Assembly: GCA_030673845.1 (NCBI GenBank)
Contig: JAUTCQ010000015.1
Location: 62,001-126,000, forward strand
Length of the DNA: 64,000 nucleotides
Origin: Verrucomicrobiota bacterium JB022
GTDB taxonomy: Bacteria; Verrucomicrobiota; Verrucomicrobiia; Opitutales; Oceanipulchritudinaceae
Direction: 5' to 3'
The notes beneath the pieces were generated by a model, which saw only the letters and a list, made by a program, of their open reading frames with translations, had not been told where the DNA came from and did no database searches. Each line of letters begins with the position of its first letter. The first letter of the stretch is position 1. Of the stretch, positions 1 through 64,000 are shown piece after piece. Both the position numbers and the translations under genes were made by a program.

Positions 1-662
1 AGGCCGTCCTCCACATCATGCATCACCTGATAGCGGATGATCTCGCGCAGGAGGATGCAGATCGAGACGCGGGCGGGCACGAAAATCGTCTCTTTGGGCA
101 GCTCTCGGAGGTCCATCGAACCGCGGACGGCATCGGAGACCGCAAGGCCGCTCTCCATCAGGCCCAGCCACGCGACCTTGGAGGTGCGCTTGAGGTGGGT
201 GGTGAGCAGGCTGGCCCAGGTCTTGGGGCTGAAGTAGCGCAACGCCGTCTGCGGGCCAAAGACTTGGGCGCAGAAGTGGGGGCGAAGGGCGCCGGCGCAG
301 TAGATGTTGGAGTAGCTGGAGCCGCCCCGCAGGAGAGGCTCGGCCAGGCCGCGCGCGCGGTCCGCCACGGCGGAGGCACATTCGGCCTGATACATGCGGA
401 ATTCACGACCTTCATCGCGGTCGTAGTAGCTGAAAGCGGGAACGGCGCTCTTGGCCTTGTAAAAGATCTCTGCCTGGACGGCGGGGGTCGAGGAGGGCAG
501 GCCGGAATAATGATCCATCAACTGGTAGCCCTGATTGTGCAGGAGGCGACGCAGAAAAGGCATCCGGCCCTGGCGAAGTGCGCGTTCCAGCTGAGGGCGA
601 GCCAAGGCGTCGATCTGGATCATCAGGACGCCGGGCGGTCTGGAATCGGTGGGCGAGGACAT
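1..662 (-). CDS. Alkaline-phosphatase-superfamily protein (type I phosphodiesterase-like), 3' end cut by window edge
   Basis: This is a partial leftward gene: 220 residues are visible from the ATG at 662 and the frame stays open to base 1. The N-terminus reads MIQIDALARPQLERAL, the usual first strand of the alkaline phosphatase/phosphodiesterase fold with its metal-binding Asp (residue 18). About 40 residues on comes SSTPAVQAEIFY, where the Thr sits at the position of the catalytic nucleophile in nucleotide pyrophosphatase/phosphodiesterases. No signal peptide is seen, so it is probably cytoplasmic. The substrate cannot be told; phosphodiesters, sulfates or phospholipid head groups are all possible. 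It follows the sensor kinase gene after 117 bp and probably belongs to the same transcription unit or has its own promoter in that gap. The family is fairly certain, the specificity is not. Confidence 0.7.
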   Translation of the reverse strand, partial: MSSPTDSRPPGVLMIQIDALARPQLERALRQGRMPFLRRLLHNQGYQLMDHYSGLPSSTPAVQAEIFYKAKSAVPAFSYYDRDEGREFRMYQAECASAVADRARGLAEPLLRGGSSYSNIYCAGALRPHFCAQVFGPQTALRYFSPKTWASLLTTHLKRTSKVAWLGLMESGLAVSDAVRGSMDLRELPKETIFVPARVSICILLREIIRYQVMHDVEDG

Positions 663-695
663 TGTCGTCTCTCTTAGCAAACCCCTTGCCGCTCC

Positions 696-760
696 TGCAA
701 ATTGCTGTAAAACAGCCCTTTGCGACCCACCCTCACGTAGTGCGTCATGCAATTTGCATG
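696..760. promoter_or_regulatory. Two TGCAAATTGC-type dyads upstream of the phosphodiesterase-like gene
   Basis: At 746-760 the sequence CATGCAATTTGCATG is a perfect dyad (7-bp arms, one central base). At 696-705 a second copy of the core reads TGCAAATTGC on the plus strand. They lie about 50 bp apart, roughly five helical turns, in the 117-bp gap upstream of the leftward gene starting at 662. The same 11-mer TGCAATTTGCA recurs upstream of dps (4840-4850). This looks like a regulator binding site; the regulator is unknown. Confidence 0.35.
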
Positions 761-779
761 CGCTTGTGAAGGGCAGTAT

Positions 780-2627
780 CTACTTTTGCGGCGCGGGGGT
801 CGACATGGCGGCCCGGCGTGCACTGCCATTATCTTCCATGCGGCGCGGCAGCGTCATGAAAAACTCGCTGCCTTTGCCCATTTCACTCTCACACCCCACC
901 TCGCCATTGTGGGCCAAGGCAATCTCGCGGGCGATGCTGAGGCCGAGGCCGGCGCCCTTCTTGTCCTGATGCGGGATGCGGAAAAACTTGTTGAAGACGC
1001 GCGAGCGGAACTCCGGCGCAATGCCCGGCCCTTGGTCGATGACGGAGAAGCGAACTTCGTCGGTGCCGGTGGGGCTGGCGCGCAGGACGATGTTGCCGCC
1101 GGGGGGCGAAAACTTGATCGCGTTGGAGATGAAGTTGCTCAACACCAGCTGGAGGCGGAAGGGGTCGCCCTCGATGGCGGGCAGTGTCTGGGGGGCCTCG
1201 ATCTGCAGGTGCAGCTGGGCGTCTTCGACCGCCTGGCGCGATTCCTCGGCCGAGTTTTCCAACAGCTCGCGCGGCTGGAAGGTCTGGCGCTCCAGTCGCG
1301 AAGAGCCCGACTCGATCTTGCTGAGGCTCAACAGGCTCTGAATCGTCTTCAGCTGGCGGTCGAGGTCGTCCTTGGCCGTGGCGACAAGCTCGCGCTGCAC
1401 CTCGTTGAGGTCGCCGAACTGCTCCTCGGAGAGCATGTAGAGCGAGAGGCGGGCACTCGTCAGCGGCGTCTTCAGCTCGTGGCTGACGATGGCGACGAGG
1501 TCGTTCTTCAAGTCGCTCGTCAGGCGCAGCTTGGTCACGTCTTGCAACATGAGCACGACGCCGCTCTTGGTGCGGTCGCCCTCGACGAAGAAGACGGTGG
1601 GGAGAAAGAAACGCTCCTCGTTGTAGACGTGGAGGATCAGGGCATCGTCGAGCTGGTCGGGCGCGTAGAGCTTGCGGCTCTCCTGCACCTGGCGGCGGAG
1701 GATGCCGACATCTTCCGGCGGGCCCTCCTGCCACTCGGGCGCGCGCAGGAGGTCTTGCGCGGCGTCGTTGGTGATGATCAGCTCGCCTTCCTGATCGTAG
1801 AAATAGAAGGCGACGGGAAGGTTTTTGACGATGGTCTCGAGCGTCATGCGCGTCTGGGTAATTTCGGCGTTGAGCAGTCGCCGGTAAGCGCGCAGGCGGT
1901 CGAGCATGCGGTTAAAGGAAAGGGCGAGGCGCCCCACCTCGTCCTGAGCGTGGTAGGAGACGCGGGTCTCGAAGTCCCCCTGGCCGATCAGCTCGGCCTT
2001 TTCGGTAAATTCCTCGATCGGGTGGACGATGCGGTCGCTGATGCGGTAGCTGAGCAGCAGGGCGAGCAGGAGGGCCGCAAAGATGGAGATGATGGTGACC
2101 CAGATGAAGGTCTCCGTGCGCATCTCGAATGCGCTGAAGGTGTCGGCGATCGACCGGCTGTTGAGCTCGATGATGCTGGCGCCGATCTCGGCAATGCGCT
2201 GTGCGGTCTCCTCCCGGCGCAGGGTGTAGCTGTTCGGGATGTTGTCGGCCGGGCTCAAGGCCATCTCCACCAGCTGGATGTGGCGGTTGACGGCTTCCTT
2301 GAGCTCGGCAGTCAATCCTTCGGCGCGCCGGTTGGCGCTGGCCTCCTGCAGGCGGAGCTGCTCCTCTATCGTCGCGCGGTTGCGCTCGATGATCTCGCCG
2401 CCTTCTTCACGGTAGCCGTTGAAGATGAGGTTGACGCCCGCGTTGGTGCGGTTGACGGCGGTGATGAGTTCGCTGACCGCGTTGGTGCTGCGGATATCTT
2501 CGTATTCGAGACGTTCGACCGTCGAGACGAGGTAGTAGGTGAGTAAAATGGCATACACCCCCACTGCCGCCATCAAGATGATCAATGGCAGGTAGGAGAG
2601 GTGAAGCTTGGTCCGCAGCTTGGTCAC
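780..2627 (-). CDS. Membrane sensor histidine kinase, KinB-like (HAMP-PAS-HisKA-HATPase)
   Basis: This 615-residue protein is an inner-membrane two-component sensor. Transmembrane segments are at about 12-34 and 173-195 and enclose a mostly helical periplasmic domain of about 138 residues. HAMP follows (about 196-248), then a PAS-like domain (about 262-370) and the kinase core. The H-box is SHELKTPLTS with His383, the N-box contains NFISNAIKFSP, and the G-boxes are DQGPGIAP and GAGLGLSIA, so it should be catalytically competent. The start codon overlaps the stop of the upstream NtrC-like regulator (ATGA, 2624-2627), which gives translational coupling and a clear cognate pair. The order membrane-HAMP-PAS-kinase next to an NtrC-type regulator is that of KinB/AlgB of Pseudomonas. 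The signal it senses is unknown. Confidence 0.9.
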   Translation of the reverse strand: MTKLRTKLHLSYLPLIILMAAVGVYAILLTYYLVSTVERLEYEDIRSTNAVSELITAVNRTNAGVNLIFNGYREEGGEIIERNRATIEEQLRLQEASANRRAEGLTAELKEAVNRHIQLVEMALSPADNIPNSYTLRREETAQRIAEIGASIIELNSRSIADTFSAFEMRTETFIWVTIISIFAALLLALLLSYRISDRIVHPIEEFTEKAELIGQGDFETRVSYHAQDEVGRLALSFNRMLDRLRAYRRLLNAEITQTRMTLETIVKNLPVAFYFYDQEGELIITNDAAQDLLRAPEWQEGPPEDVGILRRQVQESRKLYAPDQLDDALILHVYNEERFFLPTVFFVEGDRTKSGVVLMLQDVTKLRLTSDLKNDLVAIVSHELKTPLTSARLSLYMLSEEQFGDLNEVQRELVATAKDDLDRQLKTIQSLLSLSKIESGSSRLERQTFQPRELLENSAEESRQAVEDAQLHLQIEAPQTLPAIEGDPFRLQLVLSNFISNAIKFSPPGGNIVLRASPTGTDEVRFSVIDQGPGIAPEFRSRVFNKFFRIPHQDKKGAGLGLSIAREIALAHNGEVGCESEMGKGSEFFMTLPRRMEDNGSARRAAMSTPAPQK

Positions 2628-3964
2628 TTGGACAAAAGGCCCATGCGCTTCCGTTTCCGGTAGAGAGTGGCCGTATCGATACCGAGGATACGGGCCGCTT
2701 CTTCCAGGCTGTCCGCCTTGGCGAGGATGCGACGGATGTGCTCCTGCTCAAGCTCGTCCAAAGTTACTTCGTAACCGGGTCGAATGGCGCTTTCTTCGCG
2801 TTCATGGAAATCTTCGGGCAGGTCGTCGAGCTGGATCTCGTCGGCGGCGGCGAGGATCACGGAGCGCTCGATCACGTTGCGCAGCTCACGCAGGTTGCCC
2901 GGCCATTCGTAGTCGATAAACGCCTTGCGGGTGTCTTCGGCGAAGCGCGTCTGGAGCTTGCCCATGCGGGTGCGGAAAAAGTCGAGGTACTTTTCGGCCA
3001 GCGGCAGGATGTCGCCCGGGCGCTGGTTGAGCGGCGGGAGCTCGATCGAGATGACGTTGAGCCGGTAGTAGAGGTCTTCGCGGAAGGTGCCTTCGCGCAC
3101 GCATTGGGCGAGGTCGCGATTGGTGGCGGCGATGAGGCGGATGTCGGCCGTGCGGGTCTTGGTCTCGCCCACGCGCTCGTATTCGCGGTCTTGCAGGAGG
3201 CGGAGGAGCTTGGGCTGGATCTCCATCGGCATTTCGCCGATTTCGTCGAGGAAGAGGGTGCCGCCGTCGGCCGCCGTCACCTTGCCCCAGGTCTCGCCGG
3301 TCGCGCCGGTGAAGGCGCCCTTGACGTGGCCGAACAACTCGCTCTCTAGCAGCTCTTTACTGAGGCTGGGGCAGTTGATGGTCACAAAAGGCTGCTCCTT
3401 GCGCTGGCTGCGCATGTGGATGTTGCGGGCCAGCACGCTCTTGCCGGTGCCGCTGGGCCCAAGCAACAGGATGGATGCCTCGGAGCTGGCCGCGCGGAAA
3501 GCGATGTCGTACGACTTGCGCATCGTTTCCTCATTCGAAGTGAGGTCGATGGCAGGGTTGTCTTCGGCCAGTTGAGACTCGAGGGCCGAGACTTTGTTCT
3601 GCAGGCGCCGGTTGTTCTCCAGCTTTTGCAGCATCTGGCGGATCTGCTCCGGGATGAAGGGCTTGGAGATGTAATCGTAGGCGCCCCGGCGCATCGCATC
3701 CACGGCGGATTCGATGGTGGAGTAGGCCGTAAATACGATTACGGGCAGGCCCTCGTCTTCCGCCACGATCTGGTCGAGCACGTCGAGGCCGCTCTCGTGG
3801 CCGAGGCGCAGGTCGAGGAAGACTGCGTCGAGTTTGTGCCCGCGGACGGCGCGCATGGCCTGGCGGCCATTCTCGGCCACTTCGGTCTTGTGGCCCATAC
3901 CGTTGAGGGCGAGGGAGGTGGTGCGAAGGATGTTACGCTCGTCGTCAACGATCAAGATATGCAT
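2624..3964 (-). CDS. NtrC-family sigma-54-dependent response regulator, AlgB-like
   Basis: This 446-residue regulator has the full three-domain plan. The receiver has acidic residues VDDE near the N-terminus, phosphoacceptor Asp51 in FLDLRLG and Lys100. The AAA+ domain has Walker A GPSGTGKS at 168-175 and the sigma-54 contact loop GAFTGA at 215-220. A Fis-type helix-turn-helix occupies about 420-446 (AARILGIDTATLYRKRKR). It should bind enhancer-like sites and activate RNA polymerase with sigma-54 after phosphorylation by the kinase encoded next (4-bp overlap). Domain order and lengths match AlgB, but AlgB-like function is only inferred. A perfect 11-bp inverted repeat sits in its leader at 3997-4020. 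Confidence 0.93.
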   Translation of the reverse strand: MHILIVDDERNILRTTSLALNGMGHKTEVAENGRQAMRAVRGHKLDAVFLDLRLGHESGLDVLDQIVAEDEGLPVIVFTAYSTIESAVDAMRRGAYDYISKPFIPEQIRQMLQKLENNRRLQNKVSALESQLAEDNPAIDLTSNEETMRKSYDIAFRAASSEASILLLGPSGTGKSVLARNIHMRSQRKEQPFVTINCPSLSKELLESELFGHVKGAFTGATGETWGKVTAADGGTLFLDEIGEMPMEIQPKLLRLLQDREYERVGETKTRTADIRLIAATNRDLAQCVREGTFREDLYYRLNVISIELPPLNQRPGDILPLAEKYLDFFRTRMGKLQTRFAEDTRKAFIDYEWPGNLRELRNVIERSVILAAADEIQLDDLPEDFHEREESAIRPGYEVTLDELEQEHIRRILAKADSLEEAARILGIDTATLYRKRKRMGLLSK

Positions 3965-3996
3965 AGCGGGAGAGAGAGGAGGTCTGAAAGTAAAGG

Positions 3997-4020
3997 GCGG
4001 CCTGCCCGAGGGCAGGCCGC
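3997..4020. repeat. Perfect 11-bp inverted repeat in the leader of the NtrC-like regulator gene
   Basis: GCGGCCTGCCC (3997-4007) is followed after 2 bases by its exact reverse complement (4010-4020). It lies 33 bp upstream of the regulator start codon, inside the likely 5' leader. There is no T-run on either side, so it is not a typical intrinsic terminator. It may be an autoregulatory operator or an mRNA hairpin. Confidence 0.45.
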
Positions 4021-4135
4021 AGGAGAGAAGAGAGAGTAGGATCTAAGAGACAAAGGTGTATCGGGATGGAATCCGGGACGTGTCTTGAGTCGAAAAAGTC
4101 CACCGGTGAGCGCGACATGCTTCCCAAAGGAAACC

Positions 4136-4160
4136 GGCTCGCCTTGTGAGACGGCGAGCC
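4136..4160 (-). terminator. Hairpin downstream of dps
   Basis: GGCTCGCC (4136-4143) pairs with GGCGAGCC (4153-4160) across a 9-base loop, 31 bp after the dps stop. On the minus strand it is followed by a T-containing but not continuous tract (GGTTTCCTTT), so it is a weak to moderate intrinsic terminator. Confidence 0.5.
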
Positions 4161-4190
4161 GCGAAATGTCGTCCGCGCCGGAGTTGGACC

Positions 4191-4745
4191 TTATGACTCC
4201 TTACGCCCATCTTCCAGAGAGTCGCTGCTGATGTAGTGGTCGAGGTGGTGGGCGCGGTCTTCCATATTGAAGAGCACGCTCTTGAGCAAATGTTCGGTGC
4301 CGTAGTCGCTGAGCTTGAGGGCCTCTTCGATCGTCTCGCGGGTGTAGCGGATGAGGGCCTGCTCGTTGCTCAGCTCCAGCTCCAGGCCGTCGCGGATACG
4401 GAAGTAGCCTTCGGCCTCCACCTGCGTCACGGCCTTTTCCTGCTGGCCGGCGGGGGAGCTGGTGGGGATGCCGCCCAATACCGTCATGCGCTCGGCCACG
4501 GCGTCGAGGTCCTTATGCATCTGCTTGTAGGCCTCCTCCAGATAGAGGTGCAAATCGTGCCATTGGGGGCCTTCGACCAGCCAGTGGTGTTTTTGGGCGA
4601 CGTGAAACTGGACGAAAAGCGAGCTGACGAGCACGTCCAGACGAGCGGCCAACGCGCCGGCAGCCTTTTTGGGCAGCGCGATAGGGTTTTCTTCCACTTT
4701 GTCGGGTGCGTTGAGCAGGATTGGGCTTTGCATGTTGCGCTTCAT
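4191..4745 (-). CDS. dps: Dps-family DNA-binding ferritin-like protein
   Basis: This 184-residue four-helix protein should form a dodecamer that oxidises and stores iron and shields DNA under stress. The first helix carries the Dps signature FHVAQKHHWLVEGPQWHDLHLYL, given here only in part as HHWLVEGPQWHDLH, followed by a Glu-rich stretch with Asp (EEAYKQMHKDLD). These supply the inter-subunit ferroxidase His, Asp and Glu. The N-terminal extension of about 25 residues is longer than in minimal Dps and may bind DNA, but it is not strongly basic. No Shine-Dalgarno is seen before either ATG (4745 or 4733). It is monocistronic with a downstream hairpin. Dyads at 4840-4868 lie about 100 bp upstream and may regulate it. 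Confidence 0.92.
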   Translation of the reverse strand: MKRNMQSPILLNAPDKVEENPIALPKKAAGALAARLDVLVSSLFVQFHVAQKHHWLVEGPQWHDLHLYLEEAYKQMHKDLDAVAERMTVLGGIPTSSPAGQQEKAVTQVEAEGYFRIRDGLELELSNEQALIRYTRETIEEALKLSDYGTEHLLKSVLFNMEDRAHHLDHYISSDSLEDGRKES

Positions 4746-4839
4746 AAAGAAATTTCTGTACCCGTCGAATGCGGTTTGTGTAAGTCGTTGTTTTACAAGG
4801 CAAAGAAAATTGCCTGTTGGATAGACTAAGGCGAATTAG

Positions 4840-4868
4840 TGCAATTTGCAACCACATGTGGGTTGCAA
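4840..4868. promoter_or_regulatory. Dyad symmetry elements upstream of dps
   Basis: TGCAATTTGCA (4840-4850) is a perfect dyad identical to the core at 748-758. It overlaps a longer dyad in which TTGCAACC (4846-4853) and GGTTGCAA (4861-4868) are exact reverse complements around a 7-base spacer. The site is 95-120 bp upstream of the dps start codon and fits a transcription-factor operator. Which factor binds is unknown. Confidence 0.4.
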
Positions 4869-5055
4869 TATGCAAAGCGCAGCGTTTTGCCCGGCCGGTT
4901 GATCGTCGTGCCGAGTGCCATGTAGTCGCCAAATCAATCCTGCAAGATAACCGTACGGCGGTGGGCCAAATTGGAATCGCTTTTTGTAAATTGTTTATTC
5001 TAAACCAATTATCAAAAATTGGCAAAATTGGCCCGCCTCACGCTTATAGGAGGGC

Positions 5056-5310
5056 ATGAAATCTTCCATGGACAAGCCCAAGCGCCTGGAGCGCATCTCT
5101 TTCTGGGGCGCGTGGATTTTTATTGTTCCTTCCATCATATTTGCCTTTTTCGAGCCAGTAGCGGGAATCCCGCTCTATGGCAAAGGCCTCTTGGGGGGTA
5201 TCGTCTTCCTTATGATCTATGCCTCATTCAAGCGCGAGCGTGAGGGACGCCGCGTGAGAGACATGGGCAAGGACGACGCCACACGCCATCACCCACAGCC
5301 CTTTTCGTAA
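5056..5310 (+). CDS. Small membrane protein of unknown function, two transmembrane segments
   Basis: This 84-residue protein has two hydrophobic segments (about 16-36 and 42-58) joined by a short Gly/Pro loop. Its C-terminal tail is highly charged (KREREGRRVRDMGKDD), so both ends are probably cytoplasmic. AGGAGG ends 2 bases before the ATG at 5056 and 14 bases before the in-frame ATG at 5068, so either could be used; I chose the first. A hairpin at 5425-5450 with a following TTT ends the transcript. No family was recognised. It sits between Dps and dodecin in a stress-protein cluster. Confidence 0.7.
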   Translation: MKSSMDKPKRLERISFWGAWIFIVPSIIFAFFEPVAGIPLYGKGLLGGIVFLMIYASFKREREGRRVRDMGKDDATRHHPQPFS

Positions 5311-5424
5311 GAAACTTTTCCCGGGAGGCGCTTAATGCGAGACAGAGGGAAGCGCCCTCGGGAGACCTACAGAGAAATACGAGAAGCAGAGAAACGAGAA
5401 GAGAGTGTCAGCAATATAGATGAA

Positions 5425-5455
5425 GCCCACCCCGGGTAACCGGGGTGGGCTTTCG
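5425..5455 (+). terminator. Intrinsic terminator after the small membrane protein gene
   Basis: GCCCACCCCGG (5425-5435), loop GTAA, then CCGGGGTGGGC (5440-5450) is a perfect 11-bp stem followed by TTTCGTC. It faces rightward and closes the transcript of the gene ending at 5310. Confidence 0.6.
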
Positions 5456-5552
5456 TCATGGCACCGTTGTGATCACTGTCTCCAGTTGGTCCGTATCCTG
5501 GCTGCGGCAGGGTGGGGCCGCAGCGGGCTATCTATGGCAAAAATCGGGCGCC

Positions 5553-5623
5553 AAAAAAGGCGGCCGAATTCAACTTCGCCGCCTTTTTAGAGACAAGTAG
5601 GCCCCGCCCTGCTAGGCGGGGCC
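5553..5623 (-). terminator. Double hairpin terminator after the dodecin operon
   Basis: Two hairpins stand in a row. GGCCCCGCC (5600-5608) pairs with GGCGGGGCC (5615-5623). Then A-rich AAAAAGGCGGC (5554-5564) pairs with GCCGCCTTTTT (5578-5588), which is a bidirectional rho-independent shape. Both lie downstream of the leftward dodecin gene ending at 5681. The rest of 5311-5680 holds no reading frame I can support. Confidence 0.65.
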
Positions 5624-5680
5624 CCTTGATCTAGTCTATGTCGCTGCTGATTGTCCCGGGCTCGGTCCTGCACCGATTAT

Positions 5681-5917
5681 CTACACCCGGGCTTCCTTAT
5701 CCTGCGCTGTGTCACTGAGCAAAAATCCGACTTTGATGACGACCTGCCAGTGGTGAACCTTGCCGTCGCGGACGTTGCCGCGGGTGTCGACCACCTGGAA
5801 CCAGCTGAGGTTGGAGAGCGTCTGGCTGGCGCGTTCGACCGCGCTCTTGACGGCGTCTTCCATCGAGCGGGGCGAGGTGCCCGTCAGCTCGATCGTCTTG
5901 TAAACATGGTTATCCAT
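5681..5917 (-). CDS. Dodecin (flavin-binding small protein)
   Basis: This 78-residue protein matches dodecins along its full length: VYKTIELTGTSPRSMEDAV, then the helix AVERASQTLSNLSWFQVVD, RG, and the last strand WQVVIKVGFLL. Dodecins assemble into hollow dodecamers that bind flavin or coenzyme A for storage and protection. The flavin-stacking Trp is present in LSNLSWF. The ATG at 5917 lies inside the end of the upstream gene (stop TAA at 5910-5912), so the two are translationally coupled. The open frame extends further upstream, but family alignment places the start at MDNHVY. Confidence 0.93.
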   Translation of the reverse strand: MDNHVYKTIELTGTSPRSMEDAVKSAVERASQTLSNLSWFQVVDTRGNVRDGKVHHWQVVIKVGFLLSDTAQDKEARV

Positions 5918-6269
5918 ACAAAAATTCGGGGTGTTCTTCGGGTTGGCCGACGTAGTGGGCAAGCACCGCGATCTGCTGGTGCGCCTCTGCGGCGGTCTTT
6001 TGCCACAGCTTCCACGCATCGTCGAGCGCCTTGCCTTCCAGCACGTTGAGCAGGGTGAGGCTTTGCCCCATGGCCTTGCGCTGGCGGTTGGCATACGCGG
6101 CGAGCGATTCGATCCCGGCCGTGCCGGCGGTCTTCTCGATCATGTCGCGGTAGTGCAACAAGACCGCAGCATGCTCGCACGCAGCCCGGAAGTCCGCCGC
6201 AGCATCGCCTTCCTCCCGCGAGGGGGTCGTAAGGCTAGAGGCGGAAGTAGTGGATCGCTTCAGTGGCAT
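5910..6269 (-). CDS. Small helical protein of unknown function, coupled to dodecin
   Basis: This 119-residue, largely alpha-helical protein was not recognised. Residues 22-105 look like a helical bundle with several His residues (ACEHAAVLLHYRD, AEAHQQIAVLAHY), which might bind metal or haem. There is no signal peptide; the N-terminus is Ser/Thr-rich and probably disordered. AAAGGAGAG lies 5 bases upstream of the ATG at 6269, a good ribosome site. Its last codons overlap the dodecin start by 8 bases, so both are made from one message and may act together. Confidence 0.7.
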   Translation of the reverse strand: MPLKRSTTSASSLTTPSREEGDAAADFRAACEHAAVLLHYRDMIEKTAGTAGIESLAAYANRQRKAMGQSLTLLNVLEGKALDDAWKLWQKTAAEAHQQIAVLAHYVGQPEEHPEFLYG

Positions 6270-6424
6270 TGGTCTCTCCTTTTACCATTTCCGATGCCAA
6301 CAACCTTGTTTCATCGCACGATTTTTACTTTTCCGGTCGCAAGGCCCGGTAAACGGTGATCGTAAGGCCTAGATTACGGGCTGCTTTCCCTGATGAACCG
6401 CCTATTGGCAGCCTTTTGTCACAT

Positions 6425-6452
6425 GCAAAATGCCGTAAAAACGGTATTTTGC
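6425..6452. promoter_or_regulatory. AT-rich inverted repeat between divergent small genes
   Basis: GCAAAATGCCGT (6425-6436) pairs with ACGGTATTTTGC (6441-6452) over an AAAA loop with one G-T pair. It lies in the 308-bp gap between the leftward gene starting at 6269 and the rightward gene starting at 6578. The flanking TTTTGCAAATGCA resembles the TGCAAATTGC dyads at 696-760 and 4840-4850. It could be an operator or an RNA hairpin. No other feature is visible in this gap. Confidence 0.3.
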
Positions 6453-6577
6453 AAATGCAGCGTGCAGCTTGAGCAAGATCCGAAGGCGGAAGGCCGCGCC
6501 CTGAAGTGTGTTTCTGCCTTCACTGGAGCTGTTTGGGCACGGGATTGGCATTGTAATCACCCAACCTGAATACGCCT

Positions 6578-6835
6578 ATGGCCATCGAAACACCCCTGGA
6601 ACACCAAATCGAGGCGCGCAAGGAATCCTTCGCGCGCGAAACCCGCCAGATCCGCGATAAAATGGCGCGCCTTGGCGAAGACGCCCGCGCCGAGCTGCGG
6701 GTCGAGCTGGAGACCGCTGAATCCTTTTGGCAGCGTGCACAACGCTCTTTGCACGAGACGCCCAGCGTTTCGCGCGAATTATGGGAAGACGCCGAGCAGC
6801 GCCTGGCCGACATCAAGCGCCGCATGACGGTGTAA
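6578..6835 (+). CDS. Small charged coiled-coil protein of unknown function
   Basis: This 85-residue protein is very rich in Glu, Arg, Ala and Lys with a heptad-like pattern throughout (for example QIRDKMARLGEDARAELRVELE). It is predicted to be almost wholly helical and coiled-coil, with no signal peptide, membrane segment or Cys. No family was recognised. It is a single gene, ending at the bidirectional hairpin at 6850-6876. Codon use and GC-rich third positions resemble the neighbours, so it is probably real. Confidence 0.6.
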   Translation: MAIETPLEHQIEARKESFARETRQIRDKMARLGEDARAELRVELETAESFWQRAQRSLHETPSVSRELWEDAEQRLADIKRRMTV

Positions 6836-6843
6836 CCGGCGAC

Positions 6844-6876
6844 AAAAAAGACCCGGCGTCTATATAACACCGGGTC
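6844..6876 (-). terminator. Strong intrinsic terminator after the PRC-barrel gene
   Basis: GACCCGG (6850-6856) pairs with CCGGGTC (6870-6876), and on the minus strand the stem is followed by TTTTTT. It lies 33 bp beyond the stop of the leftward gene at 6909 and also sits just after the rightward gene ending at 6835. Confidence 0.75.
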
Positions 6877-6908
6877 GTTCTCAAAGATCAGGAGCAGGTG
6901 GTCTCCGT

Positions 6909-7544
6909 TTACGTCAGCACCACTTCGCGACTGTTCCACTCGATTTCGTGGAGCTGGTCGGCGGAAACCTCCTCGGTCGTGCCTTCCTGCTTGATCTGCA
7001 GGGCCGTGATCTCCCAAGTCGTCTCATCGGCGAGGGCATCTTCCACTTCCCCGGACGGGCCGCTCGAGGGCCGGGTGCGGTAGTGGAGCAGTTCGGCGAA
7101 CGAGCGCAGCGGCGAATCCGCCTCCGCTTCGTCCAACTCGGCCCGCACGGCCTGTTCGCGGTCTTCCATCCCCTGCTCGGTATCGGCGGGCATCGCGGTA
7201 ATGCCTTCACCGCTCATTGCCTGCCAGTACATCGGCCACTGGTAATAGCTGGCCAGCTTCTCCTCTTCGCTGCGGGAGAAAGGCGCGTGAGGGTCCAGCT
7301 GCGGGCTCTGCTCCAACTGCTCGCGGTCCAACTCGGTCCGCAGCAGCTTTTGCGAATTGTCCACCCCGGTGATGGCGTGGGGCGAGATGAGGAGCTTGCG
7401 GTGGGGCAGCCACTCGCCGCCATCGACGACGAGGTAGCGCACATGGCGGGTCTGCTCGTCGATCAGAAAGTCGGCGATCCGCAGACCCTCCTCACCGTTG
7501 CGGCCCACCCGATACTGGAGCAAATGACTCAGTCGGGCGCTCAT
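6909..7544 (-). CDS. PRC-barrel domain protein
   Basis: This 211-residue protein has two PRC-barrel-like halves. The N-terminal one (about 5-70) reads LLQYRVGRNGEEGLRIADFLIDEQTRHVRYLVVDGG. The C-terminal one (about 145-210) begins SFAELLHYRTRPSSG and is more diverged. An acidic linker (about 85-140, rich in Glu and Asp) joins them. PRC-barrel proteins of this layout are widespread stress-associated proteins of unknown biochemical role; the ancestral domain binds RNA or proteins. The next gene downstream in transcription is absent because a strong terminator follows. The PfpI-like gene lies 4 bp upstream, so the two form an operon. Confidence 0.85.
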   Translation of the reverse strand: MSARLSHLLQYRVGRNGEEGLRIADFLIDEQTRHVRYLVVDGGEWLPHRKLLISPHAITGVDNSQKLLRTELDREQLEQSPQLDPHAPFSRSEEEKLASYYQWPMYWQAMSGEGITAMPADTEQGMEDREQAVRAELDEAEADSPLRSFAELLHYRTRPSSGPSGEVEDALADETTWEITALQIKQEGTTEEVSADQLHEIEWNSREVVLT

Positions 7545-7548
7545 GGCT

Positions 7549-8112
7549 CTAGGCGTGTTGGTGTGCGTGCTTGCCCTCGGCCACCTCTTCGATCGCCTTG
7601 GCGTTAAAGGCCTTCAAGTCGGCCGGGCTGCGGCTGGTCACGAGGCCTTGGTCGACGACGACTTCCTCGTCCACCCAGTTGGCACCTGCGTTGATCAGGT
7701 CTTGCTTGATCGAGCCAAAGCTCGTCAGCTTGCGGCCTTCCACCACGCCGGCTTCGATCAGCATCTGCGGGCCGTGGCAAATTGCGGCGACCGGCTTGTG
7801 GGTGCGGAAAAATTGGCGCACAAAGGCGACTGCACGGTGGTTCTGGCGCAACGTGTCTGGGTTGAGCACGCCGCCTGGGAGCAGGAGGGCGTCGTAATCG
7901 CTGGGCGCGGCATCGTCGATGGTGACGTCTACCGGCACCGAGCGGCCCCAGTTGTCTTCGTCCCACCCCTTCACTTCTTTGGAGTTGGGGGAGACGATTT
8001 CCACCTTGGCGCCCGCGTCTCGCAGGGCCTTTACTGGGCTTTCAAGTTCGCTCTGTTCAAATCCGTCGGCGACCAGGCAGGCCACCTTCTTGCCATTCAA
8101 GTTGTATTGCAT
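7549..8112 (-). CDS. DJ-1/PfpI family protein (type 1 glutamine amidotransferase-like)
   Basis: This 187-residue protein has the PfpI/DJ-1 fold: ACLVADGFEQSELESP near the N-terminus with the conserved Glu, then DYDALLLPGG, and the nucleophile elbow AICHGPQML with catalytic Cys followed by His. The family includes proteases, chaperones and glyoxal or protein deglycases; members of this length near PRC-barrel and Dps genes are usually stress-induced. The open frame extends 27 codons upstream to 8193, but homologues start at a sequence like MQYNLNGKK, so ATG 8112 is chosen. It is the first gene of an operon with the PRC-barrel gene (4 bp apart). Confidence 0.9.
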   Translation of the reverse strand: MQYNLNGKKVACLVADGFEQSELESPVKALRDAGAKVEIVSPNSKEVKGWDEDNWGRSVPVDVTIDDAAPSDYDALLLPGGVLNPDTLRQNHRAVAFVRQFFRTHKPVAAICHGPQMLIEAGVVEGRKLTSFGSIKQDLINAGANWVDEEVVVDQGLVTSRSPADLKAFNAKAIEEVAEGKHAHQHA

Positions 8113-8277
8113 GGGTCGTATTGGGTTTAGGTTTGCCCAAACGTTGGCGCACGGCCCATGCCAGCAGCCTAAGTCGCTGCAAATCAACGCCACACCCTTC
8201 AGATCCTTGCACCCTGCCCGATGCAGGCAGGGTGTCTTCGCTCAATCGACAAGGGCGGGGACAGTTCGGATAGAAAC

Positions 8278-8304
8278 AAAAAAGCGAGGTCGATGAGACC
8301 TCGC
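8278..8304 (-). terminator. Intrinsic terminator after the 948-residue secreted protein gene
   Basis: GCGAGGTC (8284-8291), loop GATGA, GACCTCGC (8297-8304); on the minus strand the stem is followed by six T. It is 33 bp past the stop at 8337. A second GC-rich hairpin (CACCCTGCC...GGCAGGGTG, about 8210-8229) lies between it and the PfpI gene start. Confidence 0.75.
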
Positions 8305-8336
8305 GCTAAGGGAGCATACTCAAGTGAGCTACAGGC

Positions 8337-11183
8337 CTATTGCAGCTTTTCGCGCAGGGCTTGGATTTCCTTGTCTTGCTCGATCAGGATCAACGTCAGC
8401 TCTTCGATTTTGCGGAGCATGGCCTGCTGTAGCTGGCTGACAGGAATGCCTTCTTTCGTCTCTTCAGCCGAAGGCACATTGGGCAGGTGGCCATGTTCTG
8501 CGATATAGGCTTCCCATTCGCGGATGTTGGGTTGTGGGTAGCCCGGTTCGAAAACGAAGTCGGCATACGTAGCCTGATCGGTGACAAGCTCGGTTGCGTA
8601 GATCTTGCCACCTACGTAGAGCTTGTAGCCCTGATATTGCACATCGTAGGCCTTGGCGTTGATAGCCACGATGGAGTTGTAGGTATTGAGTGCGCCATTG
8701 TTGATGCCTTGGCGCGTCCCGTTCATGCTGCTCCACACGAGCGTGCCGGTGGTGTTGGGGGCGTTGGTGGTTCCACTGGAGGAGGCCACGGGCTGCAAGA
8801 TGGGTACCGCGCTCCCACCGGTGGCAAACTGGAGATGGGCGTAAGGCGAGGCGTTACCCTGGCGGTAGTAAAGCACATAGTAGTCGTCACCATTAATGGT
8901 CTCTTCGTAGACGGCCCAGCGGTGGTTGTCGTTGTTGGCGTAAGTGCCGTTGTAGCTGCCCGCGCCGGATTCGTTGAGCAGGGGGGCCAGCGCCGCGCCG
9001 TCACCGCGCGAGCCGAAAGCGAATTCTGCCGTGTAGCCAGAGTTTTGCGACCAATAGCCCTTTGGGCCTGCGACGAGGCGACCTTGGATGGTGGCGCTAG
9101 TGTTGGTCGCGCCGTCTTGCTTGGCCAGGCGGGCAATGCGGTACCACTGCGGTGAATCCTTGGGGATCACCCAGCCGTCAGTCTGGCCGGTGTGGCCGAG
9201 ATTGACGCTGGTGTAGCCGTCGACCGACATCAGATCGAGCACCTCGACTTTCGAGCTCGAGATCGGGTGGGCGAAGTTCTGGAAGCCGTCGCTGTCGACC
9301 GGGCCAGAAATGGTGCCCGAAGTCGAGACATCCAGTTTGCCATCAAGGGCGGCATTCTGGTTGGCAATCGTCGAACCCAGGCTCGAGAGGGAGGCGGCGT
9401 AGCTGTTGAGGGTCGAGTATACATCTACGGGAGTCTGGCCGGCGCCTTCGAGGGTGAGATTTCCTGCGATGGTGGCAGAGCCTTCCACTTCCAGATCGCC
9501 TTCGGTGGCGATGGTGCTCTTGGCGGCAAGGGTATCGACGCGCGTCTGGCCGTAGCTGCTGGTTGCGTCGATCATCTCGTCATAGCCTGTGTGCAGGCGC
9601 ACGTTGACCCACTTCTTGCGCTGCTCGGCGGTCCCGGCGGTGTCACCCCAGGCGACGGTCTGGAATGGGTTGGTGGAGTGATTCAGCAGGTAGTTAAACT
9701 CGCTGTTACCCTTGTTGTAAGCCTGCGCGCCGTTGTTGGCCCAGGCATTGTAGGCGTATACGTCGAGGTCGACGCCCACCGTTTCGTGAAACTTGGCGCC
9801 ATAGGGTGCGCGGGCACATTTGAGGAAACTGTTGAGGTAAACATCGCGTGCGTGGATGTAGTCGATCTGGCCATCGTCGTTGGAGTCGACTCCGTAACTA
9901 TGGCCGCCGGCGGAGAAGTTGATGCTGCCAAAGACGCCTTTTGCGCCTTGGAGGTAGAGGATGGAATCCACCCCGCTGCCGTCTGGCACCTGAGAGAAGG
10001 TGCCGGTGATAGTGCAGCCGTCGAAGTAGACGCCGAGAGTGCGGATGAGCTCAATGACTGAGCGGCCCGCGCGCATTTCGCCCTCCATCTTGGTATTACG
10101 CAAAATGATGTGGTTGGCCGAGGGGTACGCGCCGCCACCCTCGATCCGTAGAGCTGTGCCTTGGAAGCGCTCGAAGACACAGCTGTCGAAGATGATCTGA
10201 TTGGTGGTTTCGTTTTCACCCTTGCCGAGACGCACCGCCGCCTTGGTGGGCAGGCTCGAATTGGCCTTGTACTGATTGAAGTAGCAGTTGATGAAGCGGG
10301 AGTCCCACATCTCGGTGCTATAGAGACATTCGACGAAGTGGGCCGTGTTGATCGTGACCTGATTGAAGATAACCATGCCGTTGGAGTCGTTAATCCGCAC
10401 CATCTCCTTTGCGTTGTTATGCACGCTGACCGTAGAGGTGTGGGCCGAGTTGTCCATAAACAGCACCCCCTTGATCTCCACGCCTTTGTTGCGCTTGCCG
10501 CTGGGAGGGGTTAGGGAGAGGGCAGGGGCGATGCCTTTGCGGTATACGGTCGTCTGGGTCAGGACACCTTGGGCCGATGTATAGCCGCCGTCCCAGACAA
10601 ACGCTTCGGCAGTATAATGGCCGTTCTGGTTGGTGACGGGCTGGATGCTGTCGTGCACTTGATAGGTGCCATACGTGCGGATCATGCTGGCCACTTTGAA
10701 GGCCTTGGCGAAGGCCACTTCATCGCCGATGCCGTTGCTGCCCGCGCTGCCGCTGGCCGCCTTGCCGTTTTGCACGACGCCAAACCAGTCGGGGCGCGTC
10801 CATCCGGCCTTCATCCGGCCTTCGAGCTGGCTGATATCCGCATCGATAATCCAGCCGGTGGTGTCCTCAATCAAGCCGTTGAGAGTGAGCTTCGTGCCGG
10901 CTCCGGTAACGGTGATGCGACCGCCATTTTCGAAGCGCAGCTTTACCTTGGAGCCGATGGTGACGCTTTGTGCGATGTCAACCGGCTCGTCGATCACGAT
11001 CGTGCCATGGCCGGCCGTCCCGATGGCGGAAACCAGATCAATGAGCTCGTCGCTCCAGTCGCCGTCGGCCGTAAGAACATTTTGAGAGAGCACGTAAACG
11101 CCATCGGTCTCAGCTGTAGCGCCACGTAGCGAGAATGCACCTACGGCGAGCGTGGTGCAGAGTAAGGATATCAGTTTTGTCAT
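8337..11183 (-). CDS. Large secreted beta-helix / tail-fibre-like protein with C-terminal coiled coil
   Basis: This 948-residue protein starts with a signal peptide (hydrophobic to about residue 22, cut near ATAE). Residues about 30-500 look like a right-handed beta-helix of the pectate-lyase/tailspike type, with repeated short strands and turns such as GVEIKGVLFMDNS and IIFDSCVFERFQGTALRIEGG. Residues about 555-640 are low-complexity, rich in Ser, Thr, Ala and Gly, as in phage fibre shafts. After a folded region comes a conserved C-terminal piece, DFVFEPGYPQPNIREWEAYI then GHLPNVPSAEE, ending in a coiled coil (LRKIEELTLILIEQDKEIQALREKL). That tail is common in fibre-like proteins of Bacteroidota and phages and probably drives trimer formation. 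No PEP-CTERM tail is present. It is probably a surface adhesin or polysaccharide-binding fibre; enzymatic activity cannot be assigned. Confidence 0.72.
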   Translation of the reverse strand: MTKLISLLCTTLAVGAFSLRGATAETDGVYVLSQNVLTADGDWSDELIDLVSAIGTAGHGTIVIDEPVDIAQSVTIGSKVKLRFENGGRITVTGAGTKLTLNGLIEDTTGWIIDADISQLEGRMKAGWTRPDWFGVVQNGKAASGSAGSNGIGDEVAFAKAFKVASMIRTYGTYQVHDSIQPVTNQNGHYTAEAFVWDGGYTSAQGVLTQTTVYRKGIAPALSLTPPSGKRNKGVEIKGVLFMDNSAHTSTVSVHNNAKEMVRINDSNGMVIFNQVTINTAHFVECLYSTEMWDSRFINCYFNQYKANSSLPTKAAVRLGKGENETTNQIIFDSCVFERFQGTALRIEGGGAYPSANHIILRNTKMEGEMRAGRSVIELIRTLGVYFDGCTITGTFSQVPDGSGVDSILYLQGAKGVFGSINFSAGGHSYGVDSNDDGQIDYIHARDVYLNSFLKCARAPYGAKFHETVGVDLDVYAYNAWANNGAQAYNKGNSEFNYLLNHSTNPFQTVAWGDTAGTAEQRKKWVNVRLHTGYDEMIDATSSYGQTRVDTLAAKSTIATEGDLEVEGSATIAGNLTLEGAGQTPVDVYSTLNSYAASLSSLGSTIANQNAALDGKLDVSTSGTISGPVDSDGFQNFAHPISSSKVEVLDLMSVDGYTSVNLGHTGQTDGWVIPKDSPQWYRIARLAKQDGATNTSATIQGRLVAGPKGYWSQNSGYTAEFAFGSRGDGAALAPLLNESGAGSYNGTYANNDNHRWAVYEETINGDDYYVLYYRQGNASPYAHLQFATGGSAVPILQPVASSSGTTNAPNTTGTLVWSSMNGTRQGINNGALNTYNSIVAINAKAYDVQYQGYKLYVGGKIYATELVTDQATYADFVFEPGYPQPNIREWEAYIAEHGHLPNVPSAEETKEGIPVSQLQQAMLRKIEELTLILIEQDKEIQALREKLQ

Positions 11184-11412
11184 AGGGTTGCCCGTAGTTG
11201 GGGCGTCTACCCCTAATCAGATATCTTCTATGTGTCACGGCTCTATTGATAGTTAATATACGTCAAATAAATCAGGTATCTTACGGTTGCATCATTGAAC
11301 GATACTGGCATTATTTACCGAAATATACCGGCTGGCATGCACCCCGCTTCTGGGGTTCCAAGCCGGGCAAGGAGCGTTCTGCCGCCGGGCCGCAGGGTGC
11401 AAAACCGCAGAC

Positions 11413-11445
11413 AAAAAAACGCCCTCCCCCGTAAGGGAAGGGCGT
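11413..11445 (-). terminator. Intrinsic terminator after rnr
   Basis: On the minus strand ACGCCCTTCCC pairs with GGGGAGGGCGT (one G-U pair) over a short loop and is followed by seven T. It is 28 bp beyond the rnr stop. The remaining 11184-11412 region is the leader and promoter area of the secreted protein gene; I see no other feature there. Confidence 0.78.
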
Positions 11446-11472
11446 TCGTAAAACAAGTTTGGGCAGGGCGGC

Positions 11473-13773
11473 TTAGTTGGCCGGCATGCCGGCCACGGTG
11501 AAGTCGATCTGGCGCTTGAAGCGGTCGACCTGATAGGTGACGACTTCGATGCGCTGGCCGAGCTTGAACTTGCGCTTGCTGCGGCGGCCTACGAGCGCGT
11601 CCTGGTCGCGGCTGACGGAGTAGAAGTCGTCCGTAAGCGAGCTGGTGGGGATGAGCCCGAAGGCCATCGAATCGACCAGCTCGATAAACAGGCCGTGGTT
11701 GCGCACGTCGGTGATGATGGCGGGGAAGGTCTGGCGCTTGGGCTTCTCCAGTTGACGCTCGAAGAACTCCAGCAGCTTGATCTTGTTGGACTCGCGCTCG
11801 GCCTCGGTGCTGTTCTGCTCGGTAATGGAGAGGTGCTGCGCGATGGTGGCGAGCATCTCCGGCGTATAGTGGGGGAGGGTCTTGTCGAGGCGCTTCCGGG
11901 CGGCGTCCTCGCCGCTGCGGGCGAGGTGCAGGTCGAAGATGCGGTGCACAATCAAGTCGCTATAGCGGCGGATGGGGGAGGTGAAGTGCGTGTAATCCTT
12001 CTTGCCGAGGCCGTAGTGGCCGTCGGGCGTGGCGCGATATTGGGCCTGCTTGAGGCTGCGCAGCAGTTGCACGCGCAGGAGGTAGCTCTGCGGGTGGCTC
12101 TTGATCTTTTGCAGCAGCTGGATCACGTGCTTCTTGACCGAGAGGTCGCCCGTGGAGATGCCGACCTGCTCCATGTATTCGCTCAGGTCGTCGAGCTTTT
12201 CCGCGTCGGGCTTGTCGTGCACGCGGTGGATCAGCGGGATGTTGCGGTGGTTGAGCACCTTGGCCACACCCTCGTTGGCCGCCAGCATGAATTCCTCGAT
12301 CAGCTGGTGACTCTCGTCGTGCTCGATCTTCACGATCCGGTCGGCCCAGCCTTCGGGGTCGACGTAGATCTTCGACTCGGGCATGTCGAGGTCGAGGCTG
12401 CCGTAGCGCATCCGTTTTTGGCGGAGTTTCTTGGCCACGCCCCAGAGCTGTTGCAGCTTGGCCTTGATCTGGCCCAGCTCGTCGTTGCTCAAGGTGTCGA
12501 GCGCGCGGCCGGTGCTGCCCGTCTGGTGTGCGGGCGGCCGGGGCATGGCGCGGACCTTGTCGAGGTCGTCCTCAAACAACAGCGCATAGGCCTGTTCGTA
12601 GGTCAGGCGCTTGCGGGAGAAGATGACGGTGTTGGCAAAAGTCGTGTCCAGCAGCTTGCCGCCTTTGGAGTATTTGAGGAAGACGCTCTTGGTCAGGCGA
12701 TCCTCGCCTTCCACCAGTGAGCAGACGCCGTTGGAGAGGGCGTGGGGCAGCATGGGGATCACGCGGCCTACCAGGTAAGTACTGTTGCCGCGGCGACGGG
12801 CTTCCTGATCGAGGGCGGTGCCGGGCTTCACGTAGGCGCTGACGTCGGCGATGTGCACGCCCACGGTCACGTTGCCATCGTCGTCTTCCTCGATGCTGAG
12901 GGCATCGTCGAAGTCCTTGGCGTCCTGCGGGTCGATGGTGAAGACGAACTGGTCGCGCAGGTCGAGGCGCTCCTGCAGTTGCTGCGGCGTCACCTTGTCC
13001 GGCAATTCGCGGACTTCGCGCATGACGTCGTCCGGGAATTCCGGATCGAGTGAATACTGGTGGAGCAACGCCTTGTACTCGGCACCCGGCGTGTGGGTGC
13101 GGCCGAGCACTTCGATGATCTCGCCTTCGGGGGCGAGGTGCGGCTTTTCCCACTCCATCAGCTGCACGACCACCTTGTCGTCGATCTTTGGAGCCGGGTC
13201 GAGCCCCGTGCTTTCGGGGGCGTTGACGAGGATGTCGTGCACGATGCGAGGCTCGTCGGGGATGACGAACCAGTAGCGGCGGCTCTGTCGCAGGGTGCCG
13301 GTAATGGTGGGGTGTGCGCGCTCCAGGATGCGGATGATGCGCCCGGTTTCTTCTTCCTGCTCGATCACGGAGACGGCACCGCCTTCCTTGGTGCGGTGGA
13401 CGCGGCGGCGCGGCTTGCGGTGGTTGAGGCGGGCGACCACGCGGTCGCCATGCAGGGCGGTGCTGGTGTCTTCGGCGCGGATCTGGAGCGGGGGCAGTTG
13501 TTTGCCCGTGCTGTCAGGGTCGCGCAGCAGGATGGCCGAGCCGCTTTGGCGAAAGCGAACGATACCCGTCACGAGGTCGGCGTCGCGCGGCAGGCAGACG
13601 CGGTTCTTCTTCAGTTTGACGAGCGTGCCCTGGCGCAGGTGCTTGTTGACCTCCGCGCGGAACTCCGGGAACTCCTCTTCCGGGACCTGCAGGGCCTCAG
13701 CCAGGCGGTCAACCGTTTGCGGGATGTAGTCTTTGCGCTTGAGGTGCTCAAGCAAGCGAGGGAGATAGAACAT
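11473..13773 (-). CDS. rnr: Ribonuclease R (3'-5' exoribonuclease)
   Basis: This 766-residue protein degrades structured RNA from the 3' end. Domains in order are an N-terminal winged-helix-like segment (1-65), cold-shock domains (about 65-245), the RNB catalytic domain (about 255-590) and a C-terminal S1 domain (about 675-760). The RNB active site is visible as TIDPQDAKDFDDAL with its four Asp residues, followed by GVHIADVSAYV. The basic C-terminal tail seen in some RNase R proteins is short here. It is divergent from the glycosyltransferase gene at 13889 and ends at a good terminator, so it is monocistronic. No Shine-Dalgarno precedes ATG 13773. Confidence 0.95.
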   Translation of the reverse strand: MFYLPRLLEHLKRKDYIPQTVDRLAEALQVPEEEFPEFRAEVNKHLRQGTLVKLKKNRVCLPRDADLVTGIVRFRQSGSAILLRDPDSTGKQLPPLQIRAEDTSTALHGDRVVARLNHRKPRRRVHRTKEGGAVSVIEQEEETGRIIRILERAHPTITGTLRQSRRYWFVIPDEPRIVHDILVNAPESTGLDPAPKIDDKVVVQLMEWEKPHLAPEGEIIEVLGRTHTPGAEYKALLHQYSLDPEFPDDVMREVRELPDKVTPQQLQERLDLRDQFVFTIDPQDAKDFDDALSIEEDDDGNVTVGVHIADVSAYVKPGTALDQEARRRGNSTYLVGRVIPMLPHALSNGVCSLVEGEDRLTKSVFLKYSKGGKLLDTTFANTVIFSRKRLTYEQAYALLFEDDLDKVRAMPRPPAHQTGSTGRALDTLSNDELGQIKAKLQQLWGVAKKLRQKRMRYGSLDLDMPESKIYVDPEGWADRIVKIEHDESHQLIEEFMLAANEGVAKVLNHRNIPLIHRVHDKPDAEKLDDLSEYMEQVGISTGDLSVKKHVIQLLQKIKSHPQSYLLRVQLLRSLKQAQYRATPDGHYGLGKKDYTHFTSPIRRYSDLIVHRIFDLHLARSGEDAARKRLDKTLPHYTPEMLATIAQHLSITEQNSTEAERESNKIKLLEFFERQLEKPKRQTFPAIITDVRNHGLFIELVDSMAFGLIPTSSLTDDFYSVSRDQDALVGRRSKRKFKLGQRIEVVTYQVDRFKRQIDFTVAGMPAN

Positions 13774-13888
13774 CCCATTATAATACAGGTACTAGCCGTA
13801 CTGGCAATGCGCGATACGCTGGTGGACTCGGGGCTTGCGCGGTGGGGGTAGGGGCGGCATGGTCCCAGCCGTCCCTCTCTGCTTTCTC

Positions 13889-15049
13889 ATGAAGATCCTG
13901 TTCACCTTTGCCATCAGTGATTTTACCGGCGCTAGCCGGATGGGCCTCAGCTATGTCAAGGCGCTGCGCGACGCGGGCCATGAAGTGATCTGCGTTTCGC
14001 AAGAGCCGCCGAAAGAGGGCGAGTCGATTGTCCCGAGGCTACGCGCCGAGGGCTTTGAAGTGCTGCACTTGGGGAATTTTCTGACGGTAGCCAATCCGTT
14101 GCTGGTGTGGCGGCTGGCGGTGTTGATGCGCCAGCGCGGAGTACAGCTCGCCAGCAGCATGAATCAGGGGGACGTGAAGACGACGGCTTGGGCGGCGCTG
14201 CTCGCGCGGGTGCCTTACGCCCCGCAGGTCCAGAACCTCCGTATGTTTGGCGCGGGGGTGGGAGGCAGAATAAAGGGGGCGCTCTATGGCCTCTCCATGT
14301 GGGCGAGTACAGACTTGGCGATCGCTTCTTCGGGGGCGACGGAGGCGGAGACGATTCGCCGCTTCGATGTGCCGGCGGAAAACGTGGTCTGCGTGCACAA
14401 TGCGATCGACCCGTCGCAACTCTCCACCTTCGAGCCTGGGGCGCGGGAAGCTTTGCGGGCGGAGCTGGGGCTGGAGCCACATCACTTTGCATTTACCTGC
14501 GTCGGGCGGCTGGGGGAGCAAAAAGGCCAGCTTGTCTTGCTGGAGGCGTGGGCTCATTTCGTGCGCCGTTTTCCGCACGCGCGCTTGTTGCTGGTGGGCG
14601 ATGCGGGCTCGGGCATGGCGGCGGAAGAGGCTTACAAGGCCCGCTTGCTCAAGATGGCGGAAGAGCTCGAGCTGCACGATAGCGTGCATTTCCTCGGTTG
14701 GCGCAACGACGTGGCCGCCCTCCATCATGCGAGCGACGGGTACGTGCACCCGGCAATGTGGGAGGGCTTTCCGCTGGCCGTGCTGGAAGCTTTCGGCGCA
14801 GGCCTGCCGGTTATCATGAGCGACTGCGTCGGCCGCCCACGTGGATTTGTGGACGACGTGCACGGCTACTTGGTGCCCAAGGGAGAACCGGCCCCGCTCG
14901 CTGCTGCGATGGCGCGCCTGCTGGAGAAAAACGGGGCGGAGCGAGCGGCCATGGGAGAGGCCTGCCGTGCCTTGTTGTCGCAGGAGTTTGATATTCGGCG
15001 CAATGCCCGGCGACTGGCCCGCTGCATGGAGCTGGCCGCTCAAGGGTAA
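13889..15049 (+). CDS. Glycosyltransferase family 4 (GT-B fold)
   Basis: This 386-residue cytoplasmic enzyme transfers a sugar from an activated donor, probably for cell-envelope or exopolysaccharide synthesis. The N-terminal half starts MKILFTFAISDFTGASRM with the acceptor-side Rossmann fold. The C-terminal half carries GRLGEQKGQLVLLEAW, LLLVGDAG and the GT4 E-x7-E signature in MWEGFPLAVLEAFGAGLPVI. The upstream in-frame ATG at 13835 would add 18 unlikely residues, so the family-like start at 13889 is chosen. It is not in a visible polysaccharide cluster; it converges with the oxidoreductase gene with only 3 bp between the two stop codons. Donor and acceptor are unknown. Confidence 0.88.
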   Translation: MKILFTFAISDFTGASRMGLSYVKALRDAGHEVICVSQEPPKEGESIVPRLRAEGFEVLHLGNFLTVANPLLVWRLAVLMRQRGVQLASSMNQGDVKTTAWAALLARVPYAPQVQNLRMFGAGVGGRIKGALYGLSMWASTDLAIASSGATEAETIRRFDVPAENVVCVHNAIDPSQLSTFEPGAREALRAELGLEPHHFAFTCVGRLGEQKGQLVLLEAWAHFVRRFPHARLLLVGDAGSGMAAEEAYKARLLKMAEELELHDSVHFLGWRNDVAALHHASDGYVHPAMWEGFPLAVLEAFGAGLPVIMSDCVGRPRGFVDDVHGYLVPKGEPAPLAAAMARLLEKNGAERAAMGEACRALLSQEFDIRRNARRLARCMELAAQG

Positions 15050-15052
15050 TGA

Positions 15053-16045
15053 CTACTCCGCATCCCCCGGGTAGACCAGACCGACTTTGGAGCGCAGGGC
15101 GTCGATCTGGGCGAGCACAGCGTGGGTCTGGCGGTGGGGGACGACGGCGCTCTCCTTCAAGCCTTCGGCGAGGCAGTGGTAGACTTCTTCGGCTTCGAAG
15201 GAGAGGGGGCTGCCGTCGGTGGGGTAGGCTTCTTCCTGCCATTCCCCGTGGTAGGCGCGCCAGCGGATGCCTTGTGGATCCCAGCGGCGCAGGTGCAGCA
15301 GCTCGATCTGCCCGTCTTCGCAAAAGATGCGGATGCTTTCTTCCTGGCTGCCGTAAATCCCGCAGCGCAGGAAAGCGCTGGCGCCGCTGGCGTAGCGGCA
15401 GAGCAGGGCGGCTTGTTCGTCGACGCCGGTCGGCCCCATCTGCAGGGCGGAATCGGTTGACTCGGGCGCGCCGAGGAGCAGGTAGGCCAGAGAGAGCGGG
15501 TAGACGCCGACGTCCAGCAGGCCGCCTCCGCCCAGGCTGGGTTCGTAAAAGCGGCTGCCCTCCTTGCGCGGTGCATGAAAGCAAAAGCTGGCCTCCAGGT
15601 GGCGGATGGGGCCGAGGTCGCCCCTGTCTACCAGCTCCATTGCGCGCTGGATGGCGGGCTGGAAGGGTGTCTTCATCGCTTCCATGAAAAATGCGCCCTG
15701 GGCGACGGCGAGGCGTTGCAATTCGTCAAATTGCCGCGCGTTGAGGGTTACGGGCTTTTCGCACAGCACCGCTTTACCTGCCTGCAACGCGTCGCGAGCA
15801 GTGGCAAAGTGCGCGGGGTGGGGCGTGGCGATATACACGGCTCGCACCTTCGGGTCGGCCAACACGGCGTCGAAGTCGTCGGTGGCGGTGGCGAAACCGT
15901 ATTTTTCCGCAAAACGCTGGGCGCGTTCGTGGGTGCGGGAGACGACGGCATAGCGCACGGCCTGCCCCGGAAGCTGTTTCAGGCCCCGGGCGAACTCGCT
16001 CGCGATGTCGCCGGTGCCGACAATGGCCCAATGCACGGGTTTCAT
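15053..16045 (-). CDS. Gfo/Idh/MocA family NAD(P)-dependent oxidoreductase
   Basis: This enzyme has about 330 residues. The N-terminal Rossmann fold starts AIVGTGDIASEFARGL, and the family Lys motif CEKPVTLNARQFDEL is near residue 100. The C-terminal alpha/beta domain contains GGGGLLDVGVYPLSLAYLL, as in dehydrogenases and hydrolases acting on sugars. Substrates of this family are sugars, inositols or dihydrodiols; none can be assigned. Start 16045 (MKPVHW) fits the usual short lead into the glycine motif; an in-frame ATG at 16081 is possible and would leave only 10 bp after the membrane protein gene. The two are probably cotranscribed. Confidence 0.88.
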   Translation of the reverse strand: MKPVHWAIVGTGDIASEFARGLKQLPGQAVRYAVVSRTHERAQRFAEKYGFATATDDFDAVLADPKVRAVYIATPHPAHFATARDALQAGKAVLCEKPVTLNARQFDELQRLAVAQGAFFMEAMKTPFQPAIQRAMELVDRGDLGPIRHLEASFCFHAPRKEGSRFYEPSLGGGGLLDVGVYPLSLAYLLLGAPESTDSALQMGPTGVDEQAALLCRYASGASAFLRCGIYGSQEESIRIFCEDGQIELLHLRRWDPQGIRWRAYHGEWQEEAYPTDGSPLSFEAEEVYHCLAEGLKESAVVPHRQTHAVLAQIDALRSKVGLVYPGDAE

Positions 16046-16091
16046 GCGGCGCACGTTAACGGCGGGCAGCGCGTCTGCCAATCTGCAATGC

Positions 16092-16448
16092 TCATCCGGC
16101 CATCAATTGGCGGCGGAAGATAAAAAAGACGGCGCCGCAGATGCAGAGCCCTGCCCAGAGATAATCCCAGGTGAGCCGCTCGCGCATGATCAGGAGGGAA
16201 AACGGGACAAAGATCGTGAGTGAAATCACTTCTTGCAGGATTTTGAGCTGCGCGACGCTCATCACAGTGTGTCCGGTCCGGTTAGCCGGCACCTGCAGTA
16301 GATACTCGAAGAGCGCAATGCCCCAGCTGACGAGCGCAGCGATGACCCACGGCTGGTGGGCCTGGTTCTTCAGGTGCCCATACCAGGCGTAGAGCATGAA
16401 GAAATTGCTGCAGCAAAGCAGGGCGACGGTGATGAAGTAGGGCTTCAT
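16092..16448 (-). CDS. DMT-family membrane protein (DUF486)
   Basis: This 118-residue integral membrane protein has four predicted helices. It matches the DUF486 branch of the drug/metabolite transporter superfamily through FMLYAWYGHLK, LVSWGIALFEYLLQVPANR, the central LKILQEVISL and WDYLWAGLCICGAVFFIFR. Half-size members of this superfamily probably act as dimers. The transported compound is unknown. The frame is open to 16541, but similarity begins at MKPYFITV, so ATG 16448 is used. It precedes the oxidoreductase gene in the same direction. Confidence 0.88.
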   Translation of the reverse strand: MKPYFITVALLCCSNFFMLYAWYGHLKNQAHQPWVIAALVSWGIALFEYLLQVPANRTGHTVMSVAQLKILQEVISLTIFVPFSLLIMRERLTWDYLWAGLCICGAVFFIFRRQLMAG

Positions 16449-16559
16449 GGCGTAGGAAGCTGCATCTGATACGATACCGGTAGCCCCGCTGCAAGGGTGA
16501 GGCGAGCGCAGCGTTACGAAATTCGTCTTTGCGAAATGCATCTGTCTCGTCCGTGTGTA

Positions 16560-17270
16560 AAAATCCTAAACAATTTTTAACACGTTATGAACAGCAAGAA
16601 CGGATGTTTTTATTGTTTGGGATGTAACACCTATAAAATAAAAAATAAGGCCTCTTTTAGGATTTCAAAAGACCCCGGTAGGTATGCGTAATAATCCAAG
16701 CGCAATCTGCACGGATACAGGCCTGTGGTATTGCATAAAGTGTACTAAAACGCATGGCGCACGATCAGTTACACGTTTTGAGAGGCGATTTGCAATTCAC
16801 GTTTGTAGGGGGATTGCGCGGTGTGAACTGAAGCTCATATTTCACCTGAGTGATAGACCCTTATTTTAGACGAGCGTTCGGTCTATGGTGATCAAAAACA
16901 AGGTTAGGTGCTTTAGCCCTGCTTTTGAGCAGGATTTTTTAAGACCCTCTGGATTAATAATATAGGGGATAGATTTTGCGTGTTTCAGGATTGGGAGCTT
17001 TTTCGTCGAGCGCCTGGCTGGTAGGGTGTTATATAGAGGTTATTGGGTGTATTGAGTAGTCGCTTTGCTCTCTGCCTAGCCCTAATCGTGCAGGTTGTTA
17101 AAGGTGTGTGCTTTTTGCCATTTCATTTTGAAATGTAGCGTCTATTCCCGATTGTGAAGTAGTGGTAAAAGGGCCGGGTGGCATCGTAAAAACCCTTGAT
17201 GATGAGAGGCGATCCGCAGGTTGGGGAAAACAATGCAGCGAAGTGGTACGTAAAGTGTTTTTGGAGGCTC
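16560..17270. other. AT-rich, gene-free region
   Basis: About 700 bp that is clearly poorer in GC than its surroundings and has no convincing reading frame on either strand. The only open frame of note (16684-16869) lacks a ribosome site, has unusual composition and matches nothing I know. The region holds a candidate small RNA with its own terminator (16820-16940) and presumably the promoter of the LamG gene at its right end. Confidence 0.6.
16820..16940 (+). ncRNA. Candidate small RNA with orphan intrinsic terminator
   Basis: Three stem-loops stand in a row: GTGAA/TTCAC (about 16822-16845), ATAGACC (16853-16859) with GGTCTAT (16880-16886), and CCTGCT (16918-16923) with AGCAGG (16928-16933) followed by a T-run to 16940. 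The last is a textbook intrinsic terminator, yet no rightward gene ends upstream within 1.8 kb, so something short is probably transcribed here. No clear promoter was found and the 5' end is a guess. Confidence 0.3.
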
Positions 17271-17310
17271 AGGGGTGCTCCCCTCTAGTCACACTCAACT
17301 CGTTCACAGA

Positions 17311-18366
17311 ATGAAACTGAATCGCTTATTCTTTGCGGTGGGCGCAATGCTCACCCCCTTTGCCATGCAGGCTGCAGCCCCGACCGCGGGTCTGCTCGCA
17401 CACTGGACCTTCGACGATACCGGTTCTGCTACCGCGATCGACGCTACGGGCAATGGTCATGACGCCATGTTGGTCGGTGGTGCCGAACAGGTCGCCGACG
17501 GCATGAAGTACGGTGCGCTGCGCACCTACGATGCCGACGACGGCGCTATCTGGACCTCGACCGACTCTCCCCAGATCACCATCACCGCCTGGGTCAAGCC
17601 GGGCAGCGAGACGGTCTTCCCGCAAAACCCCCGCGTGGTGGAAACCAACGGCTACCGTTTCTTCGTCTCCTACGACGAATATAAGGTCGACCTCGTGTTC
17701 GAACAGGACTTCAAGACCGGTGGCGGTCAGGCCCGTGCCAAGTGGCGCATCGTGCTGCCCTACAACTACGCCGAGACGTGGATGCACGTCGGCGTGTCGT
17801 TTGACCGCACCAACGTTGCCAACGCCCCCACCTTCTACGTGAATGGCGCCCCGGAAACGAAGATCCTCGACCACGTCCCGCCGCCCGCCGCCGGTAACGC
17901 CATCGGCTATTCCTTCCGCGCCTCGATCGGCAACAACCCGCAGCTCTACCGTGGCTATCAAGGCTACATCGACGAGATCCGCATCTACAACCGCATCCTC
18001 TCCGGCTCGGAAGTGAATGACATCTACGAAGAAGACTATCCCTTCTTCTTCTTCCCGGGCCTCGTCGACATCGGTGGTGGCCTGCATGATCTGCCCTTCT
18101 ACGGCATCGTCGACATCTCCAGCTTCCCGGACGTGTGGCACCAAGAGCACGGCTGGCTCAACTTCGCCTACCTGACCCTGCGTCCCGATGACGAAGTCTA
18201 CACCGCCTACGACCAAAAGCTGCGCTGGATCGTCTTCAGCCGCAACAACTACCCCCGCATCTACAGCTACACGCTGGATGATGACCTGGAGTACCACATC
18301 GGCACCGACAATCCGCGCGTCTTCACGAACCTCGAAGACATGTCGATTCTCAACATCATGGACTAA
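17311..18366 (+). CDS. Secreted LamG/concanavalin-like lectin domain protein
   Basis: This 351-residue exported protein begins with a signal peptide (MKLNRLFFAVGAM, cleavage near MQAAAP). Residues about 27-240 form a LamG-like jelly roll: LLAHWTFDDTGSATAIDATGNG, then ITAWVKPGS, and at the end GYIDEIRIYNRILSGSEVNDI, the typical closing strands. The C-terminal 110 residues (rich in Tyr, Asp and Pro) resemble tails that describe a smooth-surface repeat, but the family is unknown. There is no PEP-CTERM tail. It probably binds carbohydrate outside the cytoplasmic membrane. Start 17311 was chosen over 17275 because the signal peptide begins there. A strong terminator follows. Confidence 0.82.
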   Translation: MKLNRLFFAVGAMLTPFAMQAAAPTAGLLAHWTFDDTGSATAIDATGNGHDAMLVGGAEQVADGMKYGALRTYDADDGAIWTSTDSPQITITAWVKPGSETVFPQNPRVVETNGYRFFVSYDEYKVDLVFEQDFKTGGGQARAKWRIVLPYNYAETWMHVGVSFDRTNVANAPTFYVNGAPETKILDHVPPPAAGNAIGYSFRASIGNNPQLYRGYQGYIDEIRIYNRILSGSEVNDIYEEDYPFFFFPGLVDIGGGLHDLPFYGIVDISSFPDVWHQEHGWLNFAYLTLRPDDEVYTAYDQKLRWIVFSRNNYPRIYSYTLDDDLEYHIGTDNPRVFTNLEDMSILNIMD

Positions 18367-18403
18367 GCCGGGGCGGACTGCCTGAGTGTTTTATCCATCT
18401 TTG

Positions 18404-18434
18404 GCTCCCGGCTTTGCTGCCGGGAGCTTTTTTA
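18404..18434 (+). terminator. Intrinsic terminator after the LamG gene
   Basis: GCTCCCGGC (18404-18412) pairs with GCCGGGAGC (18419-18427) and is followed by TTTTTT. It is 38 bp past the LamG stop. Confidence 0.85.
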
Positions 18435-18506
18435 TATTTGAGGGGCTGTATTCTCGGCACCCCCGCCTTGTGAAATACCCATTTTTGTGCTTTCGGTGTA
18501 AGCAAG

Positions 18507-20201
18507 GTGCCTGTTTCCAACACATTCCCGACTCTTACCAATCACTTGGGCGAACGCCTCGACGCCACTTGGCATGCCGCTGAGGGCAAGGCCGAGGGCG
18601 CCGCACCGCTGGTGCTGATCGGCCACGGCCTCACGGCCAACAAGGACCGGCCCTGGGCCGTCGCGCTGGCCAAGGCGTTGGCCGCCGCCGGCTTCGACGC
18701 CGTGCGCTTTTCCTACGCCGGCAATGGCGGTTCGGAGGGCGACTTCGCCGCCGCCACCATCACCAAGGAAGTAGCAGACCTCCGGGCCGTCATCGCGCAA
18801 TGCGCCGGTCGCGAGCTCTACTACGTAGGCCACAGCATGGGCGGCGCGGTCGGTACGCTTACCCTAGAGCGCGCCTTCAGCATCAAGGGCTTCGTCTCCC
18901 TGGCCGGCATGGTCGAGACCAAGCGCTTTGTGGTGGACGAATTTGGCGACCACACGCCCGGCCAGGACGAGATGTGGGGCGAAGAAGGCTTCCCGCTCAG
19001 CCAGTGCTTTGTCGACGACCTCACGCACATCCGCAGCACCCTGCCGCACGCGGGCGACATCCAGTGCCCCACGCTCGTGGTGCACGGTACGGCCGACGAT
19101 CTCGTGCCGGTGCGCGAAGGCCGCGCGTTTTACGAAGCCCTGCGCTGTCCGAAGGCCTGGCACCCCATCGAAGGGGGCGACCACATGTTCAACGGCGAAG
19201 CGCTCGGCGAGATGACGGCCACCGTCGTTTCCTGGCTGCAACAGCAAGTCGGGGCCGCTCCGGTGCAGATTGCCGGGGTTGCGCGCGAAAAGCTGCGCGT
19301 CGGCCTCGTCGGGGTGGGGCGCATGGGCGCCAATATCGCCCGCCACCTGCAATTTGACTCCGGCTACCGCGTCTCGGCGGTCTACGACATCCACCGCGAA
19401 TCGGCCCAGCAACTGGCCGCCGAACTCGATACGCAAGCGGTGGAAAAGCTCGCCGACGTCACCGCGCACGCCGATGTGATCCTCACTGTGGTGACGAACG
19501 ACGCCGCCATGCGCGCCATCTTCTTTGGCGACGAAGACAACCTGCTGCTCGGCGCGGCGGGCAAGACCTTCATCAATTGCGCCACCATCACCCCCGCCAT
19601 CCATCAGGAGGTGGAGAAGGCGGCCAAGTCAATCGGCGCCTACAGCCTCGAAGCCCCCATGGCATCGAGCATCCCGCAGGCGCGCAGCGGCACGCTCTTC
19701 CTCATGGTCGGCGGTGAGCCCCAGGTCTTCGACCGCCTGCGCCCGCTGCTCGAAGATATGAGCAGCTCCCTGTATTACACCGGGGGTGCCGGCACGGCGG
19801 CGCAGGTCAAGGCGCTCGTCAACATGGTGATGAACATCAACACGGCTGGGCTGGCCGAAGGCCTTGGCCTGGCCACGGCCCTCGGGCTCGACCCGGTGAT
19901 GGTGAAGCAGATCTTCTCCCGCACCGGTGCCAATAGCCGGGTGCTCGAGACCGACGGCGACGACATGATTGCTCGCGAGCACGAGACCTACTTCTCCGGC
20001 GCCCATGCGGCCAAGGACAGCGGTATCGCCCTGCAGCTCGCGCAAACCCTCGGCCTCAGCCTGCCGCTCGCCACCGCCACGCGCATGCAGTACGACCAGC
20101 TGACCGCCATCGGCCTCGGCCATCTCGATAAGTCCGCCATTGCCGAGCTGACCTTCCCCGACCGCCACGCCAGCCAAAGCTGCAAGATCAAGCGGGATTA
20201 G
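18507..20201 (+). CDS. Fusion of alpha/beta hydrolase and 3-hydroxyisobutyrate-dehydrogenase-like enzyme
   Basis: This 564-residue, probably cytoplasmic protein joins two enzymes. Residues 1-250 are an alpha/beta hydrolase with nucleophile Ser110 in GHSMGG, Asp in HGTADDLVP (197/198) and His226 in GGDHMFNG. Residues 263-555 are a beta-hydroxyacid dehydrogenase: Rossmann motif GLVGVGRMG (267-274), substrate motif region at 376-395 and catalytic Lys435 in GTAAQVKALVNMV. Both catalytic sets are intact, so sequential hydrolysis of an ester or lactone and oxidation of the released hydroxyacid is a reasonable guess. The start is GTG at 18507; no ATG fits better. The reading frame is continuous across the junction (about 250-262), so this is a true fusion in this sequence. 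Confidence 0.85.
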   Translation: MPVSNTFPTLTNHLGERLDATWHAAEGKAEGAAPLVLIGHGLTANKDRPWAVALAKALAAAGFDAVRFSYAGNGGSEGDFAAATITKEVADLRAVIAQCAGRELYYVGHSMGGAVGTLTLERAFSIKGFVSLAGMVETKRFVVDEFGDHTPGQDEMWGEEGFPLSQCFVDDLTHIRSTLPHAGDIQCPTLVVHGTADDLVPVREGRAFYEALRCPKAWHPIEGGDHMFNGEALGEMTATVVSWLQQQVGAAPVQIAGVAREKLRVGLVGVGRMGANIARHLQFDSGYRVSAVYDIHRESAQQLAAELDTQAVEKLADVTAHADVILTVVTNDAAMRAIFFGDEDNLLLGAAGKTFINCATITPAIHQEVEKAAKSIGAYSLEAPMASSIPQARSGTLFLMVGGEPQVFDRLRPLLEDMSSSLYYTGGAGTAAQVKALVNMVMNINTAGLAEGLGLATALGLDPVMVKQIFSRTGANSRVLETDGDDMIAREHETYFSGAHAAKDSGIALQLAQTLGLSLPLATATRMQYDQLTAIGLGHLDKSAIAELTFPDRHASQSCKIKRD

Positions 20202-20265
20202 AGCCGCTGTTGAGCGGACAAAGACGGAATGAAGTCTTGGCAATTTGACCGTTTGTTAAATCTTT

Positions 20266-20488
20266 GGTGGCACCCCTCCGGGGTGCATTCTTGACCTTGA
20301 TCACCCGGGGTATCGGTCCGCTACTGCGGACCTCAACCCCGCGCTAAGAGCTGGCAAGCCTCTGGCTTGCTGCATGATCCAGCATCCTGAAGGGATGCTA
20401 GCGAAATAGCCGGTGGTTGAGGACGCTTGGCGTCCGACACCACCGGATCGTTCTGAACCAAAGGCTGCACCCCGGAGGGGGTGCCACT
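20266..20488 (+). repeat. Family A multi-hairpin repeat element, copy A1
   Basis: A 223-bp element bounded by inverted ends GTGGCACCCCTCCGGGG (left) and its near-exact reverse complement (20468-20488). Inside, six short hairpins follow in order: GGCACCCC/GGGGTGC, GGTCCGC/GCGGACC, GCAAGCC/GGCTTGC, AGCATCC/GGATGCT, GGACGC/GCGTCC, GCACCCC/GGGGTGC. It fills the gap between two convergent genes. A T-run preceded by a weak stem (20496-20519) may act as terminator for the fusion gene. It aligns with copy A2 over its whole length in inverted orientation. Confidence 0.8.
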
Positions 20489-20536
20489 GCGAAAGGGCAT
20501 ACCTCGGGGTGCTTTTTTGTGTGAGGTTGAAGAGGA

Positions 20537-20998
20537 TTATGCCCGCACCGCTGCCTGCTTGATTTCGGGCAGCTTGCGGAACGAGACGCTGAGGCGGTTC
20601 CAGCTGTTGATCGAGGCGATGTTCCAGGTGAGGTCGACCAGCTCGGCATCGTCGAAATGCTCGGCCACTTCTTCGTAGGTGGCGTCGGGCACGCCCGTGT
20701 CGGCCAGCAGCGTCACACTCTCGGCCCATTCGAAGGCGGCACGTTCGCGAGCGGTATAGACGGGGCTCTCGCGCCAGACCACCAGCAAGTCGATCTTTTC
20801 GGTCGGCACTCCTGCTTCGCGCAGCAGGTTGATGTGCATGTTGACGCAGAACGCGCAGCCGTTGATCTGCGATACCCGGAGCTTCACCAGCTCCAGCAGC
20901 TTGTGCCCGAGGCTGCTTTGTTTGAGGTAGCCTTCGATGCTCATCTGGGCCTTCAGGGCCGGTTGTGCAAAAGGAAAGTAATCGAGTCGTGGTTCCAT
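20537..20998 (-). CDS. AhpD-like / carboxymuconolactone decarboxylase family protein
   Basis: This 153-residue all-helical protein has the AhpD-type active site QINGCAFCVNMH with a CxxC pair and nearby His, preceded by LVKLRVS and followed by VVWRESPVYTARERAAFEWAE, which is typical of the family. Members act as alkylhydroperoxidases or in related redox reactions, usually as oligomers. The gene is divergent from the MocR-type regulator at 21065 with 66 bp between starts and an inverted repeat in the gap, so that regulator probably controls it. The true substrate is unknown. Confidence 0.92.
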   Translation of the reverse strand: MEPRLDYFPFAQPALKAQMSIEGYLKQSSLGHKLLELVKLRVSQINGCAFCVNMHINLLREAGVPTEKIDLLVVWRESPVYTARERAAFEWAESVTLLADTGVPDATYEEVAEHFDDAELVDLTWNIASINSWNRLSVSFRKLPEIKQAAVRA

Positions 20999-21032
20999 GC
21001 TGGGATCTTAACCTGAAATGGTTTATGCAGTA

Positions 21033-21061
21033 GGTCCATTTCGGGTGTAATTAATTGGACC
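21033..21061. promoter_or_regulatory. Inverted repeat between AhpD-like and MocR genes, candidate operator
   Basis: GGTCCA (21033-21038) and TGGACC (21056-21061) are exact reverse complements with centres 23 bp apart, about two helical turns. The right half abuts the MocR start codon at 21065. The position suits a MocR dimer that represses itself and switches the divergent gene. Confidence 0.45.
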
Positions 21062-21064
21062 ATT

Positions 21065-22522
21065 ATGCGCCGCGCTCCTCATCAAGATATCGCCCTGCCG
21101 CCCCCTCGCCTGGGTGAGACCTGGCAACGCTGGCTCTATCGTGAGTTGCGCGACCGTATTCTGGCGGGGCAACTCCCGCCGGGCAGCCGCCTGCCCTCGA
21201 CACGCAACCTTGCCCGGCAACACACCATTGCCCGCGGTACGGTGGTGGCGGTGTATGAGCAGTTGGCGCTCGAAGGCTATGTGGAGAGCAAGGTCGGCTC
21301 TGGCAGTGTCGTGGCAAGTGCCTTGGCCAAGCCCACCCATCTCCAGCCTCCGCGTATCGAGAGCGAGCCATCGCGCCGGGCCCTACCCAAGACGAAGGCC
21401 CAACCCTTCCCGGTACGACCGGAGGGGCACGAGCAGCGGGCATTTCGGGCCAACCAGCCCGCGTTGGATGCCTTCCCGCTCGACCAGTGGGCGCGCCTGC
21501 ACGGGCGGGTCCTGCGGCGGCTGACGGCGCGCGATCTGGCCGGTGGCGACGCTCGGGGCTGGGAGCCCTTGCGAGTGGCGGTCGCAGGCTATTTGGCGCA
21601 GGCGCGGGGCATACAGGCTTCGCCGGAGCAAGTCTTCATTACCTCCGGCACCCAGCAAGCCTTCGATCTCGTGGCGCGGCTGTTGGCAAAGCCCGGCGCA
21701 CTGGCGGTGATGGAAGAGCCAGGTTACGTTGGCGCTACCCCCGTCCTGCAACAGGCGGGGTGGGGCGTCCAGCCGGTGCCGGTTGACGGCCAGGGCCTGC
21801 GGGTCGATGCACTACCAAGAGCGGCCAACCTCTGCTACGTCACCCCGGCGCACCACTTCCCGACGGGCGCTCTGCTGGGGCTGGAGCGTCGCCTGCGGCT
21901 GCTGGAGTGGGCGCGGACCACAGGAGCCTGGATCTTTGAGGACGATTACGATGGTGAATACCGCTTCGACGGGCGGCCGGTGGCGAGTCTGCAAAGCCTT
22001 GATCGCGACGGCGTGCTCTACGCTTTCACCTTTACCAAGCTGCTCTTCCCGGCGATCAGGCTGGGTTGCATGGTCGTGCCTCCGGCCTTGGTCGAGCCCT
22101 TGTTGCAATTCCGCGCCCTGGTCGATCGCTTCCCACCGGTGATCGAGCAGGCGGTGCTGGCGGAGTTTATCGCGCAGGGGCAGTTTGCGCAGCACATGCG
22201 GCGGATGCGCGAGCTGTACGCGGGCCGACGCGCCTTGTTGGCCGAGCTGGCGCAGGCGCACTGGGGCGAACGCCTGCGGCTGGAGACGGCGCATGCGGGC
22301 CTGCAGGCGGCGGCGTGGCTGCCAGCAGGGGTAGACGACTGTGAACTGGTGCGGGCGCTGCAAGAAGTGGACGTCGAGGCCCTGCCCATTTCGACCGCCT
22401 ACGCCGATCCGTTTCAGGCTCGCCACGGGCTTCTCCTGGGCTTTGCCGCCGCTTCCGAAGCGGAGTTGCGCCGTGGTGCCGAAGCGGTCGCCCGGGTGCT
22501 GGACAAATCACTCACAAAATAG
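21065..22522 (+). CDS. MocR/PdxR-family regulator (GntR HTH fused to class I aminotransferase)
   Basis: This 485-residue protein has a winged HTH at about 20-85 (LPSTRNLARQHTIARGTVVAVYEQL) and a fold-type I aminotransferase-like domain from about 125. The PLP-binding Lys is expected at residue 325 in TFTKLLFPAIRLG, and the Asp/Tyr motif DDYDGEYRFDG is intact. MocR proteins use PLP, sometimes with an amino compound, as effector rather than as enzymes. Gene order (divergent from the AhpD-like gene with a 66-bp spacer) suggests local control. Ligand and targets beyond this are unknown; PdxR-like control of PLP synthesis is possible but no pdx gene is nearby. Confidence 0.93.
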   Translation: MRRAPHQDIALPPPRLGETWQRWLYRELRDRILAGQLPPGSRLPSTRNLARQHTIARGTVVAVYEQLALEGYVESKVGSGSVVASALAKPTHLQPPRIESEPSRRALPKTKAQPFPVRPEGHEQRAFRANQPALDAFPLDQWARLHGRVLRRLTARDLAGGDARGWEPLRVAVAGYLAQARGIQASPEQVFITSGTQQAFDLVARLLAKPGALAVMEEPGYVGATPVLQQAGWGVQPVPVDGQGLRVDALPRAANLCYVTPAHHFPTGALLGLERRLRLLEWARTTGAWIFEDDYDGEYRFDGRPVASLQSLDRDGVLYAFTFTKLLFPAIRLGCMVVPPALVEPLLQFRALVDRFPPVIEQAVLAEFIAQGQFAQHMRRMRELYAGRRALLAELAQAHWGERLRLETAHAGLQAAAWLPAGVDDCELVRALQEVDVEALPISTAYADPFQARHGLLLGFAAASEAELRRGAEAVARVLDKSLTK

Positions 22523-22532
22523 TGAGCGGCAG

Positions 22533-22559
22533 TGTCCTCGCTGGCGGGGCTGTTTCGTC
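22533..22559 (+). promoter_or_regulatory. ECF42-type promoter upstream of the DUF1428 gene
   Basis: TGTCCTCGC (22533-22541), 12 bases, TTCGTC (22554-22559). An identical arrangement precedes the YCII operon at 23536-23562. The TGTC -35 and CGTC -10 agree with the type of motif reported for ECF42 sigma factors. The start codon of the DUF1428 gene is 31 bp downstream. Confidence 0.65.
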
Positions 22560-22590
22560 ATAGGGTTGAACACGCCAACCAACCCGACCT

Positions 22591-22986
22591 ATGGAAACAC
22601 AATCGACCTCTTCTGAAACGACCCAGAACCTGCCTTACGTGGACGGCTTCGTCCTCGTGATCGCGAAAGAAAACGTGGAGCAATACCGCAAGATGGCCGC
22701 CGCGGCGGGCAAGATCTGGCGCGAACACGGCGCGCTCGCCTTTATGGAAACGGTGGGCGACGACCTCGAGGCAAAGGACCATGTGCCGTTTCCGAAAATG
22801 GCGCAGGCCAAGGAGGGCGAGACCGTGGTTTTCTCGTGGATCGTCTACCAGTCGCGCGAGCAGCGCGACGCCGTGAACGCCAAGGTGATGGCCGACCAAC
22901 GCATCCATGACCTGATGCAGGGGCCCGACATCTTCGACTGCAAGCGCATCGCTTACGGCGGCTTCCGCACCATCGTCTCGCTGTAG
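22591..22986 (+). CDS. DUF1428 family protein
   Basis: This 131-residue protein matches DUF1428 (ferredoxin-like, dimeric alpha/beta barrel type) through YVDGFVLVIAKENVEQYRKMA, GALAFMETVGDD and FPKMAQAKEGETVVFSWIVY, ending MQGPDIFDCKRIAYGGFR. The function is unknown; such proteins often travel with YCII proteins and ECF sigma factors. It has its own ECF42-like promoter (22533-22559) and is followed by the DoxX-like gene in the same direction after 133 bp. Confidence 0.9.
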   Translation: METQSTSSETTQNLPYVDGFVLVIAKENVEQYRKMAAAAGKIWREHGALAFMETVGDDLEAKDHVPFPKMAQAKEGETVVFSWIVYQSREQRDAVNAKVMADQRIHDLMQGPDIFDCKRIAYGGFRTIVSL

Positions 22987-23119
22987 GAATCGCCACTCGG
23001 TCGAGGGAGGAGGGCGATCATTAGCAAGCTTGATCCGCTGCATAACTTTGCTTAACCTCCTCCCTTGCCCGGCGCGCAACGCCTGATTCTCTCCGTCCAC
23101 CTCTGATTATCCGCCCGCT

Positions 23120-23509
23120 ATGAAAATTGCCGTCAATATTGCCGGAGCCCTGCTCGGCCTCGCCTTCGTGGCTTTTGCCTTGATGTATTTCTTTATGGAG
23201 ATGCCCCAGCCGGAGTTCCCGGCAGACTCGGCGCCCGCGCACTTCAACGCCGCTTTCATGCCTACCGGCTACATGGATTTCGTGAAAGTTATGGAACTGA
23301 TCGGCGGGCTGCTCGTCGCCATCCCCATCACGCGCAACTTCGGGCTGCTGATCGTCGGGCCCATCATCGTCAACATCATCGCCTTCCACTACTTCGTGAT
23401 GGCTGGAGAAGGGCTCTTCAGCCCCATCCTCATCGCCATCGTGGTGCTCGCGCTCTTCCTGCTGCTCGCGGGCGGCAAGCGTTTCGCCGGGCTCGCGCGC
23501 GCCGACTGA
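23120..23509 (+). CDS. DoxX-like membrane protein
   Basis: This 129-residue integral membrane protein has four hydrophobic segments (about 4-26, 52-72, 74-92, 98-119). The motif YMDFVKVMELIGGLLVAIPITRNFGLLIVGPIIVNI is the DoxX/DoxD-like core, quoted in part here. DoxX-like proteins in ECF42/YCII loci are common; they are associated with redox or oxidative-stress response, but the biochemical role is unsettled. No SD-like motif stands out. It may be read from the DUF1428 promoter. Confidence 0.85.
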   Translation: MKIAVNIAGALLGLAFVAFALMYFFMEMPQPEFPADSAPAHFNAAFMPTGYMDFVKVMELIGGLLVAIPITRNFGLLIVGPIIVNIIAFHYFVMAGEGLFSPILIAIVVLALFLLLAGGKRFAGLARAD

Positions 23510-23535
23510 GTTTTTTCGTAAAAATCGCGCCGGTC

Positions 23536-23562
23536 TGTCCTCGCGCGCTCTGTTCGTTCGTC
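23536..23562 (+). promoter_or_regulatory. ECF42-type promoter upstream of the YCII-YCII-sigma operon
   Basis: TGTCCTCGC (23536-23544), 12 bases, TTCGTC (23557-23562): same sequence and spacing as the site at 22533-22559. The first YCII start codon is 30 bp downstream, almost the same distance as in the DUF1428 gene, which supports a shared promoter class and autoregulation by the sigma factor encoded in the operon. Confidence 0.68.
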
Positions 23563-23592
23563 GAGACAGTGAACCTGAAAGGAAACACGACC

Positions 23593-24006
23593 ATGGAAAC
23601 TTCTGCCGAAACCAAGACGCCCCCACAATACATGCTGCTCATCCGCAACAACGAGTGGGACCGCAATTATTCGCCGGCCGAGCTGCAAGGCGCGCTCGAC
23701 CGCATCTTCGGCTGGTTCGACAACCTCTCCGAGTCTGGCGTGATGGTGGACGGCAAGCCCCTCTTCGAGCGCTGCATGCGCGTCTCCCGCCAAGGGGGCC
23801 GTACGGTGGTCGACGGGCCGTTTGCCGAATCCAAGGAAGCCGTTGCGGGCTTCGTGATCCTCAACATCTCCACGATGGAGGAATCGGTGGAGATCGCGAG
23901 TAGCGCCCCCCATCTCGACTACGGCATGACGATCGAGGTGCGCCCCTTGGCCGAATCCTGCCCCGTCTACATGCGCACGCGCCAGTATGTCGAAGCGCTC
24001 GCCTGA
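23593..24006 (+). CDS. YCII-related (DGPF) protein, first of two
   Basis: This 137-residue protein has the YCII/DGPF domain with the hallmark VVDGPFAESKEAVAGFVIL and N-terminal MLLIRNNEW. These dimeric alpha/beta proteins are the typical partners of ECF42 sigma factors; their activity is not established. A GTG at 23569 is in frame, but AAAGGA spaced 10 bases before ATG 23593 sets the start. The gene follows an ECF42-like promoter and precedes a paralogue (22 bp) and the sigma gene, forming a three-gene operon. Confidence 0.9.
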   Translation: METSAETKTPPQYMLLIRNNEWDRNYSPAELQGALDRIFGWFDNLSESGVMVDGKPLFERCMRVSRQGGRTVVDGPFAESKEAVAGFVILNISTMEESVEIASSAPHLDYGMTIEVRPLAESCPVYMRTRQYVEALA

Positions 24007-24027
24007 ACCTTTTACCGATCGTACACT

Positions 24028-24453
24028 ATGGAATCTGACGGCTTGAAAGCACTGCACGACGCCCAACCCGACTACATGATCCTCTTCCGTGGCTCGGAGT
24101 GGACTCTGGGTTGCCCGCCCGACGAGATGGAGGCCCTCATGAACAACGTGATGGAGTGGTTTGAAGGGCTCTATCGCCAGAACAAGGTCAAGCTGGGCCA
24201 CCCGTTGACCGACGAAACTTCCCTGGTATCGCACCGCGAAGGGCAAACGGTGGTCGACGGGCCTTTTGCCGAGACCAAGGAGGCCATCGGCGGCTTCCTG
24301 ATCCTCAACGTCGAAACCCGCGAAGAGGCGATTGAGATCGCTGCCAGCGGCCCTTGGGTGCCCTACGGTATGAAGGTGGAGGTGCGCCAGATCGCCACCG
24401 CCTGCCCGCTGCTGGCTCGGGTAAAGCAACTCGCCGCTGCCGAAACAGCCTGA
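24028..24453 (+). CDS. YCII-related (DGPF) protein, second of two
   Basis: This 141-residue paralogue of the preceding protein has MILFRGSEW near the N-terminus and VVDGPFAETKEAIGGFLIL in the centre. The pair shares the pattern of charged residues around DGPF but differs in length and in the loop following the first helix, so they may form a heterodimer. It lies 21 bp after the first copy and 13 bp before the sigma-factor gene. Function unknown; expression is expected to depend on the ECF42-like promoter at 23536. Confidence 0.9.
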   Translation: MESDGLKALHDAQPDYMILFRGSEWTLGCPPDEMEALMNNVMEWFEGLYRQNKVKLGHPLTDETSLVSHREGQTVVDGPFAETKEAIGGFLILNVETREEAIEIAASGPWVPYGMKVEVRQIATACPLLARVKQLAAAETA

Positions 24454-24466
24454 TCGGCCTGATGCC

Positions 24467-25768
24467 ATGACGGCCACGCCCGCCCAACCTGTGCCGGTGC
24501 ACCGCGATGTGCCGCGCCTCACCGCCCACCTCTTCCGGCAGGAAGCGGGTCGACTCGTCTCGATGCTCACCGGCATCTTCGGGCTCGACCGCCTGCAGCT
24601 GGCCGAAGATGTGGTGCAGGATGCGATGGTGCGGGCGCTGCAGGTGTGGCCCTACCACGGCGTGCCCGACGAGCCGGCCGCGTGGCTCTTCCAGACCGCC
24701 CGGCGCCTCGCGCTCGACGCGATCCGCCGCGAGCGCACCTTCCGCATCAAGCAGCCGCAGATCGTGACCAACGTCGAGCAGCAGTTGAGCACGCTCGACA
24801 CGTCCGACCCGATGTTCGAGGCCGAGGTGCGCGATGCCCGACTGCGGCTGATCTTCGCCTGTTGCCACCCGGCCCTGCCGGAAGAAGCGCAGGTGGCCCT
24901 CGCGCTCAAGACTCTGGGCGGTTTCAGCACCAGCGAAATTGCCCGCGCCTTCCTCTGTGCCGAGCCTGCCATGGCCAAGCGCCTGACCCGTGCGCGTCAG
25001 AAGATCCGCGACGAGGCGATCCCGCTCGAAATCCCGGCTGGCCCGGAGCTGCGCGAGCGGCAGGAGGGCGTGCTCAAGGTGCTCTACCTGCTCTTCAACG
25101 AGGGCTACCACGCCACCAGCGGCGAGCGCATGATCAAGGAAGAGATCTGCGCCGAAGCCATCCGCCTCGCGCGCATGGTCGTCGAGCACCCCGCCGCTGT
25201 GTCGCCGCCCGCCCACGCGCTGCTGGCCCTCATGCTCTTTACCGAGGCCCGCCGTCAGGCCCGGATCGACGACAACGGCAACCTGATGCGGCTCAGCGAG
25301 CAGGACCGCACGCAGTGGAATTACGGCCTCATCGGCGAAGGGCTGATGCAGCTCAACGCGGCCGCCCGGGGCGAGGACTTGACCGAGTATCACCTGCAGG
25401 CCGCCATCGCCGCCTGCCACTGCACCGCCCGCGAATACGAACAGACCGACTGGGGCCGCATCCTGCGCCTCTACGACCAACTGGTGCAGCTCAACGAGTC
25501 ACCCGTTTACGCGCTCAACCGTGCGGTGGCCGTGGGGCAGGTCTTTGGCCCCGCCGCCGGCATGGAGGCCATCGAAAGCCTGATCAATCGCCACCAGCTC
25601 GATTCCTACCACCTGCTCTACGCGGTCATGGGCGACTTCGAGGCGCGTTTGGAGCACTTCCAGCAAGCGGCCGACCATTGGGAAGAAGCCCTCCGCCTCA
25701 CCTCTCTCCCCACCGAGCAAGCCCACCTCCGCCAACGCCTCCGTGAACTAGGCCGCGATGGGGCTTGA
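24467..25768 (+). CDS. ECF sigma factor, ECF42-type with C-terminal TPR-like extension
   Basis: This 433-residue protein is about twice the size of a plain ECF sigma factor. Region 2 is at about 15-85 (LAEDVVQDAMVRALQVWP, then PAAWLFQTARRLALDAIRRER). Region 4 is at about 120-185 (EEAQVALALKTLGGFSTSEIA). The C-terminal extension (about 190-430) starts with the hallmark LKVLYLLFNEGYHATSG and continues as helical, TPR-like repeats (YALNRAVAVGQVFGPAAGMEAIE). No anti-sigma factor is nearby, and in this group the extension is thought to control activity. It ends the YCII-YCII-sigma operon, whose promoter matches the site upstream of DUF1428. Assignment to ECF42 rests on domain layout and gene context. 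Confidence 0.92.
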   Translation: MTATPAQPVPVHRDVPRLTAHLFRQEAGRLVSMLTGIFGLDRLQLAEDVVQDAMVRALQVWPYHGVPDEPAAWLFQTARRLALDAIRRERTFRIKQPQIVTNVEQQLSTLDTSDPMFEAEVRDARLRLIFACCHPALPEEAQVALALKTLGGFSTSEIARAFLCAEPAMAKRLTRARQKIRDEAIPLEIPAGPELRERQEGVLKVLYLLFNEGYHATSGERMIKEEICAEAIRLARMVVEHPAAVSPPAHALLALMLFTEARRQARIDDNGNLMRLSEQDRTQWNYGLIGEGLMQLNAAARGEDLTEYHLQAAIAACHCTAREYEQTDWGRILRLYDQLVQLNESPVYALNRAVAVGQVFGPAAGMEAIESLINRHQLDSYHLLYAVMGDFEARLEHFQQAADHWEEALRLTSLPTEQAHLRQRLRELGRDGA

Positions 25769-25791
25769 AGGGGGGAGTTGGAAAGGAAATT

Positions 25792-25900
25792 CTCTCACCA
25801 AGGACACGAAGACACCAAGGGGGGGATGGGTTGATTCGAACGCGATCCGCCAATTGCCCCATCAGGGTATTTCTTCGTGCCTCTGTGCTCTCCGTGAGAG
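25792..25900. repeat. Family B inverted-arm repeat element, copy B1
   Basis: A 109-bp element between the convergent sigma-factor and LysR genes. The left arm CTCTCACCAAGGACACGAAG pairs imperfectly with the right arm, whose reverse complement begins CTCTCACGGAGAGCACAG. The arms are purine-rich with ACAC/AGG words as in B2-B4. The core (about 25821-25865) is not similar to the other cores. It may also help to terminate both transcripts. Confidence 0.6.
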
Positions 25901-25905
25901 GCTTC

Positions 25906-26769
25906 TTATTTTTGAACCGCCTGTCGGCAAAACGCTACAAAGCGCTCGAAGGCGGCGCTGTGGTATTTTTGGCGGTGCCAGAAGAGGGAGAAGGTGCGGC
26001 GTAGGGCGAGGCCGGGCCAGGGGACGGGGACGACGTAGCCGAGCTCCAGCTCGCGGACAATGACACGGCGGGAGAGGCAGCCGAGGCCGAGGCCCGCTTC
26101 GACGGCTTTCTTGATCGCCTCGGTGTGGCCCAGCTCCAGCCGCAGGTGGATGGGGTGGCCGGCGGCGCGCATGGCTTGCTCAAATACCTCGCGGGTGCCC
26201 GAGCCCGGTTCGCGCATGATCCATTGGGCGGCGTCGAGCGAGACGTTCGCTTGCGCGGGTGCGGCGAAGACCACCAGCTCATCGTCGGTCCAAACGCTTT
26301 CGACCAAGTCCGAGTGGCTGACGGGGCCTTCGACCAGCGCGAGGTCGAGCCGGTGCTCCAGCAGGTGGCGGATGATCGACTGGGTGTTGTTGACCTCCAG
26401 CTGCACCTGGATCGCGGGGCAGGCGTTGGCAAACGCTCCTACGATGCCCGGCAGGAGGTAATTGCCAATGGTGGTGCTGGCCCCGACGCGCAGGTGCCCG
26501 GCCGGTTGGCCGTCGGCCATGCCCGCTTCGATTTCCTCCGCCCGGTCGAGCAGCGCCAGCACTTTGGGCAGGAGCAGACGGCCGTGCTCGTTGAGCACGA
26601 TGCGCCGGGCGATGCGGTCGAAGAGGGGGTAGCCGATCACGTTTTCGAGCTCGCCCAAAGCCATACTGGCGGCAGAAGGCGAGAGGGACAGTTCCTCCGC
26701 CGCGCGCCCGATATGCTCGTGCACCGCGACGGCGGCAAAGATCTCCAGTTGGCGCAGGGTAAGGTTCAT
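25906..26769 (-). CDS. LysR-family transcriptional regulator (YeiE/CysL-like)
   Basis: This 287-residue regulator has an N-terminal winged HTH (LRQLEIFAAVAVHEHIGRAAEELSLSPSAASMALGELE, in part) and a periplasmic-binding-protein-like effector domain from about 90. It is divergent from the YeiH-type exporter gene (26860) with 90 bp between starts. This is the same arrangement as yeiE/yeiH of enterobacteria and CysL-type regulators elsewhere, so it very likely controls that gene in response to sulfite or a related sulfur compound. An ATTCA-N7-TGAAT dyad overlaps its own start codon. Confidence 0.93.
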   Translation of the reverse strand: MNLTLRQLEIFAAVAVHEHIGRAAEELSLSPSAASMALGELENVIGYPLFDRIARRIVLNEHGRLLLPKVLALLDRAEEIEAGMADGQPAGHLRVGASTTIGNYLLPGIVGAFANACPAIQVQLEVNNTQSIIRHLLEHRLDLALVEGPVSHSDLVESVWTDDELVVFAAPAQANVSLDAAQWIMREPGSGTREVFEQAMRAAGHPIHLRLELGHTEAIKKAVEAGLGLGCLSRRVIVRELELGYVVPVPWPGLALRRTFSLFWHRQKYHSAAFERFVAFCRQAVQK

Positions 26770-26784
26770 TCAATAAAACTGAAT
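26768..26784. promoter_or_regulatory. LysR-type T-N11-A site between lysR and yeiH-like genes
   Basis: ATTCA (26768-26772) and TGAAT (26780-26784) are reverse complements separated by 7 bases and contain the T-N11-A pattern of LysR operators. The site overlaps the LysR start codon, as expected for autorepression, and lies 75 bp before the exporter start. Confidence 0.45.
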
Positions 26785-26859
26785 AACAAGTGAAAGATCA
26801 TATATTTTACTGATGATGCGGATTCCGGTAGAATGGCAACCTCAACCTGAGAGCCCGCC

Positions 26860-27888
26860 ATGAATCCTGCCCATCCGCAAACCGCCCCCCACGCTCACCT
26901 GCTGCCCGGCCTGCTCCTGACCGGGGCCGTGGCCGCTGTCGGCTTTGCGCTGGCGCAGCTGCCGAGCCTGCAGGCATTGCACCTCTCGCCGCTGGTGCTA
27001 GCCATCGTGGTCGGCCTGCTGGTGGGCAACCTCAGCGGGCGCTTTTACCCGGCAGCGGCACATCCGGGGGTGGGCTTTTGCCAAAAACGCATCCTGCGGC
27101 TGGCCATCGTGCTTTTCGGGTTCCGGGTCACGTTTCAACAGATTGCCGGGGTGGGGCTGGCGGGGCTCGCGGCCGATGTCGTCATGCTGTGTAGCACGCT
27201 CGTGCTGGGCCTGTGGCTGGGGCGTCGGGTCTTTGGGCTGGACCGCGATACAGCAATCCTGTGCGCGGCGGGCAGCTCGATCTGCGGGGCGGCGGCCATC
27301 CTCGCGACCGAGCCGGTGTTGAAGCCCGCGCCGCACAAGGTGACGGTTGCCGTCGGCACGGTGGTGCTCTTCGGCTCGCTGGCGATGTTTGCCTACCCGG
27401 CGCTCTATCACTGGGCAGGGATGGACGCCCACCAGTTTGGCATCTACACGGGCTCGACCGTGCACGAAGTGGCGCAAGTCGTGGCAGTCGGTGGCGCGGT
27501 GGGCGGCGGCACGGCGGAGACAGCGGTGATCGTGAAGCTCGCCCGCGTAATGTTGCTCGCGCCCTTCCTGCTCGTGCTGAGTTGTTGTCTGAGCCGGGAG
27601 GGTGGGGAAGCTCGCCGCGCTATCACCATCCCGTGGTTTGCGGTGCTGTTTGTGGTCGTGGCGGGCATCAACTCGCTCAACCTGCTGCCGTCCGCGCTGG
27701 TGCAGGGCATTGTGTGGCTCGATACGGTGCTGCTGACCCTCTCGATGGCCGCGCTGGGCCTCGATTCGCGCTTCAGCCGGTTTCGGGGCGTCGGAGCGGG
27801 GCCGATCTACTGCGGCCTGGCGATGTTTGCCTGGCTTATTGCGGGGGGTTGGGCCGTGAATACCTTGCTCTGCCGGTGGTGGGGGTGA
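26860..27888 (+). CDS. yeiH: YeiH/UPF0324 family putative sulfate (sulfite) exporter
   Basis: This 342-residue integral membrane protein has about ten hydrophobic segments. It matches the UPF0324 family through FRVTFQQIAGVG, the charged DRDTAILCAAGSSICGAAAI and the motif GIYTGSTVHEVAQVVAVGGAVG, all typical of YeiH. The family is annotated as a sulfate or sulfite exporter, largely from association with LysR regulators of sulfur metabolism and taurine or sulfonate genes. A divergent LysR gene lies 90 bp away, as in other genomes. The next 400 bp downstream hold repeat A3 and no gene. Confidence 0.92.
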   Translation: MNPAHPQTAPHAHLLPGLLLTGAVAAVGFALAQLPSLQALHLSPLVLAIVVGLLVGNLSGRFYPAAAHPGVGFCQKRILRLAIVLFGFRVTFQQIAGVGLAGLAADVVMLCSTLVLGLWLGRRVFGLDRDTAILCAAGSSICGAAAILATEPVLKPAPHKVTVAVGTVVLFGSLAMFAYPALYHWAGMDAHQFGIYTGSTVHEVAQVVAVGGAVGGGTAETAVIVKLARVMLLAPFLLVLSCCLSREGGEARRAITIPWFAVLFVVVAGINSLNLLPSALVQGIVWLDTVLLTLSMAALGLDSRFSRFRGVGAGPIYCGLAMFAWLIAGGWAVNTLLCRWWG

Positions 27889-27900
27889 TGGGGGAGGGCG

Positions 27901-28230
27901 GCTGGCACCCAAAGGGTGCAACCCAAAATCGAAGGCTTACCGGAAGTCGCCGGTGGCGACATCGCGGCTAGTCGCTGCAATCCAAAGGCTTGCGTAAGGC
28001 GCAGGATGGGCTAGAGGTGTATGTCGGCTGATTTGGAAGCTGCAAATCAAAGGCAAGTCGGAGACAGTAGCATCTGAATTAGGGGAGCGAAGACAAAGCT
28101 TGGAGCGCGGCAGGCAAGAGGCTTGTCGGGTGCTCCAGCATCCGCAGGATGCCAGCGGCTAGCCGGATTTCGCCGCAGGCGACTTCCGGTTGTGGTGGGC
28201 GAAAGCTAAAGCACCCTTTGGGGTGCCAGC
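27901..28230 (+). repeat. Family A multi-hairpin repeat element, copy A3 (diverged, longer)
   Basis: A 330-bp element with terminal inverted repeats GCTGGCACCCAAAGGGTGC (27901-27919) and its one-base-longer reverse complement at 28211-28230. It shares the CCAGCATCC...GGATGCCAGCGG and TAGCCGG words with A1 and A2. Its other stems have different sequences in the same order, for example GTCGCC/GGCGAC in place of GGTCCGC/GCGGACC and TCGCC/GGCGA in place of GGACGC/GCGTCC. An additional stretch of about 100 bp (27980-28080) is absent from A1 and A2. It occupies most of the gap between yeiH and the HxlR gene. Confidence 0.7.
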
Positions 28231-28297
28231 TTCCTGCCTCGAATAATACCCTTTCTGGCTCGTCTCGTGGCTGGTTCTGGCTAGGCTCTTCTTTGCC

Positions 28298-28690
28298 ATG
28301 GCCAGCCCTGACTACTCCCAGAAAATCGACCCGCTCCGCGATACCTGCCCGGTGAAGGCCGCGATTGACGTGATCCGGGGGCGGTGGAAGCCGATGATCC
28401 TGTGGGAGCTGGCGCAGGGCACCCAGCGCTTTAGCGATCTGCAGGCGGGCTTGCAGGGGATTGCGCCGCAGGTGCTGACGGTGCAGCTGCGTCAACTGGA
28501 GGCGGATGGGGTGATCAAGCGCACCGTCTACCCCAAGGTCCCAGCTCGGGTAGAGTATGAATTGACGGAGGAGGGCCGCTCGCTCTCGTGTGTAATGGAT
28601 GCGCTCGACGAATGGGGCACGCGCTACCTGCAGCGCCAGGGTATCGAGGCCGACGACCGGTGCCGCCGCAGCCTCGACGCTCACTTTTAG
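28298..28690 (+). CDS. HxlR-family winged-helix transcriptional regulator
   Basis: This 130-residue regulator matches HxlR proteins: CPVKAAIDVIRGRWKPMILWELAQG at the N-terminus, then FSDLQAGLQGIAPQVLTVQLRQLEADGVIKR and the wing VEYELTEEGRSL. A Cys (residue 16) stands at the position used as a redox or electrophile sensor in YodB/HypR-type members. It precedes the azoreductase gene by 60 bp in the same direction, a common pair in which HxlR senses quinones or electrophiles and controls the reductase. Confidence 0.93.
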   Translation: MASPDYSQKIDPLRDTCPVKAAIDVIRGRWKPMILWELAQGTQRFSDLQAGLQGIAPQVLTVQLRQLEADGVIKRTVYPKVPARVEYELTEEGRSLSCVMDALDEWGTRYLQRQGIEADDRCRRSLDAHF

Positions 28691-28750
28691 GTGAGTGGGT
28701 CAACTTTTTAGGACGAAGCACTCGGGTGCGCTTTGTGGCAGACTGGGGGC

Positions 28751-29389
28751 ATGAAAAATCTGCTCATCATCCAGTCCAGCGCCCGCATCACGCGCTCCAA
28801 TACCCGCCACCTGACCGCTCGCTTTGCCCAACGCTGGCAGGCCCACCTGCCCGATGCCGCCGTCAAGGTGCGCGACGTTGGCCTCAACCCGCCCCCGGCC
28901 ATCGACGAGACCTGGATTGCCGCCGCCTTCGGCGAGAGCCCGACCTCTGAACGCTCGCTCGCGCTGAGCGAGGAGCTGATTGCCGAGCTGGAGTGGGCCG
29001 ACGCGGTGGTGCTGGGGGTGCCGATGTATAACTTCGGGCTGCCGGCGGCGCTCAAGGCATGGTTCGACCAAATCGTGCGCGTGGGGCGGACGTTTGCCTT
29101 CGATGCGACGGCGGCGGAGCCCTACCAGCCGCTGTTGCAAGACAAGCCGACGGTGGCGCTCGTTTCGGTGGGGGACGGCGCACTCTTGCCGGGCGGTGAG
29201 CTCGCCCACCTCAACCACCTCGAGCCGCACCTGCAGACGATGCTCGCGTTCATCGGCCTCTACGATCTCCGCTATGTGCGGGCGGGTTATGACGAATATC
29301 AGGATCAGCGTTTCCGGAAGTCGCTCGCCACGGCGGAGGCGCAGGTCGACGCGGCGGTCGCGCAGCTGTTTTCGGCGGCGGTCGCTTAG
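28751..29389 (+). CDS. azoR: FMN-dependent NADH:quinone reductase / azoreductase
   Basis: This 212-residue flavodoxin-like enzyme reduces quinones and azo compounds with NADH. It shows LLIIQSSARITRSNTRHLT (phosphate loop for FMN), VVLGVPMYNFGLPAALKAWFD and the FDQIVRVGRTFAFD motif, all typical of AzoR/AcpD. The N-terminal frame is open back to a TTG at 28733, but family alignment favours ATG 28751. The HxlR gene lies 60 bp upstream and is the probable regulator. The C-terminal part ends with an Ala/Val-rich helix of normal length. Confidence 0.93.
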   Translation: MKNLLIIQSSARITRSNTRHLTARFAQRWQAHLPDAAVKVRDVGLNPPPAIDETWIAAAFGESPTSERSLALSEELIAELEWADAVVLGVPMYNFGLPAALKAWFDQIVRVGRTFAFDATAAEPYQPLLQDKPTVALVSVGDGALLPGGELAHLNHLEPHLQTMLAFIGLYDLRYVRAGYDEYQDQRFRKSLATAEAQVDAAVAQLFSAAVA

Positions 29390-29515
29390 GGTGCGAGCGG
29401 GCTGGGGATTTGACCGGCGGGGGCTTCGCAGCTACTATCATGTTGCGTTTCGCCCCCCGGTGCACTACCTCGTAGGCGAATTCCCGGGCGGTTCCACCCC
29501 GTTCGTCTCTCTGTT

Positions 29516-30022
29516 ATGACAGCCTTGACCTCCGATAATATCGCTTGCCTGGAGCAAGGGCGGGTCCTGCTCCGGGCTCTGCCCGCCGGGATGTACGCCC
29601 AACCGTGTGCCCAGTGTTTCAACAGCACGATGGGCGGCCACCTCAGGCACAATACCGACCACTACGAGTGCTTCCTTAAGGGTTACCGCACGGGCGAGAT
29701 CGATTACGATGCTCGCTCGCGCGATACCCTTATCGAGACCGATGCGGAGTATGCGGAAGGCGTGCTGGGCCGCTTGGCCGAAGGGCTGGCGGAGGTCGAC
29801 GAAGCGATGCTCGACGAGCCGGTGCGGGTGAAGATGGACGGGGGATGCTCGGAGGAGTGGAGCCACTCCTCGATCCGCCGCGAGCTGCAATTCCTGCTCA
29901 GCCACACGATCCACCACTACGCGCTGATCGTGGCGATTGGCCAGAGCTTCGGCTTTCGCGACTTTCCGGCAAAGTTCGGGGTCGCGCCGTCGACGCTCAA
30001 GCATCGAACGGTCCGCGCCTAG
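29516..30022 (+). CDS. DinB-like four-helix protein
   Basis: This 168-residue protein resembles the DinB/YfiT putative metalloenzyme superfamily. Two His motifs, HLRHNTDHYECF near residue 42 and LLSHTIHHYALI near 128, supply the usual three-His metal site, and the remaining sequence is helical. Members act as thiol transferases or have unknown roles. A Cys-rich patch (CAQCFNST) near the first His motif may be functional. The gene lies 19 bp before the TANGO2-like gene and probably starts an operon ending with the triple-fusion gene. Confidence 0.78.
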   Translation: MTALTSDNIACLEQGRVLLRALPAGMYAQPCAQCFNSTMGGHLRHNTDHYECFLKGYRTGEIDYDARSRDTLIETDAEYAEGVLGRLAEGLAEVDEAMLDEPVRVKMDGGCSEEWSHSSIRRELQFLLSHTIHHYALIVAIGQSFGFRDFPAKFGVAPSTLKHRTVRA

Positions 30023-30041
30023 CGGGCGTCTCACCCGGGGT

Positions 30042-30782
30042 ATGTGTACGGTCTCCTGGATCCGGCAACCGGAAGGCTATCGCCTTTGGTTCAACCGCGA
30101 CGAGCAACACGGGCGCGCAGCCGCCCTGCCGCCCCGTGTCCATACGCCTGCACAGGGCCTGCACTGGCTCGGCGCAACCGATCCGGTAGGTGGCGGCACC
30201 TGGCTCGGCGTCAATGCGGCGGGCGTCTCGTTGGGGCTGTTGAATTATTACGAGCGGCAGACCACGGCGGTGGCCCCCGGAGCCCGCAGCCGTGGCCTGT
30301 TGATCAGCGATTTGTTGCCACAGGTCGCCGCCATTTCGGAGTTGGATGCCTTGTTGGCGCCGCTCGACCTGAGCCTCTACCGCGCGTTTTACCTGCTGGC
30401 CTGGAGCACCGAGGGCGTGCGCTGGTGGGTGTGGGACGAGCAGGCGCTGCGCGAAGTGCCCACGGCGGAGGTACGGCCGCCGATCGCCACGTCTTCGATC
30501 CAGCCGCAGGAGGTGGCGGCTGCCCGCCGCGCGGTCTTCGCCGCCCTGCCGCAGCCGTGGACGCCCGAGGCGGTGCGCGCGGCCCACCTCACGCCAGACC
30601 CGGAGCGGCCAGCCTTTGGCGTCTGCATGGAGCGCGACGATGCTCGCACGGTGAGCCTCAGCGAAATTTTCGTGAAGCCAATGGAGGTTTTTTATGGTTA
30701 TAAGACCAAGGAGCGTAGTCCGGGAGGCTGGTCTGCGCTCGTAGAGACGTCGCTTGAGCGCGTGCCCCATTCCCTTTCCTGA
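30042..30782 (+). CDS. TANGO2-like (NRDE family) protein
   Basis: This 246-residue protein begins MCTVSWIRQPEGYRLWFNRDEQ, the NRDE-type signature of the TANGO2 family, followed by GGGTWLGVNAAGVSLGLLNYY. N-terminal Cys2 is exposed after Met removal, as in Ntn-hydrolases and TANGO2. The bacterial role is unknown; eukaryotic TANGO2 is linked to lipid and haem handling. The open frame starts earlier (29937), but that would overlap the DinB gene and the added residues are not conserved. Its stop overlaps the next start (TGATG at 30780-30784), giving translational coupling to the triple-fusion gene. Confidence 0.87.
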   Translation: MCTVSWIRQPEGYRLWFNRDEQHGRAAALPPRVHTPAQGLHWLGATDPVGGGTWLGVNAAGVSLGLLNYYERQTTAVAPGARSRGLLISDLLPQVAAISELDALLAPLDLSLYRAFYLLAWSTEGVRWWVWDEQALREVPTAEVRPPIATSSIQPQEVAAARRAVFAALPQPWTPEAVRAAHLTPDPERPAFGVCMERDDARTVSLSEIFVKPMEVFYGYKTKERSPGGWSALVETSLERVPHSLS

Positions 30783-33382
30783 TGAAACGCTGGTTCCGCC
30801 GTCTGGCGCTGGTTTATCTGCTGCTGCTGATCGCTTCGCACGTGGTGCGTTGGCAACAGGAGCCCCATGCTCCCCGGGAAGCGGGAGAGAAGGTCGTCAC
30901 GGTGGCCAGCGTGCGCGGTATTACCGCTGCGGCGGACGAGCCGGTCGAGATCGCCTATCGCAGCCAGTTGGCGGAAGACCCCGGCGCGCCCAACCTCATC
31001 CTCCTGCACGGCAGCCCGGTGGCGTCGGTCTCGATGGAGGGGCTTTTTGCGCAGTTCCCGGGCTACAACGTTTATGCCCCCGACTTGCCGGGCCTCGGTG
31101 CCTCCACCCGGGAGGTGCCCGACTACTCGATCAAGGCCCACGCGCTCTACACGCTGGAGTTTATGGACGCCCTGGGGATCGAGCGGGCCCACGTCGTCGG
31201 CTACAGCATGGGCGGCGGGCCGGCGCTGATCCTGGCCGAGATGGTGCCCGAGCGGGTGAAGAGCATTGTGATGCTCTCGTCGATTGGCGTGCAGGAGTAC
31301 GAGCTGTTTGGGCGCTACGATATCAACCACGCGGTGCACGGCTTCCAGCTCGCGTTCTTTTGGCTGCTGCAGGAGGCGGTGCCGCATTTTGGCTGGCTCG
31401 ACGACTTTCCGCTCAACCTCTCCTACGCGCGCAACTTTTACGATACCGACCAACGGCCCCTGCGGCGCATCCTCAGCCATTACCATGGGCCGATGCTGAT
31501 CCTGCAGGGCACGGAAGATACGCTCGTGCCACCGGAGGCAGCCGAAGAGCACCACCGCCTCGTGCCGCAAAGCGAGCTGCACCTGCTGCCCGGCGGGCAC
31601 ATCATGCTGATGCAGCAGCCGGAGGTGGTGGGCGAGCTGTGTCGCGAGTTCTTTGCGCGAGTGGAGCAGGGGCAGGTGCCGACCCGTGCCCAGATGCCGG
31701 CTGAGCTGCGCGAACGGGCGCAGGCCCCCTTTGAACGAGCCGAGACGTTTGGCTACACCGGCATGGCCCTGGTCGTGATGATGCTGCTGATCGTGGTCGC
31801 GACCTTGGTCTCGGAAGACCTTACCTGTATTGTGGCTGGCCTCATCGCAGCGCAGGGTTTGATCAGCGTCCAGGCAGCCATGACCGCCTGCCTGATGGGG
31901 ATCTTTATCGGGGATGTGGGGCTGTATTTGATGGGTCGCTACATGGGCCGCCGTGCTCTGCGCAAACGTCCCTTCAAGTGGCTCGTCTCGGAGGAGCAGG
32001 TCGAGCGGGCTGCCCGGTGGTTCCACGAGCGCGGCTCACTGGTCATCTTCATCACGCGCTTCCTGCCTGGTACACGGGCGCCGGTCTACTTTACCGCTGG
32101 CTCGGTGCATGCGCCGTGGCTGTCGTTCATCACCTATTTCGGCGTGGCCGCCTTGATCTGGACGCCGATCATCGTGGGGCTGGCCTACAAGCTGGGCGAC
32201 GCCTTGCTCGACTACTACCACGCGTTCGAGGCCTTCACGATCCCAGCAATCCTGTTGGTGGGGCTCTTGATGTATTTAATAATTCACTACGGAATCCCAC
32301 TTTGCACCTGGCGGGGTCGTCGGCTGTTGCTCTCCAGATACCGACGCTCTTCCCGCTGGGAGTTCTGGCCGCTGTGGAAGTTCAACACCCCCCTCATGCT
32401 CTACGCATTCTGGCACGGGCTTACCCGCTACCGCAACCCGTTGCTTTTTACCTGCGTCAACCCCGCCATCCCGCACAGCGGCTTTATTGGCGAGAGCAAA
32501 AGCCTGATCCTGACCGGCCTTGCGGGGGCAGGGGATGCGATCGCGCGCTGGCGGCTGATCGCACCCAACCCGGATCTGGAGGCGCGTTGGCAGGAGGTCG
32601 AGGCATTCCGCACCGCCCACGGCTGGAGCTTCCCGCTGGTCTTGAAGCCAGATGAGGGGCAGCGGGGGCTGGGGGTCGCCATCGTGCGCCGCCCGGAAGA
32701 CGGTCGCGAATACCTGCGTCGCAACCCCTGCGCGGTGATCGCGCAAGAATACATCCCAGGCCGCGAATACGGCGTCTTTTATGCGCGCAAGCCTAGTGAA
32801 CCGCAGGGGCGCATCATTTCGCTCACGATCAAGGAGATGACGAGCGTCACCGGCGACGGTGAGCACGACCTGGAGCACCTGATCCTGGCTGATGACCGCG
32901 CCGTCTGCCTGGCCCCCGTCTTCCTGCACCGGCACCACCACCAGTTGGCGCGGGTGCCGGCGAAGGGCGAGCGCGTGCCGCTGATCGACATCGGCACTCA
33001 CGCGCGCGGCGCCTTGTTCCTCGACGGCATGCACCTGATCACGCCCGGGTTGACGGCGGAGATCGACCGGATTGCGAAGAGCTTCGAGGGCTTCCACTTT
33101 GGTCGCTTCGACATCCGCGTGCCCCCGAGTGGGGATATTGCGGCGGGGCGAGAGCTGAAGGTGATCGAGCTCAACGGCGTCACCTCCGAGAGCACGCACA
33201 TCTACGACCCCCGGCACAAGGTCGACTACGCCTACCGCACGATGCGCGCGCAGTGGCGGCTGGCCTACGCCATCGCCGCCGAGCTGCAGCAGCGTGGGGC
33301 TCGCCCGTGGACGTGGCGGCAGTTCCTCCGGCACTGGTGGGAAACGCACCGTCGGCAGGGCGTGATCAAACGCTCCGAGTAA
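30782..33382 (+). CDS. Triple fusion: alpha/beta hydrolase - DedA membrane domain - ATP-grasp
   Basis: This 866-residue protein has an N-terminal membrane anchor (10-24). An alpha/beta hydrolase follows (about 70-300), with LILLHGSPV, nucleophile Ser142 in GYSMGGG, Asp in LQGTEDTLVPP and His in LPGGHIML. A DedA/SNARE-associated membrane domain spans about 320-520, with FITRFLPGTRAPVYFTAG and four to five helices. An ATP-grasp-like domain fills about 560-840, with FPLVLKPDEGQRGLGVAIV, IAQEYIPGREYGVFYARK and metal-binding KVIELNGVTSES near the end. All three parts look intact. DedA proteins flip or carry lipid carriers, so a lipid-linked substrate handled by both cytoplasmic and outer catalytic domains is plausible, but this is inference. 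Topology would put the hydrolase outside if the anchor is cytoplasm-to-outside. Confidence 0.8.
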   Translation: MKRWFRRLALVYLLLLIASHVVRWQQEPHAPREAGEKVVTVASVRGITAAADEPVEIAYRSQLAEDPGAPNLILLHGSPVASVSMEGLFAQFPGYNVYAPDLPGLGASTREVPDYSIKAHALYTLEFMDALGIERAHVVGYSMGGGPALILAEMVPERVKSIVMLSSIGVQEYELFGRYDINHAVHGFQLAFFWLLQEAVPHFGWLDDFPLNLSYARNFYDTDQRPLRRILSHYHGPMLILQGTEDTLVPPEAAEEHHRLVPQSELHLLPGGHIMLMQQPEVVGELCREFFARVEQGQVPTRAQMPAELRERAQAPFERAETFGYTGMALVVMMLLIVVATLVSEDLTCIVAGLIAAQGLISVQAAMTACLMGIFIGDVGLYLMGRYMGRRALRKRPFKWLVSEEQVERAARWFHERGSLVIFITRFLPGTRAPVYFTAGSVHAPWLSFITYFGVAALIWTPIIVGLAYKLGDALLDYYHAFEAFTIPAILLVGLLMYLIIHYGIPLCTWRGRRLLLSRYRRSSRWEFWPLWKFNTPLMLYAFWHGLTRYRNPLLFTCVNPAIPHSGFIGESKSLILTGLAGAGDAIARWRLIAPNPDLEARWQEVEAFRTAHGWSFPLVLKPDEGQRGLGVAIVRRPEDGREYLRRNPCAVIAQEYIPGREYGVFYARKPSEPQGRIISLTIKEMTSVTGDGEHDLEHLILADDRAVCLAPVFLHRHHHQLARVPAKGERVPLIDIGTHARGALFLDGMHLITPGLTAEIDRIAKSFEGFHFGRFDIRVPPSGDIAAGRELKVIELNGVTSESTHIYDPRHKVDYAYRTMRAQWRLAYAIAAELQQRGARPWTWRQFLRHWWETHRRQGVIKRSE

Positions 33383-33440
33383 AGCTTTTGGCGGTGCGAA
33401 GAGCTTGTCTTTAGCGGATGAGAGGATAGGCTGCGTCGCA

Positions 33441-34049
33441 ATGAAGCGTTTGCTGTTATGGTCGTGTCTCTGCCTCGCCACCGCCCTCCATGCCGGGCTT
33501 GAAGACCTGCAGGTGGGTGATGCTGCGGCGAAAGTCGAGCGCGAGCTGGGCGCGCCCACCGGCAAGATGGGGCGCGCGGGCAAAATGGAGATCTGGCAGT
33601 ACCCGGGCGCGACGATCAAGCTGGTGGCGGGCAAGATAGCCTCGATCGAGCGGCGCGGAAGTAATGCGGCTGGCAACCCCGCCGCGCCGTTCAATACCGT
33701 GCGGGCGGTGGTGCCCAAGGTGAAGGAGATCCGCGACAACGGGAAGGCCTTTGCCCTCGAAACGGTAACGGTCAAAGGTCAGGTAACAGTGGTCGATTTC
33801 TTTGCCGACTGGTGCGGCCCGTGCAAAAAAATCAGCCCCGTGCTGGAGGATATGGCGCAGCATCACGAGGGCGTGGTGCTGCGCAAGGTCGACATCGTGA
33901 CGTGGGACCGCCCCGTGGTGAAGCAATTCGATATTCGCGCAATCCCCTTCATCCTCGTCTTCGACCGCAACGGCCAGATCGTGGGCGAACCCACCAGCGA
34001 CCCTCGGGTCGTCTACACACAAGTCCGGGCGGCGCTGGCCCAGCAGTAG
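33441..34049 (+). CDS. Exported thioredoxin-domain protein
   Basis: This 202-residue protein begins with a signal peptide (MKRLLLWSCLCLATALHA). A short unknown domain follows (about 20-75), resembling the SmpA/OmlA type 'LQVGDAAAKVERELGAP' fold. A thioredoxin domain occupies about 95-200 with active site FFADWCGPCKK and cis-Pro in IRAIPFILVFD. It is probably a periplasmic thiol reductase or oxidase. The start at 33441 is chosen because the frame from 33405 lacks a signal peptide. It lies 58 bp after the triple-fusion gene and may be cotranscribed; it converges with the response regulator at 34082. Confidence 0.87.
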   Translation: MKRLLLWSCLCLATALHAGLEDLQVGDAAAKVERELGAPTGKMGRAGKMEIWQYPGATIKLVAGKIASIERRGSNAAGNPAAPFNTVRAVVPKVKEIRDNGKAFALETVTVKGQVTVVDFFADWCGPCKKISPVLEDMAQHHEGVVLRKVDIVTWDRPVVKQFDIRAIPFILVFDRNGQIVGEPTSDPRVVYTQVRAALAQQ

Positions 34050-34081
34050 GCAGGGGGTGGGGCGCCTTCTTGAGGGTGAGC

Positions 34082-35349
34082 CTACTCCCCGTGCCAGGGC
34101 GTGCGGAGTAGCTCGGGGAACCAGAGGGGCTGATCCTTGAGCGGCAGCTCGCGGGCGATCCGGTCGGCGGGGATGTGGCTTTCCTGGGCGGCGGCCAGCG
34201 GGTCGCGTTGGGCGGAGGCGGAGAGGCCTTGCTGGAGCAGGGCCGCCTGTTCGCGTTGCAGATAAGCGCCGAGGCTGGCGTCGTCACCCACTTCGGCTTC
34301 GCTCACGCCATTGGCGCGGGCGGCCTGCAGCAGGTCGAGCAAGGTGATCGCGCGGCCTTTTTCGACTTGGGCGGCGGCGCGGCGCATCACGGTGCGCAGC
34401 TCGCGTAAGCCGCCGGGCCAGCCGTAGTTGAGCACCCAGCCGGTGGCTGTCGGCTCCATGCGCACGGCTTCGCCCAACAGGTTACGCAGGGTCTCGGCGC
34501 AATAGTCGGCAATATCGAGTGGCCGTTGGTTCAGGCTCGGCCAAGTAATCGCAGGGGCGAGGTCGGGGGTGCGGGTCATCTGCTCCCAACGCTCTTCGAG
34601 GCCGGGGGCGAGCAGCACGACGGTGTTGCAGGGGCGGGGCTGCATGCGAGCGCCCGCCTCGCGTAAAAAGGCCGCCACTTCGTATGCTTCTTCGCCGGAC
34701 ATCGCGCTGAGCAACAGCACGCCTTCGCCCTCGGCCACGGTGCCGCTGGCATCGGGCTGGCGCACGTCATCGGCACGGCCCACGCGCCATTCGGCGATCT
34801 GGCGGGCCAGCATCTCGCCCTCCTGGGCATCGGTAGTCACGACGGTCACGATCTCGCGCTGTGGCGTGGCTTCCCAGAGCGATTGCAGCGCGGTCTGGGC
34901 CAGCCAGCTGCGGGCACAGACTTCCTGGGCCGGCTGGGGGTAGCTGGCGCCGACGAGGGAGCCTGCCCGGCTGTCCATCGAACTTACCCGGCCGGGCTTC
35001 ACGTAGCGACGGATGTAGTCCACCAGGTCGTGGACGTTGAAGGGCTTTTCGAGGACGAGGTTGACGCTGAGGTTGGCTACGCGGATGAGGTCGCGCGGGT
35101 TCATCATGCCCGAGACCATCACGACGGGTAACTCCGGGCGGTCTTTGCGGATGGCCTGGAGCAGCTCCGCGCCGTCGAGCCCCGGCATCTTGAAATCGCT
35201 GATTACGAGGTCGAAGGACTGCGTGCGCAGCATTTCGAGCGCTTCCGCCGGGTCGTAAGTGAGGGCGGAGGTGTAGCCGTGGGCCAGCAACAGCTCGCCG
35301 AGCATTTCGGCGGCGGCGGGTTCGTCTTCAATCACCAGGATCTGCGCGT

Positions 35350-35353
<4 letters not shown>
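34082..35353 (-). CDS. Degenerate NtrC-like response regulator (receiver plus ATPase remnant), second in obg operon
   Basis: This 423-residue protein has an intact receiver domain (VIEDE, phosphoacceptor Asp53 in ISDFKMPG, Lys103 in EKPFN). The rest (about 150-400) follows the plan of a sigma-54 activator but lacks Walker A, Walker B and GAFTGA. What survives is the ATPase lid motif NYGWPGGLRELRTVMRRA. The C-terminus has no clear HTH. It cannot hydrolyse ATP like NtrC, so it probably acts by protein contact. The upstream paralogue overlaps it by ATGA (35350-35353). The two share layout but not high sequence identity. Function unknown. Confidence 0.75.
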
Positions 35354-37661
<2,308 letters not shown>

Positions 37662-37771
37662 TCAAGGCACGGTAGCCAGCGTACCCCGCGAAGCAAAGCC
37701 AAAAGCATCGATCCGCGCGGAAGGAAGGGGATGCGGGGTTGTAAAGGACGACGCCTAGGCGGCTTTCGCTT

Positions 37772-38923
37772 CTATGCAGCCTTCTTTCGCCGCTTCCACA
37801 CGAAGACGCCGATCATACCGAGGCCGAGGCCCATGAGGGCGTAGGTCTCCGGCTCGGGGACGACGAGCGTGTCGAAATCGTCCACGCGGAAGGCGACGGA
37901 GGAGTAGTCTTCCAGGGTGCCGACGCCGACCAGCGAGCGGCCATCGAGGCTTAGCTCCAGCTTTTCGATGTAGAGGATGCCTTGGGAGTAGACTTCGGCC
38001 GCGAGCAGGTCGTGCAAGTCAAGGGTAAAGCTGAAGTCGCTGAAATGCAGGAGGTAGTCGCTCCCTTGCTCCAGATCGAAGGTGCCGATGCCGTAGGCCT
38101 GCAGCAGGGTGCGCTGCCCGTCGAACGACATGGAGACGACTTCGAGGAACTGGGCCAGCCCCGGGAGGTAGATCTGTTCGATCTCGCCCCCGCGATAGAG
38201 GTAGATCGAGAACAGCTCTTCGGGGGTGGGGGTGCCGAAGGTGGAGATCGTGCGCAGGGCGAGCGTCTGGCCATCTCCGGAAAGGCCTTCGGCGACGGTC
38301 AGGCTGCCGTCGATCGTGATGTTCTGGAACGCCCCGCCGTTGGTGGAAATGACGGCAGCATCCTGGCCGTCGACGTAGCGGTTGCCAAGAATCACGCTGC
38401 CATCCCGGCTGATGGCCGTGACGCTGACGTCTGCGGAATTTTCGAGCGCGGTGGTTTGCCCGTCGTGGTCGAGCAGGTAGACGGCCTGTTGGGTGTAGTC
38501 GTAGCCGTAGGCGAGGGAGCCGTCGCCGGAGAGACCGCCGAGGTAGGAGTCGCCCGGGAGGTCGAAGCTGCGGAAATAGCCGGGCGTCCAGAAGTGGACC
38601 TGCATGCCTTGGCCCGAGTAGGTGTTGAACACCAGCGTCTTGCCAATATCGTCCGCCCCCATCAGGTAGGCGGAGTAGGGCTCGAGGCCGAAGGCGACCG
38701 GGTCGATTTCGATGAAGCCGGTGCTCTCCTGATAGATCACGTAGCGGGTCCGCTCGTCGGCCCCATACACCCCGTAGACGGCGCCTTCGCCATTGCGCGC
38801 GGCCTGCTCCACATAGTAGCCGAGCTCAAAGCTGGGCAAGGGGAAGGCCGAATAGGTGGCGGCTTCGGCCCCGGAAAGCAGGGCGAGGGTGCAGGCGAGC
38901 AAGCTGAAGAGGCGAGACTTCAC
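37772..38923 (-). CDS. PEP-CTERM sorting domain protein (beta-propeller-like)
   Basis: This 383-residue exported protein has a signal peptide (SLLACTLALLSGAEA) and a C-terminal sorting tail VPEPETYALMGLGLGMIGVFVWKRRKKAA, given here in shortened form as VPEPETY, hydrophobic stretch, KRRKK. The central part has repeated Asp/Gly motifs (LSGDGSLAYGY, ISRDGSVILGN, SFDGQRTLLQ) spaced about 50 residues apart, as in autotransporter-like HAF or beta-propeller repeats. Targeting by an exosortase to the envelope or outer matrix is expected. No enzyme motif is seen. It is a single gene upstream of obg. Confidence 0.82.
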   Translation of the reverse strand: MKSRLFSLLACTLALLSGAEAATYSAFPLPSFELGYYVEQAARNGEGAVYGVYGADERTRYVIYQESTGFIEIDPVAFGLEPYSAYLMGADDIGKTLVFNTYSGQGMQVHFWTPGYFRSFDLPGDSYLGGLSGDGSLAYGYDYTQQAVYLLDHDGQTTALENSADVSVTAISRDGSVILGNRYVDGQDAAVISTNGGAFQNITIDGSLTVAEGLSGDGQTLALRTISTFGTPTPEELFSIYLYRGGEIEQIYLPGLAQFLEVVSMSFDGQRTLLQAYGIGTFDLEQGSDYLLHFSDFSFTLDLHDLLAAEVYSQGILYIEKLELSLDGRSLVGVGTLEDYSSVAFRVDDFDTLVVPEPETYALMGLGLGMIGVFVWKRRKKAA

Positions 38924-39013
38924 GGCAGTTCATCCATATGCAGCCCTTCTCGCGCGTCAAGCCCCAGCGGAGGTGGATAGAGAATATGTGAAAAACGTTT
39001 GGGTGCGGGCCCG

Positions 39014-39047
39014 AAAAAACCGGCCTGTTGCCAGGCCGGCCCTTTTT
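39014..39047 (-). terminator. Bidirectional terminator after the choice-of-anchor I gene
   Basis: CCGGCCTG (39020-39027), loop TTGC, CAGGCCGG (39032-39039), with six A on the left and five T on the right. On the minus strand it is 57 bp past the stop at 39096, with a six-T tract. Confidence 0.72.
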
Positions 39048-39095
39048 GAACTGAACTATTGAAACGTCTGGTTTCTGAAAAGTCAGCGGTGCGCT

Positions 39096-40739
39096 TTAGG
39101 CGCGGCGGCGGCGCCAGAGCACGAAACCGAGGCCCAGCAGGCCGGCGAGGGCGGCGTAGGTGGAGGGCTCGGGCACGAGGTAGGCCGGGATCTCGTAGAC
39201 GCCGAAGTTGCCGGAGACTTCGTAGCCAGCGAGCAGGTAGAGCTTGCCGTCTTCACCGAAGAAGAACTCGAGCGATTCCGGCGCGGCCATGCCATCGCCA
39301 AAGCTGTTGACGTAGTCGAGCATCAGCGGGTTGCTCGGGTCGGTCAGGTCGAAGAGCAGGATGCCGTTCTGGCGCTCCATGCCGATGGCCATCAGCACGG
39401 TGCCGTCGAAAGTCTCGATCACATCGAGGGCTTCCGGCTCGGGGCCCTTGTTGTCGGAGCGGCTGTCGAGGGTCTCCGTCATCGGGTCACCGTCTTCGAA
39501 GGCGCCTTCGGCTTCGGCGTTATGGATCGTCGGGTCGATGCTGGCGAGCAGGGCTTCGAGCGAGTTGCTGTCGTAGACGAGTGCGCCGGTGTCGTCGTAG
39601 ATCGAGAAGCCACGACCACCGAAGCCGGTCAGCACGTCGATGTCGCCGTCGCCGTCGGTATCGCCGTCGACGATGGACACGGTGTAGCGGCCGAGGGCGG
39701 CGTCGCTTTTGTAGTTGCCGTAAATCAGGTTCAGGGCGGCTTCGGTGGCCGGGTCGACGGACGGGTTGCCGTCTTTGCCGAGGTCCTTCACGCGGGCTTC
39801 GTCCACCGTGCCGAGGTCGGCGCTGGCATCGGTCACGGCGTCGCCCTCGTTGGCGGTCACGATGTAGGTTTTGCCGTTCTTGCGGAAGCTGCCGATGGTG
39901 TCGGGCATGGGCAGGCCGTGCACGAGGTCGTCGATGAGCAGGCCGCCATCGCGGTCGGACGCGTCGATCGTCTGTTCGCGGGTGCCCAGGCTCCAAATGT
40001 TGGACCAGGTGCCGCTTTGCACGTCGAACTGAGCGAGGCCGTTGTTTTCCTGCAGCGAGACGTAGAGCTTGCCGTCGTTATACGACAGGTATTCGGGCTC
40101 GACGTTCAGGTAACTCGGGGCGTTCTTGCTCGCGTAGTCGCGCAGGCCGCTCAAGTCCTGGCCCTGGAAGTCGTAGGTGTTGCTGACCGCATTGGTTACG
40201 GCGTTGCCCTTGTTGGTGACGCCACCGAGGTTGATCGCGGTGATGCTGCCGGCTTGTTCGCCGCCGCTGGAGCCGTTTTCACCTTCGTTGGCGACGAAGG
40301 CCCACTGGCCGTCCTTGGAAAAGATGACGCTGTCGGGGTGGTAGCCTACGTTGATCGAGCCGAGCACGGCCCCGGTCGTGGTGTCATAAAAGCCGAGTTG
40401 GCCCACTTCGCCGCCGTTGCTGTTGGGGATGAGGGTCGCGAGGCCAAAGCCGCGGCCCATCGGGTCGATCGCCGTGCTGGAGATGCCGGAGAGGCCGCTG
40501 GAGGTGCCGAACGAGCCCGAGAAATCGGCAAAGGCCCCTTGGGTGATGCTCGCGCCTGCGCCGAAGGAGTAGAGCTGGATGCCGCCCTCGGCGGTCGAGG
40601 CAATCGTGCCGTTGTGGTAAGAGAGGATTTCCGCCCCGCCAGCGCCTACCGTCATCTGGTTGACGAGTTGCATCTTGGAGGCGCCGAAGACGGGCAGAAC
40701 CGCCAACGTGGAGAGAAGAGCCAGAGCAGAGATTTTCAT
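39096..40739 (-). CDS. Choice-of-anchor I family protein with PEP-CTERM tail
   Basis: This exported protein has about 547 residues and a signal peptide (LALLSTLAVLPVFGA). It contains the choice-of-anchor I beta-propeller-like domain (ILSYHNGTIASTAEGG, WAFVANEGENGSSGG, TYIVTANEGDAVTD, LMAIGMERQNGILLFDL), also found in some alkaline phosphatase-like surface proteins. The C-terminus is VPEPSTYAALAGLLGLGF followed by WRRRRA, a PEP-CTERM sorting signal. No catalytic residues can be named. The start at 40739 gives the better signal peptide; ATG 40769 is also possible. It forms a pair with the gene at 37772 in the same direction, separated by a terminator. Confidence 0.86.
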   Translation of the reverse strand: MKISALALLSTLAVLPVFGASKMQLVNQMTVGAGGAEILSYHNGTIASTAEGGIQLYSFGAGASITQGAFADFSGSFGTSSGLSGISSTAIDPMGRGFGLATLIPNSNGGEVGQLGFYDTTTGAVLGSINVGYHPDSVIFSKDGQWAFVANEGENGSSGGEQAGSITAINLGGVTNKGNAVTNAVSNTYDFQGQDLSGLRDYASKNAPSYLNVEPEYLSYNDGKLYVSLQENNGLAQFDVQSGTWSNIWSLGTREQTIDASDRDGGLLIDDLVHGLPMPDTIGSFRKNGKTYIVTANEGDAVTDASADLGTVDEARVKDLGKDGNPSVDPATEAALNLIYGNYKSDAALGRYTVSIVDGDTDGDGDIDVLTGFGGRGFSIYDDTGALVYDSNSLEALLASIDPTIHNAEAEGAFEDGDPMTETLDSRSDNKGPEPEALDVIETFDGTVLMAIGMERQNGILLFDLTDPSNPLMLDYVNSFGDGMAAPESLEFFFGEDGKLYLLAGYEVSGNFGVYEIPAYLVPEPSTYAALAGLLGLGFVLWRRRRA

Positions 40740-40859
40740 GAAACGCCGAGAAAAAGAGAGAACGCGCATCTTGACCAGAGGGCTGGGTTACGGATGCGCG
40801 AAGATTCGGCAAAGTGTTTGCGCGAGGGGCGTTAGAGCCCTCGGGCGTCGCAAAAAATC

Positions 40860-41557
40860 TTAGGGCAGGGGCGCAAAGCCCAGCTTGGGGGCTGCTTCGT
40901 GCCAGGCTTCGGGCACGGGGGAGGTCAGCGCCAGCGGCTCTTGGCGTTGCGGGTGGGGCACGGTGAGCTGCCAGGCGTGCAGCCAGAGGCGCTGGTGCCC
41001 GAGAAAGTCGCGGAAAAAGCGGTTGTGGCGGCTGTCGCCGTGCGTGGTGTCCCAATAATCGGGTGGCGCAGGTGCCCGAGGTGGCGGCGCAGCTGGTGGT
41101 AACGCCCAGTGTGGGGCTCGGCTTCGAGCAGGGTGTAGCGGGCGGTGTCGTAACGACCTACCGGGTGCGCGACCTCCGTCTGCTGCCGGGGGCGGAAATC
41201 CGTCACCGCCGGTTGCGGCTCGCCGGTGCCGTCTTTGGTCAAGGGGTAGTCGAGGTGCACGGGGGCTTCGAGCCAGCCGCGTGCGATGGCCAGGTAGCGC
41301 TTCTGCGTCTGCCGTTCGCTGAAGGCAGTCACGAGGGAGCGGGCGCTCTCGGGATCAAGCGCGAAGACGAGCACGCCGGAGGTGGCGCGGTCGAGCCGGT
41401 GGACGGGATATACGATCTGCCCGAGGAAGTCGCGCGCCTCCTGCAGCGCAAAGCGGGTTTCGCGGGTGTCGAGTTGCGAACGGTGGACCATCAGGCCGGC
41501 CGGCTTGGTGAAGGCGGCCAGGTAATCGTCGCGGTAGAGCAACTGCAATGCGTCCAT
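40860..41557 (-). pseudogene. truC: tRNA pseudouridine synthase, RluA/TruC type, disrupted by one-base frameshift
   Basis: The N-terminal 167 residues read as an RluA-superfamily pseudouridine synthase: MDALQLLYRDDYLAAFTKPAG, active-site VHRLDRATSGVLVFA with catalytic Asp and RYHQLRRHLGHLRHPIIG. At a CCC run on the plus strand (41051-41053) the frame is lost. The remaining 60 residues lie in another frame and continue as expected for the family: DTTHGDSRHNRFFRDFLG, LWLHAWQL, then VPHPQRQEPLALTSPV, ending with TAA at 40860-40862. One G is missing between HPIIG and DTTHG. This may be a real inactivating deletion, a sequencing error in a short homopolymer, or programmed slippage. E. coli TruC acts on position 65 of tRNA; the match is by motif and length only. 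Confidence 0.8.
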
Positions 41558-41571
41558 GCGACAGGGCGTCG

Positions 41572-41991
41572 CTAGGGGCAGGGCTTGTCAAGCCCGGCAT
41601 AGGGCTCGCCCAGCGAATCCAGCCCCAGCCAGGCCAGTGCTTCGGCCTCGGTCTGGAAGATCACGAAATCCCACGAGGTGCGCATGCGCAGGGAATAGTC
41701 GATGTATTCCTGCGTAAACTCCCGCGTATAGGTGTCGGCAATGAGAAAAACCATGCGGATACGCGGGGCGTGGAGCGAGGCGGCCATGTCTTGTGCCGCC
41801 AGCACTTTGGCCTGATCCATCTCGATGCACGAGAGATCGCCCTTTCGCAGGTCCCACAGGCTGAAGCAATGATCGTCGAAGCGAGGGTCGCGCCACAGGG
41901 CGGCGTTGGCTTCGTTGATTTCGGCGAGGTCGACTCGCCCTTCAAAACGTAAGGCGGTACCCTTTGGATACCACGACAGCGTAAAGGACAT
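41572..41991 (-). CDS. STAS/SpoIIAA-like protein, copy 1
   Basis: This 139-residue cytoplasmic protein begins SFTLSWYPKGTALRFEGRVDL and continues with ALWRDPRFDDHCFSLWDLRKG and the helix AKVLAAQDMAAS, the pattern of SpoIIAA-like/STAS-like folds (beta strand, DPRFD, Asp, helix). A C-terminal helix (ALAWLGLDS) is shared with the next gene. The usual phosphorylatable Ser of anti-sigma antagonists is not identifiable. Copy 2 at 42126 is a clear paralogue, so the pair arose by tandem duplication. Function unknown. Confidence 0.7.
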   Translation of the reverse strand: MSFTLSWYPKGTALRFEGRVDLAEINEANAALWRDPRFDDHCFSLWDLRKGDLSCIEMDQAKVLAAQDMAASLHAPRIRMVFLIADTYTREFTQEYIDYSLRMRTSWDFVIFQTEAEALAWLGLDSLGEPYAGLDKPCP

Positions 41992-42125
41992 TCGTAGGGA
42001 CTATAGGCTAAAAAAGCGCCGCTGCAAGGCGGCTGCGGCGGCCAAGGCATATATTTCGCCCCTATCAGACGTTAGGGAAGGCCAAGCCGGTGGGTTGACC
42101 TCGGCGGCGAGTGTCATGATCGCCG

Positions 42126-42518
42126 TTAGGCCGCGTCCGGCGCTTCAATGCCCAGCCAGTCGAGCGCCGCAGCGTAGTCGTCGGCGAGGTGGAAGCGCCA
42201 GTTGAAACTCATCCGGCGGCAGTAGTCGATGTAGTGCTCGACGAACGAGACCACGAAGGCATCGGTCGCGACAAAGACCAACCGGATGCGGGGAGCCTGG
42301 ATGCTGGCGGCCTTGTCATGCGCGGCGAGCACCTTGGCCTGATTCAAGGGGATACGCAGGGCGGTCACCTCCCGGAGGTCCCAGATGCTGAAGATCTGGT
42401 CGTCGAAACGCGGGTCACCATAGAGCTCCAGCTCCAGTTGCTGAATCTGGTCGAGGTCCAGCGCACCCTGAAACTGGAGGACGGTGCCTTTGGGGTACCA
42501 AGACACGGAGTAGGGCAT
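42126..42518 (-). CDS. STAS/SpoIIAA-like protein, copy 2
   Basis: This paralogue of about 130 residues has the same order of motifs as copy 1: SVSWYPKGTVLQFQGALDL, LYGDPRFDDQIFSIWDLRE, AKVLAAHDKAASIQAPRIRLVF, and a C-terminal ALDWLGIE. The two differ mainly after residue 95. An in-frame ATG at 42536 would add six residues that are not in the other copy, so 42518 is preferred. The 134-bp spacer between the two genes contains only GC-rich short repeats. They are probably cotranscribed. Confidence 0.7.
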   Translation of the reverse strand: MPYSVSWYPKGTVLQFQGALDLDQIQQLELELYGDPRFDDQIFSIWDLREVTALRIPLNQAKVLAAHDKAASIQAPRIRLVFVATDAFVVSFVEHYIDYCRRMSFNWRFHLADDYAAALDWLGIEAPDAA

Positions 42519-42542
42519 CTTCCAAACGTAGCACAAAAATGT

Positions 42543-42574
42543 AAAAAAGGTAGCCCCCGAGGAGAGCTACCTTT
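42543..42574 (-). terminator. Intrinsic terminator after ilvD
   Basis: AAAGGTAGC (42546-42554) pairs with GCTACCTTT (42566-42574); on the minus strand the stem is followed by six T. It lies 27 bp past the ilvD stop and separates it from the STAS-like pair. Confidence 0.82.
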
Positions 42575-42600
42575 GAAAAATGAGGCATTTATGGCGAGGC

Positions 42601-44316
42601 CTACAGGTCCTTGTCCGTCACCGCGCCTTCGCTGGCGGAGCGGACGAGCTTGGCGTACTTGCCGAGCACCCCGCGCTTTTCGCCCGGGCCCTTGGGCTGG
42701 TACTGGGCGAGGCGGGCCTGCAGCTCTTCGTCGGGGATGAGGACGTTGATCGTATTCTTGACCGCGTCGATCTCGATCGTGTCACCCGTCTTGACCACGC
42801 CGATGGGGCCGCCGAGGGCCGCTTCGGGCGTGATGTGGCCGACGTCGAAGCCGTGCGAGCCGCCGGAGAAGCGACCGTCGGTGATGAGCGCCACTTCCTT
42901 GATCAGGCCGCGACCGGCCACGGCGGAGGTGGGCGAAAGCATTTCGCGCATGCCCGGGCCGCCGGCAGGGCCTTCGTTGCGGATCACGACCACGTCGCCC
43001 GCCACGATGTCGCCCCGCAGGATGCCCTTCAGCGCGTCTTCTTCGCCTTCGTAGACCTTGGCCGTGCCCTTGAAGTAGAGGCCTTCCTTGCCCGTGATCT
43101 TGCCGACGGCGCCGGTGGGGGCGAGGTTGCCGCGCAGCACGCGCAGGTGGCTCGTCTGCTTGATCGGCTGGTCCCACGGGTGGACGATGTCCTGCTTGTC
43201 GGGGAAGCTCGGGTAGGGCTGCACGTTCTTCAGGCTCTCGGCAATGGTCTCGCCGGTGCAGGTGAGGCAGTTGCCATGCAGCAGGCCGCGATCGAGCAGC
43301 ATCTTCATCAGCGGGCGCACGCCGCCGATGCGGATGAGGTGGCTCATGTTGTAGCGGCCAAAGGGCTTCACGTCGCACAACAGCGGCACCTTTTCGCCGA
43401 GGCGCTCAAAGTCGTCGATGCTCAGCTCCACCCCGGCGCTGTGGGCGATGGCCAGCAAGTGCAGGATGATGTTGGTGGAGCCGCCGAGGGCGATGCCCAC
43501 GGTGATGGCGTTTTCAAAGGCCTGGCGCGTGAGGATGTCGCTGGGCTTGATGCCCTTTTTGAGCTGCTCAAGCACGGCCGCACCGGCGTTTTCGCAGTCC
43601 TGGCGCTTGTCTTTGGAGATCGCGAGCTGGCTGCTGCTGCCGGGCAGGGAGAGGCCGAGCACTTCGATGCAGCTGGCCATGCTGTTGGCCGTATACATGC
43701 CGCCGCAGGAGCCGGCCCCGGGGATACAGACCTTTTCGACTTCCTTCAGGCCCGCGTCGTCGAGCTCGCCTTTGGCGTGCTTGCCGATGGCTTCGAAAAC
43801 GGAAACGATGTCGAGCGGCTTTTCCTCCTTGGTGTCGTGCGGCATGAAGCCGGGCAGGATGGTGCCACCATAGACGAACACGGCCGGGCGGTTGAGGCGC
43901 GCAATGGCCATCGCGCAGCCGGGCATGTTTTTGTCGCAACCGCCGATGGCGACCACGCCGTCGAAGCCTTCACCTGCCACCACCGTTTCGATGGAATCGG
44001 CGATCACCTCGCGCGAAACGAGGCTGTAGCGCATGCCCTTCGTGCCCATCGAGATGCCGTCGGAGACGGTAATGGTGCCGAAGGTTACGGCCTTGCCGCC
44101 ATGGCTGTCCACCCCGCGAGCGGCGTGTTCGGCCAGCTCGTTGATGTGCATGTTACAGGGGGTCAGGTCGCTCCAGGTGCTGGCAATGCCGATCTGGGGC
44201 TTCTTGAAGTCTTCGTCACCAAAACCGGTGGCTCGAAGCATGGCCCGCGCCGCAGCGCGATCCACGCCATCGACCACCGTAGACGAATGGGGACGGGGCA
44301 GCTGATTCTCGCTCAT
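42601..44316 (-). CDS. ilvD: Dihydroxy-acid dehydratase
   Basis: This enzyme of about 571 residues dehydrates 2,3-dihydroxy-isovalerate and -methylvalerate in valine, isoleucine and pantothenate synthesis. Cluster-ligand Cys residues are visible in [21 protein letters not shown] and [14 protein letters not shown]. The C-terminal [17 protein letters not shown] and [13 protein letters not shown] are conserved. In-frame starts are GTG 44343, ATG 44331 and ATG 44316; the last gives the usual short lead. No other ilv or leu gene is nearby. A strong terminator follows, so it is monocistronic. It sits downstream of repeat A2. Confidence 0.96.
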
Positions 44317-44424
44317 GAGGCGGTCTACCATGAGCGAACGCACGCGCAGAGGCCAGCACCTTTTTACGCCTCGTGCAGGGCGGCGGAGGCGGGCCTGGTA
44401 TCACGGCGGGTGGATCCTGACGCA

Positions 44425-44649
44425 GTGGCACCCCTCCCGGGTGCAGAATCTGGTTAGGTATCTATCCGGGGGTGTCGGCCGCGGTGCGTCCTCAACCCCC
44501 GGCTATCTCGCTGGCATCCCGTTTGGGATGCTGGATCGTCCAGCAAGCCAGAGGCTTGCCAGATCTTAGCGCGGGGTTGAGGTCCGCAAGAGCGGACCGA
44601 CACCCCGGGTATTTTACCCGCGCTTCATAGCACCTTGGAAGGGTGCCAC
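44425..44649 (-). repeat. Family A multi-hairpin repeat element, copy A2 (inverted relative to A1)
   Basis: A 225-bp element with inverted ends GTGGCACCCCTCCCGGGTGC (44425-44444) and GCACCTTGGAAGGGTGCCAC (44630-44649). Its reverse complement aligns with A1 over the whole length: shared words include GGTCCGC...GCGGACCTCAACCCCG, CGCTAAGA, GGCAAGCCTCTGGCTTGC, GATCCAGCATCC and GGTTGAGGACGC. It fills the gap between the ilvD start and the end of the TonB-like gene. Confidence 0.8.
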
Positions 44650-44668
44650 CATAGAGCTCAATGAGATG

Positions 44669-46084
44669 CTAGAAGTAGCGGAAGGTGACGGTCATTTCCA
44701 GCGTCTCTTCGCCGAGCAGGATCATCTCGGGGGTCCACTTGCGGTAGGGGGCAGGGCTCTGAATCGCGTCTTCTACGAAGATCTTCTGCAGCATGCTGCC
44801 GCTACTCTCCTCGTGAATCTTCAGGTCGACGATCTCCCCGTTGCGGTCAATCGAAAAGGTAACGGTTACGCTGGCGCGGTTGGCGAGTTCGCTGGAGCGG
44901 CTGTTGCGCAAGAGGTCGATCCAGCGCAGGTAAAAGGCTTCCTCCACCTGGGCCCAATATTCGCCAAACTGCGAATACTTGGTGTTGAAGGCGACGTGGC
45001 TGCGGCGCATGACGCCTTCGTCGGACTGGCGGAGCGGGCCCAGCGTGCGATCACGGGTGACAGAGACCCGTGGGCGAGGCTCCGGCGCGGTCGAGGGCGT
45101 GGCCTGCTGGGCATTTTGCGCCGGCTGGGGCTCTTGCTGGGCCGTCTGCGGCTGCGCGCGGGGCGAGGGCTGCTGTGCGCGGGGCGAGGGCTGCTGTGCG
45201 CTGGGCTGTTGCTGCGGGTTGGTCGCCTGGCTGGGTGGCAGGTTCGGGTTTTCGGGCACTTCGAGGCGGGGCGGGCTCTCTTCGATCCGCACCACGTTGG
45301 GGCCTTCGTTGTTAAAGACTTCGTCCGGTTCCCAACCTGGCCGCGGGGGAATCGGCGGTTGCTCGGGCTGAGCTGCCATTTGCGGCACCTCCGGCTGGGC
45401 GCGCGAGGGCTGGGGAGCCGCCTGGGGCGTCTCCTGCTCTTGCGGGGCCGGTTGCTCCTGTGCCTGGGCTTGCTCGGTGGCGTCGGCTTCGGAAGGCTCC
45501 TGCTGCTGGGGTTGCTCGGAAGGTTGCTGCTCGGCCTGTTCGGCGCTTTCCTGCGCGCCGGGCTGGGCCTCTCGCACCTCCTGGTCGATCTCGTCGGCCT
45601 TCAGGTTGCTGGCCTCGGTGGGCTCGTACGGGTTGCCCTGGACGATGCGGTCGGTGTCTTCCTCGCCCTCGTTGGCTGGCGTCTGGTCGAGGCTCAGCGT
45701 CTCGGGCTCGGCGGTATTGGCGGCCGTCTGGTTGCGATCCGAGACCAGCTCGGTCGGCTCGGTCGGGATCTCGTCCGGCGCTTCGGGGTTGGAGCGGATG
45801 ATCTCGAACTCCGGGGGATCTGGCGGCAATTCCTCTTCCGGGATTTCCAGCGTGATCTCGAGCTGGCGCGGCGGGTCTTCCTTGATCACCGGCACGACGA
45901 TGCTGGTGGGGAAGAGCGCGAAGACGATCAGGTGCAGCAGGATGGCGATGAGCGCGCCATAGATCAGGTTGTCGCGGTCGCGCGGCTGGCGCAGCCAGTT
46001 TTGCTCCTGCGGCTTCGGGCGGGGCGAAGGCGGCAGGTCCGGCGGGGGCGGCGACATCTTGGGCTTGGTGTCCAGGCTGCTCAT
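44669..46084 (-). CDS. TonB/TolA-like energy-transducing protein with long Pro/Gln/Glu-rich spacer
   Basis: This 471-residue protein has a cytoplasmic Pro-rich N-terminus, one membrane helix (about 40-62, IYGALIAILLHLIVFALF) and a very long periplasmic spacer (about 65-345) made of Pro, Gln, Glu and Ala. The C-terminal globular domain (about 365-471) ends WTPEMILLGEETLEMTVTFRYF and resembles TonB/TolA C-terminal folds (FSIDRNGEIVDLKIHEESSG). The length of the spacer suits crossing the periplasm to an outer-membrane receptor. No ExbB/ExbD genes are in this window. A 21-bp tandem repeat encodes QQPSPRA twice. The gene lies 30 bp after maf in the same direction. Confidence 0.82.
   Translation of the reverse strand: MSSLDTKPKMSPPPPDLPPSPRPKPQEQNWLRQPRDRDNLIYGALIAILLHLIVFALFPTSIVVPVIKEDPPRQLEITLEIPEEELPPDPPEFEIIRSNPEAPDEIPTEPTELVSDRNQTAANTAEPETLSLDQTPANEGEEDTDRIVQGNPYEPTEASNLKADEIDQEVREAQPGAQESAEQAEQQPSEQPQQQEPSEADATEQAQAQEQPAPQEQETPQAAPQPSRAQPEVPQMAAQPEQPPIPPRPGWEPDEVFNNEGPNVVRIEESPPRLEVPENPNLPPSQATNPQQQPSAQQPSPRAQQPSPRAQPQTAQQEPQPAQNAQQATPSTAPEPRPRVSVTRDRTLGPLRQSDEGVMRRSHVAFNTKYSQFGEYWAQVEEAFYLRWIDLLRNSRSSELANRASVTVTFSIDRNGEIVDLKIHEESSGSMLQKIFVEDAIQSPAPYRKWTPEMILLGEETLEMTVTFRYF
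45156..45197. repeat. Tandem 21-bp direct repeat inside the TonB-like gene
   Basis: Two exact copies of a 21-base unit (45156-45176, 45177-45197) encode the repeated heptapeptide QQPSPRA in the spacer. It is in frame and likely to vary in copy number between strains. Confidence 0.85.
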
Positions 46085-46114
46085 GGGGCGAGGATCCCAG
46101 AGGGCATCCCTTTA

Positions 46115-46699
46115 CTAGACGCCCTTGGTGCGTAGATCGTTCAACCAACCCAGCTTGCGCAACTCGGTTTCGAGGCGCTCGGTGGGCAGGCCCATGATGT
46201 TGTGCAGCGAACCGGTCCAGCGCTCGATGATCAGCTCGCGACCTTCCTGAATGCCGTAGGCACCGGCTTTGTCCAGCGGGTTAACGCGCTCGAAATACTG
46301 CGTAATCACGTCTTCCTCCAACTCGCGGAAGGTGACTTCGCTCGACTCGACAAAATCGTGGCGCACCTCGCGGGCGGCCCAATGCAGGCTTACGCCGGTA
46401 TAGACGACGTGCGTCTGCCCGCTGAGGAGCAGGAGCATGCTGCGCGCTTCTTCGAGGTCGCCCGGCTTGTTCAGCACCATGTCGCCGAGCGCGACTGTCG
46501 TGTCGGCGGCGAGGATGGGCGCATCGGGTGCCAGTTTGGCCACGGCCTCGGCCTTGAGGCGGGCGTTGTCGGCCACCAGGGCTTGCGGCTCCGCCTCCTC
46601 GATCTCGTCCACATCGGCCGGCTGCACGCGGAAGCGCAGGCCCATCAAAGTCAGCAATTCACGTCGTCGGGGAGAACCGGAAGCCAGGATCAACTCCAT
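46115..46699 (-). CDS. maf: Maf family nucleotide pyrophosphatase
   Basis: This protein of about 194 residues hydrolyses non-canonical nucleoside triphosphates and is linked to septum formation. It shows the Maf signature ASGSPRRRELL at the N-terminus, the catalytic Asp in ILAADTTVALGD, and DKAGAYGIQEGRELI. An in-frame ATG 36 bp upstream (46735) adds residues absent from homologues, so ATG 46699 is used. It is followed by the TonB-like gene after 30 bp. Upstream lies repeat B2. Confidence 0.93.
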   Translation of the reverse strand: MELILASGSPRRRELLTLMGLRFRVQPADVDEIEEAEPQALVADNARLKAEAVAKLAPDAPILAADTTVALGDMVLNKPGDLEEARSMLLLLSGQTHVVYTGVSLHWAAREVRHDFVESSEVTFRELEEDVITQYFERVNPLDKAGAYGIQEGRELIIERWTGSLHNIMGLPTERLETELRKLGWLNDLRTKGV

Positions 46700-46776
46700 A
46701 AAATACAAGGGTGGGGCAGTCGCGCCAGGACTCAAGATTTAACCGCCAAAAGGGAGAGCTGGTAGGGGGAGCAAGA

Positions 46777-46893
46777 ATTCACCAGAAAAGGCAGAAAACT
46801 CAGAGAAGACCATGAGACGAGTGTCTGCTGGATGGGACTTCTCTTGGGCCGAAAATCAAAAGCCTTTTTCTGTCTTCTCTGCTTTTTCTAGTA
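46777..46893. repeat. Family B inverted-arm repeat element, copy B2
   Basis: A 117-bp element upstream of maf. The left arm (46777-46810) ATTCACCAGAAAAGGCAGAA... and the right arm (46863-46893) are imperfect inverted copies rich in AGAAAA and TTTTCT. The core does not resemble other cores. It stands in the gap between the maf start and the TolC-family gene end. Confidence 0.6.
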
Positions 46894-46916
46894 AAAAATT
46901 GCGCCTTCTTCTTCTA

Positions 46917-48209
46917 TTACTGTGCGACTTCCTGCACGCGTCCACGGACGCGGGCCAGGTTGACGACGGCGAGGTCGAGGGCGTAGCGCGCTTGCACGAG
47001 CTGGTCTTCGGCGGTGGCGAGGTTGGCTTGTGCGTCGGTTAGCTCGCTGTTGTCGGCGATGCCTTCCTGGAAAGAGGTGCGCGCGAGGTCGAGTTCGCTA
47101 CGGCTGAGGCGCACGCGGCGCTCGGCGATCTCCACCTGACGGCGGGCAGCGCGGAGCTGGTCGAGCGTCAGGCGGTAGTCGACTCCCAGTTGCTGGATCG
47201 TCTGCTCCAGCTGCAGCTCGCTCTGGCGGAGCTGCGAACGCGCACGCAGGGCTTCGGCGGTGATGCGACCGCCTTCCCAAATCGGCACCGATACGCCGAG
47301 CTGGACGCCCCAGGTTTCATGGGTATCGCCCATGTCCTCCCCGTTGACGCCATAGTTGCCGGTGAGCGCGACATCGGGCAAGCGCTCGCCTCGGGCGCTG
47401 CGGAGGGCCACCTGGCTGCGCTGGATGGCGAGCCTGGCTTGCCGGACGGCAGCGCGCTGGTCGAGGATCTCCTGCAGTTGCTGGCCGTTGAAAGCCGCTT
47501 CGCCCACGTCTTCCAGTTCCGGATCGACCAACTGCAAGGGCTGGTCGAGCGGCAGGTTGAGCAGCCGCTTGAGCGTCAATTCACTTTCGTAGGCCGCCGT
47601 TTCCTGCTCCACGAGCTGGAATTCGCTGCTGGCCAGCTGCACCTCGGCGCGGTTGAGGTCGAGGGCCGAAGCCACGCCAGCGTCCGCACGCTCCTGGGCC
47701 TGGTCAAAAAGGGTCCGGTCGCGCTCGATGGCGGCTTCGATCACGTCGATCTGGCGCTCGTTGCGCAAGTGCAGGAGGTAGGACTGGCCGATTTGCTGCC
47801 AGATGTCCTGCACGGTCTCCTCAAGCTGGGCCTCGGCCACCTGTACGCCCAGCTTGGCGCCCCGGTAGCTGGTCCAGGCATTGTAGTCGAAGATCGAAAG
47901 ACGGGCCTGCAGCAGGGCGCTAAAGGAATCGGTCGTGAGGGTGCCACTCAGCTGGTCGCCAAAATTCAGGTATTGCTGGTTGCGGCTCTGCGAGGCCTCG
48001 CCGGTGACGCTCGGCAGCAGGGCCGAGCGGGCGGTGCCGACGTTCGTTTGCGCTTCGGTCACCTGCTCCTGGCTCAGTAGCAGTTGCAGGTTGGCGCGGG
48101 AAGCCCGTTGTAGCGCATCCTGCAGCGTCAGGACTTGGGCCGGTGCGGTGGTCTGGGCGCGCAGCGGCAGCGTGATCCCCAGCAAGAGCAACAGAGAGAG
48201 GCATTTCAT
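46917..48209 (-). CDS. TolC-family outer-membrane efflux protein
   Basis: This 430-residue outer-membrane protein has a signal peptide ([18 protein letters not shown]) and two OEP repeats (about 25-215 and 220-420) with the heptad-like helices of the periplasmic barrel: [54 protein letters not shown] and the second-repeat counterparts. TolC proteins assemble as trimers that form an outer-membrane channel for tripartite pumps; the inner-membrane pump is not in this window. ATG 48257 is in frame but starts with a non-signal sequence, so ATG 48209 is used. No terminator is seen before 46917. Confidence 0.9.
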
Positions 48210-48337
48210 GGCAAACAAACGCTTGTTATAATCGACGGCTCCGTCAATCACAGGCAAGCAAATTGCAGAATAGGCTGCAAACTACAAGTGGTTTTGTGCG
48301 CACTTGCACCGCGCGACATAAACCCTACTTTGGGCAC

Positions 48338-49978
48338 ATGAAGATTGGCCTGGCCCAATTGAACTTTACGGTGGGTGACCTCACCGGCAACCGCGAGCGT
48401 ATCCTCCGTGCTTATCACCAGTTGGTGCGCGGCGGAGCCGAGCTAGTATTGCTGCCCGAGCTGGCGGTGACGGGCTACCCGCCCCGCGACCTGCTCTTCA
48501 AGTCCCGCTTTGTGCCGGACAACCGCGAGAGCCTGGAGCTGATCGCACGCGAAGTGGGCGAGGTGCCGCTCGTGATCGGGTTTATTGCATCCAACGAAAA
48601 CGAGCGGGGTCGGGCCTTCCGCAACTCCGCCGCGTGGCTGGAGCAGGGCGAGATCCGCCATGTGACGCACAAGTGCCTGCTGCCGAATTACAACGTATTC
48701 GACGAGGCCCGCTACTTCGAGCCCGCCGACGCCCCCACGGTGTATGAATGGAAGGGCCGCCGCGTAGGCCTGACGATTTGCGAAGACATTTGGACGGGCG
48801 ACCAGATCGAGACCGCTCGTTACTATCGTGCCGATCCCTTGGCTCAACTGGCAGCGCAGGGCCCGCTGGACCTCGTGCTCAACCTCTCGGCCAGCCCCTG
48901 GCACTATGGCAAGGGCAACGAGCGCCTCGACCTCGTGCGCCGCGCAGCCAAGCTGACGGGCGCCCCGGTCGTCTACGTCAACCTCGTGGGCGGCAATGAC
49001 GAGCTGATCTTCGACGGCGCGAGCATGGCGGTGAATGCCAGCGGTAAGCTGATGGGCGCCCTCGCCGCGTTCGACGAAGACCAGCAGGTGATCGACCTCG
49101 CCAGCGGTGGTACCATTCACCCGAGCTTTGACCGCGAGCACCTGGCCGACATCTACGACGCCCTCGTGCTCGGCACGCGGGACTACGCGCACAAGACCGG
49201 ATTCAAAAAGACGCTGCTCGGCCTCAGCGGCGGCATCGACAGCGCGCTGACGGCGGTGATTGCGGCAGACGCCTTTGGCAAGGAGAATGTCTTGGGCGTA
49301 AGTCTCCCGAGCCGCATCTCCAGTCAGCACAGTCAGGACGACGCGGAAGTGCTCGCCCGCAACCTCGGCATCGAGTTCCGCAAGTTGCCGATTGGCGATG
49401 TGGTGGGCGCAGTCGAAGGCACGCTGGCCCCCCTCTTCGAAGGCCTCGCCCCCGACGTGACGGAGGAAAACGTACAGGCCCGCTCGCGTGGCGTGTTGCT
49501 CATGGCGCTCTCCAACAAATTCGGTCGCCTCCTGCTCACCACCGGCAATAAAAGCGAAGTATCGGTCGGCTACTGCACGCTGTATGGCGACATGTGCGGC
49601 GGCCTGGCGGTAATCAGCGACTTGCCCAAGACGAAGGTCTTTGCGCTTTGCCGCTGGATCAACCGCGAGCGCGAGATCATCCCCGAAAACACCATCGTCA
49701 AGCCGCCGTCCGCGGAGTTGCGCCCCGACCAGAAAGACGAGGACAGCCTGCCGCCTTACGACGTGCTCGACGAGATCCTGCGCCTCTACGTGGAGGAAGG
49801 CCAGTCGTCGCGCGAAATCATCGCCGCCGGCTTTGCCGAAGAGGTCGTGCGCGACGTCGTGCGCAAGGTCGACCTCAACGAATACAAGCGCAAGCAAATG
49901 CCCCCGGGCCTCAAGCTCAGCCCCCTCGCTTTCGGCGTCGGTCGCCGCATCCCCATCGTGCAACGCTATGTGGGGTGA
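48338..49978 (+). CDS. nadE: Glutamine-hydrolysing NAD+ synthetase
   Basis: This 546-residue enzyme makes NAD+ from nicotinic acid adenine dinucleotide, ATP and glutamine. The N-terminal nitrilase-type amidase (about 1-255) has Glu in [18 protein letters not shown], Lys in [13 protein letters not shown] and Cys in [11 protein letters not shown]. The C-terminal synthetase (about 275-546) has the P-loop [17 protein letters not shown] and [18 protein letters not shown]. Both catalytic halves are intact. The start 48338 matches [14 protein letters not shown] and sits 78 bases beyond the divergent TolC-family gene start region; the open frame from 48263 is too long for the family. It ends near repeat B3. 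Confidence 0.96.
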
Positions 49979-49996
49979 TTAGAGGCGCGGCTGGGG

Positions 49997-50135
49997 TTTA
50001 ACCAGAGAAAGCAGAAAAGGGCAGAGAAGAGGTTTTAACCACAGAAAGCACAAGGGGCACAAAATATAGAGGGAGAAACCAGACCGTTTTCGACCTTCAT
50101 TCGCTTTCCTGACCCTTTTCTGTCTTTTCTGGTAA
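49997..50135. repeat. Family B inverted-arm repeat element, copy B3 (with nested left arm)
   Basis: A 139-bp element between convergent nadE and the methyltransferase gene. The left arm (TTTAACCAGAGAAAGCAGAA) pairs with the right arm ending TTTTCTGGTAAA. A second left arm (TTAACCACAGAAAGCACAAG, 50035-50063) is nested inside, showing insertion of one unit in another or a tandem duplication. The core contains CGCTTTCC, shared with B4. Confidence 0.6.
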
Positions 50136-50144
50136 AGAAGATTT

Positions 50145-50780
50145 TTACTTCTCCAAAACCACCCGTGCCCAGCTTACGCCGACCTTGTGCGCAAAGAGGC
50201 TGGGCTGGTTTTCGAGGTGCAAGATGGCCTTGAGACCGCAGGCCGCGCCTTGGCGGATCGTCTCTGCCGCGCTAGTGGGGAAGAGATGGGTCCCCATCCC
50301 CGCCGGGCCGTTGCGCAGCGAGATCGCGCAACGTCCACCCGGATGCATCAAGGACGCGATCCGGGCCATTGCCACCGGGCGTTCATCAGGATCGAGGTGG
50401 TGCCATACCCCATCCAGCAGGATGAAGTCGAAAGGTGCCACGTCGTGCAGGCTTTCGAGCTGCGGGAGGCTGTCTTGCTGCGAGTGGATTGAAAGGCCGG
50501 GGTAGGTCCTCCGTGCCGCTTCGACAAAGTCGCCCAGCGGCTCGACCGCCACGACCTCGTAGCCCAACCGAGCCAATGCTGCCGCATTTTGTCCCACACC
50601 TGCGCCCAGATCGAGCACACGCGCCGGCAAAGGCGGCAAATACGGCAGGAAGTCCCGATTCGTCACCGCGAAATTCAGCGTCTGGCTCGCTTGGATGAAG
50701 CGCTCGACCCCACTCTCATAGCCGCGCGTTCCGGGAGTTGCGTGCATCCAGCCATGCTCTTGCGCTTGTCGCTCCGGCAC
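50145..50780 (-). CDS. Class I SAM-dependent methyltransferase
   Basis: This 211-residue enzyme has the seven-stranded methyltransferase fold: motif I VLDLGAGVGQNAAALARLG, motif II in YEVVAVEPLGD and post-I motif FDFILLDGVWHHLDP. The motif LLDGVWHHL resembles those of small-molecule methyltransferases. The substrate is unknown. A second in-frame ATG (50747, MHATPGTRG) is a possible start and gives a more usual length. The gene is divergent from the one at 50801 with about 20 bp in between, so promoters overlap. Confidence 0.85.
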   Translation of the reverse strand: MPERQAQEHGWMHATPGTRGYESGVERFIQASQTLNFAVTNRDFLPYLPPLPARVLDLGAGVGQNAAALARLGYEVVAVEPLGDFVEAARRTYPGLSIHSQQDSLPQLESLHDVAPFDFILLDGVWHHLDPDERPVAMARIASLMHPGGRCAISLRNGPAGMGTHLFPTSAAETIRQGAACGLKAILHLENQPSLFAHKVGVSWARVVLEK

Positions 50781-50800
50781 AAGCTATCTAAAGGGTAGGG

Positions 50801-51238
50801 ATGGCCTTGCCGAAAAAATTCCACGAACTACGAGATCTGGAGGTTGATGATGTCGACCTGCCAGACTGCGTGTGGATCGTCTACGCGGTGTGTGGTGTAA
50901 AAGAGGGTAGCTGCGGGTGGGAAGGCTGGATCATTGACGCCCCACTCAAAAAGGGCGTTCCTGGTCAATTCAAGCGAGACATCCTCTGGATGCGGTCGAC
51001 CGAAGAAGCCGTTTTACCCTGCGATCCCGACTGCCGTTGCCCCAAATGCGGACAAGCTCTCTACCGCACGGGCGTCAGCCTAAGAATGGAGCCGGCAGCC
51101 GATGAGACTCCGCCGATGATTCCAGGGGTTGATTATGAGTTGCTTTCGGAGAAGCGAACCAAAGTCTGTTTAACCACAAAAGGCACAAAACACACAAAAA
51201 ATAACTTTGGCGACGGATGGTCTGGAAAGCCGAAATGA
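50801..51238 (+). CDS. Small zinc-ribbon-like protein of unknown function, C-terminus supplied by repeat B4
   Basis: This 145-residue protein has one likely metal site: DPDCRCPKCGQALYRTG with three Cys. The N-terminal part (1-75) contains YAVCGVKEGSCGWEGWII, with two more Cys. No family was recognised. The last 22 residues (from about LTTKGTKHTKNN) are translated from the left arm and core of repeat B4, so the original stop codon has probably been lost or replaced and the tail is not conserved. Function unknown; the divergent neighbour is a methyltransferase. Confidence 0.6.
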   Translation: MALPKKFHELRDLEVDDVDLPDCVWIVYAVCGVKEGSCGWEGWIIDAPLKKGVPGQFKRDILWMRSTEEAVLPCDPDCRCPKCGQALYRTGVSLRMEPAADETPPMIPGVDYELLSEKRTKVCLTTKGTKHTKNNFGDGWSGKPK

Positions 51239-51318
51239 GTGAGAAGCCCATCGCTTTCCGAACGCTCATCATCTTCCTGACTGCCTTTTTCTGTGTTTTC
51301 TGTGCCTTTTGTGGTTAA
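51170..51318. repeat. Family B inverted-arm repeat element, copy B4
   Basis: A 149-bp element with the best arms of the family: TTAACCACAAAAGGCACA (51170-51187) is an exact inverted copy of TGTGCCTTTTGTGGTTAA at the right end (51301-51318), with further imperfect pairing inwards. The core contains CGCTTTCC and TTCCTGAC, also seen in B3. The left arm is read in frame as the end of the gene at 50801, and the element lies between convergent genes. Confidence 0.75.
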
Positions 51319-51340
51319 AATCCCCTCTCATACTCTGACG

Positions 51341-52843
51341 CTACTCCACGCCCAGTGCGTCCAGCGTCTCGGGGGCGATTTCGCCCTTTGCGATCAACTC
51401 GCGGGCGTGGGTAGAGAGGGGGTGGTGGCCGTGGGTTTGGGCCAATACCCGTAGCTGGGCGTCGTGTTGACCGGCGTGGATGGCTTCGGCCAGAGCCGGG
51501 CCGAGGCGCAGCCATTCAAAGATCGCGCGGCGGCCCACCTGACCGGTGTGGCGGGTGGCGAGGCGCTGGGCAAGCACCCCCCGCAGGCTGGCTGCGAGGC
51601 GGTAGTTTTCGATCCCCAGATCGCGGAGGCGGGTGACGGCTCCCACGCTGTCGTTGGTGTGCAGGCTGGAGAGCACGAGGTGACCGGTGAGGGAAGCTTC
51701 GACGGCTACGCGCGCGGTCTCGGCGTCCCGGATCTCACCGATCAGGATCACGTCGGGCGACTGACGGAGCAGGGCGCGCAGGGCATCGGCAAAGCTCAAG
51801 CCGTGTTGCGGGCGCACGGCGACCTGGCCCACACCGGGGAGCTGTGCTTCGATCGGGTCTTCGACCGTCACCACCTTGCGGGTGGGGCCGCTGAGTGCGC
51901 GGACGAGGGCGTAAAGGGTCGTCGTCTTGCCCGAGCCGGTGGGGCCGGTGACGAGCAGCAGGCCTTCGCCGCAGTGAAGCTCCTGCTCCAGCTCGTACTG
52001 GATCGCCGACGGCATCTGGAGCGCATCGAGGCGGGTGGGGGCTTCGGTGTGGTCGAGCAGGCGCATGACGACCGATTCGCCGGTCAGCGCCGGCAAGATC
52101 GAGACGCGCCAATGTCGCCCCACCGCGCTGAAACGGCCATCCTGCGGGCGTCGCGTCTCAGTGGAGGCGAGCCCGGCTCGCAGCTTGAGGTGGTTGAGCA
52201 GTTCGCGGCAATGCACGGGCGGCACCTGGGGGCCGGGCTGGAGGCGACCGTCGATGCGCCAACGCAGGCGCAAAGCCGTGCCGTGGGGCTCGAGGTGTAC
52301 ATCGCTCGCCCGGCGCTCCAGCCCCTGCAGGAGCAGAGCTTCCAGGCGGCCCGCTTGTCCGTGGTCTGCCGGGTTTCCTGTGACTGGTGTAGATGCGGAG
52401 GGCTTCAGGGCGGCTTCGAGGTGCTCGGGGGTGGTCAGGGCCAGTACGACAGGGCGGGCGCAAAGGGCAGCCATGGCGCGGGCGGTGGTTGCCTTCGCCG
52501 GGGCGTCGAGTGCAAGGACGAGGTGGCCGTCGCGCTGGGCCCAGGGCACGATGCGGTGGGCGCGGATCCAGTCGCGTGAAAAGGCCTGCGTGGCGGCGGG
52601 CTCAAAATCGGTCAGCGTCACCATTGGCCAGCCGAGCAAGGCGGCGAGCGCGGCCACGCGGCGGGTGGAGGAGACGAGTGCGATCTGCTCCCAATACGCC
52701 AGCCAGGCTTGCGGGTCTTCGGAGCCGGTAGCGAGGCGGGCAAGGGCGATGTCGGCGGTCGAGACGTCGCGCTGGGTGCGCAGGTGCTCGACCAGCTCGG
52801 CCCATTCGCGATGGGGCGCTGGGGGAGGCGCGGCGTCGGCCAT
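51341..52843 (-). CDS. GspE/PilB-family ATPase lacking the tetracysteine zinc motif
   Basis: This 500-residue protein belongs to the GspE/PulE/PilB family of type II secretion and type IV pilus motors. It has an N-terminal domain (to about 145), Walker A GPTGSGKTTTLYA at 300-307 and the Walker B and His boxes VILIGEIRDAETARVAVEA and HLVLSSLHTNDS. The region where GspE has a CxxC zinc subdomain reads LAQRLATRHTGQVGRRAIFEWL, with no Cys. No other secretion or pilus gene is within the window. The HD gene upstream ends 1 bp before this start, so they are cotranscribed. Confidence 0.86.
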   Translation of the reverse strand: MADAAPPPAPHREWAELVEHLRTQRDVSTADIALARLATGSEDPQAWLAYWEQIALVSSTRRVAALAALLGWPMVTLTDFEPAATQAFSRDWIRAHRIVPWAQRDGHLVLALDAPAKATTARAMAALCARPVVLALTTPEHLEAALKPSASTPVTGNPADHGQAGRLEALLLQGLERRASDVHLEPHGTALRLRWRIDGRLQPGPQVPPVHCRELLNHLKLRAGLASTETRRPQDGRFSAVGRHWRVSILPALTGESVVMRLLDHTEAPTRLDALQMPSAIQYELEQELHCGEGLLLVTGPTGSGKTTTLYALVRALSGPTRKVVTVEDPIEAQLPGVGQVAVRPQHGLSFADALRALLRQSPDVILIGEIRDAETARVAVEASLTGHLVLSSLHTNDSVGAVTRLRDLGIENYRLAASLRGVLAQRLATRHTGQVGRRAIFEWLRLGPALAEAIHAGQHDAQLRVLAQTHGHHPLSTHARELIAKGEIAPETLDALGVE

Positions 52844-52844
52844 C

Positions 52845-53741
52845 TTAGCCTACGTGGCGCAACTGGCGTTGGCGCAGTCGCTCGATATTGTCTTCCACGG
52901 CGAGCAGGTAGGGGTTGCGCCCATTCGGGTAGGGCTCGGCGAGGTAGTGGCACACGCCGCCGCAGTCCAGCTCCAGCTTGGGGATCACAAAATCGGCCCA
53001 GAAGAGAGGGGTATTCTGCATTAATGCATCGGCACTGCGGAAGGCGCGCTCGTCGACCGGCACCTGGCGGAAATCGTCGCTCTCTTCAAATTCCTTAAAG
53101 AGCACGGGTAGCTTGTCCGGGTAGCCCGGGTCGCTCATTTGCCCGAGGAAGTCGGCTGTGCAGACCATCTGGCCCAGCAGGCGCTCCGTGGGGCTGACAA
53201 AGGGGATCGAGTCGATCAGCGAGCGCGGGCCGGTGCAACTGATGAGGTGCTGAACGGAGAAGATGTCGTCAAACGACCAGCCGAGCCCGAGGAGGTAGAT
53301 CTGGGCCATTTCGCAGCTCCGGCGCTCGTGCACGAAGGTGTATTTGGCGCCCGTGCCCTCTCCGTCGCCCTTGCGCTTGAGGTAGCCGATGTCGTGCAGC
53401 AGGATGCCGTAGAGGCCCACGCGCAGGTCGTGTTCCGTCAGCGTCAGCTCGTGCACATTGCGGACGTAGGCGCTGAAGAGGCGGGCCCAGCACAAGGTGG
53501 CCTGCAGGGTATGCTCCAAATCATGGTAAACGGTATCCATGGCTTGAAAGTCCCCGAAACGCCCTTCAAAGATGTTTTGCGTACTGGTGACGGCTTCCTC
53601 GATAAAGTGGGGGTCGAAACCCGGAAAGATCCGAGTTGCCAGCCGCTGGAGTGCTGCCACCACTTCTGCGGGCCGACGGGCATCGATATCTTTGAGCGAG
53701 TAGGGCATGGAGGCAGTATGTTTCAGATCGACCGTCGGCAT
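52845..53741 (-). CDS. HD-domain phosphohydrolase, cyclic-nucleotide phosphodiesterase-like
   Basis: This 298-residue protein has the metal-binding pattern YHDLEHT (His73, His77) and LLHDIGYLKRKGDGEG (His116, Asp117), in the same order as the YHNxxH and HD motifs of class I cyclic nucleotide phosphodiesterases. Its C-terminus resembles no other domain. It probably hydrolyses a cyclic or linear phosphodiester or phosphomonoester. The start is uncertain (ATG 53741 or 53708). The GspE-like gene starts 1 bp after its stop, so it may modulate that ATPase or a c-di-nucleotide signal. Confidence 0.75.
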   Translation of the reverse strand: MPTVDLKHTASMPYSLKDIDARRPAEVVAALQRLATRIFPGFDPHFIEEAVTSTQNIFEGRFGDFQAMDTVYHDLEHTLQATLCWARLFSAYVRNVHELTLTEHDLRVGLYGILLHDIGYLKRKGDGEGTGAKYTFVHERRSCEMAQIYLLGLGWSFDDIFSVQHLISCTGPRSLIDSIPFVSPTERLLGQMVCTADFLGQMSDPGYPDKLPVLFKEFEESDDFRQVPVDERAFRSADALMQNTPLFWADFVIPKLELDCGGVCHYLAEPYPNGRNPYLLAVEDNIERLRQRQLRHVG

Positions 53742-53850
53742 CAGGGCGTCCTAACCTTCACTCGGTAAACAAGCATTTTACGTCGCGCCCTTCAAGGCAT
53801 TTTGCCAGCCTTACTGGTATTGAATTCTTTTTTACGCCGCTTATCCGAGC

Positions 53851-54453
53851 ATGAGTCCGTCCAACCCAAACCCTCCGCGCGTGCGCATCGGCCTGACTGG
53901 CGGCATCGGCTGCGGCAAAAGCACGGTGCTGGAGATCCTGCAGCGCCATGGTGCCACCACGGCGCAGGCCGACTTGCTGGCGCGTGAGCAATTTGACAAC
54001 CCGGAGGTGCTGAAACCGTTGCGCGAGACGTTTGGCGAGGGTATTTTCGGGCCCGAAGGAAAGGTTGACAGGGCGGCGCTCGGGCGTATCGTCTTCTCTT
54101 CACGAGAGCGGTTGGCCAAGCTTGAGGCGCTGCTGCATCCCGCAGTCCGAGCCGCGTGGCAAAAGATCTGCGACGAGCCGCACCCGCTGGTGGTCATCGA
54201 AATCCCACTGCTCTTCGAAAAAAACCTTTTCTCGTCTTTCGATCTCACCTGGTGTGTCGCTGCCGGCTCCCAAACCCGCCATCAAAGGCTGCAAGCCCGG
54301 GGATGGAACGACGAACAAATCGCCCAACGTGAAGCCAACCAATGGACGGTGGCGCAAAAAATGCAAAACGCTGATGTCGTGATCTGGAACGAGGGCTCCC
54401 TCGCTCACCTGGAGGCGCAAGTCGCTCGCGCCCTCGCCACGCCCCGCGCGTAA
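53851..54453 (+). CDS. coaE: Dephospho-CoA kinase
   Basis: This 200-residue enzyme phosphorylates dephospho-CoA in the last step of CoA synthesis. The P-loop is [13 protein letters not shown] at the N-terminus, followed by [12 protein letters not shown] with the conserved Asp, [11 protein letters not shown] and [11 protein letters not shown]. Length and motifs are those of CoaE. The gene is 64 bp upstream of rho in the same direction. The divergent HD gene starts 109 bp away. Confidence 0.95.
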
Positions 54454-54517
54454 AAGAACACCGCCCACCCCCGTAATTTATCACCAGCCCGCAAGACCTC
54501 TCTGCGGACTTACGTTA

Positions 54518-57097
<2,580 letters not shown>

Positions 57098-57123
57098 GAG
57101 AGGCGTTTCTCTCCTGCTTTATG

Positions 57124-57159
57124 GCCGGCCTTCGTTCAGCACGAGGGCCGGCTTTTTTT
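57124..57159 (+). terminator. Intrinsic terminator after rho
   Basis: GCCGGCC (57124-57130) pairs with GGCCGGC (57146-57152), followed by seven T. It lies 27 bp past the rho stop. Confidence 0.88.
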
Positions 57160-57220
57160 GCGTCCCACGCGACTGCTTTCTGCGCTTTACAGCGTTCGAT
57201 TGGTGAGGTAGTTTCGGCCT

Positions 57221-57511
57221 ATGGCGGCACCATTATTACCTAGCTTCAAGTTCGTTGGGTGTATGGCTGCGGTAGCTTGCAGCGCTGCGACTGCCCTTGC
57301 CGTCTCCAGCTTGATTCCGGTGAACTACCACGCGACGGATGCCTTACAAGCGCCCCCGGTGCGGGACTGGATCTGGATAAAACCTCCGGTCGATGATGAT
57401 TGGCCAATACTTGCTTGTTGCGACTGCGAGGAAGGCGAACCAAACGATGCACCCTTTGCGGGGCTGACCCTCTCGGAGATCGAGGATTTAATAAATTACA
57501 CTCCGTTTTGA
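57221..57511 (+). CDS. Small protein with hydrophobic N-terminus, function unknown
   Basis: This 96-residue reading frame has a hydrophobic N-terminal segment (FVGCMAAVACSAATALAVSS), which could be a signal peptide or membrane anchor, and an acidic Pro/Trp-rich C-terminal part (WIWIKPPVDDDWP, EEGEPND) with two adjacent Cys (ACCDCEE). No family was recognised. It lacks a ribosome site, so the call is tentative. It lies between the rho terminator and the leftward metallophosphoesterase. Confidence 0.4.
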   Translation: MAAPLLPSFKFVGCMAAVACSAATALAVSSLIPVNYHATDALQAPPVRDWIWIKPPVDDDWPILACCDCEEGEPNDAPFAGLTLSEIEDLINYTPF

Positions 57512-57604
57512 GATAGCTTTTGTTCCCCTCCGGGAGAAAAACGATTGTCGTGTCTAGGTGTCTTTTTGCTTCTGGTGAGAGCACCTGCCCAAGTTCCGTG
57601 CACG

Positions 57605-57635
57605 AAAAAGGCGCTGCCTCATAAAAGACAGCGCC
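57605..57635 (-). terminator. Intrinsic terminator after the metallophosphoesterase gene
   Basis: GGCGCTG (57610-57616) pairs with CAGCGCC (57629-57635), followed on the minus strand by five T. It is 31 bp past the stop at 57666. Confidence 0.75.
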
Positions 57636-57665
57636 CTGCTCATCAACTGACGGGTCGTAGGAAAA

Positions 57666-60473
57666 CTATTCCTCGATCGCGAAGCGGTAGAAGGACGCGC
57701 CGGAGGGGGCGGGGACGGTCGCTTCGATTGGCTCGCCCAAGTCGTTCCACTGCTCGAGGTCGGCGCTTTCCTGCAGTTGGAACTGCAGGCGCAGGCCGCC
57801 GTTTTCGGGCTCCACCACGAGGCTGCCCGGCTTGAGGTTGTGGATGTCTTCGGCGGTGTAGTAGCCCAGCTGGTTGGCGTGGCCGAAGATGGTGCCGATC
57901 AGGTGGGCGTCGCTGGTGGCCGGGTCGAGACCATGCTCCACCTCGAAGGCATCGGAGAGGCCGTCGCCGTCGGAGTCGAGCATCATGGGGTTGGTGCCCA
58001 GGTTCACGAACTCCTCGTAGTTGTTCAGGCCGTCCATGTCGCTGTCCAGCTCGGCGTCGAAGTAGTCGGGCACGCCGTTTTCGTTGAGGTCTTCGGGCTC
58101 GATGGCGAGGTCGAAGCTGAATTCCTGATCCTGCGCGGTCAGGTAGCTGTCGTAGATCGGCGAGTAGCTCTTTACGTCGACAGAGCTGTCGGGGTTGATC
58201 GTGAGCAGGCGGAGGTAGCCTTCGCCCCCGAGGCTGCGCATCTGGTAGTTCACGAGCATTTGCGCCACGTTCTGGCCGGCGTCGTTGGGGTCGATGCGGA
58301 AGCCTGCGCCGTCGCCCAGCACGTGCCCGTTGACGGTCAGCACGAAGTTGTGCCGCTTCACGAGCTTTTGCCACAGCTCTTCACCATCGTTCACGCCGCC
58401 CTCGGTGTTGTAGACGTGCGGGTTGTAGTCCTGCGGGCGCTCGGTGTCGGTGATGTCGTAGCGGTAGTCGTTGTTGTTCATGTAGGCGTGCGTCACCAGG
58501 ATGGCCTTGCGGTTGGGGTAGCGCTCCAGGATGGAGTCGGCCCACTCGATCGTGCTGTCGCGTGGCCCCCACTCGAGGGCGATCACGATCCAGTCGATGC
58601 CGCCGGCGCGGAAGAGGTGGTAGGTGTTGTCCATCTCGCCCTCATTCATGGCGCCGCCGAAGGTCGGCCACTGCTCGTAAAACTCGGTGTGGAAGTAGTC
58701 GTTGAGGAAGGTGGCGCGGGTGCGGGCGTTGCCGCCGGGGCCGTAGTCGTGGTTACCGGGCACGAGGGCGTAGGGCAGCTTGCCGTCGAGGATGCCGAGC
58801 GATTCGCGGGCGTTTTGCCACTCGGGGATCGAGTTGACGTTCACGATGTCGCCCAGGTGCAGCACGTAGCGGATATTGTAGCGCTGACGGTTGGCGACGA
58901 GCCACGACGTCTGCGCGGAGAACACGCCCGGGTAGTTTTGCGAATAGATCTGCGTGTCGGGCAGGATGGCGATGGTCCAGGCGCCTTCGTCGATCTCGGA
59001 CTCGCCCGGCTGGGGCGTGATGTCGAGGGCCGGCGTGTTCAGGTCGGTCACCAGCTTGGCGTATTCATAGAGGTTGGCGAAAAACACGTCGTTGAAGGCC
59101 GCGAGCGATTCGGGGGCGACTTGCTGGCCGCTGCTGGCGCTGAGCACCTTGTCGTTGCCCATGGCGGCGAGGAAGAAGCGGCCCTGGCCATAGGCACCCT
59201 CCATCAGGATGGGGTTGCGTGCGCGCTCGTCGCCCGAGAGCAGCACCTGGAAGCCGAAGAACTGCACAAAGGCTTCCCAGCCGGCGTCGGGGTAGTGCGG
59301 GTGCGAGGGGTTGTTGTCCATGATCCACGAGACGGCCTTGCCTTCGTTGACCGTCGGCACGCCGGCGAGCAGCGGGTGCTCGGGCGTGAGGATCAGCGGG
59401 GCGTCAAAGTCGGCATCGCTGCGGCTGGCGTCCTGCGTAGAGGGCAGGAAGGGCGGCTCGACTTCGATGGAGTCGTTTTGGGTAAACTGGATCAGCAGGC
59501 CGCGGCGGTCGATGTAGTCGTCGAGCATGTCGCCATACTCGGCCATGTAGGCGGCGTAGGCGGGAGATTCGGAGACAAAGGAGCCGAGGGCGATCAGGTC
59601 CACATCGGTCTCGCGCTCGCCATCAAACGGCGGAGCATCGAGGGGCAGGGGCTCGACGTGGAAGCCCGCACGGCGCAACAACTCACCCAGGCCCACGCGG
59701 CTGGTGTAGCTGTCGACGCTTTCCCACACGTAGGCACGCAGGCCGTGCGGGTTGGCGTCGCTGGGGTCGGCGGACGGGTTGGGGGTGCTGCCGATGGCCG
59801 AGGGGTCGGGCATTTGCGGCTCTTCCGGCGCGGGCGTCACGGGGTCGCCGGGGGCGCGGGAGGCGAGGTCGAACACGCCGATCGCGCCAAAGCTGTCGGA
59901 GGTGGCGGAGGCGGTCACCGTCACGGTGATTTCGCCGGAGGCGTTGGGCACCATGCCGTCGACACGGGCCACGTTGCTTTCATTACCGACGATCACGAGC
60001 GTAGTCGTCTCGGAGGTGGCGCCGGCGACGGCGTAATCGGTATCGAAAACCTGGGGTGCCCGCCGGTTGGTGGAGGCGAAGAACTGCAGGTCGTAGACCG
60101 TATTGCCGCTCGGGTCGAGGCCGCCGATGACAAAGGCCCCGCTGGTGTCGGCGGAGCCCTTGGTCACATACCAGAAGTCGCCGGTGGCGGAGGGCGTGTA
60201 GACCTTTTCCGTGCCGATCGTATTGGAGCTGGAGGCCGGGAAGGCATCGGTGAAGGTCACCGTCAGGCCCTCGGCCGGGTTGCCCTCCATGTCGACAAAG
60301 CCGGTCGCGCTGGTGGCGGTCCGGTCGGAGAAGTTGTTCCAGTAAGTGCCGAAGAGGTCGGGGCGAGCGCTTTCTTCGTTGGCAAGGCCGAAGTCGAAGA
60401 CGTAGCGCTCCGCGCTCAGTTGGCCGGTGAGGCTGGCCAGGAGCGTGAGAGAGAGGAGGCTGGTTCGCGTCAT
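57666..60473 (-). CDS. Secreted calcineurin-like metallophosphoesterase with Ca-binding repeats
   Basis: This protein of about 935 residues has a signal peptide (SLTLLASLTGQLSA). The N-terminal region (about 22-205) is beta-rich, and a ThuA-like segment (about 245-460: LRAYVWESVDSYTSRVG, LLIQFTQND, HPLLAGVP) follows. A calcineurin-like phosphoesterase domain occupies about 495-780 with the metal ligands ILPDTQIYS, LHLGDIVNVN, LVPGNHDYG, LVTHAY and VNGHVLGD. Near the C-terminus, thrombospondin type 3-like Asp-rich repeats (DSDMDGLNNYEE, DSDGDGLSDAFE) should bind Ca. No PEP-CTERM tail is present. It is probably an exported or surface phosphatase/phosphodiesterase; substrate unknown. The start 60473 gives the best signal peptide; ATG 60497 is an alternative. 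Confidence 0.87.
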   Translation of the reverse strand: MTRTSLLSLTLLASLTGQLSAERYVFDFGLANEESARPDLFGTYWNNFSDRTATSATGFVDMEGNPAEGLTVTFTDAFPASSSNTIGTEKVYTPSATGDFWYVTKGSADTSGAFVIGGLDPSGNTVYDLQFFASTNRRAPQVFDTDYAVAGATSETTTLVIVGNESNVARVDGMVPNASGEITVTVTASATSDSFGAIGVFDLASRAPGDPVTPAPEEPQMPDPSAIGSTPNPSADPSDANPHGLRAYVWESVDSYTSRVGLGELLRRAGFHVEPLPLDAPPFDGERETDVDLIALGSFVSESPAYAAYMAEYGDMLDDYIDRRGLLIQFTQNDSIEVEPPFLPSTQDASRSDADFDAPLILTPEHPLLAGVPTVNEGKAVSWIMDNNPSHPHYPDAGWEAFVQFFGFQVLLSGDERARNPILMEGAYGQGRFFLAAMGNDKVLSASSGQQVAPESLAAFNDVFFANLYEYAKLVTDLNTPALDITPQPGESEIDEGAWTIAILPDTQIYSQNYPGVFSAQTSWLVANRQRYNIRYVLHLGDIVNVNSIPEWQNARESLGILDGKLPYALVPGNHDYGPGGNARTRATFLNDYFHTEFYEQWPTFGGAMNEGEMDNTYHLFRAGGIDWIVIALEWGPRDSTIEWADSILERYPNRKAILVTHAYMNNNDYRYDITDTERPQDYNPHVYNTEGGVNDGEELWQKLVKRHNFVLTVNGHVLGDGAGFRIDPNDAGQNVAQMLVNYQMRSLGGEGYLRLLTINPDSSVDVKSYSPIYDSYLTAQDQEFSFDLAIEPEDLNENGVPDYFDAELDSDMDGLNNYEEFVNLGTNPMMLDSDGDGLSDAFEVEHGLDPATSDAHLIGTIFGHANQLGYYTAEDIHNLKPGSLVVEPENGGLRLQFQLQESADLEQWNDLGEPIEATVPAPSGASFYRFAIEE

Positions 60474-60616
60474 GCGTTGCCAGAGTCCGAGACTCAATAC
60501 CAGCCTGTCAAAAGCTCTACGGTTACATGTTCGCGCCGCAGGTGACGGTTTGTGACAATGTAAACCTTCGCCGGAAAATGCGTAACGAAATAGCTGATAC
60601 GGCCTGCCAAAGCTGT

Positions 60617-61537
60617 CTATCTACGGCGCCGGCAGGCTCCAAGGGCCAGTGCCGCCAAGCCCGCCAGCAGGGCGATCGCCCGCGGCTCGGGCACTTGAGG
60701 GTAGCGCGGCTCGTAACCGAGGTCGGCCAGCCCGGCGAGGTCGAGCGCGGTGACCTCCTTGCGCTGACCGGCGGAGAGGTAGGGCGCGAGCAGGGCGGCT
60801 TGCTCCTCGCCCTCCAGCGTGGTGCTGTCGATGCCGGGCCCCCAGTGGCTGCCATCTTCGGAGACGGGCACCGGCTCGCCATTCAGCGCCGAACTGGCGG
60901 CACCATGGAAGAGCCCGTCTTCGCCCACCAGCGTAAACCAGCTTTCGGCCGTGCCGAGGCCCAGCAAGTGGATCAGCTCGTGCAGCGCCACCGTGTAGAG
61001 GTCGAACTGACCCGGAAAGGCTTCCAAGGTCGAGACGTCGTCATCGAAATACCAGTCGATCTCGGAGTCGAAGCTGATCGCGCCGCCCCACGAGCCGAAA
61101 TCGGTGGCACCCTCGCTCCAGACGTCGCCTTGACCACGATGCAGCGATTCCAGAAACGCGTTACTGCCGGTCGCGTTTTCGTACCAGCCGGGCCCACCGT
61201 AGGCCAGCACGTTGTCGGGCAGGGCCAGGGCACCGGCGAAGACCAGCAAGGTGTCGGCCGCGATGTCGAGCCCCGGTGCGTAAAACTCCAAATCGGTGCC
61301 CGGGTGGTAGAAGCCCATGTCATACGCATTGCCCCCTCCCGTCTGGATGGCGGTAAACTCGTCCTGCAGCAGGTTCTCCAGCGCCAAGGCCGCGCCCTCC
61401 AATGGCGCGCGACGCCAAGCGTTCTCACCTGAGAAAAAGCCTTCGATATCGTAACGGTAGTCGATCGTAAACGAGAGGGCCGAGAGGGTGCCGGAGAGGG
61501 CCAGGCCGAGACCAGTGAGCGCGATGAGCCGTTGCAT
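60617..61537 (-). CDS. PEP-CTERM zinc metalloprotease, tandem copy 3
   Basis: This protein of about 306 residues has a signal peptide (LIALTGLGLALSGTLSA), a conserved start IDYRYDIEGFFSGENAWRRA and zinc motif HELIHLLGLGTAESW. Unlike matrixins it has Thr, not His, at the third-ligand position. A conserved HW pair 45 residues after the first His may supply the third ligand, as in leishmanolysin-type proteases. The C-terminus is VPEPRAIALLAGLAALALGA plus RRRR, a PEP-CTERM signal. It is the last of three co-directional paralogues, 70 bp after copy 2. Function: probably envelope-targeted protease of unknown substrate. Confidence 0.85.
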   Translation of the reverse strand: MQRLIALTGLGLALSGTLSALSFTIDYRYDIEGFFSGENAWRRAPLEGAALALENLLQDEFTAIQTGGGNAYDMGFYHPGTDLEFYAPGLDIAADTLLVFAGALALPDNVLAYGGPGWYENATGSNAFLESLHRGQGDVWSEGATDFGSWGGAISFDSEIDWYFDDDVSTLEAFPGQFDLYTVALHELIHLLGLGTAESWFTLVGEDGLFHGAASSALNGEPVPVSEDGSHWGPGIDSTTLEGEEQAALLAPYLSAGQRKEVTALDLAGLADLGYEPRYPQVPEPRAIALLAGLAALALGACRRRR

Positions 61538-61607
61538 GGGGTAAAAAGAAAAGAGGCCCCTAGATTTTGCCCGAACGGCCCATAAACACAATGCGAAAAA
61601 GCGTTGC

Positions 61608-62528
61608 TCAACCTCGACGGCGACGGCCTGCCGCCAGCGCGAGCCCGGCCAGCCCCCCGAGGAAGGCCACCGTCTGCGGTTCCGGTACCTGCACGGGATA
61701 GCGGATCTCCCAACCCAGGTCTTCCATCCCTGCGAGATCGAGCAGCGTCAGCTCCTTGCGCAGCCCCGGTATGACCCACGGGTCGACGAGGACAAATTGC
61801 TCATCGCCCGCAAGGGTGGTGCTGATGAGGTCTTCCTTCCAGTGGGCATCGTCGTCGAGCGGCACCGGACCGCCGAAAAGCTCCATCGCGGCCTCGCCGT
61901 AGAAGAAATTCTCGTCCTTTTGCGCATACCAGCTGTCGGCTGTGCCCAGGCCCAGGACGTGACCCAGTTCGTGCAGCGTCGTGCTGTAGAAGTCGAGTTG
62001 GTCAGGGAAGGGCTCGATGGTCGACACGTCGTCGTCGAAATACCAGGCCTCGCTGGTGTCGAACGTTATCATACCGCCCCAGACGCCAAACTCGTCGGCG
62101 TGGTCGCCCCGTGCATTGGCCTGCCCCCGGTCGAGCGAGGCGAGGAAGTCGGGGTCGGTGGAGTCGGTGCGGTAGAGGCCCCAACCGCCGCGCGCTGCCG
62201 CTTGGCCGGGATAGTCGGTTGCGCCCACAAACACCAGGATCTCGTTGGCCCGCAGGTCGAAGCCGGGGATGTAGACGGATTCGAACGTATCGACGTCGTA
62301 GACCTCAAACTCGTACTGGTTGCTGCCGCCGGTCTGGATCGCCGAAAAGTCGTCTACCAACAAACCTTCAAAGACATTCGCTGCCCGTTCGATATGGGCA
62401 CGCCGCCACGCGTTCTCGCCGGAGAAAAATCCAGCTTCGTCGTAACGATAGTCGAAGGTAAACGAAATGGCCGAGACGCTGGCCGCGAGGGCCAGCATGA
62501 GGATGGACAGAGACGTTGAACTGCGCAT
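61608..62528 (-). CDS. PEP-CTERM zinc metalloprotease, tandem copy 2
   Basis: This 306-residue paralogue has signal peptide LSILMLALAASVSA, then FTFDYRYDEAGFFSGENAWRRAH, closely matching copy 3. The zinc motif is HELGHVLGLGTADSW with conserved HW 43 residues after the first His. The C-terminus reads VPEPQTVAFLGGLAGLALAAG plus RRRRG. It begins 20 bp after the stop of copy 1. Internal features shared by all three are TFDTSEAWYFDDDVSTIEPFPDQ-type Asp-rich turns (given here only in part) and LTLLDLAGMEDLGWE before the sorting tail. Confidence 0.86.
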   Translation of the reverse strand: MRSSTSLSILMLALAASVSAISFTFDYRYDEAGFFSGENAWRRAHIERAANVFEGLLVDDFSAIQTGGSNQYEFEVYDVDTFESVYIPGFDLRANEILVFVGATDYPGQAAARGGWGLYRTDSTDPDFLASLDRGQANARGDHADEFGVWGGMITFDTSEAWYFDDDVSTIEPFPDQLDFYSTTLHELGHVLGLGTADSWYAQKDENFFYGEAAMELFGGPVPLDDDAHWKEDLISTTLAGDEQFVLVDPWVIPGLRKELTLLDLAGMEDLGWEIRYPVQVPEPQTVAFLGGLAGLALAAGRRRRG

Positions 62529-62548
62529 TGAGAGCGTGAAGAGGACGC

Positions 62549-63475
62549 CTAGAGACGGCGACGGCGGTAGCTGACGATGCCGAGGACAGAGAGACCAGCG
62601 AGCAGGGCGTAGGTGCGCGGCTCAGGGACTGCCACAACGTAATCGGGGTGGATTTCCCAGCCTAGATCATCAAGGCCAGCGATGTCGAGGCGCGTGAGAT
62701 ACTTGCGCACGTTGGCCGCGATGTCTGGATCCATGATCACTTCCTGCGTTTCGCCGTCGAGGGTTTCGCTGGTCACCCCATTGGCCCAGTGTCCTCCGGT
62801 GCTGTTGACCGGCACGGCGCTGCCATAGAGCGCGATCGAGTTCTCGCCTTGGAAGAGGTTGTTGTCGTCGATCAGGTTTTTCCAACTGGCGGCTGTACCC
62901 AGGCCGAAGACGTGGCCAAACTCGTGCACGGCGACCGAATAGAAGTCGAACCGGCCGGCGAAGTCTTCCACCGTGTCCACATCGTCGTCGAAATACCAGG
63001 GCGCGGTGGTGTTGAAGGTCATGAACCCGCCCCAGTTGGCAAAGTCGTCGGCTGTTTCGCCCGTGACGGAGCCTTGACCGCGATTCACCGTTTCGAAAAA
63101 GCTCTGGGTGCCATAGCCTTCCCAGCCGCCGTAGCCACCACGCCCGAGGGTCGTACCGCCCAAATCAAACCCGCCTGCGTAGATGATGACTTCGTTCGCC
63201 GCTACGGGCCGGTCCACGACGGTCGTGGTTGAGCCGTCCCCCGGGTTGTAAATGTATTGGGTGTAGGTGTTGGGCGCTGTGGGTTGGATGGCGCTCAGCT
63301 CGTCGACCAGCAAGCGTTCGTAGACTTTGGCGGCCTCTTCCAGATAGATCCGGCGATAGGCGTTATCCCCCGAGAAAAAGCTGTTGGTATCGTAGGTATA
63401 GTCCAGGGTGATCTGCAGGCCATGGGCCGCAGTCGTGATCAATCCAATCGTTATTAAAGGGAGAAGTGTGCGCAT
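62549..63475 (-). CDS. PEP-CTERM zinc metalloprotease, tandem copy 1
   Basis: This 308-residue paralogue is the most diverged of the three. Signal peptide MRTLLPLITIGLITTAAHG, then LDYTYDTNSFFSGDNAYRRIY, zinc motif HEFGHVFGLGTAASW, HW 45 residues after the first His, LTRLDIAGLDDLGWEI and sorting tail VPEPRTYALLAGLSVLGI plus YRRRRL. An in-frame ATG lies upstream (63547), but the signal peptide sets 63475. It is the first gene of the tandem set, followed after 20 bp by copy 2. Sequential divergence along the array fits repeated tandem duplication. Confidence 0.86.
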   Translation of the reverse strand: MRTLLPLITIGLITTAAHGLQITLDYTYDTNSFFSGDNAYRRIYLEEAAKVYERLLVDELSAIQPTAPNTYTQYIYNPGDGSTTTVVDRPVAANEVIIYAGGFDLGGTTLGRGGYGGWEGYGTQSFFETVNRGQGSVTGETADDFANWGGFMTFNTTAPWYFDDDVDTVEDFAGRFDFYSVAVHEFGHVFGLGTAASWKNLIDDNNLFQGENSIALYGSAVPVNSTGGHWANGVTSETLDGETQEVIMDPDIAANVRKYLTRLDIAGLDDLGWEIHPDYVVAVPEPRTYALLAGLSVLGIVSYRRRRL

Positions 63476-63676
63476 GGTAAGATCCCGCGAGCAGGATGAA
63501 GGGTGAACTCGTTGATTTATATCGGCCGAACAGGATCGGAATCTCAATACTTCCGATGTCGTTTCTGGGTCGCAACTTTGTCAACGTAACGTAAACCAGC
63601 GCTCTGGCGGCGTGGGTGCTGCCGTCGCTTTTTGGATTTCCGGCGCGGGGCGGATGTGCTTAGCTGGAGGCTTTTC

Positions 63677-64000
63677 ATGATCGAGATCCAGCAGCTTTCC
63701 CTCCGCTACGGTCCCAAGGCGCTCTACGACGGCATCAGCGCCCGCTTGGGCGACCGCGACCGCATCGGCTTGGTGGGCAGCAACGGCTCCGGCAAGTCGA
63801 CCCTGCTCAAGGTGCTGCTCGGCAAGGTCGATTACGACGGCGGGCGGATCGACCGCAGCCAGGGCACCACCCTCGGCTACCTGCCGCAGGACGGCCTCGA
63901 AGCCCACGGCCAGCCCGTGCTCGAAGAAGTGATGCAGGCCGACGTGCGCACCTACGAGCTGCAGGCCGAGATGCACGCCGCCAGCGAACGCCTGCACGAG
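63677..64000 (+). CDS. ABC-F family ATPase (EttA/Uup type), N-terminal part only
   Basis: The first 108 codons are visible before the right edge. The sequence MIEIQQLSLRYGPKALYDGISARLGDRDRIGLVG (given in part), then Walker A GSNGSGKSTLLKVLLG and later LGYLPQDGLEA is typical of ABC-F translation factors or duplicated soluble ABC ATPases. A good ribosome site CTGGAGG lies 6 bases before the ATG. ABC-F proteins act on ribosomes (translation regulation or antibiotic protection). Which subfamily it belongs to cannot be told from this part. Confidence 0.85.
   Translation, partial: MIEIQQLSLRYGPKALYDGISARLGDRDRIGLVGSNGSGKSTLLKVLLGKVDYDGGRIDRSQGTTLGYLPQDGLEAHGQPVLEEVMQADVRTYELQAEMHAASERLHE

Follow-up and report, generated by a model that had tools for sequence, protein, structure and literature searches.

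Two nearly identical promoter-like sites stand close together in the genome of Verrucomicrobiota bacterium JB022, one preceding a DUF1428 gene, the other an operon that encodes two YCII proteins and a putative ECF sigma factor, which raises the question of whether both sites are read by this sigma factor. Comparing this locus (Table 1), located in a 64,000-nucleotide stretch of DNA (the window), with the rest of its genome and with other genomes of the class Verrucomicrobiia, we conclude that the twin sites are real and conserved in related bacteria, and that they are most likely read by the locus's own ECF42-type sigma factor. The locus would then extend a stress-type regulon that is already known by a well-supported new branch, without being a new kind of system.

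Table 1. Genes and predicted promoter elements of the locus (window positions)
Feature	Position	Strand	Support
Predicted ECF42 promoter 1, -35 TGTCCT, -10 TTCGTC, 5' of DUF1428	22533..22559	+	Pattern, conservation
TGAA, core-recognition-like start-site element, promoter 1	22567..22570	+	
DUF1428 gene, related by sequence to E. coli YbaA (PDB 2okq)	22591..22986	+	Pfam PF07237, E 3.8e-36
DoxX-like small protein, without own promoter site, possible read-through member	23120..23509	+	
Predicted ECF42 promoter 2, -35 TGTCCT, -10 TTCGTC, 5' of YCII-YCII-sigma (predicted autoregulatory)	23536..23562	+	
TGAA, core-recognition-like start-site element, promoter 2	23570..23573	+	
YCII (DGPF) protein 1	23593..24006	+	Pfam PF03795
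YCII (DGPF) protein 2	24028..24453	+	Pfam PF03795; sequence match to the PA1349 structure 1s7i
ECF42-type sigma factor, 433 aa, K171 in recognition helix	24467..25768	+	Region 2, region 4, DUF6596

The sigma factor has the anatomy of the ECF42 type

Pfam searches agreed with the initial identification of the DUF1428, YCII, YCII and sigma genes, the last one with Sigma70_r2, Sigma70_r4_2 and DUF6596. In the sigma protein, PF04542 and PF08281 were the only sigma regions above cut-off, DUF6596 covered residues 198-300 and no SnoaL match was found with Pfam. Its closest named relative is from a Verrucomicrobiia metagenome-assembled genome (51% identity). In an AF2 model, the C-terminal extension is almost entirely helical from residue 193 to 427 (mean pLDDT 82.8), so that its length of ~200 residues and its helical fold are firmly predicted, while its TPR label is less so: the best PDB fold match was a consensus TPR superhelix at E 2.2e-3, with none at or below 1e-3, and the paralogue encoded elsewhere in the genome gave weak TPR_7/TPR_2 matches under cut-off.

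No anti-sigma gene was recognised at the locus, where the sigma gene is flanked by YCII genes and by a convergent LysR regulator gene according to Pfam, with the DoxX-like protein, which has no Pfam match, as a small reservation. The DoxX call of the earlier note was only partly upheld: Pfam returned nothing for this protein with the threshold relaxed to E ≤ 0.1, and only its resemblance to DoxX-like proteins of related loci identifies it; one of these scored 22.4 bits against Pfam DoxX, under the 23.6 cut-off. For YCII protein 1, ATG 23593 is preferred over GTG 23569, since the latter would sit at the predicted transcript start.

YCII-labelled ORFs were found in 83 of 85 sigma loci, using a profile label that also caught some VOC proteins. 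These 85 loci comprise 80 fetched loci, three from the family and two from the own genome (the window and L088), about two dozen other sigma matches (mostly the lowest-scoring ones, some split or truncated) having been left out. Domain anatomy, C-terminal extension, YCII neighbours and promoter type all support the ECF42 assignment initially made from LFNEGYHATSG, the TPR-like C-terminal extension and the lack of an anti-sigma gene.

The same combination of a TPR-like extension, a YCII gene directly upstream, no identifiable anti-sigma gene nearby, TGTC-N19-CGTC promoters and glyoxalase-like targets was described for RpoE10 of Sinorhizobium meliloti, which raises expression of glyoxalase-like genes and has ligand-binding targets (PMC6180224). 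A TPR-rich extension of ~200 residues and a conserved YCII neighbour are also reported for Sven_0747, Sven_7131 and Sven_4377 of S. venezuelae and for ECF-10 of P. putida, in a review that mentions protein interaction as the proposed switch and the ECF42 signal as unsettled (PMC8999054). As in ECF41 proteins, the extension is thought to govern activity instead of an anti-sigma factor (PMC6180224, PMC8103513), although the ECF41 protein SigJ carries a SnoaL_2 domain (PMC8103513) where DUF6596 and a TPR-like region are found here.

Twin predicted promoter sites are unique in the genome and conserved in related bacteria

Scanning the 4.35-Mb genome with TGTCCTCGC-N12-TTCGTC returned exactly two matches, at 22533 (TGTCCTCGCTGGCGGGGCTGTTTCGTC) and 23536 (TGTCCTCGCGCGCTCTGTTCGTTCGTC), both on the forward strand, with none on the reverse strand and none for a reversed-pattern control; shuffling the window 100 times gave 0.00 matches on average. 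Both sites match the pattern exactly, and their re-measured distances to the ATG, 31 and 30 nt, agree with those first given. Their TGTC/CGTC type also agrees with the reference promoters of S. meliloti (PMC6180224), with a correction: the spacing is TGTC-N19-CGTC and not the N17/18 given in the earlier note. The genome scan for TGTC and CGTC that this note had proposed would fail at its own spacing, and it does not discriminate by itself when the bare eight-base N19 pattern is used, since its 59 matches are at background (65 for the reversed control); a looser TGTC-N16..19-CGTC pattern was likewise at chance level in the window (11 versus 9.9 expected).

Conservation at orthologous loci, on which the first proposal had been made to depend, was found in the sister species (G016), which preserves both sites while their spacers have diverged. 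Across the class, a composite pattern of 18 fixed bases with at most one mismatch matched 43 of 384 genomes. Every one of these 43 belongs to the 76 genomes in which a sigma match was obtained, and the 308 others gave no hit; the sigma search scored at most four candidates per genome, so that a distant second sigma factor could escape. The 33 sigma-positive genomes without such a match count against the regulon reading. Within the 85 sigma loci, TGTC-N17-TTCGTC (total spacing 19) occurred 60 times on the sigma strand, compared with 0 to 5 times for each of 14 other spacings. Motif-free dyad counting upstream of sigma, YCII, DUF1428 and DoxX-like ORFs also ranked TGTCC/TTCGT top in 65 loci of sigma clade A (see below), 37 of which contain it.

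Sites with at least 14 of the 18 positions numbered 99, versus 0 for the reversed consensus; 85 came from sigma loci and the remainder from loci picked for their motif match (29 composite-match loci, L228-L256, and the own-genome loci L089, L093, L095 and L098). Most of these sites (89/99) lie 20-75 nt 5' of start codons. Allowing three mismatches in the composite proved too noisy in the four family genomes, with forward versus reversed matches of 24 versus 10 in the own genome, 25 versus 17 in the sister species, 25 versus 15 in G010 and 29 versus 14 in G011.

DUF1428 and other gene families stand behind the sites

The gene families found behind sites across the class are YCII (38/99 scored sites), DUF1428, VOC, DUF899, AHSA1 and DUF1579. 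These families were counted from protein clusters and not from profile labels because the YCII profile had drifted into VOC proteins, labelling 10 of the 11 members of one VOC cluster as YCII. Two of five cluster singletons, L166 (labelled YCII) and L185, probably result from reading YCII-led transcripts in the wrong frame.

Comparative data support the predicted membership of DUF1428 in the regulon. In the family, DUF1428 and the sigma factor occur in the same four genomes and are adjacent in all four. Against membership, a site immediately precedes only five of the 28 DUF1428 genes at these loci, plus a sixth (L184) by a separate count, although 17 of 28 lie within a site-led gene run. DoxX, which the earlier note had tentatively added, is only a possible read-through gene. 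Elsewhere in the own genome, candidate targets are a VOC-VOC pair (C6:17902), a DUF899 gene (C1:34490), a lone YCII gene (C16:52305) and a second ECF42 operon. DUF899 is missing from the sister species yet occurs in G003, a genome that lacks a sigma match, and this counts against the regulon reading. One more match (C1:111495), in front of an HlyD-type membrane-fusion gene, was set aside as probable chance.

Two ECF42 clades differ at one -35 base and one helix residue

The genome encodes another ECF42 sigma factor, C5, which belongs to clade B and whose promoter (TGTCGTTTTGGCGGGTGCGCGTTCGTC) has a -10 identical to that of the window promoters; both paralogues use TGTC-N19-CGTC with TGAA. We observed that the fifth -35 base, C at 48 of 52 sites from clade A loci and G at 11 of 15 from clade B loci (TGTCC versus TGTCG), tracks residue 171 of the recognition helix, Lys in 64 of 65 clade A proteins and Gln in 19 of 19 clade B proteins, leaving out the long-branched L204; this is a new observation. 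A clade-B composite matched 56 of 384 class genomes at up to two mismatches, many evidently by chance (~11 matches for the reversed control), whereas at most one mismatch left 15 sites in 13 genomes that look meaningful, although for one of these genomes, G059, no sigma match is listed.

Residue 80 also covaries with the -10, F/H with CGAC and N/R with CGTC, but it is only a lead as a predicted -10 determinant, the exceptions being L205 and the H found in clade A. A tree-wide label test including 'none' rows was blurred by site-less loci. We tentatively suggest, at somewhat under even odds, that class ECF42 promoters are three-part, with TGTC(C/G) and CG(T/A)C read by the sigma factor and TGAA by the core enzyme, and that residue 171 mainly separates insulated paralogue regulons, Lys171 going with TGTCC and Gln with TGTCG, so that two same-type regulons with shared protein families would exist in one cell.

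A TGAA element follows the predicted promoters at a fixed distance

A conserved TGAA, to be added as a new observation, lies 8-11 nt 3' of CGTC and resembles a core-recognition element. Its TG stands at a fixed 8-9 nt (T 83%, G 85%, n=66 sites, the start sites themselves being predicted), and the full TGAA was found at this offset in 35 of 59 sites compared with 0-1 at other offsets. Ten loci carry names (L035-L044), and nine of these belong, going by their titles, to organisms other than Verrucomicrobiia; the five TGTC-N19-CG[AT]C places among them carried no TGAA (0/5), a small sample. Since the start of SMc01149, an ECF42 target of S. meliloti, lies 9 nt after CGTC (PMC6180224), and given the position of TGAA, the earlier estimate of a start ~7 bp after TTCGTC is probably 1-2 nt too short.

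TGAA would most likely serve start-site selection by core RNA polymerase. In the sigma-L ECF complex of M. tuberculosis, core RNA polymerase reads nontemplate T at +1 and G at +2 (PMC6372665), and TG also stands here at a constant distance 3' of the -10; in contrast to what is described there, the element extends to TGAA and is conserved over many promoters of the same class, in a register to the start that is predicted. The promoters printed in PMC6180224 also differ from ours, lacking TGAA behind the -10 and having TGTCGG instead of TGTCCT at the -35, and the main text of that paper does not mention DUF1428, which is site-led here.

Discussion

With a probability of roughly 0.87, we propose that the sigma factor of the window directs RNA polymerase to both near-identical promoters, that of DUF1428 and that of its own YCII-YCII-sigma operon, forming a small ECF42 regulon. 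Promoter 2 would give the sigma operon positive feedback, a prediction that gains comparative support from the site 5' of this operon and its preservation in the sister species. In the signalling route that we infer, control probably falls to the TPR-like extension meeting a partner, the best candidates being the YCII proteins according to the ECF42 literature; an anti-sigma gene was not recognised at the locus. Probable further targets of this sigma factor are the distant VOC-VOC pair, DUF899 and the stand-alone YCII gene.

Autoregulation may also fail here, because the YCII-rpoE10 operon of S. meliloti (SMc01151-rpoE10) was unchanged upon RpoE10 overexpression despite its motif (PMC6180224). 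By analogy, the DUF1428 promoter could be active and the site of the sigma operon idle, which we consider unlikely: the S. meliloti motif overlaps the operon's own start site (PMC6180224), whereas here the site lies 30 nt ahead of the start codon and is followed by a start-site element, a layout that recurs 5' of YCII genes. It is quite unlikely that C5 reads the window promoters, alone or with the window sigma factor, and that the latter is not their main driver; the shared motif, TGAA and -10 would permit such cross-talk, but the clade-linked fifth -35 base, which tracks residue 171, speaks against it, and the sister species keeps both sites with a single sigma match (E ≤ 1e-40) that falls in clade A.

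A role for the sites as operators of a conventional DNA-binding regulator, such as the MocR/PdxR-like protein whose gene ends 10 nt 5' of site 1, or their being a dispersed repeat, appears highly improbable given their co-occurrence with the sigma factor, their strand-bound ECF-type layout in front of start codons and their diverged spacers. For DoxX, we give even odds to full membership through read-through from the DUF1428 promoter. No terminator-like or sigma-70-like site was seen between 22986 and 23120, gene runs led by a site include 10 of the 23 DoxX-like genes, and DoxX-like and DUF1428 genes recur jointly at these loci; against this, a 133-nt gap follows DUF1428, and none of 21 DoxX-like genes has a site (score ≥ 13) directly in front, except that L188 has one if a later start is taken.

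If the two promoters do belong to a regulon of their own sigma factor, as we favour, then a class-wide regulon of YCII, DUF1428, VOC, DUF899, AHSA1 and DUF1579 proteins would give several orphan families a common regulator and a shared physiological cue, and the clade-linked -35 base, residue 171 and the start-site element may bear on how ECF promoters are told apart.

Two predicted promoter sites at an ECF42-type sigma locus

Pfam analysis of the locus returned DUF1428, two YCII domains and, in a protein of 433 aa, sigma regions 2 and 4 along with DUF6596; together with the helical C-terminus and YCII neighbours of this protein, this bears out the earlier note's assignment of the protein to the ECF42-type sigma factors. 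An AF2 model built from 9 sequences (mean pLDDT 82.8, pTM 0.79) was nearly all helical over residues 193-427, and a PDB fold search with it gave mostly TPR proteins as top matches, the best being a consensus TPR superhelix (E 2.2e-3, with none at E <= 1e-3). A sequence search of solved structures matched 11, all sigma factors aligned within residues 6-187. The DUF1428 protein is a relative of E. coli YbaA (2okq) and YCII-2 of PA1349 (1s7i). No anti-sigma gene was recognised within the operon or adjoining it, and the protein called DoxX, without a Pfam match, is DoxX-like solely via relatives at related loci.

The 15-base two-part motif TGTCCTCGC-N12-TTCGTC, which the earlier note placed before DUF1428 and before the YCII-YCII-sigma operon and took for the mark of an ECF42 regulon with predicted autoregulation, is exact at both places, 31 nt (promoter 1) and 30 nt (promoter 2) from the ATG. 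These are its only matches in the organism's own genome (4.35 Mb, 97% complete), where the reversed control gave 0. The true spacing of both sites is TGTC-N19-CGTC, so that the N17/18 genome scan proposed in the note would skip both, and the bare TGTC-N19-CGTC is background genome-wide (59 matches versus 65 in the control).

Features of the window and candidate sites elsewhere in the genome
Feature	Position	Strand	Remark
AhpD/carboxymuconolactone-decarboxylase-like gene	20540-20998	-	divergent from the MocR/PdxR-like gene
MocR/PdxR-like regulator	21065-22522	+	10 nt separate its stop codon from promoter 1
Predicted promoter 1	22533-22559	+	before DUF1428
DUF1428	22591-22986
DoxX-like	23120-23509
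Predicted promoter 2	23536-23562	+	before YCII-YCII-sigma operon
YCII-1	23593-24006
YCII-2	24028-24453
Sigma factor	24467-25768	+
YeiE-like LysR regulator	25909-26769	-	divergent from the membrane protein gene
Membrane protein	26860-27888	+	presumably YeiH-type transporter
Second YCII-sigma operon	C5:7262-7299 (site)		composite site ahead of operon
Two VOC genes	C6:17902 (site)		composite site in front
YCII gene	C16:52305 (site)		weaker candidate site in front
DUF899 gene	C1:34490 (site)		weaker candidate site in front

The predicted promoter follows the sigma factor across the class

Using the window sigma as query (E <= 1e-40), we found matches in 76 of 384 class genomes, and 83 loci were fetched in addition to the window and the own paralogue. 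At sigma loci, TGTC-N19-CGTC occurred 81 times on the sigma strand versus 16 on the opposite strand and 6-30 at other spacings, and, when TTCGTC was required in this layout, 60 times versus 0-5 at other spacings. The same motif ranked first when 4+4 dyads were counted upstream of annotated ORFs at 65 clade-A loci, with no motif preset. With <=1 mismatch allowed, a composite that fixes 18 positions (TGTCCT, C, TTCGTC, T, TGAA) was found in 43 of 384 class genomes covering 28 genera, the reversed control giving 2 matches, both in one genome. Every one of the 43 also has a sigma match, and the composite is absent from all 308 genomes that have none (Fisher p 2e-36, kinship ignored). At this threshold 33 of the 76 sigma-positive genomes had no composite match; 17 of these come from one family of the window's order, in which several sites have TGTCCGG.

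Within the window's own family, 4 of 17 genomes have the sigma factor. A search of 19 relatives, 13 belonging to the family, gave DUF1428 in the same four genomes (G000, the organism itself; G016, its sister species; G010; G011), each time no more than about 1.5 kb away from the sigma gene; G011 has an additional, broken-looking DUF1428 match elsewhere. The sister species has a sigma factor 77% identical to that of the window, with DUF1428 1.5 kb upstream of its gene. Conservation of the motif in related loci, a check that the earlier note had named, was found there: both sites retain TGTCCT, the greater part of the -10 and the start-site TG, while the spacers have drifted and the -10 reads TTCGTT at the end of the DUF1428 site and TGCGTC at the YCII site.

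A TGAA element at the likely transcription start

Among 59 sites chosen by TGTCC and TTCGTC alone, TGAA lies exactly 8-11 nt past CGTC in 35, and every other offset tried gave 0-1. Since the distance from site to ATG varies widely, TGAA is tied to the promoter rather than to translation. At clade-B loci it follows 9 of 22 TGTCG-N18-CG[AT]C places. In S. meliloti, one ECF42 start lies 9 nt after CGTC (PMC6180224), so TGAA covers the likely start. In a complex with the ECF factor sigma-L, core RNA polymerase contacts nontemplate T (+1) and G (+2) (PMC6372665); we therefore read the TG as a putative core-recognition element, its register uncertain by one base.

Sites at the loci of two sigma clades mostly differ at the fifth -35 base

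The sigma tree separates clade A, to which the window sigma belongs (66 rows if L204 is counted), from clade B (19 rows) with SH-aLRT 100, L204 and L212 being long branches; the own C5 paralogue falls in clade B. Among the sites whose start-site position carries TG, the fifth -35 base is C in 48/52 sites at clade-A loci and G in 11/15 at clade-B loci, where one locus may hold targets of both clades. Recognition-helix residue 171 is K in 64/65 clade-A proteins (exception L192) and Q in 19/19 clade-B proteins; from E. coli sigma-E, we take this position to face the -35. Since descent confounds both traits with clade identity, a pairing of residue 171 with the fifth base is put forward as a hypothesis.

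Many of the clade-B loci L205-L222 have TGTCGAA-N-CGAC between the sigma gene and a downstream YCII, a placement in which the site does not precede the sigma gene. The clade-B residue aligned to window sigma 80 is F/H mostly with a -10 of CGAC and N/R with CGTC, L205 being an exception and H in clade A departing from the rule.

Genes behind the sites

At least 14 of the 18 positions matched at 99 sites (85 from sigma loci, 14 from loci chosen for a motif match; reversed consensus, 0), and 89 of them lie 20-75 nt ahead of the chosen start codon. Clusters of the following genes, named from Pfam matches of representatives and not of each member, were YCII (38 sites), VOC/glyoxalase in three clusters (11, 6 and 2), DUF899 (10), AHSA1 (8), DUF1428 (6), DUF1579 (5), BNR-repeat (3), polyketide-cyclase-like (3), genes without Pfam match in the tested member (2) and singletons (5). 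The BNR-repeat (sialidase-like) proteins, of 371-388 aa, occur at L144 (1448-2611), L166 and L173.

A site stands directly in front of 5/28 DUF1428 genes in one count, L184 being a sixth in the site-cluster count, and of 0/21 DoxX-like genes. Counting co-directional runs of ORFs, not curated genes, 17/28 DUF1428 genes (none with the reversed consensus) and 10/23 DoxX-like genes lie inside a run that starts at a site.

The organism's own genome holds five composite matches at <=3 mismatches versus 0 in the control, two being the window sites. The predicted promoter of the second ECF42 operon (clade B; on C5, locus L088 1618-3301, minus strand), TGTCGTTTTGGCGGGTGCGCGTTCGTC, ends 23 nt ahead of the YCII ATG and is followed by TGAA. 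The VOC genes have a single match in the sister species, and a site lies 166 nt ahead of where that match starts. The match at C1:111495 precedes an HlyD gene and is probably due to chance. The DUF899 gene is a weaker candidate member: its site has 14/18 positions and no TGAA, the sister species lacks DUF899 and G003 has it without a sigma match, yet in G010 a DUF899 gene separates sigma from DUF1428, and in G328 one comes after a site next to the sigma gene.

Altogether, the earlier account is correct on the sigma type, the sites and the inclusion of DUF1428 in the regulon, and imprecise on the spacing and probably on the start-site position; the DoxX-like gene is a possible read-through member. 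By the S. meliloti precedent (PMC6180224), the own-operon site may be idle. Section 3.5.2 of the review PMC8999054 proposes that a protein partner, with YCII as the suspect, switches ECF42 factors via the TPR extension, and by analogy the YCII proteins of this operon would be the suspected partners of the extension.
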